Below, piece after piece: positions 1 to 64,000 of a DNA stretch of 64,000 nucleotides; within the stretch, counting starts at the first letter, position 1; the number at the start of each line of letters is the position of its first letter. The DNA lies in NCBI GenBank assembly GCA_947498765.1, contig CANMLG010000006.1:1-64000 (forward strand). Reading direction: 5' to 3'. This stretch comes from an uncultured Aquimarina sp. Its GTDB lineage: Bacteria > Bacteroidota > Bacteroidia > Flavobacteriales > Flavobacteriaceae. Position numbers and translations under genes: made by a program. The notes under the pieces were generated by a model. That model made no database searches. It worked only from the letters and a program-made list of their open reading frames with translations, and had not been told where the DNA came from.

Positions 1-36
1 AAAGTAAGGTAGCAACTTAAAATTACTACCTTACTT
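1..36. terminator. Hairpin at the window edge, possible terminator
   Basis: An 11-bp perfect inverted repeat (2-12 pairs with 26-36, 13-nt loop) lies at the start of the window. No strong T-tract follows on the plus strand, so it may be the end of a gene lying to the left or a plain hairpin. Weak evidence. Confidence 0.3.
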
Positions 37-206
37 GTATATTAATCTTTGTAACGATTATTCAGGACGTCACAATTGTCTCAATAGAGGTGTGATCCAA
101 GGTTAAGATATAGATGTTACCTAAATGTTAATGAAACTAATTTTTTATAGTTAAATTGCATATTCAATAGACTTTCGCTGGAAGTAGTATAACTTCTTCT
201 CTAAGA

Positions 207-1565
207 ATGATAAATTACATGAAACAAAAAAGAATTGCCATAGTAGGAAGTGGTCTTGTGGGCTCATTATTAGCTATTTATTTAAGGAAAAGAAATTATC
301 AGATTACTGTTTTTGATCGTAGACCCGATATACGAAAGATAAAGTTTAGTGGGCGTTCTATTAATTTAGCAATGTCTGTTCGCGGTTGGAATGCTTTAGA
401 GGCTATAGGCATTAAAGAAGAAGTTGAAGCATTGGGCACACCGATGTATCATCGTTATATTCATGTGAATGATAAAGATGATTATACTCAGAAATATGGA
501 AAGGATGGAGAAGCAATTTATTCTATATCTCGAGGAGTATTAAATCGAAAAATGATTGATTTAGCAGAAAAGGCTGGTGTGGTATTTAAGTTTGAAGAAA
601 AAGTATGGGATGTAAATTTACCCGAAGCTAAATTATATACAGGTGAAACTGAAAAAGGGGAATGGCAAGAACATGAATTTGATTTAATTTTTGGATGTGA
701 TGGCGCTTTTTCTCGTATTCGCCATAAAATGCAAAGACGTAGTAGGTTTAACTATTCGCAAGATTTTTTAAATACAGGCTACAAAGAATTATCAATTCCT
801 GCTGATACTAATGGAAAACATGTAATAGATCAAAATGCTTTACATATTTGGCCTAGAGGTAAATTTATGCTTATTGCTTTGCCTAATTTAGATGGTAGTT
901 TTACATGCACATTATTTATGCCTCATGAAGGAAAAAACTCTTTTGAAAGTTTAACCACACCAGAAGAAGTTCAAGTATTTTGGCAAACCTATTTTCCTGA
1001 TACGTTACAAATTATGCCAACATTGTTAGAAGATTATATGAATAATCCAACAAGTGCCTTGGTGACTATGAAATGCTACCCTTGGACCTATTGGAATAAA
1101 GTAGCTTTGGTGGGAGATTCGGCTCATGCTGTTGTGCCATTTTATGGACAAGGTATGAATGCAGGTTTTGAAGATGTATTTGAATTAGATAAGATTATTG
1201 AAAAGTTAGGAGATACTAATTGGCAAAATATTTTTGAAACCTATCAAGAAGAGCGCAAACCCAATGCAGATGCCATTGCAGAATTGTCTTACCGTAATTT
1301 TATGGAAATGAGTCAAAAAACGGCTGATCCTAATTTTATACTTCGCAAAAAAATTGAAAAGAAATTTTCGGAACACTATCCAGAATTATGGCAACCTTTA
1401 TATTCACGCGTAACCTTTTCAAATCGACCTTATTCGGAAGCGATTAGCTATGGCGAAGCTCAAGCAAAAATAATGGATCAAGTGATGAAAATAGAAAATA
1501 TTAACCAAAACTGGGATGCGGATTTTATTATGGATTTTATGAAAGAGAAGTCTGTATTTGTTTAA
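207..1565 (+). CDS. kmo: Kynurenine 3-monooxygenase (FAD-dependent)
   Basis: This is a flavoprotein hydroxylase expected to convert L-kynurenine to 3-hydroxykynurenine with NADPH and O2, a step of tryptophan breakdown or de novo NAD synthesis. Visible: an N-terminal FAD-binding Rossmann motif (GSGLVGS, about residues 13-19), a DG motif (DGAFSRIRH, about 169-177) and the second FAD motif GDSAHAVVPFYGQG (about 305-318). The length of 452 residues fits the family. A second ATG at 219 would give a 448-residue protein beginning close to the Rossmann strand and is equally possible. No other kynurenine-pathway gene is in the window. A small acetyltransferase gene follows after 21 bases. Other class A flavin hydroxylases share these motifs, but overall similarity favours KMO. 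Confidence 0.88.
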   Translation: MINYMKQKRIAIVGSGLVGSLLAIYLRKRNYQITVFDRRPDIRKIKFSGRSINLAMSVRGWNALEAIGIKEEVEALGTPMYHRYIHVNDKDDYTQKYGKDGEAIYSISRGVLNRKMIDLAEKAGVVFKFEEKVWDVNLPEAKLYTGETEKGEWQEHEFDLIFGCDGAFSRIRHKMQRRSRFNYSQDFLNTGYKELSIPADTNGKHVIDQNALHIWPRGKFMLIALPNLDGSFTCTLFMPHEGKNSFESLTTPEEVQVFWQTYFPDTLQIMPTLLEDYMNNPTSALVTMKCYPWTYWNKVALVGDSAHAVVPFYGQGMNAGFEDVFELDKIIEKLGDTNWQNIFETYQEERKPNADAIAELSYRNFMEMSQKTADPNFILRKKIEKKFSEHYPELWQPLYSRVTFSNRPYSEAISYGEAQAKIMDQVMKIENINQNWDADFIMDFMKEKSVFV

Positions 1566-1586
1566 GTGACTTATAAATTTTGATTA

Positions 1587-2024
1587 ATGAAAAGTAAGTT
1601 TGTTTGCCTTAATTCTGAATTATACAATCAAGCATTTCAATTGAGAAAGAAGCTGTTTTTTAAAGATTTTAGTAATGCAGATGAGTTATTAAAAGATGAT
1701 TTTGAAAAAAACAGTTATCATTTAGTAATTGAAAGGAATACTATAGTAGTTGGTACTGGTAGGCTTACAATTATTGAAGATAATATAGGTGTAATTTCTC
1801 AAATGGCAATAACCACTGATTTTCAACGTCAAGGAGTAGGGAGAAAAATAATGGCTCTTTTATTGGAAAAATGTAGTGAGCTAAAAGTGACCAAAGTAAT
1901 ACTAAGTGCCCGAATAACGGCTTTATCATTTTATGAAAATTTCGATTTTGAAGTTATTGGAAAAGTTTATCCTTCAAAAAAAACAGGGGTATTGCATCAA
2001 CAAATGCAATTATTGTTAAAATGA
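1587..2024 (+). CDS. GNAT family N-acetyltransferase
   Basis: A 145-residue soluble protein of the GCN5-related acetyltransferase fold. The acetyl-CoA binding segment is visible as a beta strand ending in ISQMAI followed by QRQGVGRKIM (about residues 71-90), the classical Q/RxxGxG/A loop. The C-terminal part (SFYENFDFEVIG) is the usual last strand region. It acetylates an amine of unknown identity using acetyl-CoA in the cytoplasm. It starts 21 bases after the kmo-like gene on the same strand, so the two may be cotranscribed. The substrate cannot be deduced. Confidence 0.85.
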   Translation: MKSKFVCLNSELYNQAFQLRKKLFFKDFSNADELLKDDFEKNSYHLVIERNTIVVGTGRLTIIEDNIGVISQMAITTDFQRQGVGRKIMALLLEKCSELKVTKVILSARITALSFYENFDFEVIGKVYPSKKTGVLHQQMQLLLK

Positions 2025-2085
2025 AGGATATTATTATCTGTTTTTAATGCTATCCATATTAATAATGTAATCTCTTTTTAAATAT

Positions 2086-2123
2086 AAAAAACCTTGTTAA
2101 AGTGCAGTTTTAATAGGTTTTTT
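2086..2123 (+). terminator. Intrinsic terminator after the GNAT gene
   Basis: The inverted repeat AAAAAACCT / AGGTTTTTT (2086-2094 with 2115-2123), with extra pairing in its loop (TTAAA/TTTAA) and a T-run on the right arm, lies about 60 bases downstream of the acetyltransferase stop codon. Confidence 0.6.
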
Positions 2124-2221
2124 TATATTCAGAGGTATGTCTAGGTTTTGATTAAGTGCTTTTTTAATAAAAAAAACATACATAACTATTTGGTTATAAG
2201 TGTAATTTGTTTTTTATTTGT

Positions 2222-2245
2222 AGTGTACTAGTAATCTAATACACT
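2222..2245 (+). promoter_or_regulatory. Candidate operator for the YtrA-type GntR regulator
   Basis: The inverted repeat AGTGTA-N12-TACACT ends five bases before the start codon of the first gene of an operon that includes a GntR-family repressor. YtrA-subfamily regulators usually repress their own ABC transporter operon from inverted repeats of this general layout. Binding by the encoded regulator is an inference from position and symmetry. Confidence 0.45.
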
Positions 2246-2250
2246 TAAAA

Positions 2251-3090
2251 ATGATCACATTTAAAGATTATAATTTTTATTATAAAAAGGATAAGCCTTT
2301 GTTTCGGCAATTTAATTTTAAATTAGAAAAAGGAAAGGTTTATGGTTTATTTGGCGAAAATGGGAGTGGGAAGACCACACTTTTAAATGCTATATGCGGG
2401 CTAAATTTTCCTAAAAAAGGAGAACTTTTAGTAAATGATTTTAAGCCAAAGGAGCGCCATCCATCATTTTTAAAGAATATTTTTTTTGTGCCCGATAGCA
2501 TAAAACTTCCAAAAGTTAAGAAGAGTCATTTCTTGGCCATTTATACGAGTTATTATCCAAATTTTTCACATGCTGATTTTGATCACTTTTTAAAAGCCTT
2601 TTCAATTTCTGATAAGGAAAAGCCTTATGAATTATCATTTGGACAGCAGAAAAAATTTTATTTAGCTTTTGCATTAGCTTGTAATACAAGCTTGATATTA
2701 ATGGACGAGCCTACAAATGGATTAGATATTCCTTCTAAAAATCAATTTAGGAAAATTTTGGCTTCATTGATGAATGATGAAAAAACCATTATTATTTCGA
2801 CACATCAGGCAAGGGATTTGGAGCAAGTAATTGATCATATTTTAGTACTTAATAAAAATGAATTGTTAATAAATCAAAGTGTTTATGAAATTACGGATAA
2901 AATAGCTTTTAATTTTTATACGAGTAAACCAGCATATATGGATCAGGTAGTTTTGTGTGAAGAAACTATTGGGGGATATAAAGTAATGGAAAAAAATATA
3001 GAACAATTTCAGACTGAATTGGATATTGAACAGTTGGTAAATGCATGTTTTTTAGAGCCAGATAGGATAGTGAAGAGTTTAAAAAATTAA
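2251..3090 (+). CDS. ABC transporter ATP-binding protein
   Basis: A 279-residue cytoplasmic ATPase subunit. Walker A GENGSGKT is at residues 35-42, the signature is LSFGQQ (about 128-133; the family consensus is LSGGQ), Walker B LILMDEP is at about 148-154, and the H-loop histidine is in STHQA. The roughly 80-residue tail after the nucleotide-binding domain is typical of exporters paired with a separate permease. It is the first gene of a four-gene run: the permease follows after 10 bases, then an overlapping GntR regulator. Known YtrA-regulated ABC systems respond to envelope stress or antibiotics, so an export or envelope-protection role is likely but unproven. Confidence 0.85.
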   Translation: MITFKDYNFYYKKDKPLFRQFNFKLEKGKVYGLFGENGSGKTTLLNAICGLNFPKKGELLVNDFKPKERHPSFLKNIFFVPDSIKLPKVKKSHFLAIYTSYYPNFSHADFDHFLKAFSISDKEKPYELSFGQQKKFYLAFALACNTSLILMDEPTNGLDIPSKNQFRKILASLMNDEKTIIISTHQARDLEQVIDHILVLNKNELLINQSVYEITDKIAFNFYTSKPAYMDQVVLCEETIGGYKVMEKNIEQFQTELDIEQLVNACFLEPDRIVKSLKN

Positions 3091-3100
3091 AGAAGAAAAA

Positions 3101-3901
3101 ATGAATGATATATTTAATTTAAAAAGGTTTTTAAATCTTTTTAGGCAGCTGTATTACGAAAAAGGTAAAAGTTTATTATTGGGTTTTGGATTATTATTTT
3201 TAATAAGCTCTTTTATTATGAGTACTGTGATATTTGAACCCAAGATTTATTTTGTATTTAGATGGTTGGTGTTTGGTATTGTTGTTTTTGGAGGAGTACA
3301 TTTGTTTATCTATATTTTATTTAAACAAACTTTTAAGGGTGAAGAAAAGTTGACCTCACTATTAATATTGCCAAATTCGAATTTTGAAAAATGGGTATTT
3401 CAAAGTATTTGTGTAGTTGTTGTTAGCTTTGTTGTACTGTTAATAACGTTTAAAGGTTTGGAAATAGCGTTATTTTATGTGTTAGAAAATTATAGTATTG
3501 ATAAGTACTTGTCTTTACCCGAAACCTATTTACCTATAGAACATTATAAGAGTGAAGTATTGGTTTTTTTAATTTTAACATATGTATCCTGTATTTATTA
3601 TATGATTGATTTGAGTCAAGGAAGTATAAATAAAAGAATTAAAATTTGGATTTACCCTACTATTTTTATTGCCTTTAATTATGTATTAAAATACTTTTTT
3701 TTCAAAGATACCTTAGCAAAAAATTCATGGTTTCAATACCCATTTACAGATTTTTTCTTTAAAAATGAGTCTGAAAAACATGAAGACTATCTGGTGACTA
3801 CGGGTTTAAGTCATATAGATATTGTTATATATATACTGTTACCAATACTGTTACTATCATTAGCCATTTATTATTTCAAATTAAAAGAGAAAGAGGTATG
3901 A
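3101..3901 (+). CDS. ABC transporter membrane subunit (putative)
   Basis: A 266-residue hydrophobic protein with about six predicted membrane-spanning stretches (for example around residues 24-45, 50-75, 97-120, 152-170, 183-198 and 240-258) and no recognisable soluble domain. It starts 10 bases after the ATP-binding subunit, and its stop overlaps the start of the GntR gene, so it is most likely the permease partner of that ATPase. Sequence alone does not indicate a substrate. The last residues (KLKEKEV) form a short positively charged cytoplasmic tail. Confidence 0.7.
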   Translation: MNDIFNLKRFLNLFRQLYYEKGKSLLLGFGLLFLISSFIMSTVIFEPKIYFVFRWLVFGIVVFGGVHLFIYILFKQTFKGEEKLTSLLILPNSNFEKWVFQSICVVVVSFVVLLITFKGLEIALFYVLENYSIDKYLSLPETYLPIEHYKSEVLVFLILTYVSCIYYMIDLSQGSINKRIKIWIYPTIFIAFNYVLKYFFFKDTLAKNSWFQYPFTDFFFKNESEKHEDYLVTTGLSHIDIVIYILLPILLLSLAIYYFKLKEKEV

Positions 3902-4284
3902 GTGGGTCATTTAAAAAAAGCACCTCTATTTATCTACAAATAGCCGAAAGTATTTGTGATAAAATTCTTTTAAAGGAATATTTGGAAGAAGAAAAAATTC
4001 CAAGCATACGGGATATGGCTGTAAAATTGGAAGTTAACCCTAATACGGTGCAACGTTCTTATGAATGGTTGCAACAAAATGAAATTATTTTTACTAAAAG
4101 AGGCTTAGGTTATTTTGTTTCAGAAAAAGCAACAACTAAAGTTATGGAAATAAAAAGAAATCAATTTGTAGAACATGTATTACCTAGCGTATTTAAAAAC
4201 ATGGAATTATTACAAATTGATATACATCAATTTGAAGAGCGATATATGAATTACTTAAAGGATAAAACAAATGAAAATAAGTAA
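3898..4284 (+). CDS. GntR family transcriptional regulator (YtrA-type)
   Basis: A 128-residue DNA-binding protein. The N-terminal winged helix-turn-helix (about residues 10-75) contains the GntR-typical IPSIRDMAVKLEVNPNTVQRSY recognition region and a wing ending in GLGYFV. The C-terminal part is only about 45 residues, which places it in the YtrA subfamily: these lack a large effector domain and sit in ABC transporter operons. Its ATG overlaps the permease stop by four bases, indicating translational coupling. It probably represses this operon through the palindrome at 2222-2245. Confidence 0.88.
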   Translation: MSGSFKKSTSIYLQIAESICDKILLKEYLEEEKIPSIRDMAVKLEVNPNTVQRSYEWLQQNEIIFTKRGLGYFVSEKATTKVMEIKRNQFVEHVLPSVFKNMELLQIDIHQFEERYMNYLKDKTNENK

Positions 4285-4927
4285 GCTATTAATACTGATT
4301 TTAACAGCATTTATTTGTTCTGCATTGGTATATGAAAAAGTAGTATTGAAATCAGAATATGATAAAATAGACAAGAGTTCTCGTTTTGGACAGTATAAAT
4401 ATACAGATGAATACGAGCACTTTTCACATGTAGTAGTTAATGGAAATAATCAAGGTTTGGTAAGTTTTTATCAAAAGGGAACCACTTTGATAAAGTATAA
4501 GGATAATATGAAAGAGAAGTTTACAACAAGAATAAATAAGGATACGCTTTATTTAGATTTTGATAAAAGTTTACTTTCTAATTTGGCTAAACTTGATCGT
4601 TATAAGCGGGTAGTTGTTTTTTATGATACGCTTCAGTCTATACAATTCACAAATTCTAATATTTATATTCAAGCAAATAAATTAAAAACATTAAAAGCTA
4701 ATGGAAAAGGGGCTAGTGACTTTTGTTTACACGGAAGTAAATTAGATAGTTTGATTTATAATACGACCGATGATAATACAACACATTTTAATTATGGTAA
4801 TCCTTCACATATTGACAACTTAATAATTAAGGCAAGTGGTGATAGTAAAGTTTGGTTGAAAAATTTGATAACAAAAAAAGATGTAATAACTAAATCTGAT
4901 AATGCATTTGTAGACTACAATAAATAA
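4271..4927 (+). CDS. Hypothetical exported or membrane-anchored protein
   Basis: A 218-residue protein with an N-terminal hydrophobic segment (about residues 5-22) followed by a non-cytoplasmic region rich in short beta strands, asparagine and threonine. The repeated strand-turn pattern (for example VFYDTLQSIQFTNSNIYIQ) resembles the head domain of DUF2807-type putative adhesins, a weak resemblance judged by eye. It overlaps the 3' end of the GntR gene by 14 bases, so it is almost certainly part of the ABC-GntR operon and may act at the envelope with the transporter. The function is not recognised. Confidence 0.6.
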   Translation: MKISKLLILILTAFICSALVYEKVVLKSEYDKIDKSSRFGQYKYTDEYEHFSHVVVNGNNQGLVSFYQKGTTLIKYKDNMKEKFTTRINKDTLYLDFDKSLLSNLAKLDRYKRVVVFYDTLQSIQFTNSNIYIQANKLKTLKANGKGASDFCLHGSKLDSLIYNTTDDNTTHFNYGNPSHIDNLIIKASGDSKVWLKNLITKKDVITKSDNAFVDYNK

Positions 4928-4980
4928 GCATTGAAGTCTATAAAAGGCGAAAAATACTAACACAAATAACATATTAAATC

Positions 4981-5841
4981 ATGAAAAAACTCATTTTAAC
5001 ATCAATTACATTTTTAAGTCTCATAGTTTCGGGTAAAGCGCAAAGTCATGTCTGGGAAGTGAGTAAAGGGGGTAATAAATTATATTTAGGAGGAACTATC
5101 CACGCATTACGAGCTACGGATTTTCCATTACCTAAAGCCTACGACCAAGCTTTTGAAAAAGCAGATGCCTTGGTTTTTGAAACGGATATGGATGCGCTAA
5201 AAAATCCAGAGGTGGTTCAAAAAATGATGACTCAAGGGGTTTATGCAGATGGAAGTACACTTGAAACTAAATTAAAACCCGAAACTTATACCGAGTTCAA
5301 AAAAGTTTGCGAAACCATGAATATACCCGTAGGCATGGTGCATACATTTAAGCCTTTTATGGCTGTAACTATGATGAGTATGCAAAAATTGATGCAACTA
5401 GGTTTTCAGCCAGGAGGAATTGATCAATTTTATTTTGATAAGGCAACTACTGCTCAAAAGAAAAAATTATATTTTGAAACTCCTGATGAACAAATTACTG
5501 CACTGTTAACTTCGGGTGAGGGTAATGAAGATGATCTAATATTGAAATCATGTGATGATTTAAACAATCTTGAAAGTATGATTAATAAAATGATTGAGGC
5601 TTTAAAGAGTGGAAACACAGATCATTTGGCACAAGAGGCAGAAAGAACCAAAAAAGAATATCCGAACGTATATAAAACCTTGTTAAAAGACCGTAATGAA
5701 AAGTGGTTGGCAAAAATCCCAAGCTATGTAAATTCAAAAGAGGTGGAACTGATATTGGTTGGAGCACTGCATTTATACGGTAACGATGGATTATTGGAGC
5801 AATTAAAAAAACAAGGTTACCAAGTAACAGCACTTAATTAA
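4981..5841 (+). CDS. TraB/GumN family protein
   Basis: A 286-residue protein with a cleavable signal peptide (positive start, hydrophobic core, likely cut after SGKAQ near residue 21). The two family hallmark motifs are present: GGTIHALR near the N-terminus (about residues 38-45) and GALHLYG near the C-terminus (about 261-267), each contributing a conserved histidine. The family is related to the Tiki metalloproteases and is thought to be metal-dependent; the bacterial substrate is unknown. It stands alone, 53 bases after the preceding gene and 78 bases before the S9 peptidase gene. Confidence 0.85.
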   Translation: MKKLILTSITFLSLIVSGKAQSHVWEVSKGGNKLYLGGTIHALRATDFPLPKAYDQAFEKADALVFETDMDALKNPEVVQKMMTQGVYADGSTLETKLKPETYTEFKKVCETMNIPVGMVHTFKPFMAVTMMSMQKLMQLGFQPGGIDQFYFDKATTAQKKKLYFETPDEQITALLTSGEGNEDDLILKSCDDLNNLESMINKMIEALKSGNTDHLAQEAERTKKEYPNVYKTLLKDRNEKWLAKIPSYVNSKEVELILVGALHLYGNDGLLEQLKKQGYQVTALN

Positions 5842-5919
5842 AGCTTTTTTGTATTTCTTATTTACAGAAGGAGCAAAACAACGAAGAATATTCTTAATTA
5901 AATTGTAAATCAATACATT

Positions 5920-7908
5920 ATGAAAAAAGTAATTATTGGACTGGGATTGCTATGCGTATATCAAATGGGTAATGCTCAAGAGGCAATAAAAGAATTACCA
6001 GGTAAACCTGAATTAGTTTCTTCAGAGCAAACTTTGGCAAAGTTAGCTGCCGCAGAAAAAGGAGATTACAAGTATACAGTAGAAGATTATTTTAAAAAAC
6101 CAGCGCAAAGTGAATTTCAACTTTCTCCAAATGGAAATTATTTGTCTTATCGTCAACGTGATACTAATGGAAAAAGACATGTGTTTATAAAAGACATTAA
6201 TACAAAAAAGACCACTTTAGTGTTAAAGGAAACCGAAGATTTGATTCGGTACTATGGTTGGGCAAATAATAATCGTTTGTTGTACATTAAAGACAATGCA
6301 GGTGATGAAAATCATCATTTGTTTGCTGTAGATATTGATGGTGAGAATAATAAAGAATTAACACCATTTAAAGGAGTAAAGGTCATGTTTAAAAGTGAAT
6401 TGCCAGATCAGGAGGATTATATAATAATTTTAATGAATAAAACGAATCCTCAAATATTTGAGCCATTTAAAATTAATATTAAAACTGGAGCCTTAGAAAA
6501 GCTGTTTGAAAATACAGATATGTTTAATCCAGTTGATGAATATTATTTTGATAAAAATGGAGATTTAAAAGCCTATTCCCGAAAAGAACAAGTAACAGAG
6601 AAAGTATTGTACTACCGTAGTTCAAAAGATGCTCCATTTGAAAAAGTAATTCAAACTAATTGGAATCAAAATTTTTATATGCTAGACTTTGATCATACTG
6701 GCAAGTATCCTAATGGAGCTTATATGATTTCGACATTGGAAACTAATACCAATGAGGTGGTGTTGTATGATTTAAAAGAAAAAAGGGTAATCAAAAAAAT
6801 GTTTCATGATTCAACTTTTGATGTAAGCTCTTGGAGGTATTCTAAAAAGAGAAATTATGAAATTGATTTTTTCTATTACAACGGTGAAAAGCAGGTATAT
6901 GTTCCTGTAAGCGAAACTTATAAAAAAATGCATAAACGTTTTACTTCAGAATTTCCTGATAAAGAATATCAAATTACAAGTGTTACCAAAAATGAAGATA
7001 AATATTTACTTTATATAACAAGTGATAAGTTATATGGGACATATTATTTTTATGATCAGCAAAAAGATACTATTGAAGAATTGTTCAATTTAATGCCACA
7101 ATTAAAACCAGTTGAAATGGCAGAAATGCGCCCCATAAAATTTAAAAGTCGTGATGGCTTGGATATCTATGGATATTTAACTATTCCTAAAGATAGTAAA
7201 GAAAAAAAAGTTCCTTTAATAGTAAATCCACATGGAGGGCCATATGGACCAAGAGATTTATGGCGATTTAATCCAGAAACTCAATTATTTGCTAGTCGAG
7301 GATATGCTACACTTCAAATCAATTATCGCGGTTCTGGAGGTTATGGGAAAAAGTTTTTCACGGCAGGATTTAAACAGATTGGTCGTAAAATGTTAGATGA
7401 TTTAGAGGATGGAGTTGCCTATGCTAAAAGTTTAGGATTTATTGATGAAACCAAAATAGCTATTTATGGAGGAAGTTACGGTGGCTGGGCGGCACTTGGT
7501 GGTTTGGTAAAAACACCAGATTTATATACTTGTGCTGTGGACTATGTAGGGGTTTCAAATTTGTTTACGGTTTTTAAATCGTTTCCAGTATATTGGAAAC
7601 CCTATTTAAAGCAGATGTACGAAATGATGTATGATCCAGAAAACCCTGAAGAAGTTGAAATAATGAAAGCGATATCACCAGCCTTAAATGCAGAAAAAAT
7701 TACAAAACCTTTATTTGTGGTACAAGGAGCTAATGACCCAAGAGTGAATATTGATGAGTCTGACCAAATAGTTGAAAATTTACGAAAAAGAAATTTTGAT
7801 GTGCCATATATGGTTAAATATAACGAAGGTCATGGCTTTAGTCACGAGGAGAATCAAATTCATTTTTATAAAACAATGATGGGGTTTTTTGCACAAAATT
7901 TGAAGTAG
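5920..7908 (+). CDS. S9 family prolyl oligopeptidase-like peptidase
   Basis: A 662-residue exported serine peptidase. The signal peptide covers about residues 1-19 (ending MGNAQ). A WD/beta-propeller-like N-terminal domain spans about residues 40-400, and an alpha/beta hydrolase domain fills the last 260 residues. The triad is visible: nucleophile Ser in GGSYGGW (near residue 518), Asp in GANDPRV (near 606) and His in EGHGFSH (near 637). This layout is that of DPP-like or acylaminoacyl-peptidase-like S9 enzymes, which trim peptides in the periplasm of Bacteroidetes. It lies in the same direction as the TraB/GumN gene, but a 78-base gap leaves operon membership open. Confidence 0.9.
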   Translation: MKKVIIGLGLLCVYQMGNAQEAIKELPGKPELVSSEQTLAKLAAAEKGDYKYTVEDYFKKPAQSEFQLSPNGNYLSYRQRDTNGKRHVFIKDINTKKTTLVLKETEDLIRYYGWANNNRLLYIKDNAGDENHHLFAVDIDGENNKELTPFKGVKVMFKSELPDQEDYIIILMNKTNPQIFEPFKINIKTGALEKLFENTDMFNPVDEYYFDKNGDLKAYSRKEQVTEKVLYYRSSKDAPFEKVIQTNWNQNFYMLDFDHTGKYPNGAYMISTLETNTNEVVLYDLKEKRVIKKMFHDSTFDVSSWRYSKKRNYEIDFFYYNGEKQVYVPVSETYKKMHKRFTSEFPDKEYQITSVTKNEDKYLLYITSDKLYGTYYFYDQQKDTIEELFNLMPQLKPVEMAEMRPIKFKSRDGLDIYGYLTIPKDSKEKKVPLIVNPHGGPYGPRDLWRFNPETQLFASRGYATLQINYRGSGGYGKKFFTAGFKQIGRKMLDDLEDGVAYAKSLGFIDETKIAIYGGSYGGWAALGGLVKTPDLYTCAVDYVGVSNLFTVFKSFPVYWKPYLKQMYEMMYDPENPEEVEIMKAISPALNAEKITKPLFVVQGANDPRVNIDESDQIVENLRKRNFDVPYMVKYNEGHGFSHEENQIHFYKTMMGFFAQNLK

Positions 7909-8333
7909 CTTAAGCCTAGATTATGTGTCAGAGCTTTGTTATGAGTCTATGATATACAATAAATACTAGTGTTTTCTTAATTTTAAGTCACATGAATAAG
8001 GCAATTATAAATAGTAGACTTTCATATATAAAATCCTAATAGGAATTTAAGAGTTTATTAGTTGTAAAAAAGTGATTCTATACAAAACAGATAAATTACA
8101 TTTAATGTAGTTTATCTGTTTTTATATTTATAGTATTTTAATTATGTGTGTTAGCTTTTGTATAAGAATTTTTGTTTAAAAAAGAGTTGATTGTACGAAA
8201 AAATAGGTGCAATTTAAAGTACTATTTAAATAGATACCGTGTTATACTATAAGCAATGGAATAGGTGATACAACGGTTTTGTTAAAAAATAATTTAATCA
8301 GTTTGTTTTTTAGTTTTTTACGACTAGTAATTT
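7909..8333. other. 425-base intergenic region
   Basis: This AT-rich stretch has no convincing open reading frame. It contains the strong hairpin described at 8084-8122. The rest, from about 8123 to 8333, should hold the promoter of the secreted protease gene, but I see no clear TAnnTTTG box. Confidence 0.6.
8084..8122 (+). terminator. Strong intrinsic terminator
   Basis: An 18-bp stem (8084-8101 with 8105-8122, one G-U wobble, 3-base loop) begins with A-rich and ends with T-rich sequence, so it could work in both directions. It is about 175 bases downstream of the S9 peptidase stop codon and probably ends that transcript. Confidence 0.75.
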
Positions 8334-9893
8334 ATGTGTGACAATAAGAAGCTTTTATTAATATTTGTTTTTATAACCTTTATGATTAGTCAAAATGTAT
8401 TGATTAGTCAAGAGGCTTTGTCCAATGAGTCAACAAGTAATTTGAGTCAAGGGAATGACAATGAGTTTAAATTTGGAGCAATAAAAAAAGTTAAGTATAA
8501 TCTAGAAAATTCAGGAAATTGGGAGGTGACAACAGCTGGAGATAGGATATGGAATTTAAAATTATCATATGCTGGTACTACTTCACTAAATGTGATGTTC
8601 GATCATTTTTTTATTCCTAAAGGCGGAAAGTTAGTTGTGAGTACTTCAAATATAAAGGAAGCATTTGTCTATACTTTTGAAAAGAATCCAGTATCAAAAA
8701 AATTAGGCACTTGGCCATTAGATGGTGATGAAATATCATTGACACTTTATGAGCCTAAATCTCAAAAAGGAAAAGCAAAAATTGAAATCTGTCAAGTAAT
8801 TCAAGGAGATAAAAAAGTTGCCTTTAGTAGTGCAAAAATAATTTCTGAAAGAACTAATGAGTGCGATATAGATGCCATGTGTGACGTGGATAATGAGACA
8901 ATTAATGTATTAAAACAACGATTAATACATTCTGTTGTATTGATTAATATAGGTTTTGGGGTATGTACTGGAACTTTAATTAACAATACAAGAAATGACG
9001 GTAAATTATATTTATTAACGGCTAACCATTGTTTAGGAGATAGTAATCCAGCATTTTGGTCTTTTCGATTTAATTTTTTTAATGATGCCAATATTTGTTC
9101 GGATCCAGATTTTAGAACTTTTTCAGATTTTCAGGTAGTAAATGGGGCTAAAATTTTAGCTCGAAATGCTAAAACAGATTTTGCACTACTTGAATTAAAT
9201 GAGACTGTTGACCCCCAATGGAATATAGAATGGGCGGGATGGAATAATAAAAATGAAATTCCAGAAATTAGTTTTGGGTTGCATCATCCAGCAGGTAATC
9301 CTACTAAGCTAGCTTTAGATTATCATGATTTACTTACCGAAGAAATAGAATTTAGAGGAGAAGCAACAAGAGTTTGGACACTTGATCCAGATTTTGGAGG
9401 ATGGGATTTAGGAATCACTACTAGAGGATCATCGGGATCTGCTTTATTTAATGGTAAAGGAGAAATTATAGGGCAATTATTGGGCGGTAATGCGCAATGT
9501 TTAGAAAACTTTGATAATGACAGGCAAGATCATTATGGAAAGTTTACAGAGTCATGGGCTATTAGTGTAAACCCGGAAGAGTCTTTAATGAAATGGTTAG
9601 ATCCAGATAATACAGGAGTTCAAACATTAGGAATGTTATCTGAAGAAAGAAAATTTGATGGGAATTCAATTAAATTATTTCCCAATCCAATAAAGAATGA
9701 AATCTTATTTTTAAATCAATTAATTGAAGGTAGTTATACAATTTACAATATGCAAGGTGTAGTATTACTCCAGCGCGATAAGGCTTTCTTTTCAAGTATT
9801 GATGTTGGTTCCTTGGCTATAGGTCATTATCTTATTGAAATTTTTGATACTAATGGAGAAAAAGTGGTGAAAACCTTTTTAAAAACTATCTAA
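8334..9893 (+). CDS. Secreted trypsin-like serine protease with T9SS sorting domain
   Basis: A 519-residue secreted protein. The N-terminal signal peptide ends near residue 25. A propeptide-like beta domain (about 40-165) precedes an S1 family protease domain. The catalytic residues are His in LLTANHC, Asp in KTDFALL and Ser in RGSSGSALF. The overall plan resembles lysyl endopeptidases. The last 75 residues (from KLFPNPI to the terminal KTFLKTI) form a T9SS type A sorting domain, so the protein should cross the outer membrane through the type IX system. It stands alone, 554 bases upstream of the GH16 gene. Its cleavage specificity cannot be assigned from the sequence by eye. Confidence 0.85.
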   Translation: MCDNKKLLLIFVFITFMISQNVLISQEALSNESTSNLSQGNDNEFKFGAIKKVKYNLENSGNWEVTTAGDRIWNLKLSYAGTTSLNVMFDHFFIPKGGKLVVSTSNIKEAFVYTFEKNPVSKKLGTWPLDGDEISLTLYEPKSQKGKAKIEICQVIQGDKKVAFSSAKIISERTNECDIDAMCDVDNETINVLKQRLIHSVVLINIGFGVCTGTLINNTRNDGKLYLLTANHCLGDSNPAFWSFRFNFFNDANICSDPDFRTFSDFQVVNGAKILARNAKTDFALLELNETVDPQWNIEWAGWNNKNEIPEISFGLHHPAGNPTKLALDYHDLLTEEIEFRGEATRVWTLDPDFGGWDLGITTRGSSGSALFNGKGEIIGQLLGGNAQCLENFDNDRQDHYGKFTESWAISVNPEESLMKWLDPDNTGVQTLGMLSEERKFDGNSIKLFPNPIKNEILFLNQLIEGSYTIYNMQGVVLLQRDKAFFSSIDVGSLAIGHYLIEIFDTNGEKVVKTFLKTI

Positions 9894-10446
9894 ACATTTT
9901 TTCTTAAAATATACATTGAAAATTTTGCTGCAGTAAGTACTATTATTTAAAAGTAAAATCTTTCTATTTCTTATTTAATTCATAAAAAAAAATCATACTA
10001 CTCTATTAAAGAATAGTGAAATGAAGAATCTTTAATTTGGGGTTATCTTATATAAAAATACTACAAGTTACTAATGAATATTGCTTTGGTTAAATAAAAC
10101 TAGGTATTAATAATACCATTCCCATTTTAGAGGGTGAAAAATGAATACTTGTTGCGCTATACTTAGCGAATTTTTACTCCAATATAGCGTTGTAATAAAA
10201 TAGGATTACTTCAAAAAACCAATAGTATAGACGAAGTACACATACTGCTTTTGTAAATAATCTTTATTATTTTTTTGCTTCTGGTTAAGTTATAAAAAAA
10301 GCTCGATAAAAATCAATTTTAAAACCATTTTATAATTTAATTTTTTTGTGTGTACTAACAATCTTACATGATAAAAAAAAAGTAAACCTAATACCTATTT
10401 TAGCATCATCTAAAACTAATTATTTAAGTTACAAAGTTCTTATTAT
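9894..10446. other. 553-base intergenic region upstream of the GH16 gene
   Basis: No credible gene is visible. An inverted repeat CGCTATA / TATAGCG (10155-10161 with 10183-10189) lies about 260 bases upstream of the GH16 start codon. The last 130 bases are A/T tracts. The length suggests a sizeable regulatory region or long 5' leader for the polysaccharidase gene, but no known riboswitch or operator was recognised. Confidence 0.5.
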
Positions 10447-13400
10447 ATGAAAAAGACTAAACACTTTGACAAAATCAAATTTTTATCCCTAGCTATTATG
10501 GGAGTTGGTTTTGTAGGAACAGCTCAAAACGACTGGGATAATATTCCAGTACCTGCGAATGCGGGGCAAGGTATGCAATGGGAATTGCAAGAACAGACCT
10601 CAGATAATTTTAATTACAAATTTGATGCTGTAAACCGAAGAGCAAATTTCGGAAACGGTAAATGGTATAATTTTTATCATAACGCATGGGATGGACCAGG
10701 AACTACTTATTGGAAAAACAATCATGTTTCGGTAGAAGGTGGAAGTCTTAAATTGACTGCATCAAGATGGAATAAAAATAATCAACCAAATCCTCAATAC
10801 CCTTATCCAGGAGCACGAGATGCTTTTAAAATGGATTTGCCAAATAATGGAGTAAATTCAGGTTGTGTAACATCAAATAGTAAAGTTAAATTCCCTGTAT
10901 TTGTTGAGTCTGCAATTAGTGTTGCTAATATTGAATTGGCATCATGTTTTTGGTTATTAAGCCCAGATGACACACAAGAAATAGATATTATAGAAAATTA
11001 TGGAGGTGTGCCAGGTTTTGACCATGTAACGCACATTAGTCACCATAGTTTTATTAGAAATCCTTTTCATGATTACCAACCAAGAGATTGGAATAGCTGG
11101 TGGCCAGATGCCCGTGTAAATAAAAATTACGGATGGGGTGATTGGGCATGGAACGAAGGAAATCGACGATTTTTACGTTTAGGAGTAAATTGGATTAGTC
11201 CAAAACACTTTGAATATTATGTTGATGGAGAAATAGTGCGAGTACTGTATAATGATGCTATTGCGACTAGAATGAATGGAACATGGGAGTATACTTACTA
11301 CGTACAACAAAATCCAGCAAATACTAAAGCTTCTTCTGGCAGGAATATAGGTGGAATGCCTATTAATTATACCTCAGGAAATAGAAATGGATACTCACAA
11401 GTGACATTACATGATACTTCGAGTTCATTTAACTTTTCTAAGTTAAAAGAAGCAAGTAAAGCATCAAATGGTATTAATGTTATAGACCCGGGTAGCTATC
11501 AGAACGGTAGAGGTTTTCATAAAGAAATGGATATTATTATCAATGTGGAGTCTCAAAGTTGGTTAGTGTCAAGAGAGCTTACTCCTAGTGATTCAAATCT
11601 TAATGATCCAAGTAGAAATAGTATGTTAGTGGATTGGGTTAGAGTTTACAAACCAGTTCAAGGTGTAAACAAGCCAGCACCAGTAGTTTTAAATGGAGGA
11701 AAGCTAACAGGAGGTCCATACACATTTACAGTAGGCGATGGTATTGCTGATAACGTATCGGGAGTAAGCGTTTCAGGAAACGAAGGACCAAACACAGGAT
11801 GGGTTGTAACAGATGAAGCATTAAATATATTAGGTACACCACCAACACCAGGGGCAGTAAACTTTGATGGTGCAGGACCAGGAGTATGTTTAATCTGGCA
11901 TATAGCTTACGAAGATGGATTAGAAGGATTATCAGCAGGAAGTAAAATAGCTGATTTAAAAGGAAACTATGATTTATCAGATAACAGTGTGCGAATTAAT
12001 AGAAATGAATTTGTAGCACCAGTAGCTTTAAATGGAGGAACACTAACAGGAGGGCCATACACATTTACAGTAGGCGATGGTATTGCTGATAACGTATCAG
12101 GAGTAAGCGTTTCAGGAAACGAAGGGCCAAACACAGGATGGGTTGTAACAGATGAAGCATTAAATATATTAGGTACACCACCAACACCAGGGGCAGTAAA
12201 CTTTGATGGAGCAGGACCAGGAGTGTGTTTAATCTGGCATATAGCTTATGAAGATGGATTAGAAGGATTATCAGCAGGAAGTAAAATAGCTGATTTAAAA
12301 GGAAGTTATGATTTATCAAATAATAGTGTGCGAATTAATAGAAATGAATTTGTAGAACCAGTAGTTGGTCTTAATGGAGGAACATTAACAGGAGGGCCAT
12401 ACACATTTACAGTAGGCGATGGTATTGCTGATAATGTATCAGGAGTAAGCGTTTCAGGAAATGAAGGGCCAAACACAGGATGGGTTGTAACAGATGAAGC
12501 ATTAAATATATTAGGTACACCACCAACACCAGCGGCAGTAAACTTTGATGGAGCAGGACCAGGAGTATGTTTAATCTGGCATATAGCTTACGAAGATGGA
12601 TTAGAAGGTTTGGCAGCAGGAGGAAAAATTGCTGATTTAAAAGGGAAGTATGACTTATCTGATAATAGTGTGCGCATTATTAGAAACGAAGTGATTACCC
12701 CTGATACAGGAGATACTCCTAATGCAAATTCTACGGTAATTCAAGCGGAAGATTTTATCGAAACTGGAGGTGCATTTAATGGATGGGAAATTTATACTAC
12801 ATCAGCAGGAGTTAAAGGAACAAACTTTAATCAGACAGGAGATTGGGCCGAGTATAATATGACAATTACGGAAGAAGGTTTATATGATTTAACATATTTT
12901 GTTGGAACTGTATTGGATAACACAGCTATTTCATTATATATTGATGGTATTTTTGTAGCTAAAACAGGTGTATACAATAATGGAGATTGGGATACATTTG
13001 TAAAGTTACCTTTAGCATCTCCATTTAATATTGGCGTAGGGGAGCATACAGTTAGGTTAGTTGGTTCTGGTACAAGTACTTCAAAGTATGAGTGGAATAT
13101 GGATTATTTTGAAGTTACTAGAGTTGGTGATTTTATAGATCCTACTGTAGTTGATTTAGATATTGAAGCTGAATCTTTTGTGAACACTGGAGGTAATTTC
13201 GAAGGTTTTGAAATATATACAACTCCAGCAGGTGTAAAAGCAACAAACTTTAATCAGACAGGTGATTGGGCTGAGTATAATGTAAACATTCCTGCTACAG
13301 GTGATTACGATATCACTTATTTTATAAGTACACCACTTAATAATACAGCTGTTGAATTTATTGTTGATGGAGTATCGCAAATGACAGATAATGTTCCTAA

Positions 13401-13830
13401 TAATAATAGTTGGGATAACTTTAGATCATTACAATCTTCTAAAACGGTATTTTTAACTGAAGGAAGTCATGTAATTAGATTACAAGGAGCTGGTAGAAAC
13501 GCGATTAAGTGGGAATGGAATTTAGATCGTTTTAATATAGCTACTGCAGGTTCTAAAACAGCAGCTAAAGCGCTAGATACAATTGATGCAGATTTAATTA
13601 AAATTACTCCAAACCCAGTGGTTGATTTCTTTACGGTTATTGGTTTAGATGCAGATACAGTATTAAACTATGCTATTATAGACATGGTGGGAGGTGTAAT
13701 CAAAACAGGAATACTTACTACTGAAGCTAATGAAGTGAATGGATTGAATGAATTAGCTCAAGGTGTATATTTCGTAAAAATTTACAATGAAATAGGGTTT
13801 AAGAAAGTGATTAAGGTATTGAAAAAATAA
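10447..13830 (+). CDS. Secreted GH16 family agarase/porphyranase-type enzyme with repeats, two CBM6-like domains and T9SS tail
   Basis: A 1127-residue multi-domain secreted enzyme. Domains in order: signal peptide (about 1-26); GH16 catalytic domain (about 30-403) with the active-site motif EIDIIE, giving nucleophile Glu178, Asp180 and acid/base Glu183; three nearly identical modules of about 113 residues (415-527, 528-641, 642-748); two CBM6-like carbohydrate-binding modules (about 760-895 and 900-1038), both with the TGDWAEYN strand; and a T9SS type A sorting domain (about 1045-1127, starting near ITPNPV). GH16 enzymes with this QEID-type motif and CBM6 partners in marine flavobacteria cleave agarose or porphyran. 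Which of the two, or a related galactan, cannot be decided here. No SusC/SusD pair or sulfatase lies nearby. Confidence 0.88.
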   Translation: MKKTKHFDKIKFLSLAIMGVGFVGTAQNDWDNIPVPANAGQGMQWELQEQTSDNFNYKFDAVNRRANFGNGKWYNFYHNAWDGPGTTYWKNNHVSVEGGSLKLTASRWNKNNQPNPQYPYPGARDAFKMDLPNNGVNSGCVTSNSKVKFPVFVESAISVANIELASCFWLLSPDDTQEIDIIENYGGVPGFDHVTHISHHSFIRNPFHDYQPRDWNSWWPDARVNKNYGWGDWAWNEGNRRFLRLGVNWISPKHFEYYVDGEIVRVLYNDAIATRMNGTWEYTYYVQQNPANTKASSGRNIGGMPINYTSGNRNGYSQVTLHDTSSSFNFSKLKEASKASNGINVIDPGSYQNGRGFHKEMDIIINVESQSWLVSRELTPSDSNLNDPSRNSMLVDWVRVYKPVQGVNKPAPVVLNGGKLTGGPYTFTVGDGIADNVSGVSVSGNEGPNTGWVVTDEALNILGTPPTPGAVNFDGAGPGVCLIWHIAYEDGLEGLSAGSKIADLKGNYDLSDNSVRINRNEFVAPVALNGGTLTGGPYTFTVGDGIADNVSGVSVSGNEGPNTGWVVTDEALNILGTPPTPGAVNFDGAGPGVCLIWHIAYEDGLEGLSAGSKIADLKGSYDLSNNSVRINRNEFVEPVVGLNGGTLTGGPYTFTVGDGIADNVSGVSVSGNEGPNTGWVVTDEALNILGTPPTPAAVNFDGAGPGVCLIWHIAYEDGLEGLAAGGKIADLKGKYDLSDNSVRIIRNEVITPDTGDTPNANSTVIQAEDFIETGGAFNGWEIYTTSAGVKGTNFNQTGDWAEYNMTITEEGLYDLTYFVGTVLDNTAISLYIDGIFVAKTGVYNNGDWDTFVKLPLASPFNIGVGEHTVRLVGSGTSTSKYEWNMDYFEVTRVGDFIDPTVVDLDIEAESFVNTGGNFEGFEIYTTPAGVKATNFNQTGDWAEYNVNIPATGDYDITYFISTPLNNTAVEFIVDGVSQMTDNVPNNNSWDNFRSLQSSKTVFLTEGSHVIRLQGAGRNAIKWEWNLDRFNIATAGSKTAAKALDTIDADLIKITPNPVVDFFTVIGLDADTVLNYAIIDMVGGVIKTGILTTEANEVNGLNELAQGVYFVKIYNEIGFKKVIKVLKK
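11689..12690 (+). repeat. Three tandem in-frame repeats of about 340 bases
   Basis: Units run from 11689, 12028 and 12370. Each encodes a module beginning LNGG(K/T)LTGGPYTFTVGDG and ending near RI(N/I)RNE. The DNA of the units is nearly identical, with only scattered mostly silent changes, which points to recent duplication or gene conversion. Related modules recur in secreted flavobacterial proteins, but I know of no assigned function. Confidence 0.95.
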
Positions 13831-13879
13831 TTTTCAATAAATTAGAAAATAGTTTTACACTATTATTTCATAATATATC

Positions 13880-13915
13880 AAAACCAAGGCTTGAATTTTT
13901 TCAAGTCTTGGTTTT
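13880..13915 (+). terminator. Intrinsic terminator after the GH16 gene
   Basis: A 16-bp stem (13880-13895 with 13900-13915, one wobble, TTTT loop) is followed by a run of eight T, starting 50 bases after the GH16 stop codon. Confidence 0.85.
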
Positions 13916-14036
13916 TTTTGGTTTAAATTTATAATTTTTCAAAATATCTTTTTTTGATTTGTATTGTAAAGCCTTATGGGCATTAAACACATCAAATTTC
14001 ATACATTAGTGTAGTATAATATAAATTTAAATTTAG

Positions 14037-15353
14037 ATGAAAAAGTTAGCATTGCACTGGCAAATAGTGATAGGAATGGTATTAGGGATATTATTTGGAG
14101 TGTTGATGACTAAGTTAAATGGGGGTTCTCAATTTGTTAAAGATTGGATTCAACCAGCTGGGACTATTTTTATTCGTCTTTTAAAACTGATTGCAGTGCC
14201 TTTAATTTTAGCTTCTTTAATAAAAGGAATTTCTGATTTAAAAGATATTTCAAAATTTAAACGTATTGGAGGGCGTACTATTCTAATTTATATAGGAACA
14301 ACAATAGTTGCTATTGTTATTGGTTTAGTATTGGTTAATGTATTAGAGCCAGGAAATGGAATAACACAGCAAACTATTGATAAGTTAACGGAAACATATG
14401 CAGGTGATGCAAAAATTGCAGAGCGTATTTCTGAAGCATCCAATCAAAAAAATGCTAGTCCTTTACAATTTGTAGTAGATATGGTACCACAAAATGCTAT
14501 TGCAGCAATGAGCAACAATAAATTGATGTTACAAGTAATCTTCTTTTCCATTTTTATGGGAATTTGCATGCTTTTAATTCCTGAAAAGGAAAGTGAACCT
14601 TTAAAAAAGTTTTTTGATAGTTTAAATAGTGTTATTCTAAAAATGGTAGATGTTATTATGTTAGGTGCTCCATTTGCTGTTTTTGCCTTATTAGCAAAGG
14701 TAGTAGTAACAGCAGATGATCCTGATATTTTGTTGGCATTATTGCGTTATGCTGGCGTAGTAGTTTTAGGCTTATTTTTAATGATAGCTGTATATATGTT
14801 ACTAGTAGCAGTGGTAGCAAAAAAATCACCTTTATGGTTTTTAAAGCAAATTAGTCCTGCTCAGTTATTAGCATTTTCGACAAGTTCAAGTGCGGCAACT
14901 TTACCAGTTACTATGGAAAGGGTAGAGGAGCATGTAGGTGTAGACCAGGAGGTGTCTAGTTTTGTATTGCCTGTAGGTGCAACTATAAATATGGATGGAA
15001 CCAGTTTATATCAAGCAGTAGCTGCCGTATTTATAATGCAAGTGTTATGGCCCGAAGGATTAACTTTTGGTAATCAAATAAGTATAGTTTTGGCTGCTTT
15101 ATTAGCGTCAATAGGATCAGCAGCAGTACCTGGAGCGGGTATGGTTATGTTAGTTATTGTTTTAGAAACAGTAGGTTTTCCAGCAGATCGTTTGCCTATA
15201 GGTTTAGCACTTATTTTTGCAGTTGATAGGCCTTTGGATATGTTACGGACTACCATAAATGTTACTGGCGATGCTACAGTGGCTACTATAGTTGCTAAAA
15301 GCGTAGGTAAATTAGGTAAGCCTAAGGTTAAAAACTGGGATGATCAACTGTAA
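14037..15353 (+). CDS. Dicarboxylate/amino acid:cation symporter (DAACS family)
   Basis: A 438-residue inner-membrane protein with about eight transmembrane helices and re-entrant loops, of the glutamate/aspartate/C4-dicarboxylate symporter family (GltP/DctA-like). The serine-rich hairpin SSSAATLP (about residues 283-290), the NMDGT motif of helix 7 (about 320-324) and the helix 8 motif DRPLDMLRTTINVTGD (about 398-413) are all present; they form the substrate and sodium sites in the family. It imports a dicarboxylate or acidic amino acid with Na+ or H+. The gene is first in a plus-strand run with the small protein and apbE. Confidence 0.9.
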   Translation: MKKLALHWQIVIGMVLGILFGVLMTKLNGGSQFVKDWIQPAGTIFIRLLKLIAVPLILASLIKGISDLKDISKFKRIGGRTILIYIGTTIVAIVIGLVLVNVLEPGNGITQQTIDKLTETYAGDAKIAERISEASNQKNASPLQFVVDMVPQNAIAAMSNNKLMLQVIFFSIFMGICMLLIPEKESEPLKKFFDSLNSVILKMVDVIMLGAPFAVFALLAKVVVTADDPDILLALLRYAGVVVLGLFLMIAVYMLLVAVVAKKSPLWFLKQISPAQLLAFSTSSSAATLPVTMERVEEHVGVDQEVSSFVLPVGATINMDGTSLYQAVAAVFIMQVLWPEGLTFGNQISIVLAALLASIGSAAVPGAGMVMLVIVLETVGFPADRLPIGLALIFAVDRPLDMLRTTINVTGDATVATIVAKSVGKLGKPKVKNWDDQL

Positions 15354-15430
15354 TTTTACTTATATAAAAGATACTTTTAAGATGATTGTCAAGGTTGTTG
15401 TTTTGTTATTAATTGTCGAAATTTGCAACT

Positions 15431-15790
15431 ATGGATAAGGCATTAACGGAACAAGAATTGCATAATTTAGCAATGAATATTGTTGGGAAAGATTTAGAAT
15501 CTAAAGGCTATGAGTTTTTAGCGGTAAATAGTAAATTAAAAAAGGATCCTCAATTTGTAGCGCTAAAAAATAAAAAATTACATTTTGTATTAGTACAAGC
15601 TATTACTTATCCAGATGATCCTAATGAGTATGACGTGGTTTTTTTTGAAACAATGAAACAACACGCTCTAAAGTTTAAAGCACGTACATTTTATGCGCCT
15701 GTAGGTTTAGCAAATGCTATTGATTATAGTTTGCCAGTAACTAGCAATGCTGATTATGTAGTTAATTATCCAGGAATTAAAGAGATTTAA
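15431..15790 (+). CDS. Small conserved hypothetical protein next to apbE
   Basis: A 119-residue soluble protein from the ATG at 15431. A TTG at 15413 would add six residues, but I see no reason to prefer it. No membrane segment or cofactor motif is visible. The sequence is mixed alpha/beta, with strands KLHFVLVQAI and YDVVFFETM. From memory, homologues in flavobacteria carry the dubious label Na+-translocating NADH-quinone reductase subunit F; the protein has no ferredoxin or FAD domain, so that name should not be used. It lies 34 bases upstream of apbE, suggesting cotranscription. Function unknown. Confidence 0.7.
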   Translation: MDKALTEQELHNLAMNIVGKDLESKGYEFLAVNSKLKKDPQFVALKNKKLHFVLVQAITYPDDPNEYDVVFFETMKQHALKFKARTFYAPVGLANAIDYSLPVTSNADYVVNYPGIKEI

Positions 15791-15824
15791 TCAGAATAAT
15801 TTAAATAATTAAAAATTCATTAGA

Positions 15825-16838
15825 ATGAATAAGCTTATTTTTTTTCTGGCTGTAGCTATTAGTTTAGTTTCTTGCGGAAGCACTACTTCTAGTCCTAAAC
15901 TTTTTAATGAAACAGGAAAAGCTTTGGGTACTACATATTCTATTTTATATATAGCTCCAAAAAAAATACAGAAAATAGAAAAAGACTTAGATAGCATTTT
16001 TGATGTGATAAATAAGTCAATGAGTACTTATATCTCAACATCGGATATTTCAAAAATTAATGCCGGCGATACAAGTATTGTAGTTGATGATATGTTTTTA
16101 GATGTATTTACCCTTTCAAAAAAAATACATAAGATATCAAATGGAAATTTTGATCCAACTGTTGGTAATTTGGTAAATGCTTGGGGCTTTGGTCCTAAAT
16201 TAGGTATTAAAGAAATGACTCCCAAAATAGTAGATTCATTAATGAATTATGTGGGTTTTGATAAGGTTAATTTAAATAAGAATAGAACTATTCAAAAAGT
16301 AGATCCAAATGTATATTTAGATTTTAACGCTATTGCTAAAGGCTATTGTTTGGATAGAATTGCGGTGTATTTAGATAGTAAAAAATGCGATAATTACTTA
16401 ATAGAATTAGGAGGTGAGTTAGTAGCTAAAGGTACTAAAATAACAACGAATACAGAATGGACAGTAGGTATTGATGATCCTAAGCAAACTACAGATCGCG
16501 TTTTAATAACTACATTAAAATTAAGAGATAAAGCTATGGCAACATCGGGTAACTACAGAAAGTTTAGGGTAGATAGTTTAACTGGGAAAAAGTATGTACA
16601 CACTGTTGATCCTTTTACTGGATATACAAAGCCTTCTGTTATTTTGAGTACTTCGGTTATTGCTAAAAATTGTGCTTCTGCTGATGGATATGCAACTGCA
16701 TTTATGGCAATGTCATTAGATCAAACAAAGGCTGTGTTAAAAACACAGCCTTTGGATGCTTATATTATTTACAGTGATACTTTAGGAAACTTACAAACCT
16801 ATATTACAAGTGGTTTTAAAAAAATATTAAATGAATAA
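15825..16838 (+). CDS. apbE: FAD:protein FMN transferase (ApbE), lipoprotein
   Basis: A 337-residue lipoprotein with the lipobox LVSC (Cys near residue 17). It transfers FMN from FAD to a threonine of target flavoproteins such as NqrB, NqrC or RnfG on the outer face of the inner membrane. Family motifs are present: GTTYSI (about 34-39), NAWGFGP (about 121-127), the DFNAIAKGY nucleotide-binding stretch (about 166-174), the ELGGEL region (about 193-198) and SGNYRKF (about 240-246). Length is normal. No Nqr or Rnf gene is in the window, so its targets lie elsewhere. Confidence 0.92.
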   Translation: MNKLIFFLAVAISLVSCGSTTSSPKLFNETGKALGTTYSILYIAPKKIQKIEKDLDSIFDVINKSMSTYISTSDISKINAGDTSIVVDDMFLDVFTLSKKIHKISNGNFDPTVGNLVNAWGFGPKLGIKEMTPKIVDSLMNYVGFDKVNLNKNRTIQKVDPNVYLDFNAIAKGYCLDRIAVYLDSKKCDNYLIELGGELVAKGTKITTNTEWTVGIDDPKQTTDRVLITTLKLRDKAMATSGNYRKFRVDSLTGKKYVHTVDPFTGYTKPSVILSTSVIAKNCASADGYATAFMAMSLDQTKAVLKTQPLDAYIIYSDTLGNLQTYITSGFKKILNE

Positions 16839-16856
16839 TTAGTTCTGATCTTTTAC

Positions 16857-17486
16857 CTATATAATTTCAAACAAATCATTTATTGATTTACGAACTTTGG
16901 GCGCGTTAGCAGTATTATCTTTCTCGGAGCGATAACCAACAGCAGTAACTACTGCAGTAGATAAACCTTTAGTGTTTAGCTCTAAAATATCATTGTATTT
17001 TTCAATATCAAAACCTTCCATGGGACAAGCATCTATTTTTAATTCAGCGCAAGCGGTTAGTAAATTACTCATAGCTATATAGGTTTGCTTTGTAGTCCAT
17101 TCTTTTTGCATATCTTCAGAAATAGATCCTATAGTATTTTTCATAAAGTCGGCATAGCCTTCTAAATCTTTTACGTTAATATTTTGTGTTTTCGATTTTA
17201 GACTAATATAATCATCAATATTTTTGTCAATTACCTTGGTGTAATTACAAAAAATAAATAGATGAGATGCTTCTGTTATTTGACTTTGTTCCCATGAAGC
17301 GGGTTTTAACTTTTCTTTAATTTGATCATTTTCAATAATTAAAACTTTGTAAAGTTGTAATCCATAAGAAGAAGCTGATAATTGGATGGCTTCTTTTAGT
17401 TTTTTTAAATCAGTTTCACTGACTTTTTTTGATGAGTCAAATTTTTTTGTGGCGTAACGCCATTTTAAGTTTTCTATTAAATTCAT
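16857..17486 (-). CDS. NAD(P)H-dependent nitroreductase family oxidoreductase
   Basis: A 209-residue FMN-dependent oxidoreductase of the NfsB-like family. Visible: the N-terminal WRYATKKFDSSKKVSE segment that binds the FMN phosphate, the SSYGLQLYKVLI strand, and the C-terminal AVVTAVGYRSEKDNTA region with the second flavin-contacting arginine. Members reduce nitroaromatics, quinones or flavins with NAD(P)H in the cytoplasm. The gene is the second of a minus-strand pair, 15 bases downstream of the pirin gene, and both may respond to redox stress. It is convergent with apbE, separated by only 18 bases. Confidence 0.88.
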   Translation of the reverse strand: MNLIENLKWRYATKKFDSSKKVSETDLKKLKEAIQLSASSYGLQLYKVLIIENDQIKEKLKPASWEQSQITEASHLFIFCNYTKVIDKNIDDYISLKSKTQNINVKDLEGYADFMKNTIGSISEDMQKEWTTKQTYIAMSNLLTACAELKIDACPMEGFDIEKYNDILELNTKGLSTAVVTAVGYRSEKDNTANAPKVRKSINDLFEII

Positions 17487-17501
17487 GAATTTTTTTTATT
17501 T

Positions 17502-18215
17502 TTAAAAGCTCATTGGAACTTCCATAATTAAGATACGATTATCTGTTAATGATTTTATTTTAAAAGTATCCGTATTCCAAATTCCATAGCCATCCCTTTT
17601 ATTAAGTTCTTGTTCATTTATTGAAATATTTCCTTCTAAAACAAAAATGTATACTCCATTAGTGTTGTTCTTTAATTGGTAATTTTCAATGGTATGCGCA
17701 TCAAAATTACCTAAATGAAACCAAGCGTTTTGATGAATCCAAACACCTTGATCTTTATTGTTAGGTGATACTATTTGGTATAACTGATTTTTAATTTTAA
17801 TCTCTTTTAATGAAATTTGATCATAACGAGGCGTTACATTTTGTTTGTTTGGAATGATCCAAATTTGAAGGAATTCAACCGCTTGGTCTTTATCATCATT
17901 AAATTCACTATGTAAAACACCTGTGCCAGCACTCATAACCTGTACATCACCTTCTTTTATTACAGTGATGTTCCCCATATTATCCATATGCTTTAAGTTC
18001 CCTTTTAGTGGAATGGATATAATTTCCATATTGTTATGTGGATGTGATCCAAAACCTTTACCTCCGGATACTATATCATCATTAAGTACTCTAAGTACTC
18101 CAAAGTTCATACGTTCTGGGTTTTGGTAATTAGCAAAACTAAAGCTATGATAACTATTTAGCCATCCGTAATTAGCGTGTCCACGGGTATGGGCTTTGTG
18201 TAATATGGTTTTCAT
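17502..18215 (-). CDS. Pirin family protein
   Basis: A 237-residue bicupin. The start is placed at the ATG at 18215 (protein begins MKTILHKAHTRG); an upstream non-ATG extension of 15 residues lacks family similarity. The N-terminal cupin carries the metal ligands in GSHPHNNMEII and GVLHSEFN (His, His, His, Glu pattern), typical of Fe-binding pirins, some of which oxidise quercetin. The C-terminal cupin is less conserved, as usual. It precedes the nitroreductase gene by 15 bases on the same strand. Confidence 0.9.
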   Translation of the reverse strand: MKTILHKAHTRGHANYGWLNSYHSFSFANYQNPERMNFGVLRVLNDDIVSGGKGFGSHPHNNMEIISIPLKGNLKHMDNMGNITVIKEGDVQVMSAGTGVLHSEFNDDKDQAVEFLQIWIIPNKQNVTPRYDQISLKEIKIKNQLYQIVSPNNKDQGVWIHQNAWFHLGNFDAHTIENYQLKNNTNGVYIFVLEGNISINEQELNKRDGYGIWNTDTFKIKSLTDNRILIMEVPMSF

Positions 18216-18257
18216 GGGGGTATTGGTATTGTTAATAAAAATAAGGATATAAACAAT

Positions 18258-18282
18258 CATAGCAAACCAAAGGTTTGCTATG
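18258..18282 (-). terminator. Perfect hairpin between the DUF885 and pirin genes
   Basis: An 11-bp perfect stem (18258-18268 with 18272-18282, loop AAA) lies 48 bases past the DUF885 stop on the minus strand. The following sequence is T-rich but lacks a clean T-tract, so it may be a weak terminator or a leader structure of the pirin gene. Confidence 0.4.
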
Positions 18283-18330
18283 TGTTATTAATAAAATGTT
18301 AAATTATTTTATAGTAAACTATTTATAAAA

Positions 18331-20175
18331 TTATGCTTTACTGGCAACCCATTCGTCAACAAGTTTTTCAAGTACATTTAGAGGAACGGCTCCATTAGTC
18401 AGCACAACATCGTGATATTCTCTGATATCAAATTTATCTCCAAGTTGTTTTTTTGCATTTTCTCGAAGTTCCAAGATTTTATTCATGCCAATTTTGTATG
18501 CTGTAGCTTGACTAGGCATAACCACATGACGTTCGACCATTTTTATAATATCAAATTCTTCAGTAGGCGTATTATCTTTATAGTATTTGATACCCTCTTC
18601 TCGAGTCCACTTTTTGGCATGAATTCCAGTATCTACGACTAAACGACAAGCACGAAATAATTCCATCGAAAGTCTGCCAAAGTCCGAATAAGGATCGCTA
18701 TAAAAGCCCATTTCTTTCGGAATAAATTCAGAATATAAACCCCAACCTTCGGTATAGGCAGTGTAGCGTCCTAATTTTCTAAACATTGGAATGTCCTTTA
18801 GTTCTTGTGCTATAGCAATTTGCATGTGGTGACCTGGAATACCTTCGTGATAAGCTAAAGCCTCCATTTCAAATTTAGACATGGATTTTATTTTGTACAT
18901 ATTGGCATAATAAATTCCTGGTCGAGAGCCATCCATAGCTGGTTGTTGGTAAAAAGCTAAACCAGCTGTTTTTTCGCGAAAAGCTTCTACTTGTTTTACT
19001 TTAATATCAGCTTTGGGTTTGGTTAAAAATAAATCATCTAACTTACTTTTCATACTATCAATAACATGCACAGCTTTTTTCATATATTGTTCGCGACCTT
19101 TATCGGAATCTTCATAGTAAAATTGCTTGCTGTCCTGCATATATTTAAAAAAGCTATTGAGGTCACCTTTAAACTTCACTTTTTCTTTAATAGCTTTCAT
19201 TTCATTTTGAATTCGAGCTACTTCTTTTAAGCCCAATGCGTGAATATCATTGGCAGTCATGCTAGTTGTAGTTGTTCTAGCCAATGCATTATTATAAAAA
19301 GCCTCGCCATTAGGGAATTTCCATGCTCCAGCGTCGGTATTGGCTTTTGTTTCTTGTGCTTTTAATAATGCGATTAATTTATTGTAAGCAGGTTTTACAG
19401 AGCTTATCAAGCTTTCATTAGCCATTTCGATAAGTATATTTTTTTCCTTTTCAGGAAGATCTAAAGCTTTTATTTTTTTTGAAAAGTCAGCTAAAAGTGT
19501 ACTCTCTGTATTTGAATTATCAAAAGGTTTTCCTTTAATAATATTTTTACAAGCGTCAATTACTTTAGGAAATATAAATTTAGGAGGAAGAATATCTTCT
19601 TTTTCTCTGATTTCCAGACCGGTAATTAATTGTTCAAATAGTTTTTGAACTCCTTTTAACCTTAATATATAGGCTTCGGCATCTTTTTTAGAATCAATTA
19701 AATGCATGTTAATTAAAAAGGAAGGCACTCTAGAATGCATTCCAAACATTTGATTAACGGGGTAGTTGTGTAATCTGTATTGATCATCAGAGATATCGTT
19801 TTCTGTTTGTTGAATAGCTAACTTATAACTTAACAATGTAGCTTTGTTCAGTGTTTCGGTGTTTACACTGTCTTTTAAATATTGAAGTCTTTTTTTATTT
19901 CGTAAAAGAGCTTCGTCTTTTGCATGTTGAGAGATATCATCCCATTTATCGTTATTCTTTTTATCACCTAAGTAGGTACATAACATTGGAGATAATTCTT
20001 TTTCAATTTCAAATTGTTCTTGAAACCAATTATTGAGTTTTGTAGAGTTTTGTGCTATTTGTTCTTGCGTAATTTCGGATTCAATGATTGTTGAATGTGA
20101 ACTGTTTTTTTTGCAACTAAAAATAGAAAGTAAAAAAACTATTGAAACTAATGAAATGCTACTACTAGTTTTCAT
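18331..20175 (-). CDS. DUF885 family metallopeptidase-like lipoprotein
   Basis: A 614-residue lipoprotein (lipobox IFSC, Cys near residue 21) of the DUF885 family. The zinc-site motif HEGIPGHH is at about residues 441-448, followed by YTEGWGLYSE, whose Glu is the likely third ligand. The mostly helical fold and length are usual for these carboxypeptidase-like enzymes. It probably degrades peptides in the periplasm or on the outer membrane. It stands alone; about 200 bases upstream lies the remnant that marks the left edge of the peptide cassette. Confidence 0.87.
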   Translation of the reverse strand: MKTSSSISLVSIVFLLSIFSCKKNSSHSTIIESEITQEQIAQNSTKLNNWFQEQFEIEKELSPMLCTYLGDKKNNDKWDDISQHAKDEALLRNKKRLQYLKDSVNTETLNKATLLSYKLAIQQTENDISDDQYRLHNYPVNQMFGMHSRVPSFLINMHLIDSKKDAEAYILRLKGVQKLFEQLITGLEIREKEDILPPKFIFPKVIDACKNIIKGKPFDNSNTESTLLADFSKKIKALDLPEKEKNILIEMANESLISSVKPAYNKLIALLKAQETKANTDAGAWKFPNGEAFYNNALARTTTTSMTANDIHALGLKEVARIQNEMKAIKEKVKFKGDLNSFFKYMQDSKQFYYEDSDKGREQYMKKAVHVIDSMKSKLDDLFLTKPKADIKVKQVEAFREKTAGLAFYQQPAMDGSRPGIYYANMYKIKSMSKFEMEALAYHEGIPGHHMQIAIAQELKDIPMFRKLGRYTAYTEGWGLYSEFIPKEMGFYSDPYSDFGRLSMELFRACRLVVDTGIHAKKWTREEGIKYYKDNTPTEEFDIIKMVERHVVMPSQATAYKIGMNKILELRENAKKQLGDKFDIREYHDVVLTNGAVPLNVLEKLVDEWVASKA

Positions 20176-20381
20176 AATACAAATAAGGTTATAAATGTTA
20201 GCGTTAAATCGTGTTTTATTTTCTAATTTTTATAAAAAAAACAAGGGGGTAAAAATTAGTGAAGCGGAAAGTTATTTTATAATATTTAATTACTTACTCT
20301 TTTTATAATTAACTTAACATTTAAATGGAATGAAAACCTTATATATTTATTTTATATATCGATTAAAAAGTAAAATTTAAT

Positions 20382-20492
20382 TTATTTGCAGCATACAGGG
20401 ATGATTTCTCCTTTAGCTAAGCGAAATTGATCAATTTGTTGATCTCTAAGTGTAGAGGTGTAATCACCTTCGTTTAAAATTTCACCAACACA
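20382..20492 (-). pseudogene. 3'-end remnant of a methyltransferase gene
   Basis: Bases 20390-20441 are identical over 52 bp to 26281-26332, the 3' end of the methyltransferase gene at 26273-27040. In the same frame the remnant encodes GDYTSTL, then QQIDQFRLAKGEIIPVC, ending with its own TAA at 20382-20384. Upstream of the identical block the likeness continues but diverges (LNEG versus VNEV, RD versus TP), and an in-frame stop at 20493-20495 ends it. It is therefore a fragment of a slightly different allele rather than a fresh copy. It marks the left border of the peptide cassette. Confidence 0.85.
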
Positions 20493-20520
20493 TTATTTAA
20501 AGAAGAATATGTGTCATAAA

Positions 20521-20554
20521 AAAAATCCCAATATGGTTAAATATTGGGATTTTT
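20521..20554 (-). terminator. Strong terminator after the cysteine-rich peptide gene
   Basis: A perfect 14-bp stem (20521-20534 with 20541-20554, loop GGTTAA) with A/T tracts on both sides starts seven bases beyond the stop codon of the 59-residue peptide on the minus strand. Confidence 0.9.
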
Positions 20555-20560
20555 TTCATT

Positions 20561-20740
20561 TTATTGGCAAAAAGAAAAGGTATTACAGTGATTATCACAC
20601 TGTTGTATTGTCCATGGAGAACTTCCATTATTAACAGCTGCGTAACAATATTGTTTGCAACTGCAAGGCATTCCACCAGCAACAATATGTTGTGAGCTAT
20701 TAATCTTAAATTTTTTAAACTTTTTTAATGATTTTTTCAT
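20561..20740 (-). CDS. Cysteine-rich peptide with double-glycine leader (peptide A)
   Basis: A 59-residue peptide from the ATG at 20740; longer in-frame starts run into the neighbouring gene. The leader of 23 residues (MKKSLKKFKKFKI, ending AGG at 21-23) ends in the Gly-Gly cleavage site for C39 peptidase transporters. The 36-residue core has six cysteines (26, 28, 32, 48, 52, 58), including a CX3C pair (28-32) and a second CX3C pair (48-52), with Cys26 and Cys58 outside them. It shares leader length and the opening MKKSL..FKKF with the next peptide. It lies 320 bases downstream of the exporter gene on the same strand. The likely product is an exported disulfide-bonded bacteriocin or signalling peptide; which one is unknown. 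Confidence 0.85.
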   Translation of the reverse strand: MKKSLKKFKKFKINSSQHIVAGGMPCSCKQYCYAAVNNGSSPWTIQQCDNHCNTFSFCQ

Positions 20741-20786
20741 TTTAAAGATATTTTTAGTTTCGATTAAATAAGCTAATTTCAATTGC

Positions 20787-20954
20787 TTAGTAGCCATAAG
20801 AATAAAATTCACAAGCTGTCAGGCATCCGTCACTTGTTAGCATGCCAGAGTCAAGGCAGCTATAATAACAAGGCCAAAAATTGGATCCCCCTTCAATTTC
20901 AGATTGTGTTTTTTTTGTTTCGAATTTTTTAAATCGTTCTAATGATTTTTTCAT
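20787..20954 (-). CDS. Cysteine-containing peptide with double-glycine leader (peptide B)
   Basis: A 55-residue peptide (ATG at 20954, TAA at 20787-20789). The leader MKKSLERFKKFE... has 23 residues ending EGG, the same length and cleavage site as peptide A. The 32-residue core (about 24-55) is rich in aromatic residues and has four cysteines at 29, 33, 44 and 48, giving CYYSC and CLTAC, that is CX3C-X10-CX3C. It ends 46 bases before the start of peptide A, and 113 bases separate it from the exporter gene upstream. A TATATTTA box at 20974-20981 on the minus strand could drive the peptide pair separately. It is probably the partner of peptide A. Confidence 0.82.
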   Translation of the reverse strand: MKKSLERFKKFETKKTQSEIEGGSNFWPCYYSCLDSGMLTSDGCLTACEFYSYGY

Positions 20955-21067
20955 TTTAATGTGTTTTTATTATTAAATATACATCTTCTAATATAATAAA
21001 AAATACACATAATAATCTGTAAATAAATAATTTAACATTAATTAAGCTTTGTGTTTTCTGTAAAGTA

Positions 21068-23257
21068 TTACTCAAGATCTAATTGATCCTTTATTAAACG
21101 GTAATATGCACCTTTCATTTTGATTAATTCATTGTGTGTTCCATTTTCTGTAACATGACCATTTTGTAGTACTATAATTTGATCAGAGTTTTTAACAGTA
21201 CTAAGTCTGTGCGCAATGATTATTGTAGTTTTGTCTTTACTAAATAAGTTAATATTTTCTGTAATCTCTTTTTCATTAGAGGCATCCAGAGAGCTAGTTG
21301 CTTCATCTAAGAAAATGATTTCTGGATTTTTGTAAATGGCCCGCGCTATCATAATTCTCTGGCGTTGTCCTGTGCTTAAACCTATACCATCACTTCCTAT
21401 TTTAGTATTTTGTCCAAGAGGGAGTTGATGTATGAATTCACTAATATTAGCTAGTTTAATTGCTTTTTCAAACTTTTCTTGATCAGGATATTCGCTTGAT
21501 ATAGTTATGTTTTTGTATATAGTATCGGAAAAAATATAACCCTCCTGCATTACCACACCACAATTTTTTCTCAATTCATACGCAGAAATTGTGGAAAGAT
21601 CTTTTTCACCTAGATGTATTTTTCCTTCTAGGGGTTCATAAAATTTCAACAACAATTTTAAAAGGGTAGTTTTACCACTTCCACTGAGGCCTACAATAGC
21701 AGTAGTTTTGCCTTTGGGAATAGTTAAATTAAGGTCTTTTAACACCCAAGGGCTTTTATCTCCTCCATACTTAAAGTAAACGTTTTCTAATTTAAATTCA
21801 GCATTAAAATTTTTATCGTCTGAGATAAGTTTCACATTGGAGTCTTCATCTTTTCTATTATGTACGTCACTTAAACGATCTAAACTTATTTTGGCATCTT
21901 GAGCTTGTTGAATAAAATTCACTAATTGTTGAAGTGGACCATTAAGTTGTCCAATTATTTGTGAAGTAGCCATCATCATGCCCAATGTCATATTTCCTTC
22001 TATAACTTTAGTTGCGGCAAAAATAATAATGAGAATGTTTTTTCCTTCATTTATAAATGCTCCTCCAATACTCTGAAATTGTTCAATTTTAAGGCTTGAT
22101 ATACTTACTCTAAAGAGGCGTATTTGGTTTCGTTCCCATTCCCATCTTTTATATTTTTCAGCTTGATTTAGCTTTATTTCTTGCATGCCTTGCACCAACT
22201 GGATTTCTGTTCCTTGTAAAGCAGCAGATTCATTAAATCTTTTATAATCTATTTCCTTTCTTTTTTTTAGAAAAGCTAAAATCCAAACTAAGTATAAAAT
22301 GGATGCAAAGAAGTAAATCATGAAAATAGTACCATTGTAATAGAGTAATATAGCTCCAAAAATAACCATATTGGTCATTGAAAATAAAGTGTCAAGTGAT
22401 GAAGAAGTTAAAAAAAGTTTAATTCGGTCATGATCCCTAATTCTTTGAAGAATATCTCCCATATTTTTACGGTCAAAAAAAACAATGGGTAACTTCATTA
22501 ATTTAATAAGAAAATCAGATATGATAGATATATTTAAGCGGGTTGAGACATGCAGTAAAAGCCAGTTTCTTATGGCTCCAACACTTGCAGTTCCAATAAA
22601 AGCCATTAATTGCGCTATTAGTATTAAGTAAACAAACTTTAGATTACGTTTTTGTACCCCCTCATCTATCAATGCTTGAGTTAAAAATGGAGTTATAAGT
22701 CCTAATAAACTACCTGCAATAAGACTGAATACCATTTGTAACATTAACTTACGATGTGGGTGTAAAAATTTAAAAAAATATTTCATGGATACTTTTTTAT
22801 CAGCGATGTCTTCTTTGTCCTCGTTTATTTCATGAAATCTGGGAGTGGGTTCATAAAGTAAAGCTATACCTTCATGTTTAGATCCATCTGTCCAAGATTT
22901 TAAGAATTCTTCGTGAGTATAACTTATTAGGCCTATGGCAGGATCAGATAGGTAAACTTTTGTTTTAGAGATTTTATAAACGACTACGTAGTGTTTTTTT
23001 TGCCAATGTAGGATTGCTGGGAATGGTTTTTCCGATATTAAAACAGTAAAAGGAATTTTAACAGAAAGTGTTCGGAAACCAATAGCTTCTGAAGCTGAAC
23101 TTAAATCATGCATAGATGATCCTACTTTAGTAACTTTAGCTAAATCTTGTAAGTATTTAATACTGATTTCTTTTCCAAAGTGTTTGGAGATTATACGAAT
23201 ACATGAAGGACCACAGTCCATTTGGTCGATTTGCTTGTAAAATGGAAATTTAGCCAT
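21068..23257 (-). CDS. Peptidase C39 domain ABC exporter
   Basis: A 729-residue bacteriocin-type exporter from the ATG at 23257; a 15-residue extension to a TTG at 23302 precedes the conserved start and is unlikely. Domains: C39 cysteine peptidase (about 1-130) with catalytic Cys15 in QMDCGPSC, His89 in KKHYVVVY and Asp105 in LSDP; six-helix membrane domain (about 165-450); ATPase domain with Walker A GLSGSGKTT, signature LSTGQ and Walker B IIFLDEA. It cuts leaders after Gly-Gly and exports the cores with ATP. Its start overlaps the HlyD stop by eight bases, so the two are translationally coupled. Peptides A and B downstream are the obvious substrates. Confidence 0.93.
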   Translation of the reverse strand: MAKFPFYKQIDQMDCGPSCIRIISKHFGKEISIKYLQDLAKVTKVGSSMHDLSSASEAIGFRTLSVKIPFTVLISEKPFPAILHWQKKHYVVVYKISKTKVYLSDPAIGLISYTHEEFLKSWTDGSKHEGIALLYEPTPRFHEINEDKEDIADKKVSMKYFFKFLHPHRKLMLQMVFSLIAGSLLGLITPFLTQALIDEGVQKRNLKFVYLILIAQLMAFIGTASVGAIRNWLLLHVSTRLNISIISDFLIKLMKLPIVFFDRKNMGDILQRIRDHDRIKLFLTSSSLDTLFSMTNMVIFGAILLYYNGTIFMIYFFASILYLVWILAFLKKRKEIDYKRFNESAALQGTEIQLVQGMQEIKLNQAEKYKRWEWERNQIRLFRVSISSLKIEQFQSIGGAFINEGKNILIIIFAATKVIEGNMTLGMMMATSQIIGQLNGPLQQLVNFIQQAQDAKISLDRLSDVHNRKDEDSNVKLISDDKNFNAEFKLENVYFKYGGDKSPWVLKDLNLTIPKGKTTAIVGLSGSGKTTLLKLLLKFYEPLEGKIHLGEKDLSTISAYELRKNCGVVMQEGYIFSDTIYKNITISSEYPDQEKFEKAIKLANISEFIHQLPLGQNTKIGSDGIGLSTGQRQRIMIARAIYKNPEIIFLDEATSSLDASNEKEITENINLFSKDKTTIIIAHRLSTVKNSDQIIVLQNGHVTENGTHNELIKMKGAYYRLIKDQLDLE

Positions 23258-24521
23258 TAATTTTTGATAAATTATGCTTGAACTTAAAGAAGAAACGCTC
23301 AATTAAGCGTAAATCATTTGTGATTATTTCACAAGAACCTTTCATATGATGTACATGTGGCAATTGTTTTTTGTAATTTGTTTTGAGACCATTAGGTAAA
23401 AAAATTTTTATTAAATACCCATCTTTTGTATATACTGGAGATATGTCTTCAATTTCGGCTTCTATAGTACCAAATTCTTGAAAAGGAAAATCATCCATTT
23501 TCAATAAGACCTTTTGTCCTTTGTTAACCTTGCCAACTCCTGATTGATTTACATAAGCAAAGGCATACGAATTTTTAACTTTAGGTATTATATAAACCAG
23601 TTCATCTCCGGAATTAATTTGTTGACTATTATTTAAAATTTTATGAAAATGGGCTTTCCCTGAAATTGGAGCTTTAATCACTTGGGTATATTCCCATTTT
23701 TCAATTAGTTCAGTAAGATTTTTATAGCTGTTTTCAATTTTATTTTTTAAGTCAAATAATGTCTTTTTGTAGGTGATGTTTAATTCAGATTTTTGATTTT
23801 TTAATGAACCTAAAGTTGATTTTAGTGAAATATTTTCTTTTTCATTTTGGTCTATAGAAGTAATTGCAGTAAGAAATAATTGTTTTGATTTTAAGAATTC
23901 GGAATTAGAAATAACACCTTTTACATATAAAATAGAATCTCTTTGGAAATTTTTTTTTTCAATTTTTAGTTTTTTTTCTTCTTGCTGAATTAGATGAGCT
24001 TGTTTTTCTACGAGTCGATTTTTATAGGTCATTTCAGTTGAAATATTTTTCTGTTTATGTCTTTCAAGATTATTATCTAAAAATTCATTAAAAGAATTTA
24101 TGGCAAAATTGAGTTCTTTTATACTAGATCCAAATTTTCCAAGATTTCTGGTGTCAATATCAAAAGGAGAATATTTATTAATAGAATCCTTAAGAAGTAG
24201 TAGATTCTTGATTTCTAATATACTTTTGTAAGTTGTTTCATTTTCAATATAGCCTAAAATATCACCTTTTTTAACCAATTTATTATTGACACCTTGTTTT
24301 AAGGTAAGTAAACCACTTGATTTACTTACTATAAGAACGGGTTCAGCTTCAGAAGCTATAGATGTATTAGAAACAATTGTTTCAGGGTATTTGATTAAGT
24401 AGGAAAAGAAGAAAAATAATAAAATAATTAAAAATAATATAAATGAACCGATCCTGGTTAACCAAGTTGGAGATTGACCAATAATACCTTGGCTATAATT
24501 AGACTGAAAACTTTGTGGCAT
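23250..24521 (-). CDS. HlyD family secretion adaptor
   Basis: A 423-residue periplasmic adaptor with one N-terminal membrane helix (about residues 22-46), a biotinyl/lipoyl-like half (about 60-100, VLIVSKSSGLLTL), a long lysine- and glutamate-rich coiled-coil stretch (about 130-280), a second lipoyl half (about 285-300, VIKAPISGKAHF) and a beta-barrel region to about 400. It should link the C39 exporter to an outer-membrane channel, which is not encoded here. It is the first gene of the minus-strand unit, 154 bases from the divergent VKOR-thioredoxin gene. Confidence 0.9.
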   Translation of the reverse strand: MPQSFQSNYSQGIIGQSPTWLTRIGSFILFLIILLFFFFSYLIKYPETIVSNTSIASEAEPVLIVSKSSGLLTLKQGVNNKLVKKGDILGYIENETTYKSILEIKNLLLLKDSINKYSPFDIDTRNLGKFGSSIKELNFAINSFNEFLDNNLERHKQKNISTEMTYKNRLVEKQAHLIQQEEKKLKIEKKNFQRDSILYVKGVISNSEFLKSKQLFLTAITSIDQNEKENISLKSTLGSLKNQKSELNITYKKTLFDLKNKIENSYKNLTELIEKWEYTQVIKAPISGKAHFHKILNNSQQINSGDELVYIIPKVKNSYAFAYVNQSGVGKVNKGQKVLLKMDDFPFQEFGTIEAEIEDISPVYTKDGYLIKIFLPNGLKTNYKKQLPHVHHMKGSCEIITNDLRLIERFFFKFKHNLSKING

Positions 24522-24600
24522 ATGTTAGTTTTAAACTCAAAGTAAATATATGATCTTTGTAATAATATTACGAAATATTTTAAAAATAGTAGTGTCAAAA

Positions 24601-24632
24601 TTTTTGATAACCAGTATTTTAAAATAGTTTTA
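24601..24632 (+). promoter_or_regulatory. Candidate promoter of the VKOR-thioredoxin gene
   Basis: TTTTTG (24601-24606) followed 18 bases later by TAGTTTTA (24625-24632) resembles the Bacteroidetes TTTG / TAnnTTTG promoter with one mismatch. It lies 43 bases before the ATG at 24676. Confidence 0.4.
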
Positions 24633-24675
24633 CTATAAGAGAGGTGTTAAATGAAGATATCTAATTTTTACTTAT

Positions 24676-26256
24676 ATGAGAGAACAAATATTTAATCTTA
24701 TTTCAATAATATTAAAAGATAAAAAAGTTTTGTTTACAACTAGTTTTCTCAGCAAATCCATAGATGCTCATAAACATTCAAATCCTTTTATTTCGATTGA
24801 GAAAATTCTTAACGAATATTTTATAGAAAATATGGTAGTTAAAATTTCTGCAAAGGAATTAAAAGAAATTACTACTCCAGCATTAACAATTATTAATGAG
24901 AATGAATTAGTTCTTTTAAAAAAAATTGAAGAAGATAAGATTACATATATAGACACAAATAATAGAATCAAAGTTGAAGTTCTTAATGAATTTTTAAAGA
25001 AATGGAAAACACTTACTTTATTAATAGGTACAGATGATACAGGTTTTGAATCGGGCTATATTAACAATATATATAAAGAGAAATTTGAAAAGTTAAGTAA
25101 AAGAAAAGGTGTTTTATTAGTAACGGGAACTATTATATTTGGAATTGTTTTAACCTGTTTTTCTTCATTTAATTTAATAATATTAAGCAAAATATTAGGT
25201 TTAATCACAAGTGTTTTATTAATTAGATCATCAAATGGATATGAATCTAGCTTAATAAAAAGTGTATGTGAATCCTCTAGTATTACAAGTTGTACGGGAG
25301 TTTTAAACTCTAAATCATCTCAATTATTAGGTGTAAAGCTTGTTGATATTGTTTTTTTTTACTTTTCTTTAACTTCTATTATTATTTTAATAGGAAGTAT
25401 ACTTAATGATACTTTTTTTATTGCTCTAACACGATTTTTAAATTTATTAGCAATCCCATTAACACTTTATTCTATCTTTTACCAATTTAAATTAAAAAAA
25501 TTGTGTGTATTGTGTAATGTGATATTGGTTGTTCTCTGGTTGGAGGTTTATTTTCTGTATAGAATACCTATAGATTTTACTGGTTTAAATATTAAAAATG
25601 TAATTTCTTTATTGTTCATAGCTTTGTTAATAATAAGTAGTCTAGTATTTATTAATAATTACTTTAAACATAAATATCTTTTTGAACAGGCTGACAGGAA
25701 GTTACAATTACTATTAAAGGATAATGAATTACTGTCATCTGTAATAGAAAATGGTTCAGAAATTTCTGGCTTAGAATATGATAATATGGAGATTCTTAGT
25801 GAGAATTCATTACATCAAATAGTTATAGTTGTAAGGCATGATTGTGAGCCATGTAGTCATGCCTATAAAAGTTTAAAACAATTAATGGATTATATGTCAC
25901 CTTATGTTTCTTTAAAAGTTGTTTTATTGACAAATGTTAAGAATAAAGACTCTGAAAAAGCAGTTGCTAAAATATTTGATTTTTTTAAAAAGCATATTGA
26001 TTTAAAAACAAGAAGAAAATTTATGGATTCTTATTTTGACATTAAAAATGATTCTAAAAAACTTAAAGTATGGCTGGAAGAGAATAATACTATTCAATAT
26101 GAATATCAAGATAAATTTACTAATGATATAAAATGGGCTAAATCTAATAATATTAATTATACCCCCTTTTTTATTATTAACAATAAGAAAGTAAATAAAA
26201 ATATAAGTGTTGAAGAAATTACTCTCTATTTAAAGAATAAGTTACTTAATGAATAA
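24676..26256 (+). CDS. VKOR-thioredoxin membrane protein with degenerate C39-like N-terminus
   Basis: A 526-residue protein in three parts. Residues 1-118 look like a C39 domain without its active site: PALTIINENELVLLKKIEEDKITYID aligns by eye with the His-strand-Asp part of the neighbouring exporter, but there is no Cys-Gly-Pro motif and the His is gone. Residues 145-330 hold about five membrane helices with the VKOR cysteines 198 and 206 and the CVLC pair 277/280. The C-terminal part is a thioredoxin domain with CEPC (390-393) on the outer face. Such fusions pass electrons from thiols to quinone and so form disulfides. It is divergent from the exporter unit and most likely oxidises the exported cysteine-rich peptides. 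The C39 comparison is an alignment by eye. Confidence 0.85.
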   Translation: MREQIFNLISIILKDKKVLFTTSFLSKSIDAHKHSNPFISIEKILNEYFIENMVVKISAKELKEITTPALTIINENELVLLKKIEEDKITYIDTNNRIKVEVLNEFLKKWKTLTLLIGTDDTGFESGYINNIYKEKFEKLSKRKGVLLVTGTIIFGIVLTCFSSFNLIILSKILGLITSVLLIRSSNGYESSLIKSVCESSSITSCTGVLNSKSSQLLGVKLVDIVFFYFSLTSIIILIGSILNDTFFIALTRFLNLLAIPLTLYSIFYQFKLKKLCVLCNVILVVLWLEVYFLYRIPIDFTGLNIKNVISLLFIALLIISSLVFINNYFKHKYLFEQADRKLQLLLKDNELLSSVIENGSEISGLEYDNMEILSENSLHQIVIVVRHDCEPCSHAYKSLKQLMDYMSPYVSLKVVLLTNVKNKDSEKAVAKIFDFFKKHIDLKTRRKFMDSYFDIKNDSKKLKVWLEENNTIQYEYQDKFTNDIKWAKSNNINYTPFFIINNKKVNKNISVEEITLYLKNKLLNE

Positions 26257-26272
26257 TATGCGTTTAGTATTT

Positions 26273-27040
26273 CTATTTATAGCATACAGGGATGATTTCT
26301 CCTTTAGCTAAGCGAAATTGATCAATTTGTTGGGGAGTTAATGTGGAGGTGTAATCAACTTCATTAACTTTAAATCCCATATTGCGAAGTTTGTTAAAAT
26401 AATCCCTTCCATATACACGTACATGGTCATATTGACCAAAAATTTGTGCACGTTTTTTTGGGTCAGTAATAGTATTATCTTCAAAAGTAGTTTCTCGATT
26501 TAAATCTTGCGGAATTTGTAAAATAGCGGTGCCACCTGGAGCAAGTACCCTTAGTAATTCTTGCATGGCTTTGGTATCATCGGGAATATGTTCTAATACA
26601 TGATTGCACAAAATGAAATCGAATTCATTATCCTTAAATGGAAGTTGGCAAATATCAGCTTTTACATCTGCTAAAGGGGAAACTAAATCGGTAGTTGTAT
26701 AATTTAGTGTATTTACTTTTTTAAATCGTTTATAAAAAGCCTGCTCAGGAGCAAAGTGTAATAAACGTTGAGGTTTAGTAAATAAGTCAGTTTCGTTTTT
26801 TAAATACAACCAAAGCAATCTATGACGTTCTAATGAAAGGGTAGAAGGTGAGAGGACATTAGGTCTAGGGTTTTCGTATCCATAGGGTAAAAAAGTGCGA
26901 AAACTTTTACCATCAATTGGATCAGTATATTTTTTGCCTTTTAAAAAGAAACTAAAAATAGGTCGTATATAGTAACTAACTCTAATTAAAAAAGGTCGGG
27001 GAAATAGGCTTAATCCTTTTTTAAAAATATACTTAATCAT
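26273..27040 (-). CDS. SAM-dependent class I methyltransferase
   Basis: A 255-residue protein. After about 80 residues, a seven-strand methyltransferase core is recognisable: LLHFAPEQAF (a variant motif I), DICQLPFKDNEFDFILCNHVLEHI (motifs II and III, an SAM-dependent methyltransferase 11 hallmark) and LRVLAPGGTAILQIP (motif IV-V). The substrate is unknown. The last 30 residues are repeated in a fragment at 20382-20492. It is convergent with the VKOR-thioredoxin gene, only 16 bases apart, with no clear terminator between them. The gene and its neighbour map are on the same strand. Confidence 0.85.
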   Translation of the reverse strand: MIKYIFKKGLSLFPRPFLIRVSYYIRPIFSFFLKGKKYTDPIDGKSFRTFLPYGYENPRPNVLSPSTLSLERHRLLWLYLKNETDLFTKPQRLLHFAPEQAFYKRFKKVNTLNYTTTDLVSPLADVKADICQLPFKDNEFDFILCNHVLEHIPDDTKAMQELLRVLAPGGTAILQIPQDLNRETTFEDNTITDPKKRAQIFGQYDHVRVYGRDYFNKLRNMGFKVNEVDYTSTLTPQQIDQFRLAKGEIIPVCYK

Positions 27041-27129
27041 AGTAGTAAGTTACTTGTTTTGATTTGGATTAAAAAACCAATTTTTAATTTGAAAATACAA
27101 GGATAGTTTTAATTAAAGTTTTAGTAATT

Positions 27130-27942
27130 TTAATGAGCTGTTTTTTTATAAGGAGCTTCTTCATCAGTTTTTATACCTAGTACCTCGTGTACGTAATCAA
27201 ATGTAGAAAGAATTTCTGGAGCTCCATTAATAATAGCCACATCGTGTTCAAAATGAGCACTTGGTTTTCCGTCGGCAGTTAAAATAGTCCAGCCATCTTT
27301 AAGTTGTTTTATATTTTTTGTACCCATATTAGTCATAGGTTCAATAGCTACGACCATTCCTTCGACAAATTTTTTACCTCGGCCTCTACGTCCATAGTTA
27401 GGCATTTCAGGTTCTTCATGCATAATACGGCCTAAACCATGACCTACCAATTCACGTACAACACCATATCCAGCATCTTCAGTAAATTTTTGGATGGCGT
27501 AACCTACATCTCCCACGCGATTATTAACTCTAAATTGTTCAATACCTACATATAGAGAAGCTCTGGTAATATCAAGTAATCGTTGTACATCATCAGTGAT
27601 TTTACCAACGGCAAAGGTATAGGCGTGATCCCCATAAAACCCATTTTTTAAAGCACCACAATCTATTGAAATAATATCCCCTTCTTTTAAGGGTTCGTTA
27701 TTAGGGATGCCATGAACTACTTGTGCATTTGGACTCATGCAAAGGGTATTCGGAAAATCATATAAGCCTAAAAAACCAGGTTCGGCACCTTCGGCTCTAA
27801 TAAATTCTTCTGCTAATTTATCTAAATACAGTGTTGTAACTCCAGGTTTAACTTCTGCGGCAAGCATGCCTAAAGTTTTTGATACAATAAGTGCACTCTC
27901 CCTCATTAATTCAATTTCTTCGCGTGTTTTAATATGTATCAT
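27130..27942 (-). CDS. map: Type I methionine aminopeptidase
   Basis: A 270-residue cytoplasmic metalloenzyme that removes the initiator methionine from nascent proteins. The start is set at the ATG at 27942 (MIHIKTREEIELM); an upstream non-ATG extension is not conserved. Metal ligands are visible in order: Asp in SIDCGA, Asp in GDHAYTF, His in GHGLGRIMHEEP, Glu in AIEPM and Glu in HFEHDVAI. A TATCTTTG promoter box lies 26 bases before the start. The methyltransferase gene follows after 89 bases. Confidence 0.95.
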   Translation of the reverse strand: MIHIKTREEIELMRESALIVSKTLGMLAAEVKPGVTTLYLDKLAEEFIRAEGAEPGFLGLYDFPNTLCMSPNAQVVHGIPNNEPLKEGDIISIDCGALKNGFYGDHAYTFAVGKITDDVQRLLDITRASLYVGIEQFRVNNRVGDVGYAIQKFTEDAGYGVVRELVGHGLGRIMHEEPEMPNYGRRGRGKKFVEGMVVAIEPMTNMGTKNIKQLKDGWTILTADGKPSAHFEHDVAIINGAPEILSTFDYVHEVLGIKTDEEAPYKKTAH

Positions 27943-27967
27943 AAATAGGTGATTAATTTTAAAGCGG

Positions 27968-27975
27968 CAAAGATA
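27968..27975 (-). promoter_or_regulatory. -7 promoter box of map
   Basis: TATCTTTG on the minus strand matches the Bacteroidetes TAnnTTTG consensus exactly and lies 26 bases before the map ATG at 27942. Confidence 0.7.
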
Positions 27976-28047
27976 CAAATTAGTAAGTTGTTCATATAAT
28001 GGAAAACAGATTAGGTTCCAATCATAATTATATTATTTAGTTTTTTA

Positions 28048-28692
28048 TCAACTATTAGTTTTCCATTTGCCCCCTCCTAAGTAAAAACCTAGTGTGATAC
28101 CTAAATATGAATTTTTTGAAGTTCCTACTTGTTGTCCTTCCAAATTTATTAGAACTGTATCGGGAGTTATGTTGTAATCTAAACTTAATCGAAATTTACT
28201 CCACTCAAAACCAGCTCTCAGCATTCCTCCAAAAACGAATTCACCTTCAAATTCTTCATCAGTATTATCGTCCTCTTCATCTAGATCAAAAATTTCAAAA
28301 TCTATTTTGGTATTGCTTACAAAAGCGATACCAGCACCAGCTCCAATAAAAGGAGCAAAAGATGACTTTCCCTTATTGAAATAATAATCAAATGTACCAA
28401 GTACCGATGAATTAATTCCGATATCAACAAGCGCTAATCTACCGTTGGATCCATTAATTGTATTTTCTGTTGCTTTGGCAAGGAAAGCACCTCCACATCT
28501 AATACCTACATTTGTGTTTTTTGTAATTGTGTATTTAGGTTCAAAATAGTATACAAATCCTCCGCCATCATCTCCTTTATTTAGGCTTGCGTAGCCTATA
28601 TCTATGTCAAATCTAAACTTTCCTTTTTCTTGAGCATAGCTATAGCTAATATTAAACAGAGTGATTAATAGAAGTAAAAAAATATTCTTCAT
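28048..28692 (-). CDS. Outer membrane beta-barrel protein
   Basis: A 214-residue protein with a signal peptide (cleavage after YAQ, about residue 21) and alternating amphipathic strands ending in FYLGGG. An acidic loop (DLDEEDDNTDEEFEGEF, about residues 138-154) may bind cations. The pattern (GVRCGGAFLAKAT, FAPFIGAGAGIAFVSN, GFEWSKFRLSLDYN) is that of OmpW/OmpA-like eight-stranded barrels. No periplasmic anchor domain is present. Role unknown. It stands between gpmI and map on the same strand, with a terminator upstream separating it from gpmI. Confidence 0.75.
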   Translation of the reverse strand: MKNIFLLLLITLFNISYSYAQEKGKFRFDIDIGYASLNKGDDGGGFVYYFEPKYTITKNTNVGIRCGGAFLAKATENTINGSNGRLALVDIGINSSVLGTFDYYFNKGKSSFAPFIGAGAGIAFVSNTKIDFEIFDLDEEDDNTDEEFEGEFVFGGMLRAGFEWSKFRLSLDYNITPDTVLINLEGQQVGTSKNSYLGITLGFYLGGGKWKTNS

Positions 28693-28758
28693 GGATTGTT
28701 ATTTTGATTCTTATTGTAAACAATCCAATTGGTAGCTACCCTAATTTTTTTGCATAAA

Positions 28759-28790
28759 AAAATGGTATTTGACTTTTCAAATACCATTTT
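28759..28790 (-). terminator. Terminator of gpmI
   Basis: A 13-bp perfect stem (28759-28771 with 28778-28790, 6-base loop) is followed on the minus strand by a T-tract, beginning 21 bases past the gpmI stop codon. Confidence 0.85.
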
Positions 28791-28811
28791 AATTATATAA
28801 TTAACTTATAG

Positions 28812-30326
28812 TTAGACTAGCGGAAAGCGAGTCATAGCTTCAGGTTGTTCAACACCAATTAATTTTAAAATAGTCGGAGCCATGTCCCCTAATACTCCAT
28901 CTTTAATTTCTTTTAACTCAGGGTCAATTAAAATTACGGGTACAGGATTAGTAGTGTGGGCAGTGTGTGGACTTCCGTCTGGATTCATCATGGTTTCGCA
29001 GTTTCCGTGATCTGCAATGAGAAGGGTAGTATATCCATTTTCTAAACCAGTTTCAATAACTTGTTTGGCACATTCATCAACAGCTTCACAGGCTTTAATA
29101 GCCGCTTCCATAATACCAGTATGACCAACCATATCGCCATTGGCAAAATTTAAACAGACAAAATCGGCTTCACCTTTTTTTAGATCTTCAACCAAAGCGT
29201 CAGTTAACTCATAAGCGCTCATTTCAGGCTTTAAGTCGTAAGTAGCTACTTTTGGAGAATTTTTAAGAATTCGACTTTCTCCTTCAAAAGGGGCTTCTTG
29301 TCCACCAGAGAAAAAGAAGGTTACGTGAGGGTATTTTTCTGTTTCGGCAATACGGATTTGTTTTTTACCTGCATTGGCTAAAACCTCACCCAGGGTTTCT
29401 GTAATATTATCTTTATTAAAAATAACTTTGATTCCATTAAAACTATCATCATAGTTTGTCATGGTTACATAGTATAAGTCTAATTTTTTAGTGTTTTGTT
29501 CCGGAAAATCATTTTGCGATAACATGTTTGTTAATTCGCGTCCTCGATCGGTTCTAAAATTAAAAAAGATAACCACATCACCTTCTTCCACTTTAGCAAC
29601 AGGTTTTCCGTTTTTGGTAGCTACTAATGGTTTGGTAAACTCATCAGTAATATCATTGGCGTAATTTTCATTTAATGAGGCTAATACATCTTCTGTTTTA
29701 GTCCCTTCGTTATTAACAATAACATCATAAGCCAGTTTAACACGTTCCCAGCGGTTATCACGATCCATGGCATAATAACGTCCTGTTAATGTAGCAATTT
29801 CACCAGTGGTTTCTTTCATGTGATTTTGTAAATCAGTAACAAAACCTGCTCCAGCTTTTGGATCAACATCTCGTCCATCAGTAAATCCATGAACAAAAAC
29901 ATTTGTCAAGCCTTTAGAATTAGCTGCGGTTAATAAACCTTTTAGGTGATTGATATGTGAGTGTACACCACCATTACTTAACAAACCTAATAAATGTACT
30001 TTTTTATTGTTCGCTTTTGCAAAGTCAAAAGCTTCGTTAAGTACGACTTCGTCTTTTAAGGTGTTGTTTTCAATAGCTAAGTTAATACGTGTTAATTCTT
30101 GGTATACGATACGACCGGCACCAAGATTCATATGTCCAACTTCACTATTTCCCATTTGTCCTTCAGGTAAGCCTACATTTAAACCATCGGTACGTAAAGC
30201 TGCGTTTGGATATTTTGTATAAAGTGAATCAATATAAGGAGTTTTGGCATTATCAATAGCTGAAACTTTAGGATCAGGAGAAGTTCCCCAACCGTCCAGA
30301 ATCATTAAAATCACTTTTTTATTCAT
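28812..30326 (-). CDS. gpmI: 2,3-bisphosphoglycerate-independent phosphoglycerate mutase
   Basis: A 504-residue glycolytic enzyme that interconverts 3- and 2-phosphoglycerate using Mn2+. Alkaline-phosphatase-fold motifs are present: LMILDGWG with the metal-binding Asp near the start, the catalytic Ser in MGNSEVGHMN (about residues 58-67), the substrate-binding region GFTDGRDVDP (about 147-156), and late metal sites in LNFANGDMVGHTG and IADHGNCE. Length matches the family. It is transcribed alone: a TATATTTG box lies 26 bases upstream and a terminator follows. Confidence 0.97.
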   Translation of the reverse strand: MNKKVILMILDGWGTSPDPKVSAIDNAKTPYIDSLYTKYPNAALRTDGLNVGLPEGQMGNSEVGHMNLGAGRIVYQELTRINLAIENNTLKDEVVLNEAFDFAKANNKKVHLLGLLSNGGVHSHINHLKGLLTAANSKGLTNVFVHGFTDGRDVDPKAGAGFVTDLQNHMKETTGEIATLTGRYYAMDRDNRWERVKLAYDVIVNNEGTKTEDVLASLNENYANDITDEFTKPLVATKNGKPVAKVEEGDVVIFFNFRTDRGRELTNMLSQNDFPEQNTKKLDLYYVTMTNYDDSFNGIKVIFNKDNITETLGEVLANAGKKQIRIAETEKYPHVTFFFSGGQEAPFEGESRILKNSPKVATYDLKPEMSAYELTDALVEDLKKGEADFVCLNFANGDMVGHTGIMEAAIKACEAVDECAKQVIETGLENGYTTLLIADHGNCETMMNPDGSPHTAHTTNPVPVILIDPELKEIKDGVLGDMAPTILKLIGVEQPEAMTRFPLV

Positions 30327-30351
30327 GGTTTGGTTTATTTATTTTGAGTTG

Positions 30352-30359
30352 CAAATATA
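30352..30359 (-). promoter_or_regulatory. -7 promoter box of gpmI
   Basis: TATATTTG on the minus strand, an exact TAnnTTTG match, lies 26 bases before the gpmI ATG at 30326. Confidence 0.7.
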
Positions 30360-30469
30360 GCATAAATGTGTCCAAATTAACTAAGTATTTTGGAGTAGAA
30401 GTTTTAGGAAGGAATAGAGGTATTATAGTGAGATACAGAAATATGAATTTTACTAATAATTAGGCAGTA

Positions 30470-31201
30470 TTAAAATAATGCTTCGTTGTTTTTTAATAGT
30501 TTTGAAATTGAGTCTGAATATTTAGCGGCTATTTTTATAGTTTCAATTTTGTTTAGGTGCTCTATTTTATGGGCATCAGTACCTAAAAAATCATATAAGT
30601 CTTCCGATAGTAATTTTTTTGCAATTTCATTAGTTTTTGTACCATAATGATTGGTAAGTGATAAGGCATTAAGTTGTAAGCGTACTCCTTTGTTTTTTAA
30701 TGTAGTAAAATAACTTAGGTCATTAGCATAATATAAATAACGTTCGGGATGTGCAAGTATAGGTTGAAAACCCTTTAGTTGTATATCATATAACACTTCT
30801 TCAAAACGATCATAAGGTCTGTAAAAAGACATTTCAACCAACAAGTATTTATTCTTAAATGTAAGTAGTTTTTCAGGAGTGTTTTTTAGTAAATCTTCAA
30901 AAGCAGGGTCAATCATATATTCACTTGCTGCTTTTAATTTTATATCGCTTTTTAAGTGATTTTGAACATTGTTTAGTGCTTTTAGAATAGTTTCTTGGGT
31001 ATTCGGATAAAAATCATTCATAGTATGCGGAGTAGCGTTTATCGCACTAAATCCTAATGCTTTAAATTTGTCAAGCATAATCAAAGAGTCATCCACTGTT
31101 TTGGCTCCATCATCTATACCAGGTAGTACATGGTTATGCATATCCGTAGCATTGTTGAATAGTTCGGAAAGCTGTATTTTTTTATTAAAAAAGGAAAACA
31201 T
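30470..31201 (-). CDS. CpsB/CapC-type PHP-domain tyrosine phosphatase
   Basis: A 243-residue metal-dependent phosphatase of the PHP fold (YwqE/CpsB family). Metal ligands are visible in DMHNHVLPGIDDGA (about residues 20-33), in PHTMNDFYPN, in ILAHPERYLYY and in LGTDAHK near the C-terminus. In Firmicutes these enzymes dephosphorylate the BY-kinase that controls capsule or exopolysaccharide chain length. The gene closes the minus-strand operon of nucleotide-sugar genes, 20 bases after kdsB, which fits a role in polysaccharide export control. The matching kinase is not in the window. Confidence 0.88.
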   Translation of the reverse strand: MFSFFNKKIQLSELFNNATDMHNHVLPGIDDGAKTVDDSLIMLDKFKALGFSAINATPHTMNDFYPNTQETILKALNNVQNHLKSDIKLKAASEYMIDPAFEDLLKNTPEKLLTFKNKYLLVEMSFYRPYDRFEEVLYDIQLKGFQPILAHPERYLYYANDLSYFTTLKNKGVRLQLNALSLTNHYGTKTNEIAKKLLSEDLYDFLGTDAHKIEHLNKIETIKIAAKYSDSISKLLKNNEALF

Positions 31202-31221
31202 CTGTCTAGAGTAATTTGTGT

Positions 31222-31944
31222 TTATAAAAAATGTTTTTGAGCTTCTTGATAATCATGTAACGTATCAATTCCAATTGCATTGTGTTCAGAGTGTACCATG
31301 TGTATGGAATATCCGTTTTCAATTATTCTTAGCTGTTCTAATTTTTCTATTTGTTCTAATAGAGTAGGTTTCATAGTTGAAAGCTTAACTAAAAACTTTT
31401 TAGAGTATCCATAAATGCCTAAATGTTTATAGTAAGTAACGTTTTTTAAATCAACTTGATCTCTGTTAAAAGGAATAACAGAGCGCGAAAAATAAATTGC
31501 ATTCAAATTTTTATCGGTGATTACTTTTACATTGTTTGGGTCTTGAATTTCAGATAAATTATCTAATTTACACATAGCACTTATCATTTGTTCATTAGTA
31601 AGTGCATCAGCTATGGCTTCAATTAATTTAGGATCAATAAATGGCTCATCTCCTTGAACATTTATAATAGCATCACAATTTATATTAGTTGAAGCTTCGG
31701 CTATCCTATCGGTGCCCGATTGATGATCTTTACTTGTTAAAAGTACATTATTAGTAAATAAGGAACAATGTTCTACTAATTTTTGATCATCAACGGCAAT
31801 ATAAACAGCATCAATATTTTTTGCTTTTAAGCATTGTTCGTACACACGTTGAATTATACTTTTTCCTCCTAAATCTAGTAATAGTTTATTGGGTAATCTT
31901 GATGATTTTAGGCGTGCGGGTATTACGATGATTTTTTTCATCAT
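31222..31944 (-). CDS. kdsB: 3-deoxy-manno-octulosonate cytidylyltransferase
   Basis: A 240-residue enzyme that makes CMP-Kdo from CTP and Kdo, the activated sugar for the lipopolysaccharide core or capsule. Visible motifs: IPARLKSSRLPNKLL (nucleotide-binding P-loop-like motif, residues 8-22), QGDEPFI (about 98-104, metal-binding Asp) and YKHLGIYGY (about 166-174). Two adjacent ATGs (31944 and 31941) are possible starts. It sits between kdsD and the PHP phosphatase gene on one strand, so two steps of the Kdo pathway are together here while kdsA is at 58.4 kb. Confidence 0.93.
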   Translation of the reverse strand: MMKKIIVIPARLKSSRLPNKLLLDLGGKSIIQRVYEQCLKAKNIDAVYIAVDDQKLVEHCSLFTNNVLLTSKDHQSGTDRIAEASTNINCDAIINVQGDEPFIDPKLIEAIADALTNEQMISAMCKLDNLSEIQDPNNVKVITDKNLNAIYFSRSVIPFNRDQVDLKNVTYYKHLGIYGYSKKFLVKLSTMKPTLLEQIEKLEQLRIIENGYSIHMVHSEHNAIGIDTLHDYQEAQKHFL

Positions 31945-31978
31945 GTATCTAATAATTGATTGATTTTTTTAATGAAAG

Positions 31979-32929
31979 TTACAAATTAATGTCGTGCATT
32001 TGGATGACACCGTCTAATTGATTTTCATTTCCAACAAGTAAGCTGGTAATTTTGTGAGAATTCATAGCGTTTTTAGCATCAATTAGTTTGGTGACTTTTG
32101 AAATAAATTTGGGTTTTTTTGTCATAACTTCTTTAGCAGTAAGATTGAAAAAATCTTTTTGAGTAGTGTTCATTGCTCGTCTTAAATCTCCATCAGTAAT
32201 AATGCCTCTAACATCAGTAATAGTTCCTACAATTCCAAGTCCACACCTGCCTGAATTTATGGTGTAAATGACATCGATCATAACTGAGTCGGGGTCTAAA
32301 AAAGGAAGGTTTTCAGTTTTCATGGTGTCAGATACAGTATCTAAAAGACGTTTTCCAATATTTCCTCCAGGATGTAGTTTAGCAAAGTTTTCTTCATTAA
32401 ACCCACGCCCATCCATTAAGGCAACCATTAAAGCATCGCCGATAGCTAATGTTAGTAAGCTAGAAGTTGTAGGAGCCATATTAAAAGGGCAAGCCTCTTC
32501 AAATTTACCAATAGTTATATGCACATTAGATTTTTGTGCTAGTGTTGAATTAGGTCTACTAGAAATAGATATTAAAGGGATGTTATTTTCTTTGGTAAAA
32601 GGGATTAAACGAATAATTTCAGTAGTTTCTCCCGAATTGGCTATAGCGAGTACAATATCCTCTTTGCCAATCATTCCTAAGTCACCATGAATGGCTTCTG
32701 ACGGATGTAAAAAGAAACTAGGGGTACCCGTACTGGCAAAAGATGCTGCAATTTTGCGTCCAATATGGCCAGATTTTCCTATACCAGTAACGATAACTTT
32801 GCCTTTGGCTTTTAAAATAGTAGCAACAGCTTCATTAAAATTGGAGTTTATACTATTTTTTAAATCATTTAAAGCTTTGGCTTCAATGCTTAAAACTTGC
32901 TTGGCGATATGTGTATACTCTTTTTTCAA
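31979..32929 (-). CDS. kdsD: Arabinose-5-phosphate isomerase (KpsF/KdsD family)
   Basis: A 316-residue enzyme converting ribulose 5-phosphate to arabinose 5-phosphate, the first step to Kdo. An N-terminal SIS domain (about residues 30-165) has TGIGKSGHIGRKIAASFASTGTPSFFLHP and the SNSGET-like ANSGETTEI. Two C-terminal CBS domains follow (about 205-315). It starts four bases after the rfbB stop, in the middle of the seven-gene polysaccharide-precursor operon. Confidence 0.93.
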   Translation of the reverse strand: MKKEYTHIAKQVLSIEAKALNDLKNSINSNFNEAVATILKAKGKVIVTGIGKSGHIGRKIAASFASTGTPSFFLHPSEAIHGDLGMIGKEDIVLAIANSGETTEIIRLIPFTKENNIPLISISSRPNSTLAQKSNVHITIGKFEEACPFNMAPTTSSLLTLAIGDALMVALMDGRGFNEENFAKLHPGGNIGKRLLDTVSDTMKTENLPFLDPDSVMIDVIYTINSGRCGLGIVGTITDVRGIITDGDLRRAMNTTQKDFFNLTAKEVMTKKPKFISKVTKLIDAKNAMNSHKITSLLVGNENQLDGVIQMHDINL

Positions 32930-32933
32930 TGTG

Positions 32934-33947
32934 CTATTTTGTGTATTTTTTTATATACCAATTGATGGTTTTCTCAATTCCAGACTCAAAATTTTCATCG
33001 GCTTTCCAACCTAATGTATTTTCAATTTTTGAGGCATCAATGGCATATCTTTTATCATGACCAGCTCTATCTTCTACAAAGGTAATTAAAGAAGCGTAAG
33101 GTATTTTATTTGGGGCCTGTTTGTCTAAAATACTACATATTTTGTTTACAATGTATAAATTATCCTTTTCATTACGTCCACCAATGTTGTATACTTCGCC
33201 CGAAATTCCTTTATGAAAAGCAATATCAATCCCTTTGCAGTGATCTAAAACATAAAGCCAATCTCTAATATTTTTTCCATCTCCATAAATAGGTATAGCT
33301 TCTCCTGAAAGGGCTTTGCGGATAATTGTAGGAATTAATTTTTCATTATGTTGTTTAGGCCCATAATTATTTGAACAGTTTGTAATTATAGTATTCATAC
33401 CATAAGTATGGTGATAACTACGAACAATCATATCACTCGATGCTTTTGATGCACTATAAGGTGAGTTTGGGGCATAAGGAGTACTTTCGGTAAATAGACC
33501 TGTTTTTCCTAAGCTACCATAAACTTCATCGGTAGAAACATGGAGGAATCTACAATCTTTATACTCTTGTTTGCAATTGAAAGGGGTGTTCATCCACTTT
33601 TTAAAAGCAACATCAATTAAAGTAAAAGTACCAGTAACATTGGTTTCAATAAAAATTCCGGGATTTTTTATGGAATTGTCTACATGAGATTCTGCCGCAA
33701 AATGTATCACTCCTCTAATATCATATTTTTCAAAAATGCTTTCAATGAGTTGTCTATTGCAAATTGAGCCTTCAATAAATGTATATCTTTTTTTTAAGTT
33801 TTCTGATAGTTCAATATGATCAATATTAGCGGCATAAGTTAAGGCATCTAAATTGATGAGGAAATATTCGGGATGTGTTTCTAAAAAATAGTTAATGAAA
33901 TTAGATCCTATAAATCCAGCTCCTCCTGTAAGTAATATTGATTTCAT
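32934..33947 (-). CDS. rfbB: dTDP-glucose 4,6-dehydratase
   Basis: A 337-residue NAD-dependent short-chain dehydrogenase-type enzyme that turns dTDP-glucose into dTDP-4-keto-6-deoxyglucose. Motifs: GGAGFIGSNF (residues 8-17), HFAAESHVDNS (about 82-92), the catalytic STDEVYGSLG (Thr-Asp-Glu, about 134-143) and YSASKASSD (Tyr-x3-Lys, about 168-176). The product feeds both the rhamnose branch (rfbC, rfbD beside it) and, by inference, the amino-sugar branch encoded at 49 and 62 kb. It lies 13 bases after rfbD. Confidence 0.96.
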   Translation of the reverse strand: MKSILLTGGAGFIGSNFINYFLETHPEYFLINLDALTYAANIDHIELSENLKKRYTFIEGSICNRQLIESIFEKYDIRGVIHFAAESHVDNSIKNPGIFIETNVTGTFTLIDVAFKKWMNTPFNCKQEYKDCRFLHVSTDEVYGSLGKTGLFTESTPYAPNSPYSASKASSDMIVRSYHHTYGMNTIITNCSNNYGPKQHNEKLIPTIIRKALSGEAIPIYGDGKNIRDWLYVLDHCKGIDIAFHKGISGEVYNIGGRNEKDNLYIVNKICSILDKQAPNKIPYASLITFVEDRAGHDKRYAIDASKIENTLGWKADENFESGIEKTINWYIKKYTK

Positions 33948-33960
33948 TTGTTTCAGAAGT

Positions 33961-34818
33961 TTATAGTTTGGTTAAGCATTCTTTTAAAGAATCTCTCCAG
34001 TATGGAATAGTAATTTCAAAAGAATTTTTAATTTTTTGTTTGTTTAAAATACTGTAATGCGGTCTTGTCGCTTTGGTAGGGTAAGCTGATGTTGGAATTG
34101 GGATTACATGACAGTTTATATTTTTGATTTCAAAGATAGCCTTAGCAAAATCGTACCAACTACAAACCCCTTCGTTAGTGTAATGGTATGTTTCAGTTTT
34201 TTTGTTACTTAATTTAGGAAGGATTTTTAAAATAGCAAGCGCTAAATCACGTGCATAAGTAGGACTTCCCATTTGGTCATATACAACATTTAGCGTGTTT
34301 TTATCTTTCCCTAAACCTAACATGGTTTTTACAAAATTGCTTCCATAGCTGGAATAGACCCACGCAGTTCGTATGATGATACTATTGGCAGGAGCTATTG
34401 CTTTTAAGGAAAGTTCTCCATCTAGTTTAGTTTTACCGTAACTACTTGTTGGCTTGGTAATATCATTTTCATTATAAGGGATGTGTGACTTACCATCAAA
34501 AACATAATCAGTAGATACATGTATTAGTTTTAAATTAAATTCTTTAGCAGTTTTAGCCAGGTATTTAGTTGCATTGTGGTTAATTAAATCAGCCAATTTA
34601 AACTCATCTTCGGCTAAATCAACAGCGGTATAGGCAGCACAATTTATAATGGCATTGATGTTTTTTGTTTGAACAAATGTTTTGATAGCATCAATATCGG
34701 TAATATCTAAATCATCCTTATCTGTGAAAAAGAAATTAAATTCATCATATAGGTGTGCTAGTGCTTTTATTTCTGAGCCAAGTTGACCCTGAGCTCCTGT
34801 GACTAAAATATTATTCAT
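33961..34818 (-). CDS. rfbD: dTDP-4-dehydrorhamnose reductase
   Basis: A 285-residue NAD(P)H-dependent reductase that makes dTDP-L-rhamnose in the last step of the pathway. The start is placed at the ATG at 34818 (MNNILVTGAQGQLG); a seven-residue upstream extension would start at TTG. Visible: the nucleotide-binding GAQGQLGSE, NCAAYTAVDLAE, STDYVFDG and the YGKTKLDGE catalytic pair. It overlaps the rfbC stop by eight bases, which suggests translational coupling. Confidence 0.94.
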   Translation of the reverse strand: MNNILVTGAQGQLGSEIKALAHLYDEFNFFFTDKDDLDITDIDAIKTFVQTKNINAIINCAAYTAVDLAEDEFKLADLINHNATKYLAKTAKEFNLKLIHVSTDYVFDGKSHIPYNENDITKPTSSYGKTKLDGELSLKAIAPANSIIIRTAWVYSSYGSNFVKTMLGLGKDKNTLNVVYDQMGSPTYARDLALAILKILPKLSNKKTETYHYTNEGVCSWYDFAKAIFEIKNINCHVIPIPTSAYPTKATRPHYSILNKQKIKNSFEITIPYWRDSLKECLTKL

Positions 34819-35383
34819 ATAAGTTAGTTTTATAATCAAATAAATCGTCAGTGTTTTTTAGTAAAGGCAAATTTTTATCTTTTTCAGAAAGTATCAATTC
34901 TTTTTTAGGAACTTTCCAGTCAATTTTTAATGCTGGGTCGTTATACAAAATACCTTTATCATGTTTAGGGCTATAGTAATTGTCACACTTATATGAAAAA
35001 ATAGCAGTTTCGCTAGTAACCACAAATCCGTGAGCAAAGCCTCGGGGTATCAACAGTTGTTTTTTATTATGTTCACTTAATTCAAGTGTTACATTTTTAC
35101 CAAAAGTAGGCGAACCTTTTCTTATATCTACAATTACATCAATAACACTTCCTTTAATAACGCGTACTAATTTTGTTTGTGAGTAGGGGGCGATTTGGTA
35201 ATGTAAACCTCTTAAAACACCATAACTAGATTTTGATTCATTGTCCTGAACAAAGTCGATATGTTTAAATTGTGAAGGAAACTTTTCTTTATTATAACTT
35301 TCAATAAAGTAACCTCTTTGATCAAGGAAAACCTGGGGTTCAATGATTATTACGTCTGGAATATCAGTGGTTGTAATTTTCAT
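34811..35383 (-). CDS. rfbC: dTDP-4-dehydrorhamnose 3,5-epimerase
   Basis: A 190-residue cupin epimerase acting on dTDP-4-keto-6-deoxyglucose. The catalytic His is in GVLRGLHYQ (about residues 55-63), the basic strand KLVRVIKGSVIDVIVDIRKGSPTFG is typical, and the IPRGFAHGFVV and YSPKHDKGILYNDP segments complete the active site. It begins four bases after rfbA and overlaps rfbD, giving the order rfbA-rfbC-rfbD-rfbB. Confidence 0.95.
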   Translation of the reverse strand: MKITTTDIPDVIIIEPQVFLDQRGYFIESYNKEKFPSQFKHIDFVQDNESKSSYGVLRGLHYQIAPYSQTKLVRVIKGSVIDVIVDIRKGSPTFGKNVTLELSEHNKKQLLIPRGFAHGFVVTSETAIFSYKCDNYYSPKHDKGILYNDPALKIDWKVPKKELILSEKDKNLPLLKNTDDLFDYKTNLYE

Positions 35384-35387
35384 TAAT

Positions 35388-36263
35388 TTAATTTTTTAAC
35401 AAGCGTAATAAATACTTTCCATATTCATTTTTAGAAAGAGGTATAGCTAAACTTTCAAGTTGTTTGGCATCAATATATCCTTTTTCATAAACGATTTCTT
35501 CTAAACAAGCAATTTTTAAACCTTGTCTGTTTTCAATGGTTTGTATAAAATTTGAGGCCTCTAATAGGGAATTGTGTGTACCAGTATCAAACCATGCATA
35601 GCCGCGCCCCATAAGTTCAACAGAAAGTTTTTTTTGATTTAAATAAGCTTGATTAACTTCGGTAATTTCTAATTCGCCACGTTGGCTAGGTGTGGTTGCT
35701 TTTGCTATTTTAATTACAGAGTTTGGATAAAAATATAGTCCAACTACAGCGTAATTGCTTTTTGGTTTTGTGGGTTTTTCTTCAATACTACTAGCTTTTC
35801 CGTTTGTGCCAAATGCTACCACACCATAACGTTCTGGATCATTAACATAATAGCCAAAAACAGTAGCTGTGTCATTATTTGTTACATTTTTTACTGATTT
35901 AGCTAATAATTCGGAAAAGCCATGTCCATAAAAAATATTATCACCCAAAATTAAACAAACATCATCATCACCTATAAAATCTTCTCCTATAATAAAAGCT
36001 TCGGCTAAACCATTGGGGTGTTGTTGTACTTTGTAGGTGAATGAAATGCCTAATTCGTTTCCATTGCCAAGCATGCGTTCAAAATAGGGTAAATCTTGAG
36101 GTGTTGATATGATTAATATATCTGTAATCCCCGATAGTAATAGTACTGAAATAGGATAATATATCATAGGTTTATTATACACCGGTAGCAACTGTTTTGA
36201 AACTCCCTTTGTAATAGGATATAAACGTGTGCCACTTCCACCTGCCAGTACAATTCCTTTCAT
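35388..36263 (-). CDS. rfbA: Glucose-1-phosphate thymidylyltransferase
   Basis: A 291-residue nucleotidyltransferase making dTDP-glucose from dTTP and glucose 1-phosphate. The signature [21 protein letters not shown] (residues 8-28) holds the catalytic Arg and Lys, and the metal-binding Asp is in [10 protein letters not shown]. Length is typical. It is the first gene of the operon running down to the PHP phosphatase at 30.5 kb. A long non-coding stretch of 339 bases lies upstream. Confidence 0.96.
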
Positions 36264-36289
36264 TAATTAAAAAATTAGATTTATTGATT

Positions 36290-36490
36290 CTTATACGATT
36301 TGCTAACAAAAATTTCGCATATATGCTGTTTCTTTTTCGCTATTCTAGCGTTAAAAAAAGCAACCGTAGCTAAGGCTATGCTTTTTCCTCCAAGCATCAA
36401 CTGGCTCATCACTATCGTGCTGCCCTGCCTTAGACTAGCAAAAAATAATTCAACATATTTATACGAAATCATTATCAGTAAATCGTATTA
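36290..36490. other. GC-richer structured intergenic element (RNA or dispersed repeat candidate)
   Basis: Within the 339-base gap between rfbA and dnaN, the stretch around 36355-36440 is clearly richer in G and C than its surroundings. It has nested inverted repeats: ATGCTT/AAGCAT (36378-36383 with 36392-36397), CTAAGGC/GCCTTAG (36370-36376 with 36427-36433), and outer ATTTCG/CGAAAT pairing. Short open frames exist on both strands but none looks like a protein. It may be a small RNA, a leader of the rfb operon, or a repeated extragenic element. Confidence 0.4.
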
Positions 36491-36547
36491 CATAATCAGT
36501 AACAAATGTACTATAATGATTTGGTAACCAAAAACAGCTTTAAACAT

Positions 36548-36580
36548 AAAAAATCCAATAGTATAGCTATTGGATTTTTT
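36548..36580 (-). terminator. Terminator of dnaN
   Basis: A perfect 14-bp stem (36548-36561 with 36567-36580, 5-base loop) with flanking A and T tracts lies 22 bases past the dnaN stop codon on the minus strand. Confidence 0.85.
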
Positions 36581-36602
36581 TATAATATTGGATAAAAAAG
36601 TA

Positions 36603-37721
36603 TTAGCTATTTAGCATAACAGGCATTACAAGCATAGTTACTTTTTCGCCTTCTTCTAATCCGTCAATTGGAGTTAAAATTCCAGCTCTATTGGGTAATG
36701 ACATTTCCAATTGCACATCGGAAGCATTAAGATTGTTGAGCATTTCGACAAAAAAGCGAGAATTGAAACCAATTTCCATGTCATCACCTTGGTAATCACA
36801 AGTTAAACGTTCTTCGGCTTTGTTTGAATAGTCAATATCCTCGGCAGAAATGTTTAATTCTGCTCCTGCTATTTTTAAACGAATTTGATGTGTGGTTTTA
36901 TTTGAAAAAATAGAAACACGCCTAACTGAACTTAAAAATTGTGAGCGTTCAATGCTTAGTTTATTAGGATTTTCTTTAGGAATTACCGCTTCGTAATTAG
37001 GGTATTTCCCATCAATAAGTCTACAAACTAATTCAATATCATCAAAGCTAAATTTAGCATTCGAATCATTGTACTCAATAAGCACATCCGTGTCTGATCC
37101 GGCTAAGATTCCTTTTAATAAATTTAAAGGTTTTTTAGGCATAATAAATTCAGCCACTTGACTAGCGGTAACATCACTGCGTGTATATTTTACTAATTTA
37201 TGTGCATCGGTAGCTACAAAGGTTAATTCTTCAGGAGAAAACTGAAAGAAAACGCCACTCATAACTGGACGAAGCTCATCATTCCCAGAGGCAAAAATAG
37301 TTTTACTAATAGCATTGGCTAATACATTTCCAGGGATATTTGTAGCACTAGGATCTTCTAAACTAACCGCCTTAGGAAATTCATTACCATCGGCATAAGC
37401 CAAGGCATACTTACCATGATTTGAGCTAATTTCAATAGTGTTATTATCCTGTAATATAAAAGTTAAAGGTTGCTCAGGAAAAGTTTTCAATGTTTCCAAT
37501 AAAAGTTTTGCGGGTACAGCAATATTTCCAGTGTCTTCGGACTCTACTTGAATTTTAGCAACTATAGTAGTTTCTAAATCAGAAGCAGATACTAATAAAT
37601 CGTTTCCAATTAATTCAAAAAGAAAATTATCTAAAATAGGTAATGCATTGCTGTTATTTATAACTCCTCCTAAAACTTGTAATTGTTTAAGTAGGTAGGA
37701 GCTCGAAACGATGAATTTCAT
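36603..37721 (-). CDS. dnaN: DNA polymerase III subunit beta (sliding clamp)
   Basis: A 372-residue replication clamp that encircles DNA and tethers the polymerase. Three similar domains of about 120 residues follow one another, starting MKFIVSSSYLLKQLQVLGGVI. The C-terminal clamp motif is MLVMPVMLN, the usual MPM(R/x)-like end. It is not next to dnaA here. A TATATTTG promoter box lies 26 bases upstream and a strong terminator downstream, so it is probably monocistronic. Confidence 0.96.
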   Translation of the reverse strand: MKFIVSSSYLLKQLQVLGGVINNSNALPILDNFLFELIGNDLLVSASDLETTIVAKIQVESEDTGNIAVPAKLLLETLKTFPEQPLTFILQDNNTIEISSNHGKYALAYADGNEFPKAVSLEDPSATNIPGNVLANAISKTIFASGNDELRPVMSGVFFQFSPEELTFVATDAHKLVKYTRSDVTASQVAEFIMPKKPLNLLKGILAGSDTDVLIEYNDSNAKFSFDDIELVCRLIDGKYPNYEAVIPKENPNKLSIERSQFLSSVRRVSIFSNKTTHQIRLKIAGAELNISAEDIDYSNKAEERLTCDYQGDDMEIGFNSRFFVEMLNNLNASDVQLEMSLPNRAGILTPIDGLEEGEKVTMLVMPVMLNS

Positions 37722-37746
37722 GATATGTATATTTTATCTAGTATTA

Positions 37747-37754
37747 CAAATATA
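37747..37754 (-). promoter_or_regulatory. -7 promoter box of dnaN
   Basis: TATATTTG on the minus strand, an exact TAnnTTTG match, lies 26 bases before the dnaN ATG at 37721. Confidence 0.7.
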
Positions 37755-37909
37755 ATTTGAATAATTCCCTAAGAAATTCGAAACGGATCATATTTATTAA
37801 CAAACTTTCAGGTAAGTTGTTCATTAGTTACATCAATTTAGTATTTTAATATAATAATAGTTTGTTGAGGTAGTTGAAATTCTTTTTCACGTAGTGTAAT
37901 AATCAATGC

Positions 37910-40291
37910 TTACTTCCCATATTTATTTTTTCTATAGATAAAAAACAACAAATATCCCATACTAATAATAAGTTGAGGGATTATTATACAGATCCATTGC
38001 CAAAAGCTTTTGTTTGTAGCTACTTTGTCAAGGTTAAGTACAGGTATATTTATTTGCTTGGCGCGAAGGGTTACAAGGCCAGAATCATCCAAAAGATAAT
38101 TGGCAGCATTTAATAAAAAATCCTTGTTGGCATAATTCTTTTTAGAAATAGGATCAAAACCAAGTTCTAAAGGACGTTGTTGGGCAACAGCATTTTTAAC
38201 TACATCACCATCGGATATTAAAATTAACTTACTTGTTAGTGTGATATCCTTAAAATTATCAATTTCATAAGGTAAAATACGATTTTTGTAAGTGCTTTTT
38301 ATTTCACCTTCTAATAACACAGCTAAGTTTTGATTGCCGCTATCAAAGTTTTCTCTTTTGAGTTCTTTTGTAATTTGAGAAAGTTTTAATTCAAATGGAA
38401 TACCTTGGAGTTTAGTTGCATGTGAACTTTGTAATAAGACTGTTTTTTTTGTTTTATTTTTTAAAGTATCAATAGGACTAGTAAAATTAAAAAGTACGTT
38501 TCCTAAATTGGTTGTTATAGGATGAGTGTTGTTATTTTGGGATAGACTAGCGTATCCCCAAGTATACGGAATATATTGGGTGTTGCTACCTTCTCCGTTT
38601 GCCAAAATAATAGGAGCTGAGTAGTAGTCGTTTATTAATTGTGGATTAATACGCACTCCATAGGCAAATAACATATCTTTTAAGCGTACATCTCTATTCC
38701 AAGCCAATGTTTTGTTTTCATTGTTGGTAAATAAGCTATCCTTTTCGGCAACTACTTTATCTAATAAAAGTAACTGGTTTCCGCCATGCATTAAATGCTG
38801 GTCAAGTACTAGTTTTTGATTTTCGGTAAACTCCTTGGTAGGTTTTGCATTAATCACTAAATCAAAATTTTGTAATTCTTTAAGGGTACCTGTAACATTA
38901 GTGTTTGCGGAATCGAGTGTAAAAGGAGCAATACGGTAATATTTTTGTAAAGCTTTGATGTAATCGGCAATATATATATCATCTAATTGATTATTACCCT
39001 TTAAAATGGCAATTTTTTTTATTTTAGGAAGTGCTAATTGTTTTAAGGCGTCGGTAAAAGCATATTCTAAATTTTGAACCGAAGCTGTTATGCGTTCGGA
39101 AGTAGTAGCGCCTAAGCTGTTTTTTAATAAAGGTATTTTTACACTTTTATTATTAAAGTAAGCTAATGCCCAAGGGACAACAACTTCTTTTTTTAGTACA
39201 CCTTCAAATTTAGTATTTACCTCTGCAGGAGTAAGTCCTAAACGCTGTAACTCGGCTATATTTTGAGCCTTTAACTCGGATTTAGCTAAAGGATCATTAA
39301 AAATGAATTTTATGTTTTTATTTTCGGCTGAAAATGTGGTTAATAATTGTTTTGTTTCTCGCTGTAGCTTTTTAAATTCTGGCGGAAGCTTTCCATCCAA
39401 AAGGATGTCAATAGTTACTTGCTTGTCTATTTGAAATAGTAGGTTTTTAGTAGTTTCGGAAAGGCTAAAACGTTTATCCTTTGTTAAATCAAAACGATGA
39501 TAGCTGTAATTACTTATGAAGCCTATAGCTATAAAACCACTTAGGATGAGTCCAGCTTTTTTATAATTTATAGGTTGATTACTTTTTCTGAAAATAAAAA
39601 AAGTAATCCCCAAAAATAAGGCACAAAAACTAATAAAATAAACAATGTCACGTGTATCTAAAACACCCTGACTAATACGATCATAATGATAAGCAATACC
39701 TAAGGTGTCTAAACTTTTAATATTAGTTAAAGCAGTTAAGTTTGAGATACCAAAATAAGCGACAAAACATAAAAAAATACTTATTAAAAGAGCTATCGTT
39801 TGGTTTTGAGTTAAGCTTGAAGCAAAAATACCTATAGCCGCATATGCAGCTCCTAATAATAAAAGTGCTATGTATGAACCTATGATACTACCATAATCAA
39901 TTTCGCCCAAAGGCAAAGCTAATTGATGTAATGCGATAATGTAAATAAGTGTCGGCAATACCGAAAAAAGTATGATTAAGCAAACACCGATGTATTTTCC
40001 CAAAATAAGTTGAAAGATGCTAATAGGTTTGGTTAACAATAGTTCTAGTGTACCTTGTTTACGTTCATCAGCAAAACTTTGCATGCATGCAGCAGGTATG
40101 AGGAGTAAAAATACCCAAGGAGCTATTTCAAAAAATGGAGAAAGACTAGCAAAGCCATTATTGATAATATTAAAATTTCCATGGAGTACCCAAAGGAAAG
40201 CACCAGTAATTCCTAAAAAGCAGGTCATAAAAACATACCCAATAGCAGAAGAAAAAAAATGAATCAATTCTTTTTTTAATAATGCTATCAT
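37910..40291 (-). CDS. gldFG: Fused gliding-motility ABC transporter protein GldF-GldG
   Basis: A 793-residue protein with two normally separate parts. Residues 1 to about 240 are a GldF-like ABC-2 permease with six membrane helices and the conserved SFADERKQGTLELLLTKPI loop. From about residue 245 a GldG-like protein follows: membrane helix, then YHRFDLTKDKRFSLS, a large periplasmic ABC-type auxiliary domain and a C-terminal helix (about 765-785). The junction KSNQPINYKKAG is in frame with no stop. In Flavobacterium johnsoniae the two are separate genes that work with the ATPase GldA in gliding motility. GldA is not in this window. It is followed upstream by the SAM hydroxide adenosyltransferase gene, 25 bases away on the same strand. 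Confidence 0.9.
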   Translation of the reverse strand: MIALLKKELIHFFSSAIGYVFMTCFLGITGAFLWVLHGNFNIINNGFASLSPFFEIAPWVFLLLIPAACMQSFADERKQGTLELLLTKPISIFQLILGKYIGVCLIILFSVLPTLIYIIALHQLALPLGEIDYGSIIGSYIALLLLGAAYAAIGIFASSLTQNQTIALLISIFLCFVAYFGISNLTALTNIKSLDTLGIAYHYDRISQGVLDTRDIVYFISFCALFLGITFFIFRKSNQPINYKKAGLILSGFIAIGFISNYSYHRFDLTKDKRFSLSETTKNLLFQIDKQVTIDILLDGKLPPEFKKLQRETKQLLTTFSAENKNIKFIFNDPLAKSELKAQNIAELQRLGLTPAEVNTKFEGVLKKEVVVPWALAYFNNKSVKIPLLKNSLGATTSERITASVQNLEYAFTDALKQLALPKIKKIAILKGNNQLDDIYIADYIKALQKYYRIAPFTLDSANTNVTGTLKELQNFDLVINAKPTKEFTENQKLVLDQHLMHGGNQLLLLDKVVAEKDSLFTNNENKTLAWNRDVRLKDMLFAYGVRINPQLINDYYSAPIILANGEGSNTQYIPYTWGYASLSQNNNTHPITTNLGNVLFNFTSPIDTLKNKTKKTVLLQSSHATKLQGIPFELKLSQITKELKRENFDSGNQNLAVLLEGEIKSTYKNRILPYEIDNFKDITLTSKLILISDGDVVKNAVAQQRPLELGFDPISKKNYANKDFLLNAANYLLDDSGLVTLRAKQINIPVLNLDKVATNKSFWQWICIIIPQLIISMGYLLFFIYRKNKYGK

Positions 40292-40316
40292 AGTGTTTTA
40301 ATTTTTTAAAATTTAG

Positions 40317-41150
40317 TTAATCTTCAAAAGTAATAGTAATCGTATCTCGGTACTTTAAACCAAATAATGTATTTGCTGCGCCATAGGTGTTAGGATTGCT
40401 TCGGTATATAGCTAACTCTAAAAAGTGAGAAGTATTGAATAAAGCAATTTTTTTTCCGTCTTCTTCTCTCTTTGATTTTTCAACAGTAAAATTAATCGCT
40501 TCACTATAGCGGTTAACAATAGTTGAAAAATCAACTCTGCGTGCTGTAATTTTATAATTACGTCCTTTTTGAACGCTTTCAAAAAAAATACGCGTAACAT
40601 TGGTTACTACGTTTCCATAATTGTCAATATAAATAACACTTCCTACAATCTGATTTCCTCCTTGATTTACTACTGGGGCTGTTGTTGTTAGTACTTTAGT
40701 TTCGTTAATTCGCTTACCAATAACTTCCAATTTACCACCACGCGATAAATGACAAGCTACTCTAACAAAAATGTCCAAAGTAGGAAAATTGCCTTGTTTG
40801 GTATCGGGTAAACTAATTTCAACTAAATTTTCGGGTTTAAATTCCGAAGTGATTAATGATATAATCCCATTATCAGCACAAATAAAATAATGGCCATCTA
40901 ATAATACAGCAATGTGTTTATTTTCAGGCGTAAGCTCACTATCAATGCCAATAATATGTATAGTTCCTTCGGGAAAGCTCTTATAAGCATTTTTAATTAT
41001 ATAGGCACCTTCTTCAATATGAAATGGTGAAATTTGATGTGAAATATCAACAACTGTAGCTTCAGGTAATTCACTATAAATAGCTCCTTTTACTGCTGCT
41101 ACAGAATGGTCTTTATTACCAAAATCAGTGGTTAAGGTTATAATTGACAT
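40317..41150 (-). CDS. SAM hydroxide adenosyltransferase (DUF62 family)
   Basis: A 277-residue member of the family that includes chlorinase and fluorinase. The N-terminal LTTDFGNKDH motif supplies the SAM-binding Asp residues, and VVDISHQISPFHIEEGAY is strongly conserved. The halide-binding insert of fluorinases is not seen, so hydrolysis of SAM to adenosine and methionine (the hydroxide-adding activity) is the expected reaction. It begins the minus-strand unit with gldFG and is divergent from phoH across 235 bases. Confidence 0.88.
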   Translation of the reverse strand: MSIITLTTDFGNKDHSVAAVKGAIYSELPEATVVDISHQISPFHIEEGAYIIKNAYKSFPEGTIHIIGIDSELTPENKHIAVLLDGHYFICADNGIISLITSEFKPENLVEISLPDTKQGNFPTLDIFVRVACHLSRGGKLEVIGKRINETKVLTTTAPVVNQGGNQIVGSVIYIDNYGNVVTNVTRIFFESVQKGRNYKITARRVDFSTIVNRYSEAINFTVEKSKREEDGKKIALFNTSHFLELAIYRSNPNTYGAANTLFGLKYRDTITITFED

Positions 41151-41217
41151 TTGGTTGATTACTAATTAATTTTGAAAATGATTGTTGTAGTACAAAATTG
41201 CTATATCTAATACTCAA

Positions 41218-41267
41218 ATTTAGCGTTTATTTCAAGTAGCGAAAATAACAAAAATCCTACGCTAAAT
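41218..41267. promoter_or_regulatory. Nested inverted repeats between the SAM hydrolase and phoH genes
   Basis: ATTTAGCGT (41218-41226) and ACGCTAAAT (41259-41267) are a perfect 9-bp inverted repeat. Inside it TTATTTC and GAAAATAA form a second, smaller one. It lies between two divergent genes, about 120 bases before phoH. It may be an operator or an RNA hairpin; no known element was recognised. Confidence 0.35.
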
Positions 41268-41385
41268 ATTACAAAAATAAAAACTAACTTTAGGAAGTGG
41301 TTTAAACTTTTTGATTAGCTTGTTTTTATTTTTAAAAAGAAGTTGAAAACCTTATTTTTAAATAATAATTAAAACGACTAGAAAT

Positions 41386-42342
41386 TTGAACGAACTTATC
41401 ATAGAACTGACAGATGTAAGTCCAAGAGATTTTTTTGGACAACAAAATGAAACTATTGACACTTTAAAAAAGTATTTTCCTAAATTAAAGCTAGTAGCTA
41501 GGGGAACTAAAATGAAAGCATATGGTGACGAAGATCAGTTGGAGGAATTTGATAAGCGTTTGAATATGTTGTTGGAACATTATGCCAAATACAATAAGCT
41601 TGATGAAAATGTAATTGAACGTGTACTCACGAGTAACGAAAAAGCAGATTACGATACAGCTGATCATACCAACGGAGTTTTAGTGCACGGTGTTGGTGGT
41701 AAAAAGATAAAAGCACAAACAGCAAATCAGCGTAAATTAGTTGATTTGATGCGTAAAAATGATATGGTTTTTGCCATTGGTCCGGCTGGAACAGGGAAAA
41801 CCTACACAGGGGTAGCTTTAGCGGTAAAAGCCTTAAAGGAAAAGCAAGTAAAGCGAATTATATTAACACGACCCGCTGTGGAGGCAGGTGAAAACTTAGG
41901 TTTTTTGCCAGGTGATATGAAGGATAAATTGGACCCATACATGCAACCTCTTTATGATGCCTTACGTGATATGATTCCAGCGGAACGTTTGGAAGATTTT
42001 ATTGAAAAAGGAACTATTCAAATTGCGCCATTGGCATTTATGCGTGGTCGTACCTTAGATAATGCCTTTGTTATTTTAGATGAAGCCCAGAATACTACAC
42101 ATTCACAAATGAAAATGTTTTTAACACGTATGGGTAGAAATGCTAAGTTTATGATTACAGGAGATCCTGGTCAAATAGATTTACCTCGCCGAGTAACTTC
42201 GGGACTTAAAGAAGCTTTATTAGTATTAAAAGATGTTAAAGGTATTGGAATGATCTATTTAGATGATAAAGATGTGATTCGTCATAAATTAGTAAAAAGT
42301 GTTATTGCAGCGTATAAAGGGATTGAAAATAATCCAGAATAA
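41386..42342 (+). CDS. phoH: PhoH family ATPase
   Basis: A 318-residue cytoplasmic ATPase. The N-terminal region (about 1-110) has a KH-like fold starting MNELIIELTDVSPRDFFG; Walker A GPAGTGKTY is near residue 133 and Walker B with AFVILDEAQNTT near 226. The start is a TTG at 41386: no in-frame ATG exists between the upstream TAA (41359-41361) and the conserved N-terminus, which supports the TTG. PhoH-like proteins are linked to phosphate stress and RNA metabolism. An SGNH hydrolase gene follows after 24 bases. Confidence 0.92.
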   Translation: MNELIIELTDVSPRDFFGQQNETIDTLKKYFPKLKLVARGTKMKAYGDEDQLEEFDKRLNMLLEHYAKYNKLDENVIERVLTSNEKADYDTADHTNGVLVHGVGGKKIKAQTANQRKLVDLMRKNDMVFAIGPAGTGKTYTGVALAVKALKEKQVKRIILTRPAVEAGENLGFLPGDMKDKLDPYMQPLYDALRDMIPAERLEDFIEKGTIQIAPLAFMRGRTLDNAFVILDEAQNTTHSQMKMFLTRMGRNAKFMITGDPGQIDLPRRVTSGLKEALLVLKDVKGIGMIYLDDKDVIRHKLVKSVIAAYKGIENNPE

Positions 42343-42366
42343 TACTAAGTAATACTATTATGTTAC

Positions 42367-43074
42367 ATGAAAAAATATTTAATTGGATGTTTATTTTTGA
42401 TAATGAATAGTACGTTGAGTTGTGAGCAAGAGATAAAAAAACCACTATATCCTTCTGAAAATTTGGTGATTGAACATCATAATGATTGGGCTATAAAACA
42501 ATACCCAAAACGTATAAAAGAATTTAGAAATGATCCTTTACAAAAAGGAGATATTGTATTATTAGGGGATAGTATCACCGAAGGCGGTAATGATTGGAGC
42601 GAAAAACTAGACGTTACCAATGTGAAAAATAGAGGGATATCAGGTGATATTACCTATGGTGTATTGCAAAGGCTTGAAGAGATTATTGAAAGTAAACCCC
42701 AAAAAGTATTTGTGTTAATTGGGGTGAATGATTTGTTTAATTACGTTGCCCATGAAGGAATTCCTTCTGTGGAGTATGTTGAAAATAATATTATTAAAAT
42801 TTGTAAGCAAATACGCAAAAGATCACCCAAAACAACAGTTTATTTACAAAGTCTTTTGCCTACAGCCACTGCGGAAGTAAACAAAGAAATTCTTAAAGTA
42901 AATACAACTATTAAAAAGAGTGAAGCTTTAGGTTTGTATCAGGTTATAGATTTATATGCATCGTTTGTAAATAAGAAAGGCTTTTTGAAAGAAGCATTCA
43001 CCTATGATGGACTTCATTTAAATGAGAAAGGTTATGAAGTATGGGTTGGAGTGTTGAAATTATTTCTTTTTTAA
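42367..43074 (+). CDS. SGNH/GDSL hydrolase lipoprotein
   Basis: A 235-residue lipoprotein (lipobox TLSC, Cys near residue 18). The four SGNH blocks are visible: GDSITEGG (catalytic Ser), NRGISGDIT (Gly), LIGVNDLF (Asn) and the C-terminal DGLHLNEKGY (Asp and His). The arrangement resembles the platelet-activating-factor acetylhydrolase-like esterases that de-acetylate or hydrolyse esters on carbohydrates or lipids at the cell envelope. It is just downstream of phoH on the plus strand and convergent with the Asp-box gene, 12 bases apart. Confidence 0.88.
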   Translation: MKKYLIGCLFLIMNSTLSCEQEIKKPLYPSENLVIEHHNDWAIKQYPKRIKEFRNDPLQKGDIVLLGDSITEGGNDWSEKLDVTNVKNRGISGDITYGVLQRLEEIIESKPQKVFVLIGVNDLFNYVAHEGIPSVEYVENNIIKICKQIRKRSPKTTVYLQSLLPTATAEVNKEILKVNTTIKKSEALGLYQVIDLYASFVNKKGFLKEAFTYDGLHLNEKGYEVWVGVLKLFLF

Positions 43075-43086
43075 TAGATTAAATCC

Positions 43087-44421
43087 TCATTTCAATTCGC
43101 TATCATTAATTAATGCAGTCCAAACACTCACCAAACCATTTTCTACTTGCGTCCACATGGGTCTAATTATACCATTTTTGGCATCAATAGTATTGTAATC
43201 ACCAAAAAAATTAGCACCTTTTGGGTTAAAAGCTTTTTCAGAAATAGTGTAATTTTTAAAGCTTTTAGCACCATTTTTAGATACTGACAATTGTACATTG
43301 ATATGCTTTTTGTTTACTGTATCTTCGGCATAATAAACTATATAAATAAAACCAGTGGAGTGATCAATACTCATCCCATTAAAAAAATGGTGTTTAGGGG
43401 TGTTATTTTTATTTATTTTTAAAGGACTACTCCAGGTAACCCCTTGATCCTTAGATTTACTTATAAGGATATCGGTGTTATTAGGATCCGTTTGATTAGA
43501 CCAGTTTACATAAACAGTTCCATGGTGTTTGGAGTTTGAAATATCTACCCCTGTTACGGGGAAACCATTGGCTCTTTTAACGGAAGGAATATTAAATTGC
43601 CAACCAGCCTGTTGAGTGGCAATTTTAATAGGATTAGCTAACCAGGTAGCCCCTTGGTCTTCACTTTTAGTAAACCAGATATGATGATCAAAAGCCCAAG
43701 CCACATAGATGTTTTTACCATCGGTACTAGGTACAGCGCCCTCGGTGGTTAGGTCGTCATCCTTGCAATTTCCTTGGTGGATACTTATATTTTTGGGAGT
43801 ACTCCATGTAGCTCCTTGATCACTTGATTTTGAAAAAAGGATTCGGGATCTGTCCTCTGGATGAGTGCTGCTGTATTTGTCAAATTCGGTCCAAGTAGAG
43901 TATAAATGATTGTTTTTTGGATTAGCACAGGCCCATTGTTTGTCTTGTTGTTTAGGTGGGTTTAATCCAATTCCCGTGCCAGCAGTCCAAGTATTTCCCT
44001 TATCTGTACTTTTTTGAACTACTATACGGTCTAGTATTTTTTTACTTTTCCAATTTGTGCCTTCGGGGTCACTAAGGTGGAAGTAATAAAAATCCCCTTT
44101 TGTATCAGCAATAATTACTGGGTCACCCCAAATACCATAGGAAGAAGTTTGTTTCTTTGTTGTCCAAGTGTGTCCTCCATCGGTCGAAGTATGGATGTAA
44201 TCTAATACACTCCCTGCGACAATATTGTCGGTGTTAGTAGGATCAATGCAAATACTAGGTTCGCAAGGCCCGAGTAATTTTTTATCAGTTTGGGTGTATA
44301 TTTTAACATTTTTTGGTCTAAAAGTAGTATAAGTTGTATTTTTATTTTTTTCTAATTTTTTTTTAGAGACACATGCTAAACAAATACTCGTTAATAGAAT
44401 ATAAAACAGTTTTGGATTCAT
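43087..44421 (-). CDS. Asp-box (BNR) repeat lipoprotein, sialidase-like
   Basis: A 444-residue protein from the ATG at 44421; a 12-residue non-ATG extension is rejected because the lipobox (LACVSK, Cys near residue 17) needs this start. At least five Asp-boxes of the form SxDxGxTW are spread through it: STDGGHTW, STDKGNTW, SSDQGATW, SEDQGATW and SKDQGVTW. This is the hallmark of a six-bladed beta-propeller as in sialidases and sortilins. The arginine triad of true sialidases was not confirmed, so activity is uncertain. Its start codon lies only 19 bases from the start of the divergent DUF6702-like gene. Confidence 0.82.
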   Translation of the reverse strand: MNPKLFYILLTSICLACVSKKKLEKNKNTTYTTFRPKNVKIYTQTDKKLLGPCEPSICIDPTNTDNIVAGSVLDYIHTSTDGGHTWTTKKQTSSYGIWGDPVIIADTKGDFYYFHLSDPEGTNWKSKKILDRIVVQKSTDKGNTWTAGTGIGLNPPKQQDKQWACANPKNNHLYSTWTEFDKYSSTHPEDRSRILFSKSSDQGATWSTPKNISIHQGNCKDDDLTTEGAVPSTDGKNIYVAWAFDHHIWFTKSEDQGATWLANPIKIATQQAGWQFNIPSVKRANGFPVTGVDISNSKHHGTVYVNWSNQTDPNNTDILISKSKDQGVTWSSPLKINKNNTPKHHFFNGMSIDHSTGFIYIVYYAEDTVNKKHINVQLSVSKNGAKSFKNYTISEKAFNPKGANFFGDYNTIDAKNGIIRPMWTQVENGLVSVWTALINDSELK

Positions 44422-44440
44422 GAAATAGAAATCATAATTT

Positions 44441-44959
44441 ATGTTAAAAATAGGCAATTTTACAGAACGTTTTTTTACTATTACTTTTTTAATAGGAGTA
44501 GCGTTATTACTATCGTTTTCGGCACATAAATATTACGCCAGTATTACAAAAATTGAAATTAGTGAGCAAGAACAGCTGATTAAAGTATATACTCAAGTTT
44601 TTGTAGATGATTTTGAAGATGTTTTAGAAGAGCGTTATCAATTGAATGCAGTTGACTTTGAAAATTTAAGTGGGGAAGAAGAAAAGTATATAGCAACTTA
44701 TGTGGCAAAAAAAATTCAATTAAAGGTAAATCGACAGCCTTTAAAACTTAAGTTTTTGGGTTGCGAAGCAAAAAATGAATTGCTTTACATTTTTGTTGAA
44801 GCTCCTATTAAAGAAATCGTGAAACGTTTTGATGTAGAAAATACTATGTTACAAGACTTATTTTCGGAACAGCAAAATACTATTGATATAACCAATAATA
44901 GCAAAACAAAAAGTTTGCATTTATATGCAGAAAACCCATCGGGAACCATTTATTATTAA
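44441..44959 (+). CDS. DUF6702-like exported protein
   Basis: A 172-residue protein with one N-terminal hydrophobic segment (about residues 12-28) and a mainly beta periplasmic part with SAHKYYASITKIE near the start, resembling the DUF6702 family commonly found next to M1 peptidases in flavobacteria. No catalytic motif is visible. The M1 peptidase gene follows after 14 bases, implying joint expression and possibly a shared function in the envelope. The family label is from memory and the function is unknown. Confidence 0.7.
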   Translation: MLKIGNFTERFFTITFLIGVALLLSFSAHKYYASITKIEISEQEQLIKVYTQVFVDDFEDVLEERYQLNAVDFENLSGEEEKYIATYVAKKIQLKVNRQPLKLKFLGCEAKNELLYIFVEAPIKEIVKRFDVENTMLQDLFSEQQNTIDITNNSKTKSLHLYAENPSGTIYY

Positions 44960-44973
44960 CAGGACTAAAATTT

Positions 44974-47229
44974 ATGAAGCAATTAAGTTTTTTATGCATT
45001 TTACTAGTAGCATTTAGTAGTATAGCACAGCAAGATTCCATTTCGCACAAAGGGCATACCAATCAAAATAAGTTTAGGCAATTATATGATGAGTTTGCTA
45101 CGCCTAATGTATATCGTAATGCTTCAGGTGCTCCGGGGCATCAATATTATCAGCAACAAGCAGATTATAAAATACAAGTAGTGTTGGATGATGAAAAAAC
45201 AAAGTTAACAGGTAAAGAAACGATAACATACACCAATAATTCGCCAGATCAATTGGATTTTTTATGGGTACAATTGGATCAAAATAAGCGTAGTAAAGAT
45301 TCTAAAACCCTTTTGAGGGATGGTGACAAAATGAAACCTTATTTACCACCAGCAAGGTTTGTGGCCACTTATTTAACAGAACCCTTTGATGGTGGTTTTA
45401 ATATAACATCTGTACAAAGTGCCGAAGGAAAAGCATTAAAATATACGATTAATCAAACCATGATGCGTATTGATTTACCTAAGCCTTTGGCTTCAGGTAA
45501 AAAAGTAAGTTTTAAAATCAATTGGTGGTATAAAATTAATGATCACGTAGCTAAGCGAGGACGTTCGGGCTATGAATATTTTAAAGAAGATGATAATCGT
45601 TTGTATGTTATAGCCCAGTTTTACCCACGTATGTGTGTATATAATGATAAAGAAGGTTGGCAAAACGAGCAATTTTGGGGAGATGGTGAATTTGCCTTAA
45701 ATTTTGGAGATTATGAAGTTGAGATTACTGTACCTAAAGATCATGTATTAGATGCTACGGGAGTGCTTCAAAATAGAAAAGAAGTTTATACAAAAAAAAT
45801 GCTTTCGCGTTATAATGAAGCTTTAGAGAATTATGTGAAACCAGTAATTTTGGTTACTCAGGAAGAAGCTGAATTGGCAGAAAAAACAAAAGAAACTGCT
45901 ACAAAAACATGGAAGTTTAAAGCAGAAAACGTACGTGATTTTGCTTTTGCATCTTCACGTAAGTTTATTTATGAAATGATGGCTGTTGATGTTCAAGGAA
46001 AAAAGGTAATGGCAGTATCTATGTATCCAAAAGAAGGGAATCCTTTATGGGAAGAATACAGTACAAAGTCAGTTAAAGCAGCCTTACAAACGTATAGTCG
46101 AATGACTTTTCAGTATCCTTACCATAAGGCTATTTCTGTACATTCAAAAAATCAAGGAATGGAATATCCTATGATTTGCTGGAATTATGGAAGACCTAGG
46201 CCCGATGGAACTTACAGTCAGCGTACTCGTAATGGAATGATAAGTGTTATTATCCATGAGGTAGGGCATAATTATTTTCCAATGATAGTAAATAGTGACG
46301 AGCGCCAATGGGGTTGGATGGACGAAGGTTTAAATACTTTTTTACAATACATAACGGAGCAAGATTTTGAAGAAGGTTATCCAAGTAGGAGAGGACCTGT
46401 AACAAATATTATCCCTTATATGAGTGGTGATCAAAGTCAAATTTCACCCATTATGACACAAGCAGATAATGTAATTCAATTGGGTAATAATGCCTATGGA
46501 AAACCTGCTACAGCATTAAACATTTTACGAGAAACAGTAATGGGACGTGACATGTTTGATCATGCTTTTAAAGTATATGCCAATCGATGGATGTTTAAAC
46601 ATCCAACACCCGAAGACTTTTTTAGAACTATGGAAGAAGCTTCCGCAATGGATTTAGATTGGTTTTGGCGAGGTTGGTTTTATACCACAGATGTAGTTGA
46701 TATAGGAATTAAAGAAGTTAAAAAATATTACGTATCTAACAAACCAAATAAATCTATGAGAGATTTGTTAGTAGAAAGAGATATGAAGGAAAAAGATTTA
46801 ATTCCTTTAGTATATGCTGTAGCAGAAGATAGTGAGGATTTTAAAAATGTAGATACAGGTAAATCTGTAATTGAGAATTCACAAAAATTAACAGACTTTT
46901 TATTTGATAATTTTACTGCTGAAGAAAGAAAGGAAATGAAGAATCCTAATTTCTTTTATCAGGTGGTGTTTAATAAGCCAGGTGGTTTAGTAATGCCTTT
47001 AATTGTAAAATATACTTATGAAGATGGTACAAGTGAAACGATTTCATACCCAGCACAAGTATGGCGTAAAAATGACCGTAAGATCAGTAAAATTATACCT
47101 GCAGTTAAAAAAATTGTAAAGATAGAAGTAGATCCTAATACTGAAACAGCAGATATTAATCCTTCAAATAATACATGGCCAAAAGAGAAAGCAGCTAGTT
47201 TATTTGATCAATTTAAAAAGAAACAATAA
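44974..47229 (+). CDS. M1 family metallopeptidase
   Basis: A 751-residue exported zinc peptidase with a signal peptide ending near SIAQ (about residue 18). The zinc motif HEVGHN (about residues 428-433) is followed 18 residues later by the Glu ligand in MDEGLNTF, the gluzincin pattern HEXXH-X18-E. An N-terminal beta domain (about 40-280) and a C-terminal domain complete the usual M1 layout. The GXMEN substrate motif is present as QGMEYP. It should remove N-terminal residues from peptides in the periplasm. It is cotranscribed with the DUF6702-like gene, and a terminator follows. Confidence 0.9.
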   Translation: MKQLSFLCILLVAFSSIAQQDSISHKGHTNQNKFRQLYDEFATPNVYRNASGAPGHQYYQQQADYKIQVVLDDEKTKLTGKETITYTNNSPDQLDFLWVQLDQNKRSKDSKTLLRDGDKMKPYLPPARFVATYLTEPFDGGFNITSVQSAEGKALKYTINQTMMRIDLPKPLASGKKVSFKINWWYKINDHVAKRGRSGYEYFKEDDNRLYVIAQFYPRMCVYNDKEGWQNEQFWGDGEFALNFGDYEVEITVPKDHVLDATGVLQNRKEVYTKKMLSRYNEALENYVKPVILVTQEEAELAEKTKETATKTWKFKAENVRDFAFASSRKFIYEMMAVDVQGKKVMAVSMYPKEGNPLWEEYSTKSVKAALQTYSRMTFQYPYHKAISVHSKNQGMEYPMICWNYGRPRPDGTYSQRTRNGMISVIIHEVGHNYFPMIVNSDERQWGWMDEGLNTFLQYITEQDFEEGYPSRRGPVTNIIPYMSGDQSQISPIMTQADNVIQLGNNAYGKPATALNILRETVMGRDMFDHAFKVYANRWMFKHPTPEDFFRTMEEASAMDLDWFWRGWFYTTDVVDIGIKEVKKYYVSNKPNKSMRDLLVERDMKEKDLIPLVYAVAEDSEDFKNVDTGKSVIENSQKLTDFLFDNFTAEERKEMKNPNFFYQVVFNKPGGLVMPLIVKYTYEDGTSETISYPAQVWRKNDRKISKIIPAVKKIVKIEVDPNTETADINPSNNTWPKEKAASLFDQFKKKQ

Positions 47230-47258
47230 ATTTTCAACAACGGTTAATAAGATATAAT

Positions 47259-47310
47259 GTGAGTTGAGGGAAGTTTTTTGGAATAATCTAAAAAACTTAC
47301 TTCAACTCAC
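47259..47310 (+). terminator. Long hairpin terminator after the M1 peptidase gene
   Basis: A 21-bp stem with two imperfect pairs (47259-47279 with 47290-47310) starts 30 bases past the stop codon and is followed by a T-rich stretch. Confidence 0.7.
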
Positions 47311-47349
47311 ATTCTCTTTTATATTTCATGCTTTTTTAAAACTCTATAG

Positions 47350-47357
47350 TATATTTG
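47350..47357 (+). promoter_or_regulatory. -7 promoter box of tatA
   Basis: TATATTTG is an exact TAnnTTTG match with a T-run upstream at about 47332-47337. It ends only four bases before the tatA ATG at 47362, so transcription probably starts at or within the first codon. Confidence 0.6.
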
Positions 47358-47361
47358 CATT

Positions 47362-47646
47362 ATGATGCATATTCCTTTATTTATTAGTGGTACGGAAATC
47401 GCTTTTATAGTATTTATATTAGTAATGGTTTTTGGGGCAGATAAAATTCCCGAAATAGCACGTGGATTAGGAAAAGGAATGCGTCAAATCAAAGATGCTA
47501 CTAATGAAATTAAGCGAGAAATAACAGATAGTGCACAAGACCTTGATATTCAAAATAACCCTATTACAAAAGACATTACTAAAGCTGTCGATGATGTTAA
47601 ACAAGATATAGATGATTTAACGGGACCTATTAAAAGAACATTTTAA
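47362..47646 (+). CDS. tatA: Sec-independent protein translocase subunit TatA/TatE
   Basis: A 94-residue protein. One short N-terminal membrane helix (about residues 10-26, GTEIAFIVFILVMVFGADK) is followed by the typical FGADKIPEIARGLGKGMRQ hinge and amphipathic helix, then a charged tail. TatA forms the pore for folded proteins with twin-arginine signals. The second ATG (47365) may be the true start, since the promoter box is very close. It stands alone; tatC is not in the window. It is convergent with the flippase gene, 22 bases apart. Confidence 0.88.
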   Translation: MMHIPLFISGTEIAFIVFILVMVFGADKIPEIARGLGKGMRQIKDATNEIKREITDSAQDLDIQNNPITKDITKAVDDVKQDIDDLTGPIKRTF

Positions 47647-47668
47647 GCAGTTTGTTGTTAACTCTGTA

Positions 47669-48952
47669 TTATTCTTTCGCAAATAACTGTTTTCTGAAAC
47701 ATATTATAAGTATAAAAAAGTAAGCGCTATAGCATATAAAATACCCTATGGCCGCACCTTGAAAACCGTATTTATTTATGAAGAATATACTTGATAAATA
47801 CCATATTAATGCTGATAAAATTTCGGTAAAAATATAACTCTTAGTCATTTTTTTTGCCATAAATTGATAGGCGAGTACTGCCGATAATATTCTGAAAAAA
47901 TCACCTGTTAGTTGCCATGAAAACAAACATTCCATGGGAGCAAATTCAGATGATAGAAATAGTTTAATAAAAAAATGTCTAAAAAAATAAAGCGTAAATA
48001 AACCTGCAATTACAAGGGGCATTAATGTTTTGTAAAAACCAAAAATTTCTTGTCTAAATTGTTTTATTGTATTTGCTTCTGAAAGTTTTGGAAATAAGTA
48101 TAGGCTGAGTAGCGAGGTTACAAAAACTAAATAGTAATTTGATATTCGATTCATAGCCTCCCAATATCCCATTTCGGTTAAGCCTTCTGTAGTTACAATA
48201 TGGTTTCTAATAGCAATAATAGTAGGAGGTATTATAATAGCAGTTAATAATGCCATTAAGCTATACTCTATCAGTTTTTTTGCGTAATTCCAATCAATAC
48301 TTGAAGCTTTTAAAAGTTTAACAAAGCTTTTTTGTCTAAATATGATAGTTAATGTTATAAATAACGCTAAGGCTGGTGTAATTACTATAGCATATAATAT
48401 GCCCTCTAACTTGTATTGCCATAATAAAATAATGGTTATGAGTAAGCTAAAAATAGTTATTGTTATATTTAGTATAGTATATACTTTATAGCGTGAAAAA
48501 CCATTAATAATAGCTAGACAGAAATAATCTACAATCATTAATGAAATTCCTGCGGCTAGTGTTTTTATAACATGTGAATAATCGGGCGAATTGAGAATTT
48601 GAACACTCCAAAAAGGAGCAAAAAAATACAAAATCATTGAGGTGCCTAGCATGGCTATAAACCCTAAGTAATAGCTAGTAGATAGAATTTTACTTAATTC
48701 TTTTGTGTTGTTTTTATGTTCGGCGACATATTTAACAATACCATTATAAAAACCTAATGAAGCTATAGTTTGAATGCTACTAAAAAAACTACGAAGATTA
48801 CCTATAATTCCTAAACCTTGTGGCCCAATAAAAATAGCGATAGCTTTTGATAAAATAAAGCCTGTTACTAAACGTACAAAAACAGCAATCGAATTGATTG
48901 ACATAACTTTTAGTAATTGCTTATTAGGCTCGTAATTTTTTAATCTGAGCAT
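47669..48952 (-). CDS. Wzx-like polysaccharide flippase
   Basis: A 427-residue integral membrane protein with about 12 helices from residue 20 onwards, of the MATE-like polysaccharide flippase type (oligosaccharide flippase, O-antigen translocase). Conserved early segment: SKAIAIFIGPQGLGIIGNLRSFFS. It should move undecaprenyl-linked sugar repeats across the inner membrane. Its start overlaps the aminotransferase stop by 13 bases, and the aminotransferase in turn follows the acyltransferase by one base, so the three form one tight operon for a glycan containing an amino sugar. Confidence 0.88.
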   Translation of the reverse strand: MLRLKNYEPNKQLLKVMSINSIAVFVRLVTGFILSKAIAIFIGPQGLGIIGNLRSFFSSIQTIASLGFYNGIVKYVAEHKNNTKELSKILSTSYYLGFIAMLGTSMILYFFAPFWSVQILNSPDYSHVIKTLAAGISLMIVDYFCLAIINGFSRYKVYTILNITITIFSLLITIILLWQYKLEGILYAIVITPALALFITLTIIFRQKSFVKLLKASSIDWNYAKKLIEYSLMALLTAIIIPPTIIAIRNHIVTTEGLTEMGYWEAMNRISNYYLVFVTSLLSLYLFPKLSEANTIKQFRQEIFGFYKTLMPLVIAGLFTLYFFRHFFIKLFLSSEFAPMECLFSWQLTGDFFRILSAVLAYQFMAKKMTKSYIFTEILSALIWYLSSIFFINKYGFQGAAIGYFICYSAYFFILIICFRKQLFAKE

Positions 48953-50058
48953 GTGTAATTATTTAATACCTGAATAATATAATCAATTTCGGAGACCTCT
49001 AAAATTGGATTAAGAGGAATACTGATTATTTCTTCACTTATTTTTTCAGTTATAGGAAATGATTGGTTTTTAAATTCATTTGCCAGAGCTTTTTGTTTAT
49101 GAGGTGGAATGGGATAATGAATTACATAACCAATTTGGTTTTTATTTAAATACTCACAAAAATGATTTCTATTTTTTACTCTAATGGCATACACATAAAA
49201 AACATGATTATTACTGTTATTCCATAGTGGTAATTTAATGTTTTGGTTTATTATTTCATTGGAATAACGGCTTGCAATTTCCCTTCGTTTGGTATTATCA
49301 ATATCTAAAACTTTTAGTTTCTCAATTAAAAAAGCAGCTTGAATTTCATCCAAACGCGAATTAGTGCCTATAAATTCGTTAGTATATTTTTTTGAAGTAC
49401 CATAATTCCGTAATTTTCTTACACAATTAGCTAATATGGAATCAGCAGTGGTTATGGCTCCCCCATCACCTAATGCACCTAAATTTTTTGAAGGGTAAAA
49501 GCTAAATGCAGCAGCATCTGCAATACTTCCGGCTAAATTATTGTTTTGGTCTTTGGCTCCATGGGCTTGTGCGGCATCAGCTATTAAAAGTAAATTGTTT
49601 TGGTTACACAGCTTTTTCATTTGATCCATTCCATCAATTTGGCCATATAAATAGGTTATAATTACAGCTTTTATATTTGGAGTGATATTTTGTTTAACTG
49701 TTTTAGCGGTGATAATAAAGGTAGCTTCATTAGGTTCAATTAAAACGGGAATTAGTCCCGCTTGTTTTACAGATAATATAGTGGCTATAAATGTATTTGC
49801 GGGTACTATGATTTGATCGCCTGGAGTTAATTTACCTAATGTAATATAGCCTTTTAGTATAAGTGTGAGTGCATCCAATCCATTACCTGTGCCAATACAA
49901 TAGGGGACATTACAATATTTTGCAAAAACACGTTCAAATTCAACTAATTTGTTTCCTAAAATATAGTGGCCTTTGTTTAAGAAGGTTTCAAATTGAGATT
50001 TGAAGCTAGTTTCAAATCGTTTATTTAGTTTTTGTAGGTTTAAAAAAGCTACTTTCAT
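48940..50058 (-). CDS. DegT/DnrJ/EryC1/StrS aminotransferase, FdtB-like
   Basis: A 372-residue PLP-dependent sugar aminotransferase. The internal aldimine lysine is in FYPSKNLGALGDGG (about residues 187-200), the PLP-stacking region is AAQAHGA, and the substrate loop is NSRLDEIQAA. Its length and sequence fit enzymes that add an amino group at C3 of dTDP-3-keto-6-deoxyhexoses (FdtB/QdtB). The matching 3,4-ketoisomerase is at 62410-62838, and RfbA and RfbB at 33-36 kb provide the precursor. It is between the acyltransferase and flippase genes. The exact sugar (Fuc3N or Qui3N) cannot be decided. Confidence 0.85.
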   Translation of the reverse strand: MKVAFLNLQKLNKRFETSFKSQFETFLNKGHYILGNKLVEFERVFAKYCNVPYCIGTGNGLDALTLILKGYITLGKLTPGDQIIVPANTFIATILSVKQAGLIPVLIEPNEATFIITAKTVKQNITPNIKAVIITYLYGQIDGMDQMKKLCNQNNLLLIADAAQAHGAKDQNNNLAGSIADAAAFSFYPSKNLGALGDGGAITTADSILANCVRKLRNYGTSKKYTNEFIGTNSRLDEIQAAFLIEKLKVLDIDNTKRREIASRYSNEIINQNIKLPLWNNSNNHVFYVYAIRVKNRNHFCEYLNKNQIGYVIHYPIPPHKQKALANEFKNQSFPITEKISEEIISIPLNPILEVSEIDYIIQVLNNYTCSD

Positions 50059-50059
50059 A

Positions 50060-50992
50060 TTAATGTAATTCTAAGCGATAAAAATCTTGTAGGTATTGAT
50101 TACAGCCTAGTTCTTCTTTTTGTTTTAATAAACTCATATTGTCCACCACAGTTCCCATATCAAAATACTTAAAACCTTCGGATTTAAACTTATTGATTAA
50201 ATGAATAAATAGAAAATCTAAAGCTCTGTTTTTTTCTCCATTTTTTGAAGTAGCACCATATTGTGATTTTACAACAGTATCAGTTTTAAAGATAGTAATA
50301 CCTGCTAATATTTCGCTATTTAATAAAATATCATATTGAAGTATATTTTCAGGAAATCTATTTTTTAAAAGTGTAATTTCTTCTATTGAGTGAACTGGTT
50401 TTGTTGTGTGTTTTTCTTGTAATCGGGGAATCAATATTTTATTCCAAAAAGGAGAAAAATCAACGCTTTTAACAATCTCAAATCCTATATCTAGGTTTTT
50501 TTTATAATGTTTTAATTTTGTTTTATGTATTTCAATAGGAATAGAATAGTCAATAGCTAAATTTTGTTCTCTATGAAACAATTCTGCACCTAATTTATGG
50601 AGTAATGGTTCAAGTTCAAAGCTAGGAGCTTTGTGATAAATCAGTGGAATAGATTTTAATTGGTAAGTTGTGAAATTGTTATTTTTTAAAAATTCCAATA
50701 GTGCTTTAAAAATACTCTCAACTTTAGCAACACCAATACTTTTGCTAAGTAGTAGACCTCCATAGGTTAATCCTTGATGAGAATGCAAGATTCCTTTTTT
50801 TTCATTAGCAGGCAAAACAGCAATTAGGTTATTTTTGGAATAAATCATAAGTGAATGATCAAGGAATCGATCATTATGATAATCCATAAAATCACGATGA
50901 AATAAAAAAGTACTGTTTTTTGCTTTTGAAATGAACGAATTCCAATCTTTTGTGTATTTATAAGTATACCTTATTACATTATAATTATCCAT
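50060..50992 (-). CDS. GNAT-like acyltransferase (FemAB/BioF2 type)
   Basis: A 310-residue protein starting at the ATG at 50992; a TTG three codons earlier is less likely. The fold is that of two GNAT-like halves as in FemAB or BioF2-type acetyltransferases: an N-terminal half with LIAVLPANEKKGILHSHQGLTYGG and a C-terminal half with AGITIFKTDTVVKSQYGATS and ALDFLFIHLINKFK. It is one base upstream of the FdtB-like gene. Its place next to an aminotransferase and flippase suggests it acylates the newly formed amino group of the sugar, which is inference. Confidence 0.78.
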   Translation of the reverse strand: MDNYNVIRYTYKYTKDWNSFISKAKNSTFLFHRDFMDYHNDRFLDHSLMIYSKNNLIAVLPANEKKGILHSHQGLTYGGLLLSKSIGVAKVESIFKALLEFLKNNNFTTYQLKSIPLIYHKAPSFELEPLLHKLGAELFHREQNLAIDYSIPIEIHKTKLKHYKKNLDIGFEIVKSVDFSPFWNKILIPRLQEKHTTKPVHSIEEITLLKNRFPENILQYDILLNSEILAGITIFKTDTVVKSQYGATSKNGEKNRALDFLFIHLINKFKSEGFKYFDMGTVVDNMSLLKQKEELGCNQYLQDFYRLELH

Positions 50993-51150
50993 TAATATCA
51001 ATTAATTTAACGAATATAGAAGTTTCTTATCAATAATTCGAATTTATAAAGTGAAGAAGATTATGCTTTAAATTAATAAATTTTAGATCGCACTATAATA
51101 TTAAAGAAAAGAACCCTTAATTTGATTTTTAATTTAAATGATAAGTATTG

Positions 51151-52452
51151 ATGACTTTTAATATAAATGAAACAAAGTGTTATAATTTATTTTATATATG
51201 TTTTTTTTTGGTATTAATCACTATAGTTATAAATCGAGGATATATTTTTACATATGACACAAATTTTTATTTAAGTGGTTTTACTAATGTTCAGCCAGCT
51301 TACACTATCTTTTTGTTTTTAATAAGAAAGTTGTCGGGGTCTTTTTTTAAAGAAGTGACAATTTTAATTCAATTGATTTATTGTTATTCGGCCATAGTTT
51401 ATTTTTTGAACACGATAAAAGATAAGTTTAAATTTAAATTTTATATAAATATTTTACTATTCTTAATAATAACTCACCCAATATATGGAGACTATAGTAT
51501 GTGTAACAAACTTGTTACGGAATCAATGGCTTTTAGTTTTTTTCTTTTAATGTTGACTGTATCTATAAATTGGTATTTTCTAAAAAGGAATTTATATATG
51601 TTTTTAGTGGTTGTTTTTTTGGTTTTACTCCAATTAACTAGAGCCCAGTTTTTAAGTATTTCAATTGCGTTAGTGCTGTTTGTGTTTTATGTATGGAATT
51701 TTAAAGAACTTAAAAGAAATATAGGTTTATTTTTTTTAATAATAAGTGTGCCTCTTATTTCAGGTTTATTAGAAAAATCGATTTATGGAGTAGTTCATAA
51801 ACATTACACATCAAGACAGTTAGGTAATGTTAGTGTTGCTACGTTACCTTTTTATTTATCAGAATTTGAGGATTTTAAATTGATGCCTGATAATGAATCA
51901 AAAGAATTTTTTTTGTGTGCTTACACTGAATTGGAAAAGAAGAAGTTGTTAGCGAGTCAATTACCTTTGAATTCGAATTTTAGTGAAATTCATGGATATT
52001 TTTTTGATAATTTTCCAAAAATAATGAATCAAACTGTACAGTATGAGGCAAAAATGATGTATGATGGAGAAGAGCAAAGTTTTTCAGTAATTTATGAAAA
52101 TGCTACTAGGATTATAGGTAAAACCATAAAACCATTATTTTTGGCTAGACCCTTAAAATGGTTTAAGGTTTTTTATGAAAATTTGGCGTTTGCATATTTT
52201 TCAATTATTCCTGTTGTGTTACTTTTGCTATTTGTTGTTTTTCTTTTTCTTAAAAGGAACAAGAGCATATTAAAATATCAATCACTACTATACTTTTTTT
52301 CTTTATTGGTATTGGGTAATTTATTTTTAATAAGTATTTCAACTCATACAATAAGGAGGTTTTTTATGTATTTTGATGTAGTTATTGCGTTGATTGTGAT
52401 ATTGGTCTTATGTAATAATACTAGTATAAAGAAATATATTCAAACAAATTGA
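51151..52452 (+). CDS. Polytopic membrane protein of unknown function
   Basis: A 433-residue protein (ATG at 51151; a TTG start one codon earlier is possible). About ten hydrophobic segments are seen, with a large hydrophilic loop at about residues 230-320. The layout is like that of glycan polymerases or membrane-bound glycosyltransferases of GT39/GT83 type, but no conserved motif was recognised. It lies inside the surface-glycan region, on the opposite strand to the flippase operon, and is particularly AT-rich to the eye. Function unknown; a Wzy-type polymerase is one possibility. Confidence 0.6.
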   Translation: MTFNINETKCYNLFYICFFLVLITIVINRGYIFTYDTNFYLSGFTNVQPAYTIFLFLIRKLSGSFFKEVTILIQLIYCYSAIVYFLNTIKDKFKFKFYINILLFLIITHPIYGDYSMCNKLVTESMAFSFFLLMLTVSINWYFLKRNLYMFLVVVFLVLLQLTRAQFLSISIALVLFVFYVWNFKELKRNIGLFFLIISVPLISGLLEKSIYGVVHKHYTSRQLGNVSVATLPFYLSEFEDFKLMPDNESKEFFLCAYTELEKKKLLASQLPLNSNFSEIHGYFFDNFPKIMNQTVQYEAKMMYDGEEQSFSVIYENATRIIGKTIKPLFLARPLKWFKVFYENLAFAYFSIIPVVLLLLFVVFLFLKRNKSILKYQSLLYFFSLLVLGNLFLISISTHTIRRFFMYFDVVIALIVILVLCNNTSIKKYIQTN

Positions 52453-52485
52453 AAAAGGAATTTTCAATAGGAGTTACAGAAATAT

Positions 52486-52521
52486 AAAATCCAATATAAA
52501 AGTCATTTTATATTGGATTTT
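52486..52521. terminator. Bidirectional terminator
   Basis: A perfect 16-bp stem (52486-52501 with 52506-52521, 4-base loop) with A and T tracts sits between two convergent genes, 33 bases past the membrane protein and 77 bases past the lipoprotein gene. Confidence 0.85.
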
Positions 52522-52598
52522 ATAATAAATAAACAAGAAGTTTTTATGCTAAAACAATTGTATAGATAAGCTATGAGTTGTAAGGGCATTAAAATTTT

Positions 52599-53189
52599 TT
52601 ATCTTCTCTCTAAAGTAACAATAATCTTTCCTTTAGGTTCAGTTGCTGTAAAACCATTTAAATCAAAACCTTCTTCAATAATTGATGTGAAATCTGTTTG
52701 GGCTATATCTAATTCATACTGAATTTCCTCTTTAGTAAATTTGATGATTTCAGCCTCTGCACCAGCAATAATTGAATTGCCTTCGCTTATAGACCAGTCG
52801 TTTAAAGTGGAAGAGCCTCCAAATATTCTATTCGCATCAAAGGTGTCTTCTCGTGTAAAGGCTTGTCCAATATTTTCAGATGTTACAAAATTAGTTGTGG
52901 CTTTAAAAGTCCCATTAAAAGTTACGATATTAGGCGAAGTTTCAAATAAAGCAGTAGTATCAAAATCAGAACCTTCGACTGTGAAAGGGATTTCCATTGT
53001 GGTTCCTCCAGCATTTAAATTAACAGTTCCATTAGTTACTTCAAAATTTGAAAGTTTCCAGTTGCCGACTAAATTTTCATCAACTAGATCAATGGTAGGT
53101 TTAATTGGTGAACCAGCATCATCGCTTGAACAGGAAACTAAAGCTAAAGTAAATAGGGTTAATAGAGTGCTAAAAAATAGATTCTTCAT
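52599..53189 (-). CDS. Lipocalin-like surface lipoprotein (putative)
   Basis: A 196-residue lipoprotein (LVSCSSDD, Cys near residue 20). After a short linker, ENLVGNWKLSNFEVTNG resembles the opening of lipocalin-like domains of Bacteroidetes, and alternating strands follow to the end. The acidic residues just after the lipidated Cys (CSSDD) resemble the lipoprotein export signal that directs proteins to the cell surface in this phylum, so surface exposure is likely. No ligand can be named. It is downstream of typA but separated by a hairpin. Confidence 0.7.
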   Translation of the reverse strand: MKNLFFSTLLTLFTLALVSCSSDDAGSPIKPTIDLVDENLVGNWKLSNFEVTNGTVNLNAGGTTMEIPFTVEGSDFDTTALFETSPNIVTFNGTFKATTNFVTSENIGQAFTREDTFDANRIFGGSSTLNDWSISEGNSIIAGAEAEIIKFTKEEIQYELDIAQTDFTSIIEEGFDLNGFTATEPKGKIIVTLERR

Positions 53190-53214
53190 AATTAAAATTG
53201 GATTTAAGCCATAA

Positions 53215-53251
53215 AAAAAGGCGCGATATTCTAAGAATATAACACCTTTTT
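53215..53251 (-). terminator. Terminator of typA
   Basis: On the minus strand, AAAAAGGTGT and GCGCCTTTTT with inner ATATTC/GAATAT pair into a long hairpin with a three-base loop and end in a T-tract, starting 27 bases past the typA stop codon. Confidence 0.7.
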
Positions 53252-53277
53252 CTAGTTTTTATTATTTGTAGTAAAAA

Positions 53278-55080
53278 TTAAGCGATTTTATTACGCTTAC
53301 GTTCGTTTTCAGTCAAATATATTTTTCTCAACCTTAGGTAATTAGGTGTTACTTCTACGTATTCATCTTTCTGAATAAATTCTAAAGCTTCTTCCAAAGA
53401 GAATTTAATTGCAGGTACAATTTTAGCTTTATCATCTGCTCCAGAAGAACGGACATTAGATAACTTTTTAGTTTTAGTAATGTTAACGGTCATATCATCG
53501 CCACGTGAGTTTTCACCAATAACTTGACCTTCATAAATATCTTCGCCTGGATCAACAAAGAAACGTCCTCTGTCCTGTAATTTGTCAATTGAATAAGGAA
53601 TTGCTTTTCCTAATTCCATAGAAACTAATGAGCCGTTTTGACGCTCTGGGATACCACCTCTCATTGGTTGGTATTCAGTAAATCTATGTGACATAATAGC
53701 TTCACCCGCAGTAGCGGTTAATAATTGATTACGTAAACCAATAATTCCTCTTGATGGAATGATAAATTCGCAAATCATTCGGTCACCTTTAGTTTCCATG
53801 CTAAGTAGTTCTCCTTTTCGAAGTGTAACCATTTCAACAGCTTTACCCGATACGTTTTCAGGTAAGTCGATGGTTAATTCTTCAACTGGTTCACATTTAA
53901 CACCGTCAATTTCCTTTATGATTACTTGAGGCTGACCAATTTGTAATTCGTAACCTTCTCTACGCATAGTTTCTATAAGTACAGAAAGGTGTAATACTCC
54001 ACGTCCGAAGACCAAAAACTTATCGGCACTATCTGTTTCGTTTACACGTAAAGCAAGATTTTTTTCAAGCTCTTTTGTTAAACGATCTTTAATATGACGT
54101 GACGTTACAAATTTTCCATCTTTTCCAAAGAAAGGAGAGTCATTAATGGTAAATAACATACTCATGGTAGGCTCATCAATAGCAATTGTTTTTAAAGCCT
54201 CAGGGTTTTCAATATCAGCAACGGTATCACCAATATCAAAACCTTCTAAACCTACTAAAGCACAAATGTCACCTACTTGAACTTCCGAAACTTTTTTACG
54301 TCCCAAACCTTCAAAACTATGTAACTCTTTAATTTTTGATTTTATAATAGAACCGTCTCTTTTAACTAAAGATACTTGCTGTCCTTCTGCTAAACTTCCT
54401 CTTTGTAAACGTCCAATAGCAATACGACCCGTAAATGAAGAAAAGTCTAATGATGTAATAAGCAATTGAGTGGTACCTTCATCAAATTTCGGTTCAGGAA
54501 TATGTTCTAAAACCATATCCAATAAAGGTTCTATGTTTTCAGTTTGTTTTTTCCAATCGGTACTCATCCAATTGTTTTTAGCAGAACCATAAACCGTTGG
54601 GAAATCTAATTGCCATTCTTCTGCGCCAAGCTCAAACATTAAATCAAATACCTTTTCATGGACTTCATCTGGAGTACAATTTTCCTTATCCACTTTGTTT
54701 ACAACTACACATGGTTTTAAACCAAGATCAATAGCTTTTTGTAATACAAATCGAGTCTGAGGCATAGGTCCTTCAAAAGCATCAACAAGTAATAAAACAC
54801 CATCGGCCATGTTTAAAACACGCTCAACTTCACCACCAAAATCGGCGTGACCAGGAGTGTCAATAATGTTAATTTTTGTCTCTTTATAAGTAACCGAAAC
54901 ATTTTTTGAGGTAATGGTAATACCACGTTCACGTTCTAAATCATTATTATCAAGAATTAAATCTCCTGTGTTTTCGTTTTCACGAAATAATTGACAGTGA
55001 TACATGATTTTATCAACCAAGGTAGTTTTACCGTGGTCAACGTGTGCAATAATGGCTATGTTTTTAATCGTATTACTCAT
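53278..55080 (-). CDS. typA: Translational GTPase TypA/BipA
   Basis: A 600-residue ribosome-binding GTPase. G motifs: AHVDHGKTT (G1, residues 10-18), a RGITI switch region (about 54-58), DTPGHADFGGE (G3, about 76-86) and NKVDKE (G4, about 130-135). EF-G-like domains II, III and V and the BipA-specific C-terminal domain follow. It is involved in 50S assembly and stress or cold adaptation. A TACCTTTG box lies 33 bases upstream and a terminator downstream, so the gene is probably single. Confidence 0.97.
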   Translation of the reverse strand: MSNTIKNIAIIAHVDHGKTTLVDKIMYHCQLFRENENTGDLILDNNDLERERGITITSKNVSVTYKETKINIIDTPGHADFGGEVERVLNMADGVLLLVDAFEGPMPQTRFVLQKAIDLGLKPCVVVNKVDKENCTPDEVHEKVFDLMFELGAEEWQLDFPTVYGSAKNNWMSTDWKKQTENIEPLLDMVLEHIPEPKFDEGTTQLLITSLDFSSFTGRIAIGRLQRGSLAEGQQVSLVKRDGSIIKSKIKELHSFEGLGRKKVSEVQVGDICALVGLEGFDIGDTVADIENPEALKTIAIDEPTMSMLFTINDSPFFGKDGKFVTSRHIKDRLTKELEKNLALRVNETDSADKFLVFGRGVLHLSVLIETMRREGYELQIGQPQVIIKEIDGVKCEPVEELTIDLPENVSGKAVEMVTLRKGELLSMETKGDRMICEFIIPSRGIIGLRNQLLTATAGEAIMSHRFTEYQPMRGGIPERQNGSLVSMELGKAIPYSIDKLQDRGRFFVDPGEDIYEGQVIGENSRGDDMTVNITKTKKLSNVRSSGADDKAKIVPAIKFSLEEALEFIQKDEYVEVTPNYLRLRKIYLTENERKRNKIA

Positions 55081-55112
55081 AAAAGCTAATTTATTGATAC
55101 TAAAATTTGGCG

Positions 55113-55120
55113 CAAAGGTA
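55113..55120 (-). promoter_or_regulatory. -7 promoter box of typA
   Basis: TACCTTTG on the minus strand, an exact TAnnTTTG match, lies 33 bases before the typA ATG at 55080. Confidence 0.65.
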
Positions 55121-55214
55121 CGTTTATTTGATTAATTACTGGGGTGTGAAGTGTTTTTGTTGTTATCTTCTTATAATAAAAACCGTATTTTTTTAAATTA
55201 GTGAATAAATTTTA

Positions 55215-58200
55215 TTATCGCTTTAGCGTGAAATGGCTTTTGATTCTTTTTTTTGTATTGTCTGTTAGATCTAGATACTCCATAGAAAACCAATATTCGT
55301 CTGTGGGTAATGCAATACCATTATATGTACCTGTCCATTCATTTGATAAGGGGGTAAGTTCTTTTAAAAGTTTTCCGTAACGATCAAAAATATAAACTAC
55401 TGAATTTTTAATTCTTTCAGATTTTGGAATAGACCAGGTATCATTAATACCATCATTATTAGGAGTAAAAAATCGAGGGTAATCAATGATTATTTCTATT
55501 TTTTCTAGTACATTACAATTTAAAATATCACGTACAAATATAGTATGTTCACCAGCGGTTACATTTGAAATTAAGTTGATGTTTTGCCATTCGCCATTAT
55601 CTATTTTAAATTGGTAGCTACCATTCCCTGTGACCGAAATTCTAATTTTGTTATTTTTTGAAAAAGGTTCTGATATCACTTCGGTTTCAATACTTTCTGG
55701 AGGGTACGAACCAATTAATTCAGTGGTAGCTGTTAAAGAGCATTTAGTTTCTTTGTTAGTTGCTAAAACTGTATAAAAACCTAAATCGGTTGGTGTAAAC
55801 GTATTTTGAGTAGCTCCTGGAATGGTGTCTTCTGTTTTGGTGCTTTTTCCTTTAAACCATTTAAAATTATAATCAATAGGGTTAAGTTGGGTATTTATAG
55901 GGAGTATACTTACGAAAGTATTGGTCGTAGCGGGAATTTTATCATTGGCATTGTTTAAACAAACTACATAATTTTCTGCAATATTAATTTTAGGTTTTGG
56001 TTCAACAATAATTTCAAAAGGGATGGTTTGGTAGCAACTAGATCCTTTTTGTAGAACTGAAGCATAAATAATTTGGGTGGAAGGTAGGCTGTTTGTGTAG
56101 CTTGAAGGATCTGAAATTTTTTGCTCATTTCTAAGTGTGGCATCAGTCTCATTTTGATAATAAGAAAATTCAAAATTAGAACTTGGGGTAAGTCCATTTA
56201 AAATGCTGTTTTCAATAGTTTTTAAGTTGAAAATTCCAAAACCAGTATCGTCAATGTCACAAATCTTTATTGGATTAGGAGTTTTGTTGTATAAAGCATT
56301 TAATGTGGTTTTTAATTCTAAATTTACCGTTGAGTAACATCCTAAGGTGTTTTCAGCTTTAATTATAATGGAGTTTTCTAAACTTGTGTTTTGGTAATTT
56401 TTTGGGGTATTGATTCTAATATCGGCATTAAAATCAAGTGGGTTTTCATAATAAGTATAAGTGAGACTTGTTGTGGCATTATTATTTAAGCTTTTTTCAA
56501 CTTCAGTAAGGTTGTAAATAGTAGTAATTTGGTCACTACATTTGTTTATTGGAGATGGGCTTTTTAGTGTAACTGATTCAATGATTAAATCAAAATTTGT
56601 AATATCGAAGCTATTACACTTAACAGATGAGGAAGTTTCTAAACGAGCCCATATTGTAGTTGTATTACTTTTGTAGCTAGTAATATTGGTAATTGCATTA
56701 CTGTTTTTTTTGGCATCAGCTGCTGTTTTGTAATAGCTTACAGTGCTTAGTTCATTTCCGTTTTTTATAAGTTCATTTTGGGCTTTTAAATTAAACTCTG
56801 CGGTCCCATTTGAAATTTCACATGCGGATAAATCAATTGGTTTTTTTGCGATAATACCTCCTTCAACGGTAAGATCAATAATATTACTTTGTATAAAATT
56901 AGATAGTGATTCTATTTGTACACGGTATTTGTCGCCTTCTGGGATGTTCAAAGGTATTGAACTGCTTATATTTCCATCAGTATTGGAAGAGACATTCCCA
57001 ATAAATGTTTTGTTTTCAAAGCTTCCCGACGCATCACTTATATAGGCTTCAAAAATTGTATTAGGATCAAAATTACCAGAAAGTGTATAAGGAAGTTGAA
57101 AGTTTTCGTTGGTGCAAACAGAAAGTTTTGTAATCGGTTTAGGTATTTTTATGGATCTTAGTAATCCATCATAAACGTTTAAGAATATTTGACCGTTTTT
57201 TGAATATACAATGTTAATATCATCATAAGCAGGATTTCTATCTACATTATGGCTTGTACCATTTGCAACAGTTATTGATAATGGAAAACTAATGCCTTGA
57301 TCATAACTAACATTAAAAATAAGTTGTCCTGCTGAATTCTGAAACCCATCAACTAATGCACCGAAGCTATCTGCATATAGTGTTCGGCCTTCATTAGTGT
57401 TATTGTTATTTCCGAAATTAATAGCTTGAGCAACCCCGGTTTTTACATCAATTTTATAACCCAAACTATCACTTCCAGCAACAAATATAAATGTACCGGC
57501 AGGACCATCACTTAGTGCATAGCTTGAAAAAAATACTTGTCCTTGTGGAATTAAATTTGTTTGTGTGTAGCTTTCTCCAGAATTTAAGCTTGTAAATAAA
57601 AACAAGTTAGGATCATCGGAGGGCACATAGACTGTTCCATTTTTATCAGTTCTAATGTCTGCATATACATATGCAGCAGGCATAACGTTATGAGAAAAAT
57701 CACCTATTCCATTATTGGAATTTCTAAATACATTTTGGCCAGATTGATCAACAATATATATGTTGTTTTCAAACGAAGTCATATGTAGTACTGGAGAAAA
57801 ACTAGAGCTGGCTAAACCAACATTAATAGGGGGTGAATAAGAGACTCCTTTGTCAATACTTCTAGAAAACATTATTTGAGTACCATTAACCCAAGCAACA
57901 TATATTTTTCCATCATTGGTAACTACAATTTCAGGATCGGCAATTAAATTAGTTACGCTAACACTTGGAAAAAAGGATTGTCCTCTGTTTGTACTTTTAG
58001 CAACTCTAATACCAAGCGAACCTACAAATGCTACATAAATATTACCATTATCATCAATAGCTAAGTTACGACTTGTGTTGGCGGAACCAATACTATTATT
58101 AGAGCTAACATCACTAACAAGTATGTCTTTGTACAAAGGTTCTTGAGCATAAGTTGTGAATCCTAAAAAGAGAACACTTATTAAATATTTGAATAGTAGT

Positions 58201-58229
58201 GATTTAAAACTTTGTAGTTTTTTTGTCAT
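55215..58229 (-). CDS. Large secreted protein with BNR-like propeller and T9SS type B sorting domain
   Basis: A 1004-residue secreted protein. A signal peptide ends near residue 28 (TTYAQ). Residues 30-370 form a sialidase-like propeller with degenerate Asp-boxes (STNRGQSF, SIDKGVSY, SLNSGESY, SYDQGISF). Several Ig- or PKD-like beta modules with paired cysteines follow (about 380-890). The last 90 residues (YPRFFTPNNDGINDTW to the terminal FTLKR) are a gliding-motility-associated type B T9SS sorting domain. Such proteins are exported to the cell surface or medium; many act as adhesins. Enzymatic activity is not evident. It stands alone between typA and kdsA. Confidence 0.88.
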   Translation of the reverse strand: MTKKLQSFKSLLFKYLISVLFLGFTTYAQEPLYKDILVSDVSSNNSIGSANTSRNLAIDDNGNIYVAFVGSLGIRVAKSTNRGQSFFPSVSVTNLIADPEIVVTNDGKIYVAWVNGTQIMFSRSIDKGVSYSPPINVGLASSSFSPVLHMTSFENNIYIVDQSGQNVFRNSNNGIGDFSHNVMPAAYVYADIRTDKNGTVYVPSDDPNLFLFTSLNSGESYTQTNLIPQGQVFFSSYALSDGPAGTFIFVAGSDSLGYKIDVKTGVAQAINFGNNNNTNEGRTLYADSFGALVDGFQNSAGQLIFNVSYDQGISFPLSITVANGTSHNVDRNPAYDDINIVYSKNGQIFLNVYDGLLRSIKIPKPITKLSVCTNENFQLPYTLSGNFDPNTIFEAYISDASGSFENKTFIGNVSSNTDGNISSSIPLNIPEGDKYRVQIESLSNFIQSNIIDLTVEGGIIAKKPIDLSACEISNGTAEFNLKAQNELIKNGNELSTVSYYKTAADAKKNSNAITNITSYKSNTTTIWARLETSSSVKCNSFDITNFDLIIESVTLKSPSPINKCSDQITTIYNLTEVEKSLNNNATTSLTYTYYENPLDFNADIRINTPKNYQNTSLENSIIIKAENTLGCYSTVNLELKTTLNALYNKTPNPIKICDIDDTGFGIFNLKTIENSILNGLTPSSNFEFSYYQNETDATLRNEQKISDPSSYTNSLPSTQIIYASVLQKGSSCYQTIPFEIIVEPKPKINIAENYVVCLNNANDKIPATTNTFVSILPINTQLNPIDYNFKWFKGKSTKTEDTIPGATQNTFTPTDLGFYTVLATNKETKCSLTATTELIGSYPPESIETEVISEPFSKNNKIRISVTGNGSYQFKIDNGEWQNINLISNVTAGEHTIFVRDILNCNVLEKIEIIIDYPRFFTPNNDGINDTWSIPKSERIKNSVVYIFDRYGKLLKELTPLSNEWTGTYNGIALPTDEYWFSMEYLDLTDNTKKRIKSHFTLKR

Positions 58230-58361
58230 AAAGGAGAATTATACTACAATTTTAATGTTTTTATCTATAAATAGTATAAAAAAAGTAATATAATTAATAC
58301 GTTCTTTTTAGTTTAATCAGAAATTATTAAGTGAAATTAAAGGCATGTTTTTTAATTAAAT

Positions 58362-58369
58362 TACTTTTG
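58362..58369 (+). promoter_or_regulatory. -7 promoter box of kdsA
   Basis: TACTTTTG, an exact TAnnTTTG match, ends 17 bases before the kdsA ATG at 58386, which implies a very short 5' leader. Confidence 0.6.
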
Positions 58370-58385
58370 TATAAACTTAAATGAA

Positions 58386-59204
58386 ATGCAATTAAATAAT
58401 ATTCCAAAAATTAAAAACTTAGACAGTAATAATTTTTTCTTATTGGCTGGTCCATGTGCAATAGAAGGGGAAGAAATGGCCCTTAGAATTGCCGAAAAAG
58501 TAGTTCAAATAACATCAGATTTAAATATTCCTTATGTGTTTAAGGGCTCTTTTAAAAAAGCAAATCGTAGTCGTGTAGATAGCTTTACCGGAATAGGCGA
58601 TGAAAAAGCCTTGAAAATTTTAAGAAAAGTATCAGAAACATTTGATGTGCCTACAGTAACAGATATTCATACCAATGAAGATGCCACTAAGGCGGCGGAA
58701 TATGTGGACGTATTGCAAATTCCCGCTTTTTTAGTACGTCAAACGGATTTAGTGGTAGCTGCTGCTAAAACAGGGAAAACGGTCAATTTAAAGAAGGGAC
58801 AATTTATGAGCCCTGAAGCTATGCAACATGCCATTAGAAAAGTACACGATAGTGGTAATGATAACGCTATGATTACAGATAGAGGTACCATGTTTGGATA
58901 TCAGGATATGATAGTAGATTTCAGAGGGATACCTACCATGAAACAGTACGGAACTACAGTATTAGATGTTACACATTCATTACAACAACCTAATCAATCA
59001 AGTGGAGTAACAGGTGGTAGACCTGATATGATTGAAACCATTGCTAGAGCTGGAATCGCAACAGGAGTAGATGGTTTATTTATCGAAACTCATTTTGATC
59101 CTTCAAATGCCAAGAGCGACGGTGCTAATATGTTGCATCTAGATTATTTGAAAGACTTATTAAGTAACCTAGTCGCTATTAGACAAACTATAAATAGTTT
59201 GTAA
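58386..59204 (+). CDS. kdsA: 3-deoxy-8-phosphooctulonate synthase
   Basis: A 272-residue aldolase-type enzyme that condenses phosphoenolpyruvate with arabinose 5-phosphate to Kdo 8-phosphate. Conserved blocks: LLAGPCAIEGEE (residues 18-29), FKGSFKKANRSR (about 53-64), the DVLQIPAFLVRQTDL segment and DVTHSLQQP (about 197-205). The Cys at position 23 is the one found in metal-dependent forms, though metal use cannot be proved here. It is separated from kdsD and kdsB by about 26 kb and has its own promoter. Confidence 0.96.
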   Translation: MQLNNIPKIKNLDSNNFFLLAGPCAIEGEEMALRIAEKVVQITSDLNIPYVFKGSFKKANRSRVDSFTGIGDEKALKILRKVSETFDVPTVTDIHTNEDATKAAEYVDVLQIPAFLVRQTDLVVAAAKTGKTVNLKKGQFMSPEAMQHAIRKVHDSGNDNAMITDRGTMFGYQDMIVDFRGIPTMKQYGTTVLDVTHSLQQPNQSSGVTGGRPDMIETIARAGIATGVDGLFIETHFDPSNAKSDGANMLHLDYLKDLLSNLVAIRQTINSL

Positions 59205-59220
59205 AATAGAGAAGAGTTTT

Positions 59221-60369
59221 TTACTCTAGTTGCCAGGCTTTAAGGTATTTTTTTGCTACTTCGGTACATTCGTGATGTTGTTCAATAAATTTTCGAGCTC
59301 TTTTAGAAATAGCTAGCATTTTATCAGGGTTTTCAATAAGCTCTGATAATTTGTTTACTAAATAATCTACATCAGGCCTTGCTTCAACTAATGGCATGGT
59401 TACTTCAGTCAGATTATAATAGTTTTTAAAATCTTCATTGGCGCCACTTACTACTACTTTACCTCTTGCCATAGCCTCTCGACCGTTATAACCTTGATCG
59501 TAACTCAAACATTGATCTAATAAAATATGAGATTCATTATATACTTTCATGTATTCATCATAGGGTAGGTTTCGTGTAACTTTAATAGTTACTTTGTCGG
59601 GGTATTTTTTTTTAATAATATCAAGCGCATCTAAAAAATAAGGGATTCCTTTAGCCAGTTGATTAGTTGTGTTAATGCCGCAAAAAATATTGATTTTGTT
59701 GCTCAAGTCTAATGGTATAAATTTTAGTTTTGATAAATCAATGGGGGTTGGAATCATGTTTAAAGCCTTAAGGGTGCCTTTGTACACAATTTCGTAATCA
59801 ATATCGCTCGGTATTATCCCTTTTATTTGTTTGTGGATAAAGTCAAAATGTTTTTTGTAATTAGGTTTTGTATATTTTAAAGCGTATTGAAATTCATTTT
59901 TGAGTGATTTGTTTTCTATATATGGTGTTAAACTAGAAAAACTTTCATGCTTGTTAAGCATATAATCTACCCATGGAGTTTCCATACTGCCTCCATGTAA
60001 ATAGGTGTTTTTATTATATTCTGTAATACCATTAAATAATACTTTTTCAGTTTTTGGAGTTCCTAAAAAAGCAATACTATTTATAAACTGAATAGCATCG
60101 TACTTTTCAAGTAATGGAACTGTTTTTTTAAATTGATTTCTTAATTCAAGCATTGAAATATCAATTTTGAAAAATGTATAAAAACCATTTTTTATAAAAT
60201 TTAATAAACGGTTTTTTTTAAAATATTTGATACCTAAATTAATATCTACAGGATAATTTTTAAATCCATCTCCATGAGCAATAATGGTAACTTCATGACC
60301 TAAATTTGTAAGGCCTTTTTTTAATGAATTATGAAAACCACTATATTCCCCAACTAAAAGTATCTTCAT
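59221..60369 (-). CDS. GT-B fold glycosyltransferase
   Basis: A 382-residue glycosyltransferase-like protein. The N-terminal half starts MKILLVGEYSGFHNSLKKGL, and the C-terminal half shows the nucleotide-sugar binding region HILLDQCLSYDQGYNGREAMARGKVVVSG, similar to GT4 enzymes, where the acidic residue is an Asp/Glu in the GREAMARG stretch. It probably adds a sugar to a surface glycan. It overlaps the dioxygenase-like gene by one base (TAATG), so the two are translationally coupled. The donor and acceptor are unknown. Confidence 0.8.
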   Translation of the reverse strand: MKILLVGEYSGFHNSLKKGLTNLGHEVTIIAHGDGFKNYPVDINLGIKYFKKNRLLNFIKNGFYTFFKIDISMLELRNQFKKTVPLLEKYDAIQFINSIAFLGTPKTEKVLFNGITEYNKNTYLHGGSMETPWVDYMLNKHESFSSLTPYIENKSLKNEFQYALKYTKPNYKKHFDFIHKQIKGIIPSDIDYEIVYKGTLKALNMIPTPIDLSKLKFIPLDLSNKINIFCGINTTNQLAKGIPYFLDALDIIKKKYPDKVTIKVTRNLPYDEYMKVYNESHILLDQCLSYDQGYNGREAMARGKVVVSGANEDFKNYYNLTEVTMPLVEARPDVDYLVNKLSELIENPDKMLAISKRARKFIEQHHECTEVAKKYLKAWQLE

Positions 60370-61217
60370 TAATCTTCTTTTTTATCAAAACGAAGTTCTA
60401 AGGCAATTCTTGTTGTGTCTTCATTTTTATTGATAGCGGCACCATGAATTAAAAATGGAGAAAAAATTAAAGCCTCATTTTTTTTTGGATTTGGTCTAAA
60501 CATTTCAAATGGACCGGTTGTAGTTTTGATAATACAAGGGACATAGTATTGATTACCGTTAATATATGCCCCCTTAGCTTTAGTGCGTATAATTTGATCT
60601 TCGGGAATAAGGTGGCTTCCTTCAATAATAGGTAGTGAAGAGTTTTCATTACAGCCTGCAATAGGAATCCAAATATTTAAAATATTCTTCCAATAATCAA
60701 GATAACCATCTCTATGTGGAGGATTGATGTCTAAGCTATTTGGACGACTTATTCGTATTTGAATATGTGAACTTTGTAATTGTTTAATATATGGGGTTAG
60801 TTTTGTATTTGTGTAGCTACTAAATTTTGAAGCTAATTTTTCAAAATCAAGATCAAAATCTTCATTTTTTAAGTTTTTGGTGTGATTGATTACTTTTAAA
60901 TGATCCTCTTGATTAGTAATATATTTATGGTAATTTTCAATATTGAAATCTTTTTCAGAAATATTTATGTCAGCCAATTTGATTCCTTTTAATATATTTT
61001 TTTTAATTGAATTATTTAATAATTCAAATTCGATATCAGAAAATGCAGAAATTATTTTAAACCCTTTAGATTCCCATTCAGTATTTTCTAAAATATTGCC
61101 GTGAGATTGATAAAGAACTTCTGGTTTTCCTTTAAAAAAAGATCCAGAAACATTAAATGAAAACGGGTCATTATCAATTAAAAGAGCGCAAGTATGTTTT
61201 TCTAGTGATTTATCCAA
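60369..61217 (-). CDS. Phytanoyl-CoA dioxygenase-like Fe(II)/2-oxoglutarate oxygenase
   Basis: A 282-residue protein with a double-stranded beta-helix core. The likely iron ligands are His and Asp in PHRDGYLDYW (HXD, about residues 174-176) and the distal His in FLIHGAAIN (about 258), with the 2-oxoglutarate-binding Arg in TTRIALELRF. The start is a TTG at 61217: an upstream in-frame TAA lies eight codons before it, and no ATG occurs until deep inside the domain. Family members hydroxylate many small substrates. Coupled to a glycosyltransferase gene here, it may modify a sugar or lipid carrier, or act in another secondary pathway. Confidence 0.75.
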   Translation of the reverse strand: MDKSLEKHTCALLIDNDPFSFNVSGSFFKGKPEVLYQSHGNILENTEWESKGFKIISAFSDIEFELLNNSIKKNILKGIKLADINISEKDFNIENYHKYITNQEDHLKVINHTKNLKNEDFDLDFEKLASKFSSYTNTKLTPYIKQLQSSHIQIRISRPNSLDINPPHRDGYLDYWKNILNIWIPIAGCNENSSLPIIEGSHLIPEDQIIRTKAKGAYINGNQYYVPCIIKTTTGPFEMFRPNPKKNEALIFSPFLIHGAAINKNEDTTRIALELRFDKKED

Positions 61218-61306
61218 AATTAAAATTACTAAGTTGGTTTATGTTGAAAATAATAAATTGAAATATTATTCGATATATTAGTGCAAAATAATAATAAAAT
61301 AATTCA

Positions 61307-62413
61307 ATGCTTGGAATAGAACCGAAGAAACTTAAAATAGCGGTTATTGTCATTACTCTTTCTCGAGGTGGTGCGGAGCGATCAACAGGAACAATTTCAA
61401 AAATTTTTGAAAATTTAGGACATCAAGTTACACTTATTTCAATAATTGACGAGCCGGATTTTGAATACGGAGGCACTTATTATGCATTAGGTAAAAAAAA
61501 GCATTATAAAACAATAGCAGGAAGAAAGCTAAGTAAATTTATAGATGCTTATCAGTTGTTTAAAAAGGAAAAATATGATGTGATACTAGATGGAAGAACA
61601 CGCCCTACTTTTTTAAAAGAAGTGATTTTTAAAGAATTTATTTTTAAAGGAATTCCTGTATTACGAATGGTTCACAATTCAAATATGACAAAAAGTTTTC
61701 CTTCGTATAAATGGCAAGCAAGGTACCTTTACAAAAAAGATAGGTTAATCACAGTGTCAAAAAAAGCTGAAGAAATTACTAAAAAAACCTATGGGTTTGA
61801 TAAGGTAAAAACAATTTATTATCCAGTTTCAAAAGAAAGTTTAGTGACATCGAGTAATGTCTCGGTTAACTTGAAGAATGATAGTTACATCTTGTTTTAC
61901 GGAAGATTAGAAAATAAAAGTAAAAATTTGTTTTTTTTATTAGAAGCTTTTTCTGAATCTAGTCTGCCAAAGTTAGGAGTAAAATTAATTTTAACAGGAA
62001 AAGGCCCAGATGAACTTGTTATAAGAGAGAAGGTTAAGGAATTGAATTTGTCTCAGGAAGTTTTATTTAAAGAATATACTTCTAATCCTATGCCCTATGT
62101 TAGAAAATCTTTATTCACTGTTATGACGAGTAATTATGAAGGTTTTCCTATGACGTTAATTGAATCATTAACCTTAGGAATACCAGTAGTGTCATTAGAT
62201 TTTATTTCTGGACCTTCAGAAATTATTGAAACAGGTAAGAATGGGATTTTAGTAAAGGAAAAGACAATAGAAGCATTTGGTGCAGCGTTAGATAAGATGG
62301 TAATTGATAAAAATTATTATCAAAAATGTGTAGAAGGAACAAAAGAAAGTGTTAAGTTTTTTGAGAAAAAATATATTGCAGAAAAATGGGACGCATTGTT
62401 GAAGAAAATATGA
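61307..62413 (+). CDS. GT4 family glycosyltransferase
   Basis: A 368-residue cytoplasmic GT-B enzyme. The N-terminal TLSRGGAERSTG loop is typical of GT4. The C-terminal domain carries FYGRLENKSKN and the E-X7-E-like motif in EGFPMTLIESLTLGIPVVS that binds the nucleotide sugar. It should extend the surface glycan repeat. The stop overlaps the start of the ketoisomerase gene by four bases (ATGA), so the two are coupled. Confidence 0.9.
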   Translation: MLGIEPKKLKIAVIVITLSRGGAERSTGTISKIFENLGHQVTLISIIDEPDFEYGGTYYALGKKKHYKTIAGRKLSKFIDAYQLFKKEKYDVILDGRTRPTFLKEVIFKEFIFKGIPVLRMVHNSNMTKSFPSYKWQARYLYKKDRLITVSKKAEEITKKTYGFDKVKTIYYPVSKESLVTSSNVSVNLKNDSYILFYGRLENKSKNLFFLLEAFSESSLPKLGVKLILTGKGPDELVIREKVKELNLSQEVLFKEYTSNPMPYVRKSLFTVMTSNYEGFPMTLIESLTLGIPVVSLDFISGPSEIIETGKNGILVKEKTIEAFGAALDKMVIDKNYYQKCVEGTKESVKFFEKKYIAEKWDALLKKI

Positions 62414-62838
62414 AAGACACAAGGGTAAAAGATTGTTATATTATTGAATTAGAAAAAATAGACGGGCATGACGCTAGGGGGAGTTTGTCTGTAATAGAAA
62501 AGCAAGTTATACCATTTGAATCAAAGCGGGTGTATTATTTATATGATGTGCCAAGTGACGCTACTAGAGGAGGGCATGCTCACAAGGAATTACATCAATT
62601 TTTGATTCCTCTAAGTGGTAGTTTTGATGTGATTTTAAATGATAGTAAAGCACAAAAGAAGTATACTTTAAATAAGCCTAATAAGGGGTTGTATCTATGT
62701 CCAGGAATATGGCGTGAAATAGAAAATTTTTCTTCTGGTGCAGTGTGTTTAGTATTAGCTTCCGAAGTTTATTTGGAGGAGGATTATATTAGAGACTTTC
62801 ATACTTTTTTAAGGTTGAAACTACCTAAAATTCAATAA
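62410..62838 (+). CDS. dTDP-6-deoxy-3,4-keto-hexulose isomerase, FdtA/QdtA-like cupin
   Basis: A 142-residue cupin from the ATG at 62410, which overlaps the preceding stop (ATGA); an upstream ATG at 62386 is less likely. It has the FdtA/WxcM-type signature: DARGSLSVIE (about residues 19-28), RVYYLYDVP, RGGHAHKELHQ (His-rich active site, about 54-64) and LCPGIWREIENF. It moves the keto group of dTDP-4-keto-6-deoxyglucose from C4 to C3, preparing it for the FdtB-like aminotransferase at 48.9-50.1 kb. FdtA and QdtA differ in stereochemistry and cannot be told apart by eye. Confidence 0.85.
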   Translation: MKDTRVKDCYIIELEKIDGHDARGSLSVIEKQVIPFESKRVYYLYDVPSDATRGGHAHKELHQFLIPLSGSFDVILNDSKAQKKYTLNKPNKGLYLCPGIWREIENFSSGAVCLVLASEVYLEEDYIRDFHTFLRLKLPKIQ

Positions 62839-63726
62839 TATTTTTAAAAACCACTGAGGTAAGTGTAAGATTATTAGGCGTTTTAATGGTAGATTATTTA
62901 AATTGATTTGATTTTTAAGGAGTTTAAACTTGTTATAATTTCCAGCAAGTTTGAATTCAGTAGCAATGGCAAACCTATTTTGATCTAAGTAATTTTTTAA
63001 AAAAGGGATGTTTTTTTCTGACTTTTCATTTTTGTAAATAAAATGCACTCTGTTATCAATATTTTTTGAATCTGAAAGTGTGTTTTTTATATATTTTAAA
63101 TAAGCTGAAGTTTCGATATTGTTGAAAATAAAACTATTATTAATTCCGAGTCTAATCCAAAGATCAGTGTCTTGACCAGTCATAATATAAGGGTCAAATA
63201 AAAAATCTTTTAATAGTAATTCTTTTTTTATACAAACAGCTGATGTCCAGGCTATATCAGCAATTAAGCTGCTTTTAAAATAATTATCAATAATATATAA
63301 CTTTTCGGCTGAGGGTTTAGGTAAAAAACTAAACTTGTTAGGTTTGAACTTGTTTTTTTTAACTTCTCTTTTATAATTATTACAAAAAATAGAATGCTTA
63401 GGAAAAGCTGTAATAGCTCTATGTAGTTCATTTAAGTGATTGGGAAACCAATAATCATCAGCATCTAAAAATGCAATATATTTCCCTTGAGCAAGTTGGA
63501 TGCCATTATTTCTTGCAACCGAAACACCATTATTTTTTTGTGAATGTATGAGTACATTTTTAAGGTTTAAATTAGTAATAATATTTAGGCTATTGTCTGT
63601 TGAACCATCATTTATTATTATAATTTCATAGTCATTAAAATCTTGTTTTAATACAGAATTTAATGTTTCAATGATATAAGCTTCTTTATTATATAAAGGG
63701 ATTATTACAGAAAAAAATGGAAGCAT
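62821..63726 (-). CDS. GT2 family glycosyltransferase
   Basis: A 301-residue GT-A enzyme. The N-terminal SVIIPLYNKEAYIIETLNSVLKQ is classic GT2, the nucleotide-binding EIIIINDGSTDNS follows (about residues 33-45), and the metal-binding DADDYW (about 90-95) is a DXD motif. The rest contains the acceptor region. It is convergent with the ketoisomerase gene, overlapping it by 18 bases at the 3' ends. A further gene starts upstream beyond the window edge. Confidence 0.9.
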   Translation of the reverse strand: MLPFFSVIIPLYNKEAYIIETLNSVLKQDFNDYEIIIINDGSTDNSLNIITNLNLKNVLIHSQKNNGVSVARNNGIQLAQGKYIAFLDADDYWFPNHLNELHRAITAFPKHSIFCNNYKREVKKNKFKPNKFSFLPKPSAEKLYIIDNYFKSSLIADIAWTSAVCIKKELLLKDFLFDPYIMTGQDTDLWIRLGINNSFIFNNIETSAYLKYIKNTLSDSKNIDNRVHFIYKNEKSEKNIPFLKNYLDQNRFAIATEFKLAGNYNKFKLLKNQINLNNLPLKRLIILHLPQWFLKILLNFR

Positions 63727-63730
63727 TTTA

Positions 63731-64000
63731 TTATTTTAAATTTAAAAAATACCCTAAACGATAAAGGTCAAACAATATTAATGAAGGTTTTTTTGATAAT
63801 AGGTTTCTTTTAATTAAAGGTTCACTGATTTTATAAAAAAAGTTAAAAAGCGTTGAAAGACCAAGTCTTTTTACTTTTGAAGCTATTTCGGAAAGCGAAG
63901 TATCTTTGCTTTTTAAAAGATTGTTATCAATAAAGTATTTCAAAACATCAACAGATTCTAATGATTTTTTTAAAAATTGATTACTAGTTTCTAATCCTAA
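63731..64000 (-). CDS. Partial gene cut by the window edge (3' end only)
   Basis: The frame ending at 63731 stays open to base 64000 with no stop codon and no clear start; a TTG at 63943 is the only start-like codon nearby. The visible C-terminal 89 residues are rich in lysine and leucine (LSEIASKVKRLGLSTLFNFF) and resemble the tails of GT2 glycosyltransferases. The neighbouring GT2 gene begins four bases downstream on the same strand, so the two likely form an operon. The identity is unproven. Confidence 0.6.
   Translation of the reverse strand, partial: LGLETSNQFLKKSLESVDVLKYFIDNNLLKSKDTSLSEIASKVKRLGLSTLFNFFYKISEPLIKRNLLSKKPSLILFDLYRLGYFLNLK

Follow-up and report, generated by a model that had tools for sequence, protein, structure and literature searches.

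How cysteine-rich peptides acquire their disulfides on the way out of a bacterial cell, and on which side of the membrane, is the question raised by a five-gene block in a 64,000-nucleotide stretch of DNA (hereafter the window) from an uncultured Aquimarina sp., a marine flavobacterium. The usual view is that exported bacterial peptides gain their disulfides outside the cytosol. Our computational analysis makes it on balance probable that the block is a horizontally inserted peptide-export cassette in which a dedicated, leader-guided, probably cytosolic and quinone-coupled disulfide oxidase feeds a C39 exporter. The features on which this reading draws are the following, in window coordinates.

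20383..20489, minus strand: duplicated methyltransferase 3' end that bounds the insert on one side (direct repeat; C-terminal fragment match, E 1e-9)
20519..20556, no strand given: terminator-like hairpin between pepA and the repeat, a 16-pair stem followed by a T run (consensus scan only)
20561..20740, minus strand: pepA, Gly-Gly-leader peptide of 59 aa with a 36-aa core and 6 Cys (translation)
20787..20954, minus strand: pepB, Gly-Gly-leader peptide of 55 aa with a 32-aa core and 4 Cys (translation)
21068..23257, minus strand: P0003, C39 peptidase / ABC exporter (Pfam PF03412, PF00664, PF00005)
23250..24521, minus strand: P0004, HlyD-type adaptor, 8-nt overlap with the exporter gene (Pfam PF13437)
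24676..26256, plus strand: P0005, fusion of C39-like domain, extra transmembrane helix, VKOR and thioredoxin, 526 aa (Pfam, alignments, model, fold matches, charge pattern)
26274..26365, minus strand: other copy of the repeat, formed by the 3' end of the methyltransferase gene itself and bounding the insert on its other side (direct repeat)
26273..27040, minus strand: P0006, methyltransferase, the insertion target, which stays intact (Pfam Methyltransf_11)

The block at 20383-26365 thus holds two Gly-Gly-leader peptide genes, a C39 exporter gene and an HlyD adaptor gene, all on the minus strand according to the translations and the list of open reading frames (ORFs), and the divergent P0005 gene on the plus strand. 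A preliminary description had placed all five genes correctly; the C39-like domain and extra transmembrane helix of P0005, and the 92-nt direct repeat flanking the cassette, had escaped it. The two small double-glycine peptides that it reported, with four and six core cysteines, are pepB and pepA, respectively, neither of which matches a Pfam or NCBIfam family; we start pepA at the ATG at 20740, and the ORF list begins its frame at an upstream GTG. Its C39 exporter with Cys, His and Asp in place is P0003, with a Peptidase_C39 match at E 6e-33 and Cys15, His89 and Asp105 at the positions of the C39 catalytic triad; the closest exporters at other VKOR loci are 53-56% identical. The HlyD adaptor is borne out by an HlyD_3 match in P0004 (Pfam, E 8e-13), and the divergent VKOR-thioredoxin protein by a VKOR match in P0005 of 35.4 bits against a Pfam cut-off of 27.5. 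A consensus scan gave four terminator-like sites in 6.5 kb, with 2.1 expected from shuffles, and a promoter scan was uninformative (41 sites against 40.8 expected).

Is the oxidase tied to such peptides elsewhere? We defined a peptide as an ATG-initiated ORF of 38-110 aa with Gly-Gly in its first 32 residues and a hydrophobic residue at -4, and searched for those with at least two core cysteines within 3 kb of a VKOR gene. They are present at 30 of 40 genus loci (40 of 74 places outside the window) and at 59 of 68 further loci, these 68 being the ones distinct from the 40 genus loci among the best 80 of 234. The preliminary description had proposed a dedicated disulfide-peptide locus, to be refuted if VKOR homologues lay mostly away from such peptides; pooled, 89 of 108 loci are linked and the other 19 have none within 3 kb that fits our definition, which supports the proposal. 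Across the 108 loci the 196 linked peptides carry 2 to 10 cysteines, 181 of them an even and 15 an odd number (a second count gave 195 peptides, because VKOR ends were set differently), and a further 40 Gly-Gly ORFs in the same 3-kb range have zero or one. Up to 3 kb from the VKOR gene, peptides with at least four cysteines number 26.7 per 100 kb; from 5 kb outwards the figure is 8.1 per 100 kb. Under the same definition, no other Gly-Gly peptide with at least two cysteines lies elsewhere in the 64-kb window, and none lies in 166,275 bp of ten methyltransferase control stretches.

The linkage has its irregularities. At the 68 further loci, 133 of 138 peptides share the strand of the VKOR gene; those of the window lie on the opposite one. 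A C39 exporter occurs within 6 kb at 53 of the 108 loci, some of which are cut by contig ends. Linked leaders have Leu at -12 in 161 of 184 cases and Glu at -8 in 127 of 184, both among the positions named for C39 substrates in the accessible part of one source (PMC6363468), and in most family leaders position -7 is Gln rather than Leu. The pepA and pepB leaders have neither Leu-12 nor Glu-8. The leader deviations at -12, -8 and -7, the strand of the window's peptides, the 19 unlinked loci and the presence of a nearby exporter at only 53 loci all count against a leader-guided oxidase that feeds an exporter.

The architecture of P0005 suggests how leaders might be recognized. In the structure model and its fold matches, residues from 1 to about 120 (1-122 in the fold matches) adopt the C39-peptidase fold, as in the C39-like domain of HlyB (3zua) and the protease domains of AMS/PCAT transporters (6mpz, PCAT1). 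In contrast to HlyB and PCAT1, the domain sits on an oxidase rather than a transporter and has no nucleophile, the first cysteine of P0005 coming no earlier than residue 161. None of the 110 fused proteins has a Cys-Gly pair in the 45 residues that precede the His32 column; 15 of the 110 have some cysteine before this conserved column, which leaves a dead C39 domain uncertain for the family as a whole. In three Chitinophagaceae proteins (L121, L135 and L140) a cysteine lies near the expected position of the C39 nucleophile and is not followed by Gly, perhaps a half-way state.

An extra hydrophobic helix separates this domain from the VKOR core, which aligns with solved VKORs from residue 163 onward. 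The redox cysteines of P0005 are 198, 206, 277, 280, 390 and 393; the four of the VKOR core (C198, C206, C277 and C280) are kept in 109 of 109 aligned proteins, the CxxC having been preset in the search pattern for 80 loci. The Synechococcus VKOR (3kp9/4nv6) similarly combines a VKOR core, a thioredoxin domain and three cysteine pairs, and P0005 differs from it in the additional N-terminal C39-like domain and transmembrane helix. The C39 Pfam match of P0005 falls just below the cut-off (20.2 of 22 bits), its model has a pTM of 0.49, and in the tree it forms a long branch, its placement within a mixed clade of 37 rows being unsure; these three points count against the model that we propose. Close relatives at E ≤1e-40 were found in its own genome alone among 397 family genomes, with a few candidates scored in each, and no match to a P0005-type protein was found in phages. 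Five plasmid records hold relatives, each below 60% identity and annotated only as 'vitamin K epoxide reductase family protein'. One member (L194, G005:C23), an open frame of 360 residues, looks truncated, the C39-like part not being in frame.

The extra helix also bears on which way the enzyme faces. Its mean hydropathy reaches 1.6 in 99 and 1.3 in 108 of the 110 fused proteins, and in none of 13 VKORs without the C39-like domain; such a helix would bring the C39-like domain to the side of the membrane where the redox sites and thioredoxin domain lie. The fused proteins have 0.130 Lys+Arg per residue on the active-site side but 0.032 on the opposite side, whereas 15 VKORs without the domain have 0.036 and 0.158, respectively. 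The active-site side is thus the more charged in 109 of 110 fused proteins, L102 being the exception, and in 0 of 15 others, a reversal that persists when the homologues are thinned to representatives at 50% (51 of 51 against 0 of 9) or 40% identity (31 of 31 against 0 of 8), with the provisos that homologues are related and that the comparison set is small and partly from one genus. That set derives from 31 loci (L197-L227), 17 of which yielded an ORF; L198, which does not align as a VKOR, was left out and L207 was moved to the fused set on account of its N-terminus, giving 15. A model of the family N-terminal domain matches 109 of the 110 fused proteins and none of the 15, including L211 and L219, which have long N-terminal stretches that match no such model.

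By the positive-inside rule, the positively charged side of a membrane protein is the cytosolic one. Because their charge pattern is reversed, the fused proteins are predicted to be inverted, with the C39-like domain, redox cysteine pairs and thioredoxin domain facing the cytosol. The reversed charge pattern and the peptide linkage are strong computed results, and the ordinary VKOR-thioredoxin chemistry on exported peptides that the preliminary description implied gives way to a predicted cytosolic active site.

On this basis, the pathway would begin with the Gly-Gly leader of a precursor docking on the dead C39 domain of P0005, whereupon the fused DsbA-like domain (CEPC) would oxidise the cysteines of the peptide core by handing over its disulfide. 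Reoxidation of the DsbA-like domain would fall to the VKOR core (C198/C206 and CVLC), which would take up the electrons and send them to the quinone pool, as VKOR and DsbB are known to do with electrons from disulfide formation. The C39 exporter would then bind the same leader and cleave after Gly-Gly, and the folded peptide would leave through HlyD and an outer-membrane factor of the host. The whole oxidase, including its leader-binding domain, would face the cytosol, the extra helix and the reversed charges having inverted the VKOR core. We infer the orientation, the binding of leaders, the oxidation of the peptides and its place before export, as well as any antibacterial use.

The main competitor is a dedicated disulfide locus that works in the periplasm, with the VKOR in its usual orientation, the C39-like domain outside and the thioredoxin domain oxidising peptides as they emerge. 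The periplasm is the usual site of bacterial VKOR chemistry, and the cytosol is reducing, which counts against oxidation there. TlpA-type thioredoxins at some VKOR-fusion loci (AhpC-TSA matches in at least 6 of 96 neighbouring ORFs at 14 loci) would fit periplasmic redox work and to that extent count against a cytosolic enzyme. However, the charge reversal, seen in 109 of the 110 fused proteins and in none of the 15 others, speaks against periplasmic oxidation, and a leader-binding fold would be misplaced in the periplasm, where leaders are not expected, because the peptidase domain of the exporter removes them on the cytosolic side. Bacteroidetocin loci, which combine a thiol oxidoreductase with an exporter, lend periplasmic oxidation some support, no cytosolic step being claimed in the accessible part of their description (PMC6671954). 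We regard periplasmic oxidation as a doubtful alternative, albeit one to be taken seriously.

A second alternative is that the products are thioether-bridged or otherwise modified RiPPs, with the modifying enzyme encoded elsewhere and disulfides secondary. The preliminary description had found no lanthipeptide synthetase, cyclodehydratase or radical SAM gene in the cassette, and rightly so: its five genes match other families or none, its other ORFs do not exceed 67 aa, and no gene for a lanthipeptide dehydratase or cyclase appears in it by ORF list, Pfam or NCBIfam. It had also held oxidative folding to be the only modification, which is not borne out as a rule for the VKOR-fusion family, because LanC-family, glycosyltransferase, DUF6734 and TlpA-type genes accompany its members elsewhere. 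On a Parabacteroides plasmid a VKOR relative keeps company with a LanC-family gene and glycosyltransferases, another in Emticicia has a thiopeptide-type protein nearby, and the two peptide cores contain six and seven Ser/Thr residues, all of which would suit modified RiPPs. Against this stand the lack of such a modifying gene in the cassette and the bias towards even cysteine counts (181 of 196), which fits paired cysteines; the own genome also has no Lant_dehydr_N match, a weak point in that the control genomes are equally silent. We therefore consider a modified RiPP improbable.

The neighbours were surveyed by Pfam in 103 ORFs at 14 loci, 96 scanned first and seven large ones separately. 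The seven contain no RiPP enzyme, one of them having no match at all; the 96 were assessed on the first 25 of 81 families, outside which rarer RiPP enzymes may lie. DUF6734 proteins recur near the VKOR fusion (L085, L086, L093 and L186), in at least 6 of the 96 ORFs and with a best E of 5e-114. On the Parabacteroides distasonis plasmid NZ_OY725766.1 (L191), the run of genes that includes the P0005 relative also contains a small ORF and genes for a DUF4369 protein, a LanC-family protein, a pair of glycosyltransferases and a C39-type ABC transporter. In Aquimarina, a tight clade of the fusion (L075-L081) is accompanied by near-identical two-Cys peptides with a CGG..IEC core and by another C39 exporter 3-4 kb away, no HlyD being detected.

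How did the cassette come to lie where it does? It is flanked by a 92-nt direct repeat, 87% identical (20383-20474 and 26274-26365), with a core of 52 identical nucleotides (20390-20441 and 26281-26332), and the left copy encodes a 35-aa fragment that is 77% identical to the methyltransferase C-terminus. Of 52 genomes of the genus, 51 (counting the own genome) have a near full-length homologue of P0006 with at least 62% identity, and a C-terminal duplicate at E 0.001 is present in the own genome alone. The empty site is seen in G044, which the methyltransferase gene (94%) makes the closest genome: window positions 26274-27109 and 17510-20474 map to adjoining stretches of its locus L061 and overlap in the repeat alone, and the outer flank of the left repeat matches this site. 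G002 has the same empty-site arrangement, and G003 keeps the gene order with about 0.4 kb at the place of the cassette. The G+C content of the cassette is 27.3%, against 31.1% in the rest of the window, and lower than that of all 94 overlapping windows of like size.

The duplicated gene 3' end at its flank, together with the empty site in relatives, marks the cassette as an insertion. It is 'self-contained', as had been claimed, in that it is an inserted unit, and not in that it contains neither an outer-membrane factor gene nor an integrase gene, the latter because no ORF beyond the five genes exceeds 67 aa. No tRNA was found at 12000-33000 of the window. A recombinase was possibly supplied in trans or has since been lost, and the same result could have come, without site-specific integration, from one crossover with a circular molecule that carried the gene end. 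The third alternative, that P0005 is a general oxidase or reductase that lies beside the peptides by chance, draws on its being the only VKOR found in its own genome and is very hard to credit in view of the peptide linkage at 89 of 108 loci, the C39 fold fused to the enzyme and the lack of a VKOR match in the three closest genomes by the methyltransferase gene (G044, G002 and G003), by which it is not a housekeeping gene here. The window locus is a small, inserted representative of a peptide system found across Bacteroidota, with an oxidase that looks leader-guided and cytosol-facing.

The idea of a dedicated oxidase for exported peptides is already known from the bacteroidetocins (2019) and has precedent in them, because their loci pair Gly-Gly peptides that have four cysteines with a C39 ABC exporter and a thiol oxidoreductase, as far as the accessible part of that report describes them (PMC6671954). 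Deletion of the oxidoreductase attenuates activity, the gene being needed for full activity, and gel shifts are consistent with disulfides, according to the same part (PMC6671954). Like the cassette, these loci place a Gly-Gly-leader peptide with cysteine pairs beside a C39 ABC exporter. By gene content, as given there, they are a four-gene region with separate genes for a five-transmembrane protein and the oxidoreductase and with no HlyD among the four, whereas the cassette has an HlyD gene and a single C39-like/VKOR/thioredoxin fusion, and the ORF list gives no separate gene for a five-transmembrane protein within 20383-26365.

Action on the cytosolic side has parallels as well. The VKOR of Aeropyrum pernix has reportedly been proposed to act there, and to our knowledge neither it nor the CyDisCo system has a leader-binding domain. 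In CyDisCo, an inverted VKOR is the engineered format for cytosolic disulfides, in the accessible part of its description (PMC5471842), and our proposal for P0005 shares with it a VKOR that acts on the cytosolic side. The fusion of C39-like domain, VKOR and thioredoxin, its reversed charge pattern and likely inversion, and its linkage to even-Cys peptides were not found in the literature searched, mostly without subscription papers. The chances seem evenly balanced that the fusion represents a class of peptide-maturation enzyme not described before, in which a pseudo-peptidase that binds leaders is joined to a naturally inverted, quinone-linked VKOR and makes cytosolic disulfides before cleavage and export, across Bacteroidota and here on an insertion without an integrase.

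If a cytosolic leader-guided oxidase exists, disulfide formation would become a programmed step like other RiPP modifications, and a possible tool for producing disulfide peptides in the cytosol would be at hand. It might also explain cysteine-rich peptides in bacteria said to lack general disulfide machinery, as Bacteroides is in the accessible part of one report (PMC6671954). The combination of C39-like domain, VKOR and thioredoxin provides a sequence handle for finding many cysteine-rich peptides.

Repeats occur in other settings too. Direct repeats of 52-153 nt, 90-98% identical, bracket other VKOR-fusion loci (L179, 1799-1850 and 15990-16041; L117, 1306-1383 and 7639-7716; L074, 7833-7985 and 14118-14270). 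A scan found 39 flanking pairs in 121 loci, the window included, and no tRNA was found at four checked loci with flanking direct repeats. Within the window, three tandem copies of a 339-bp unit, 94% alike, lie at 11676-12690 in a 1127-aa ORF (10447-13830); this repeat gives several staggered blastn matches to G044 and G002, and its copy number may vary among relatives.
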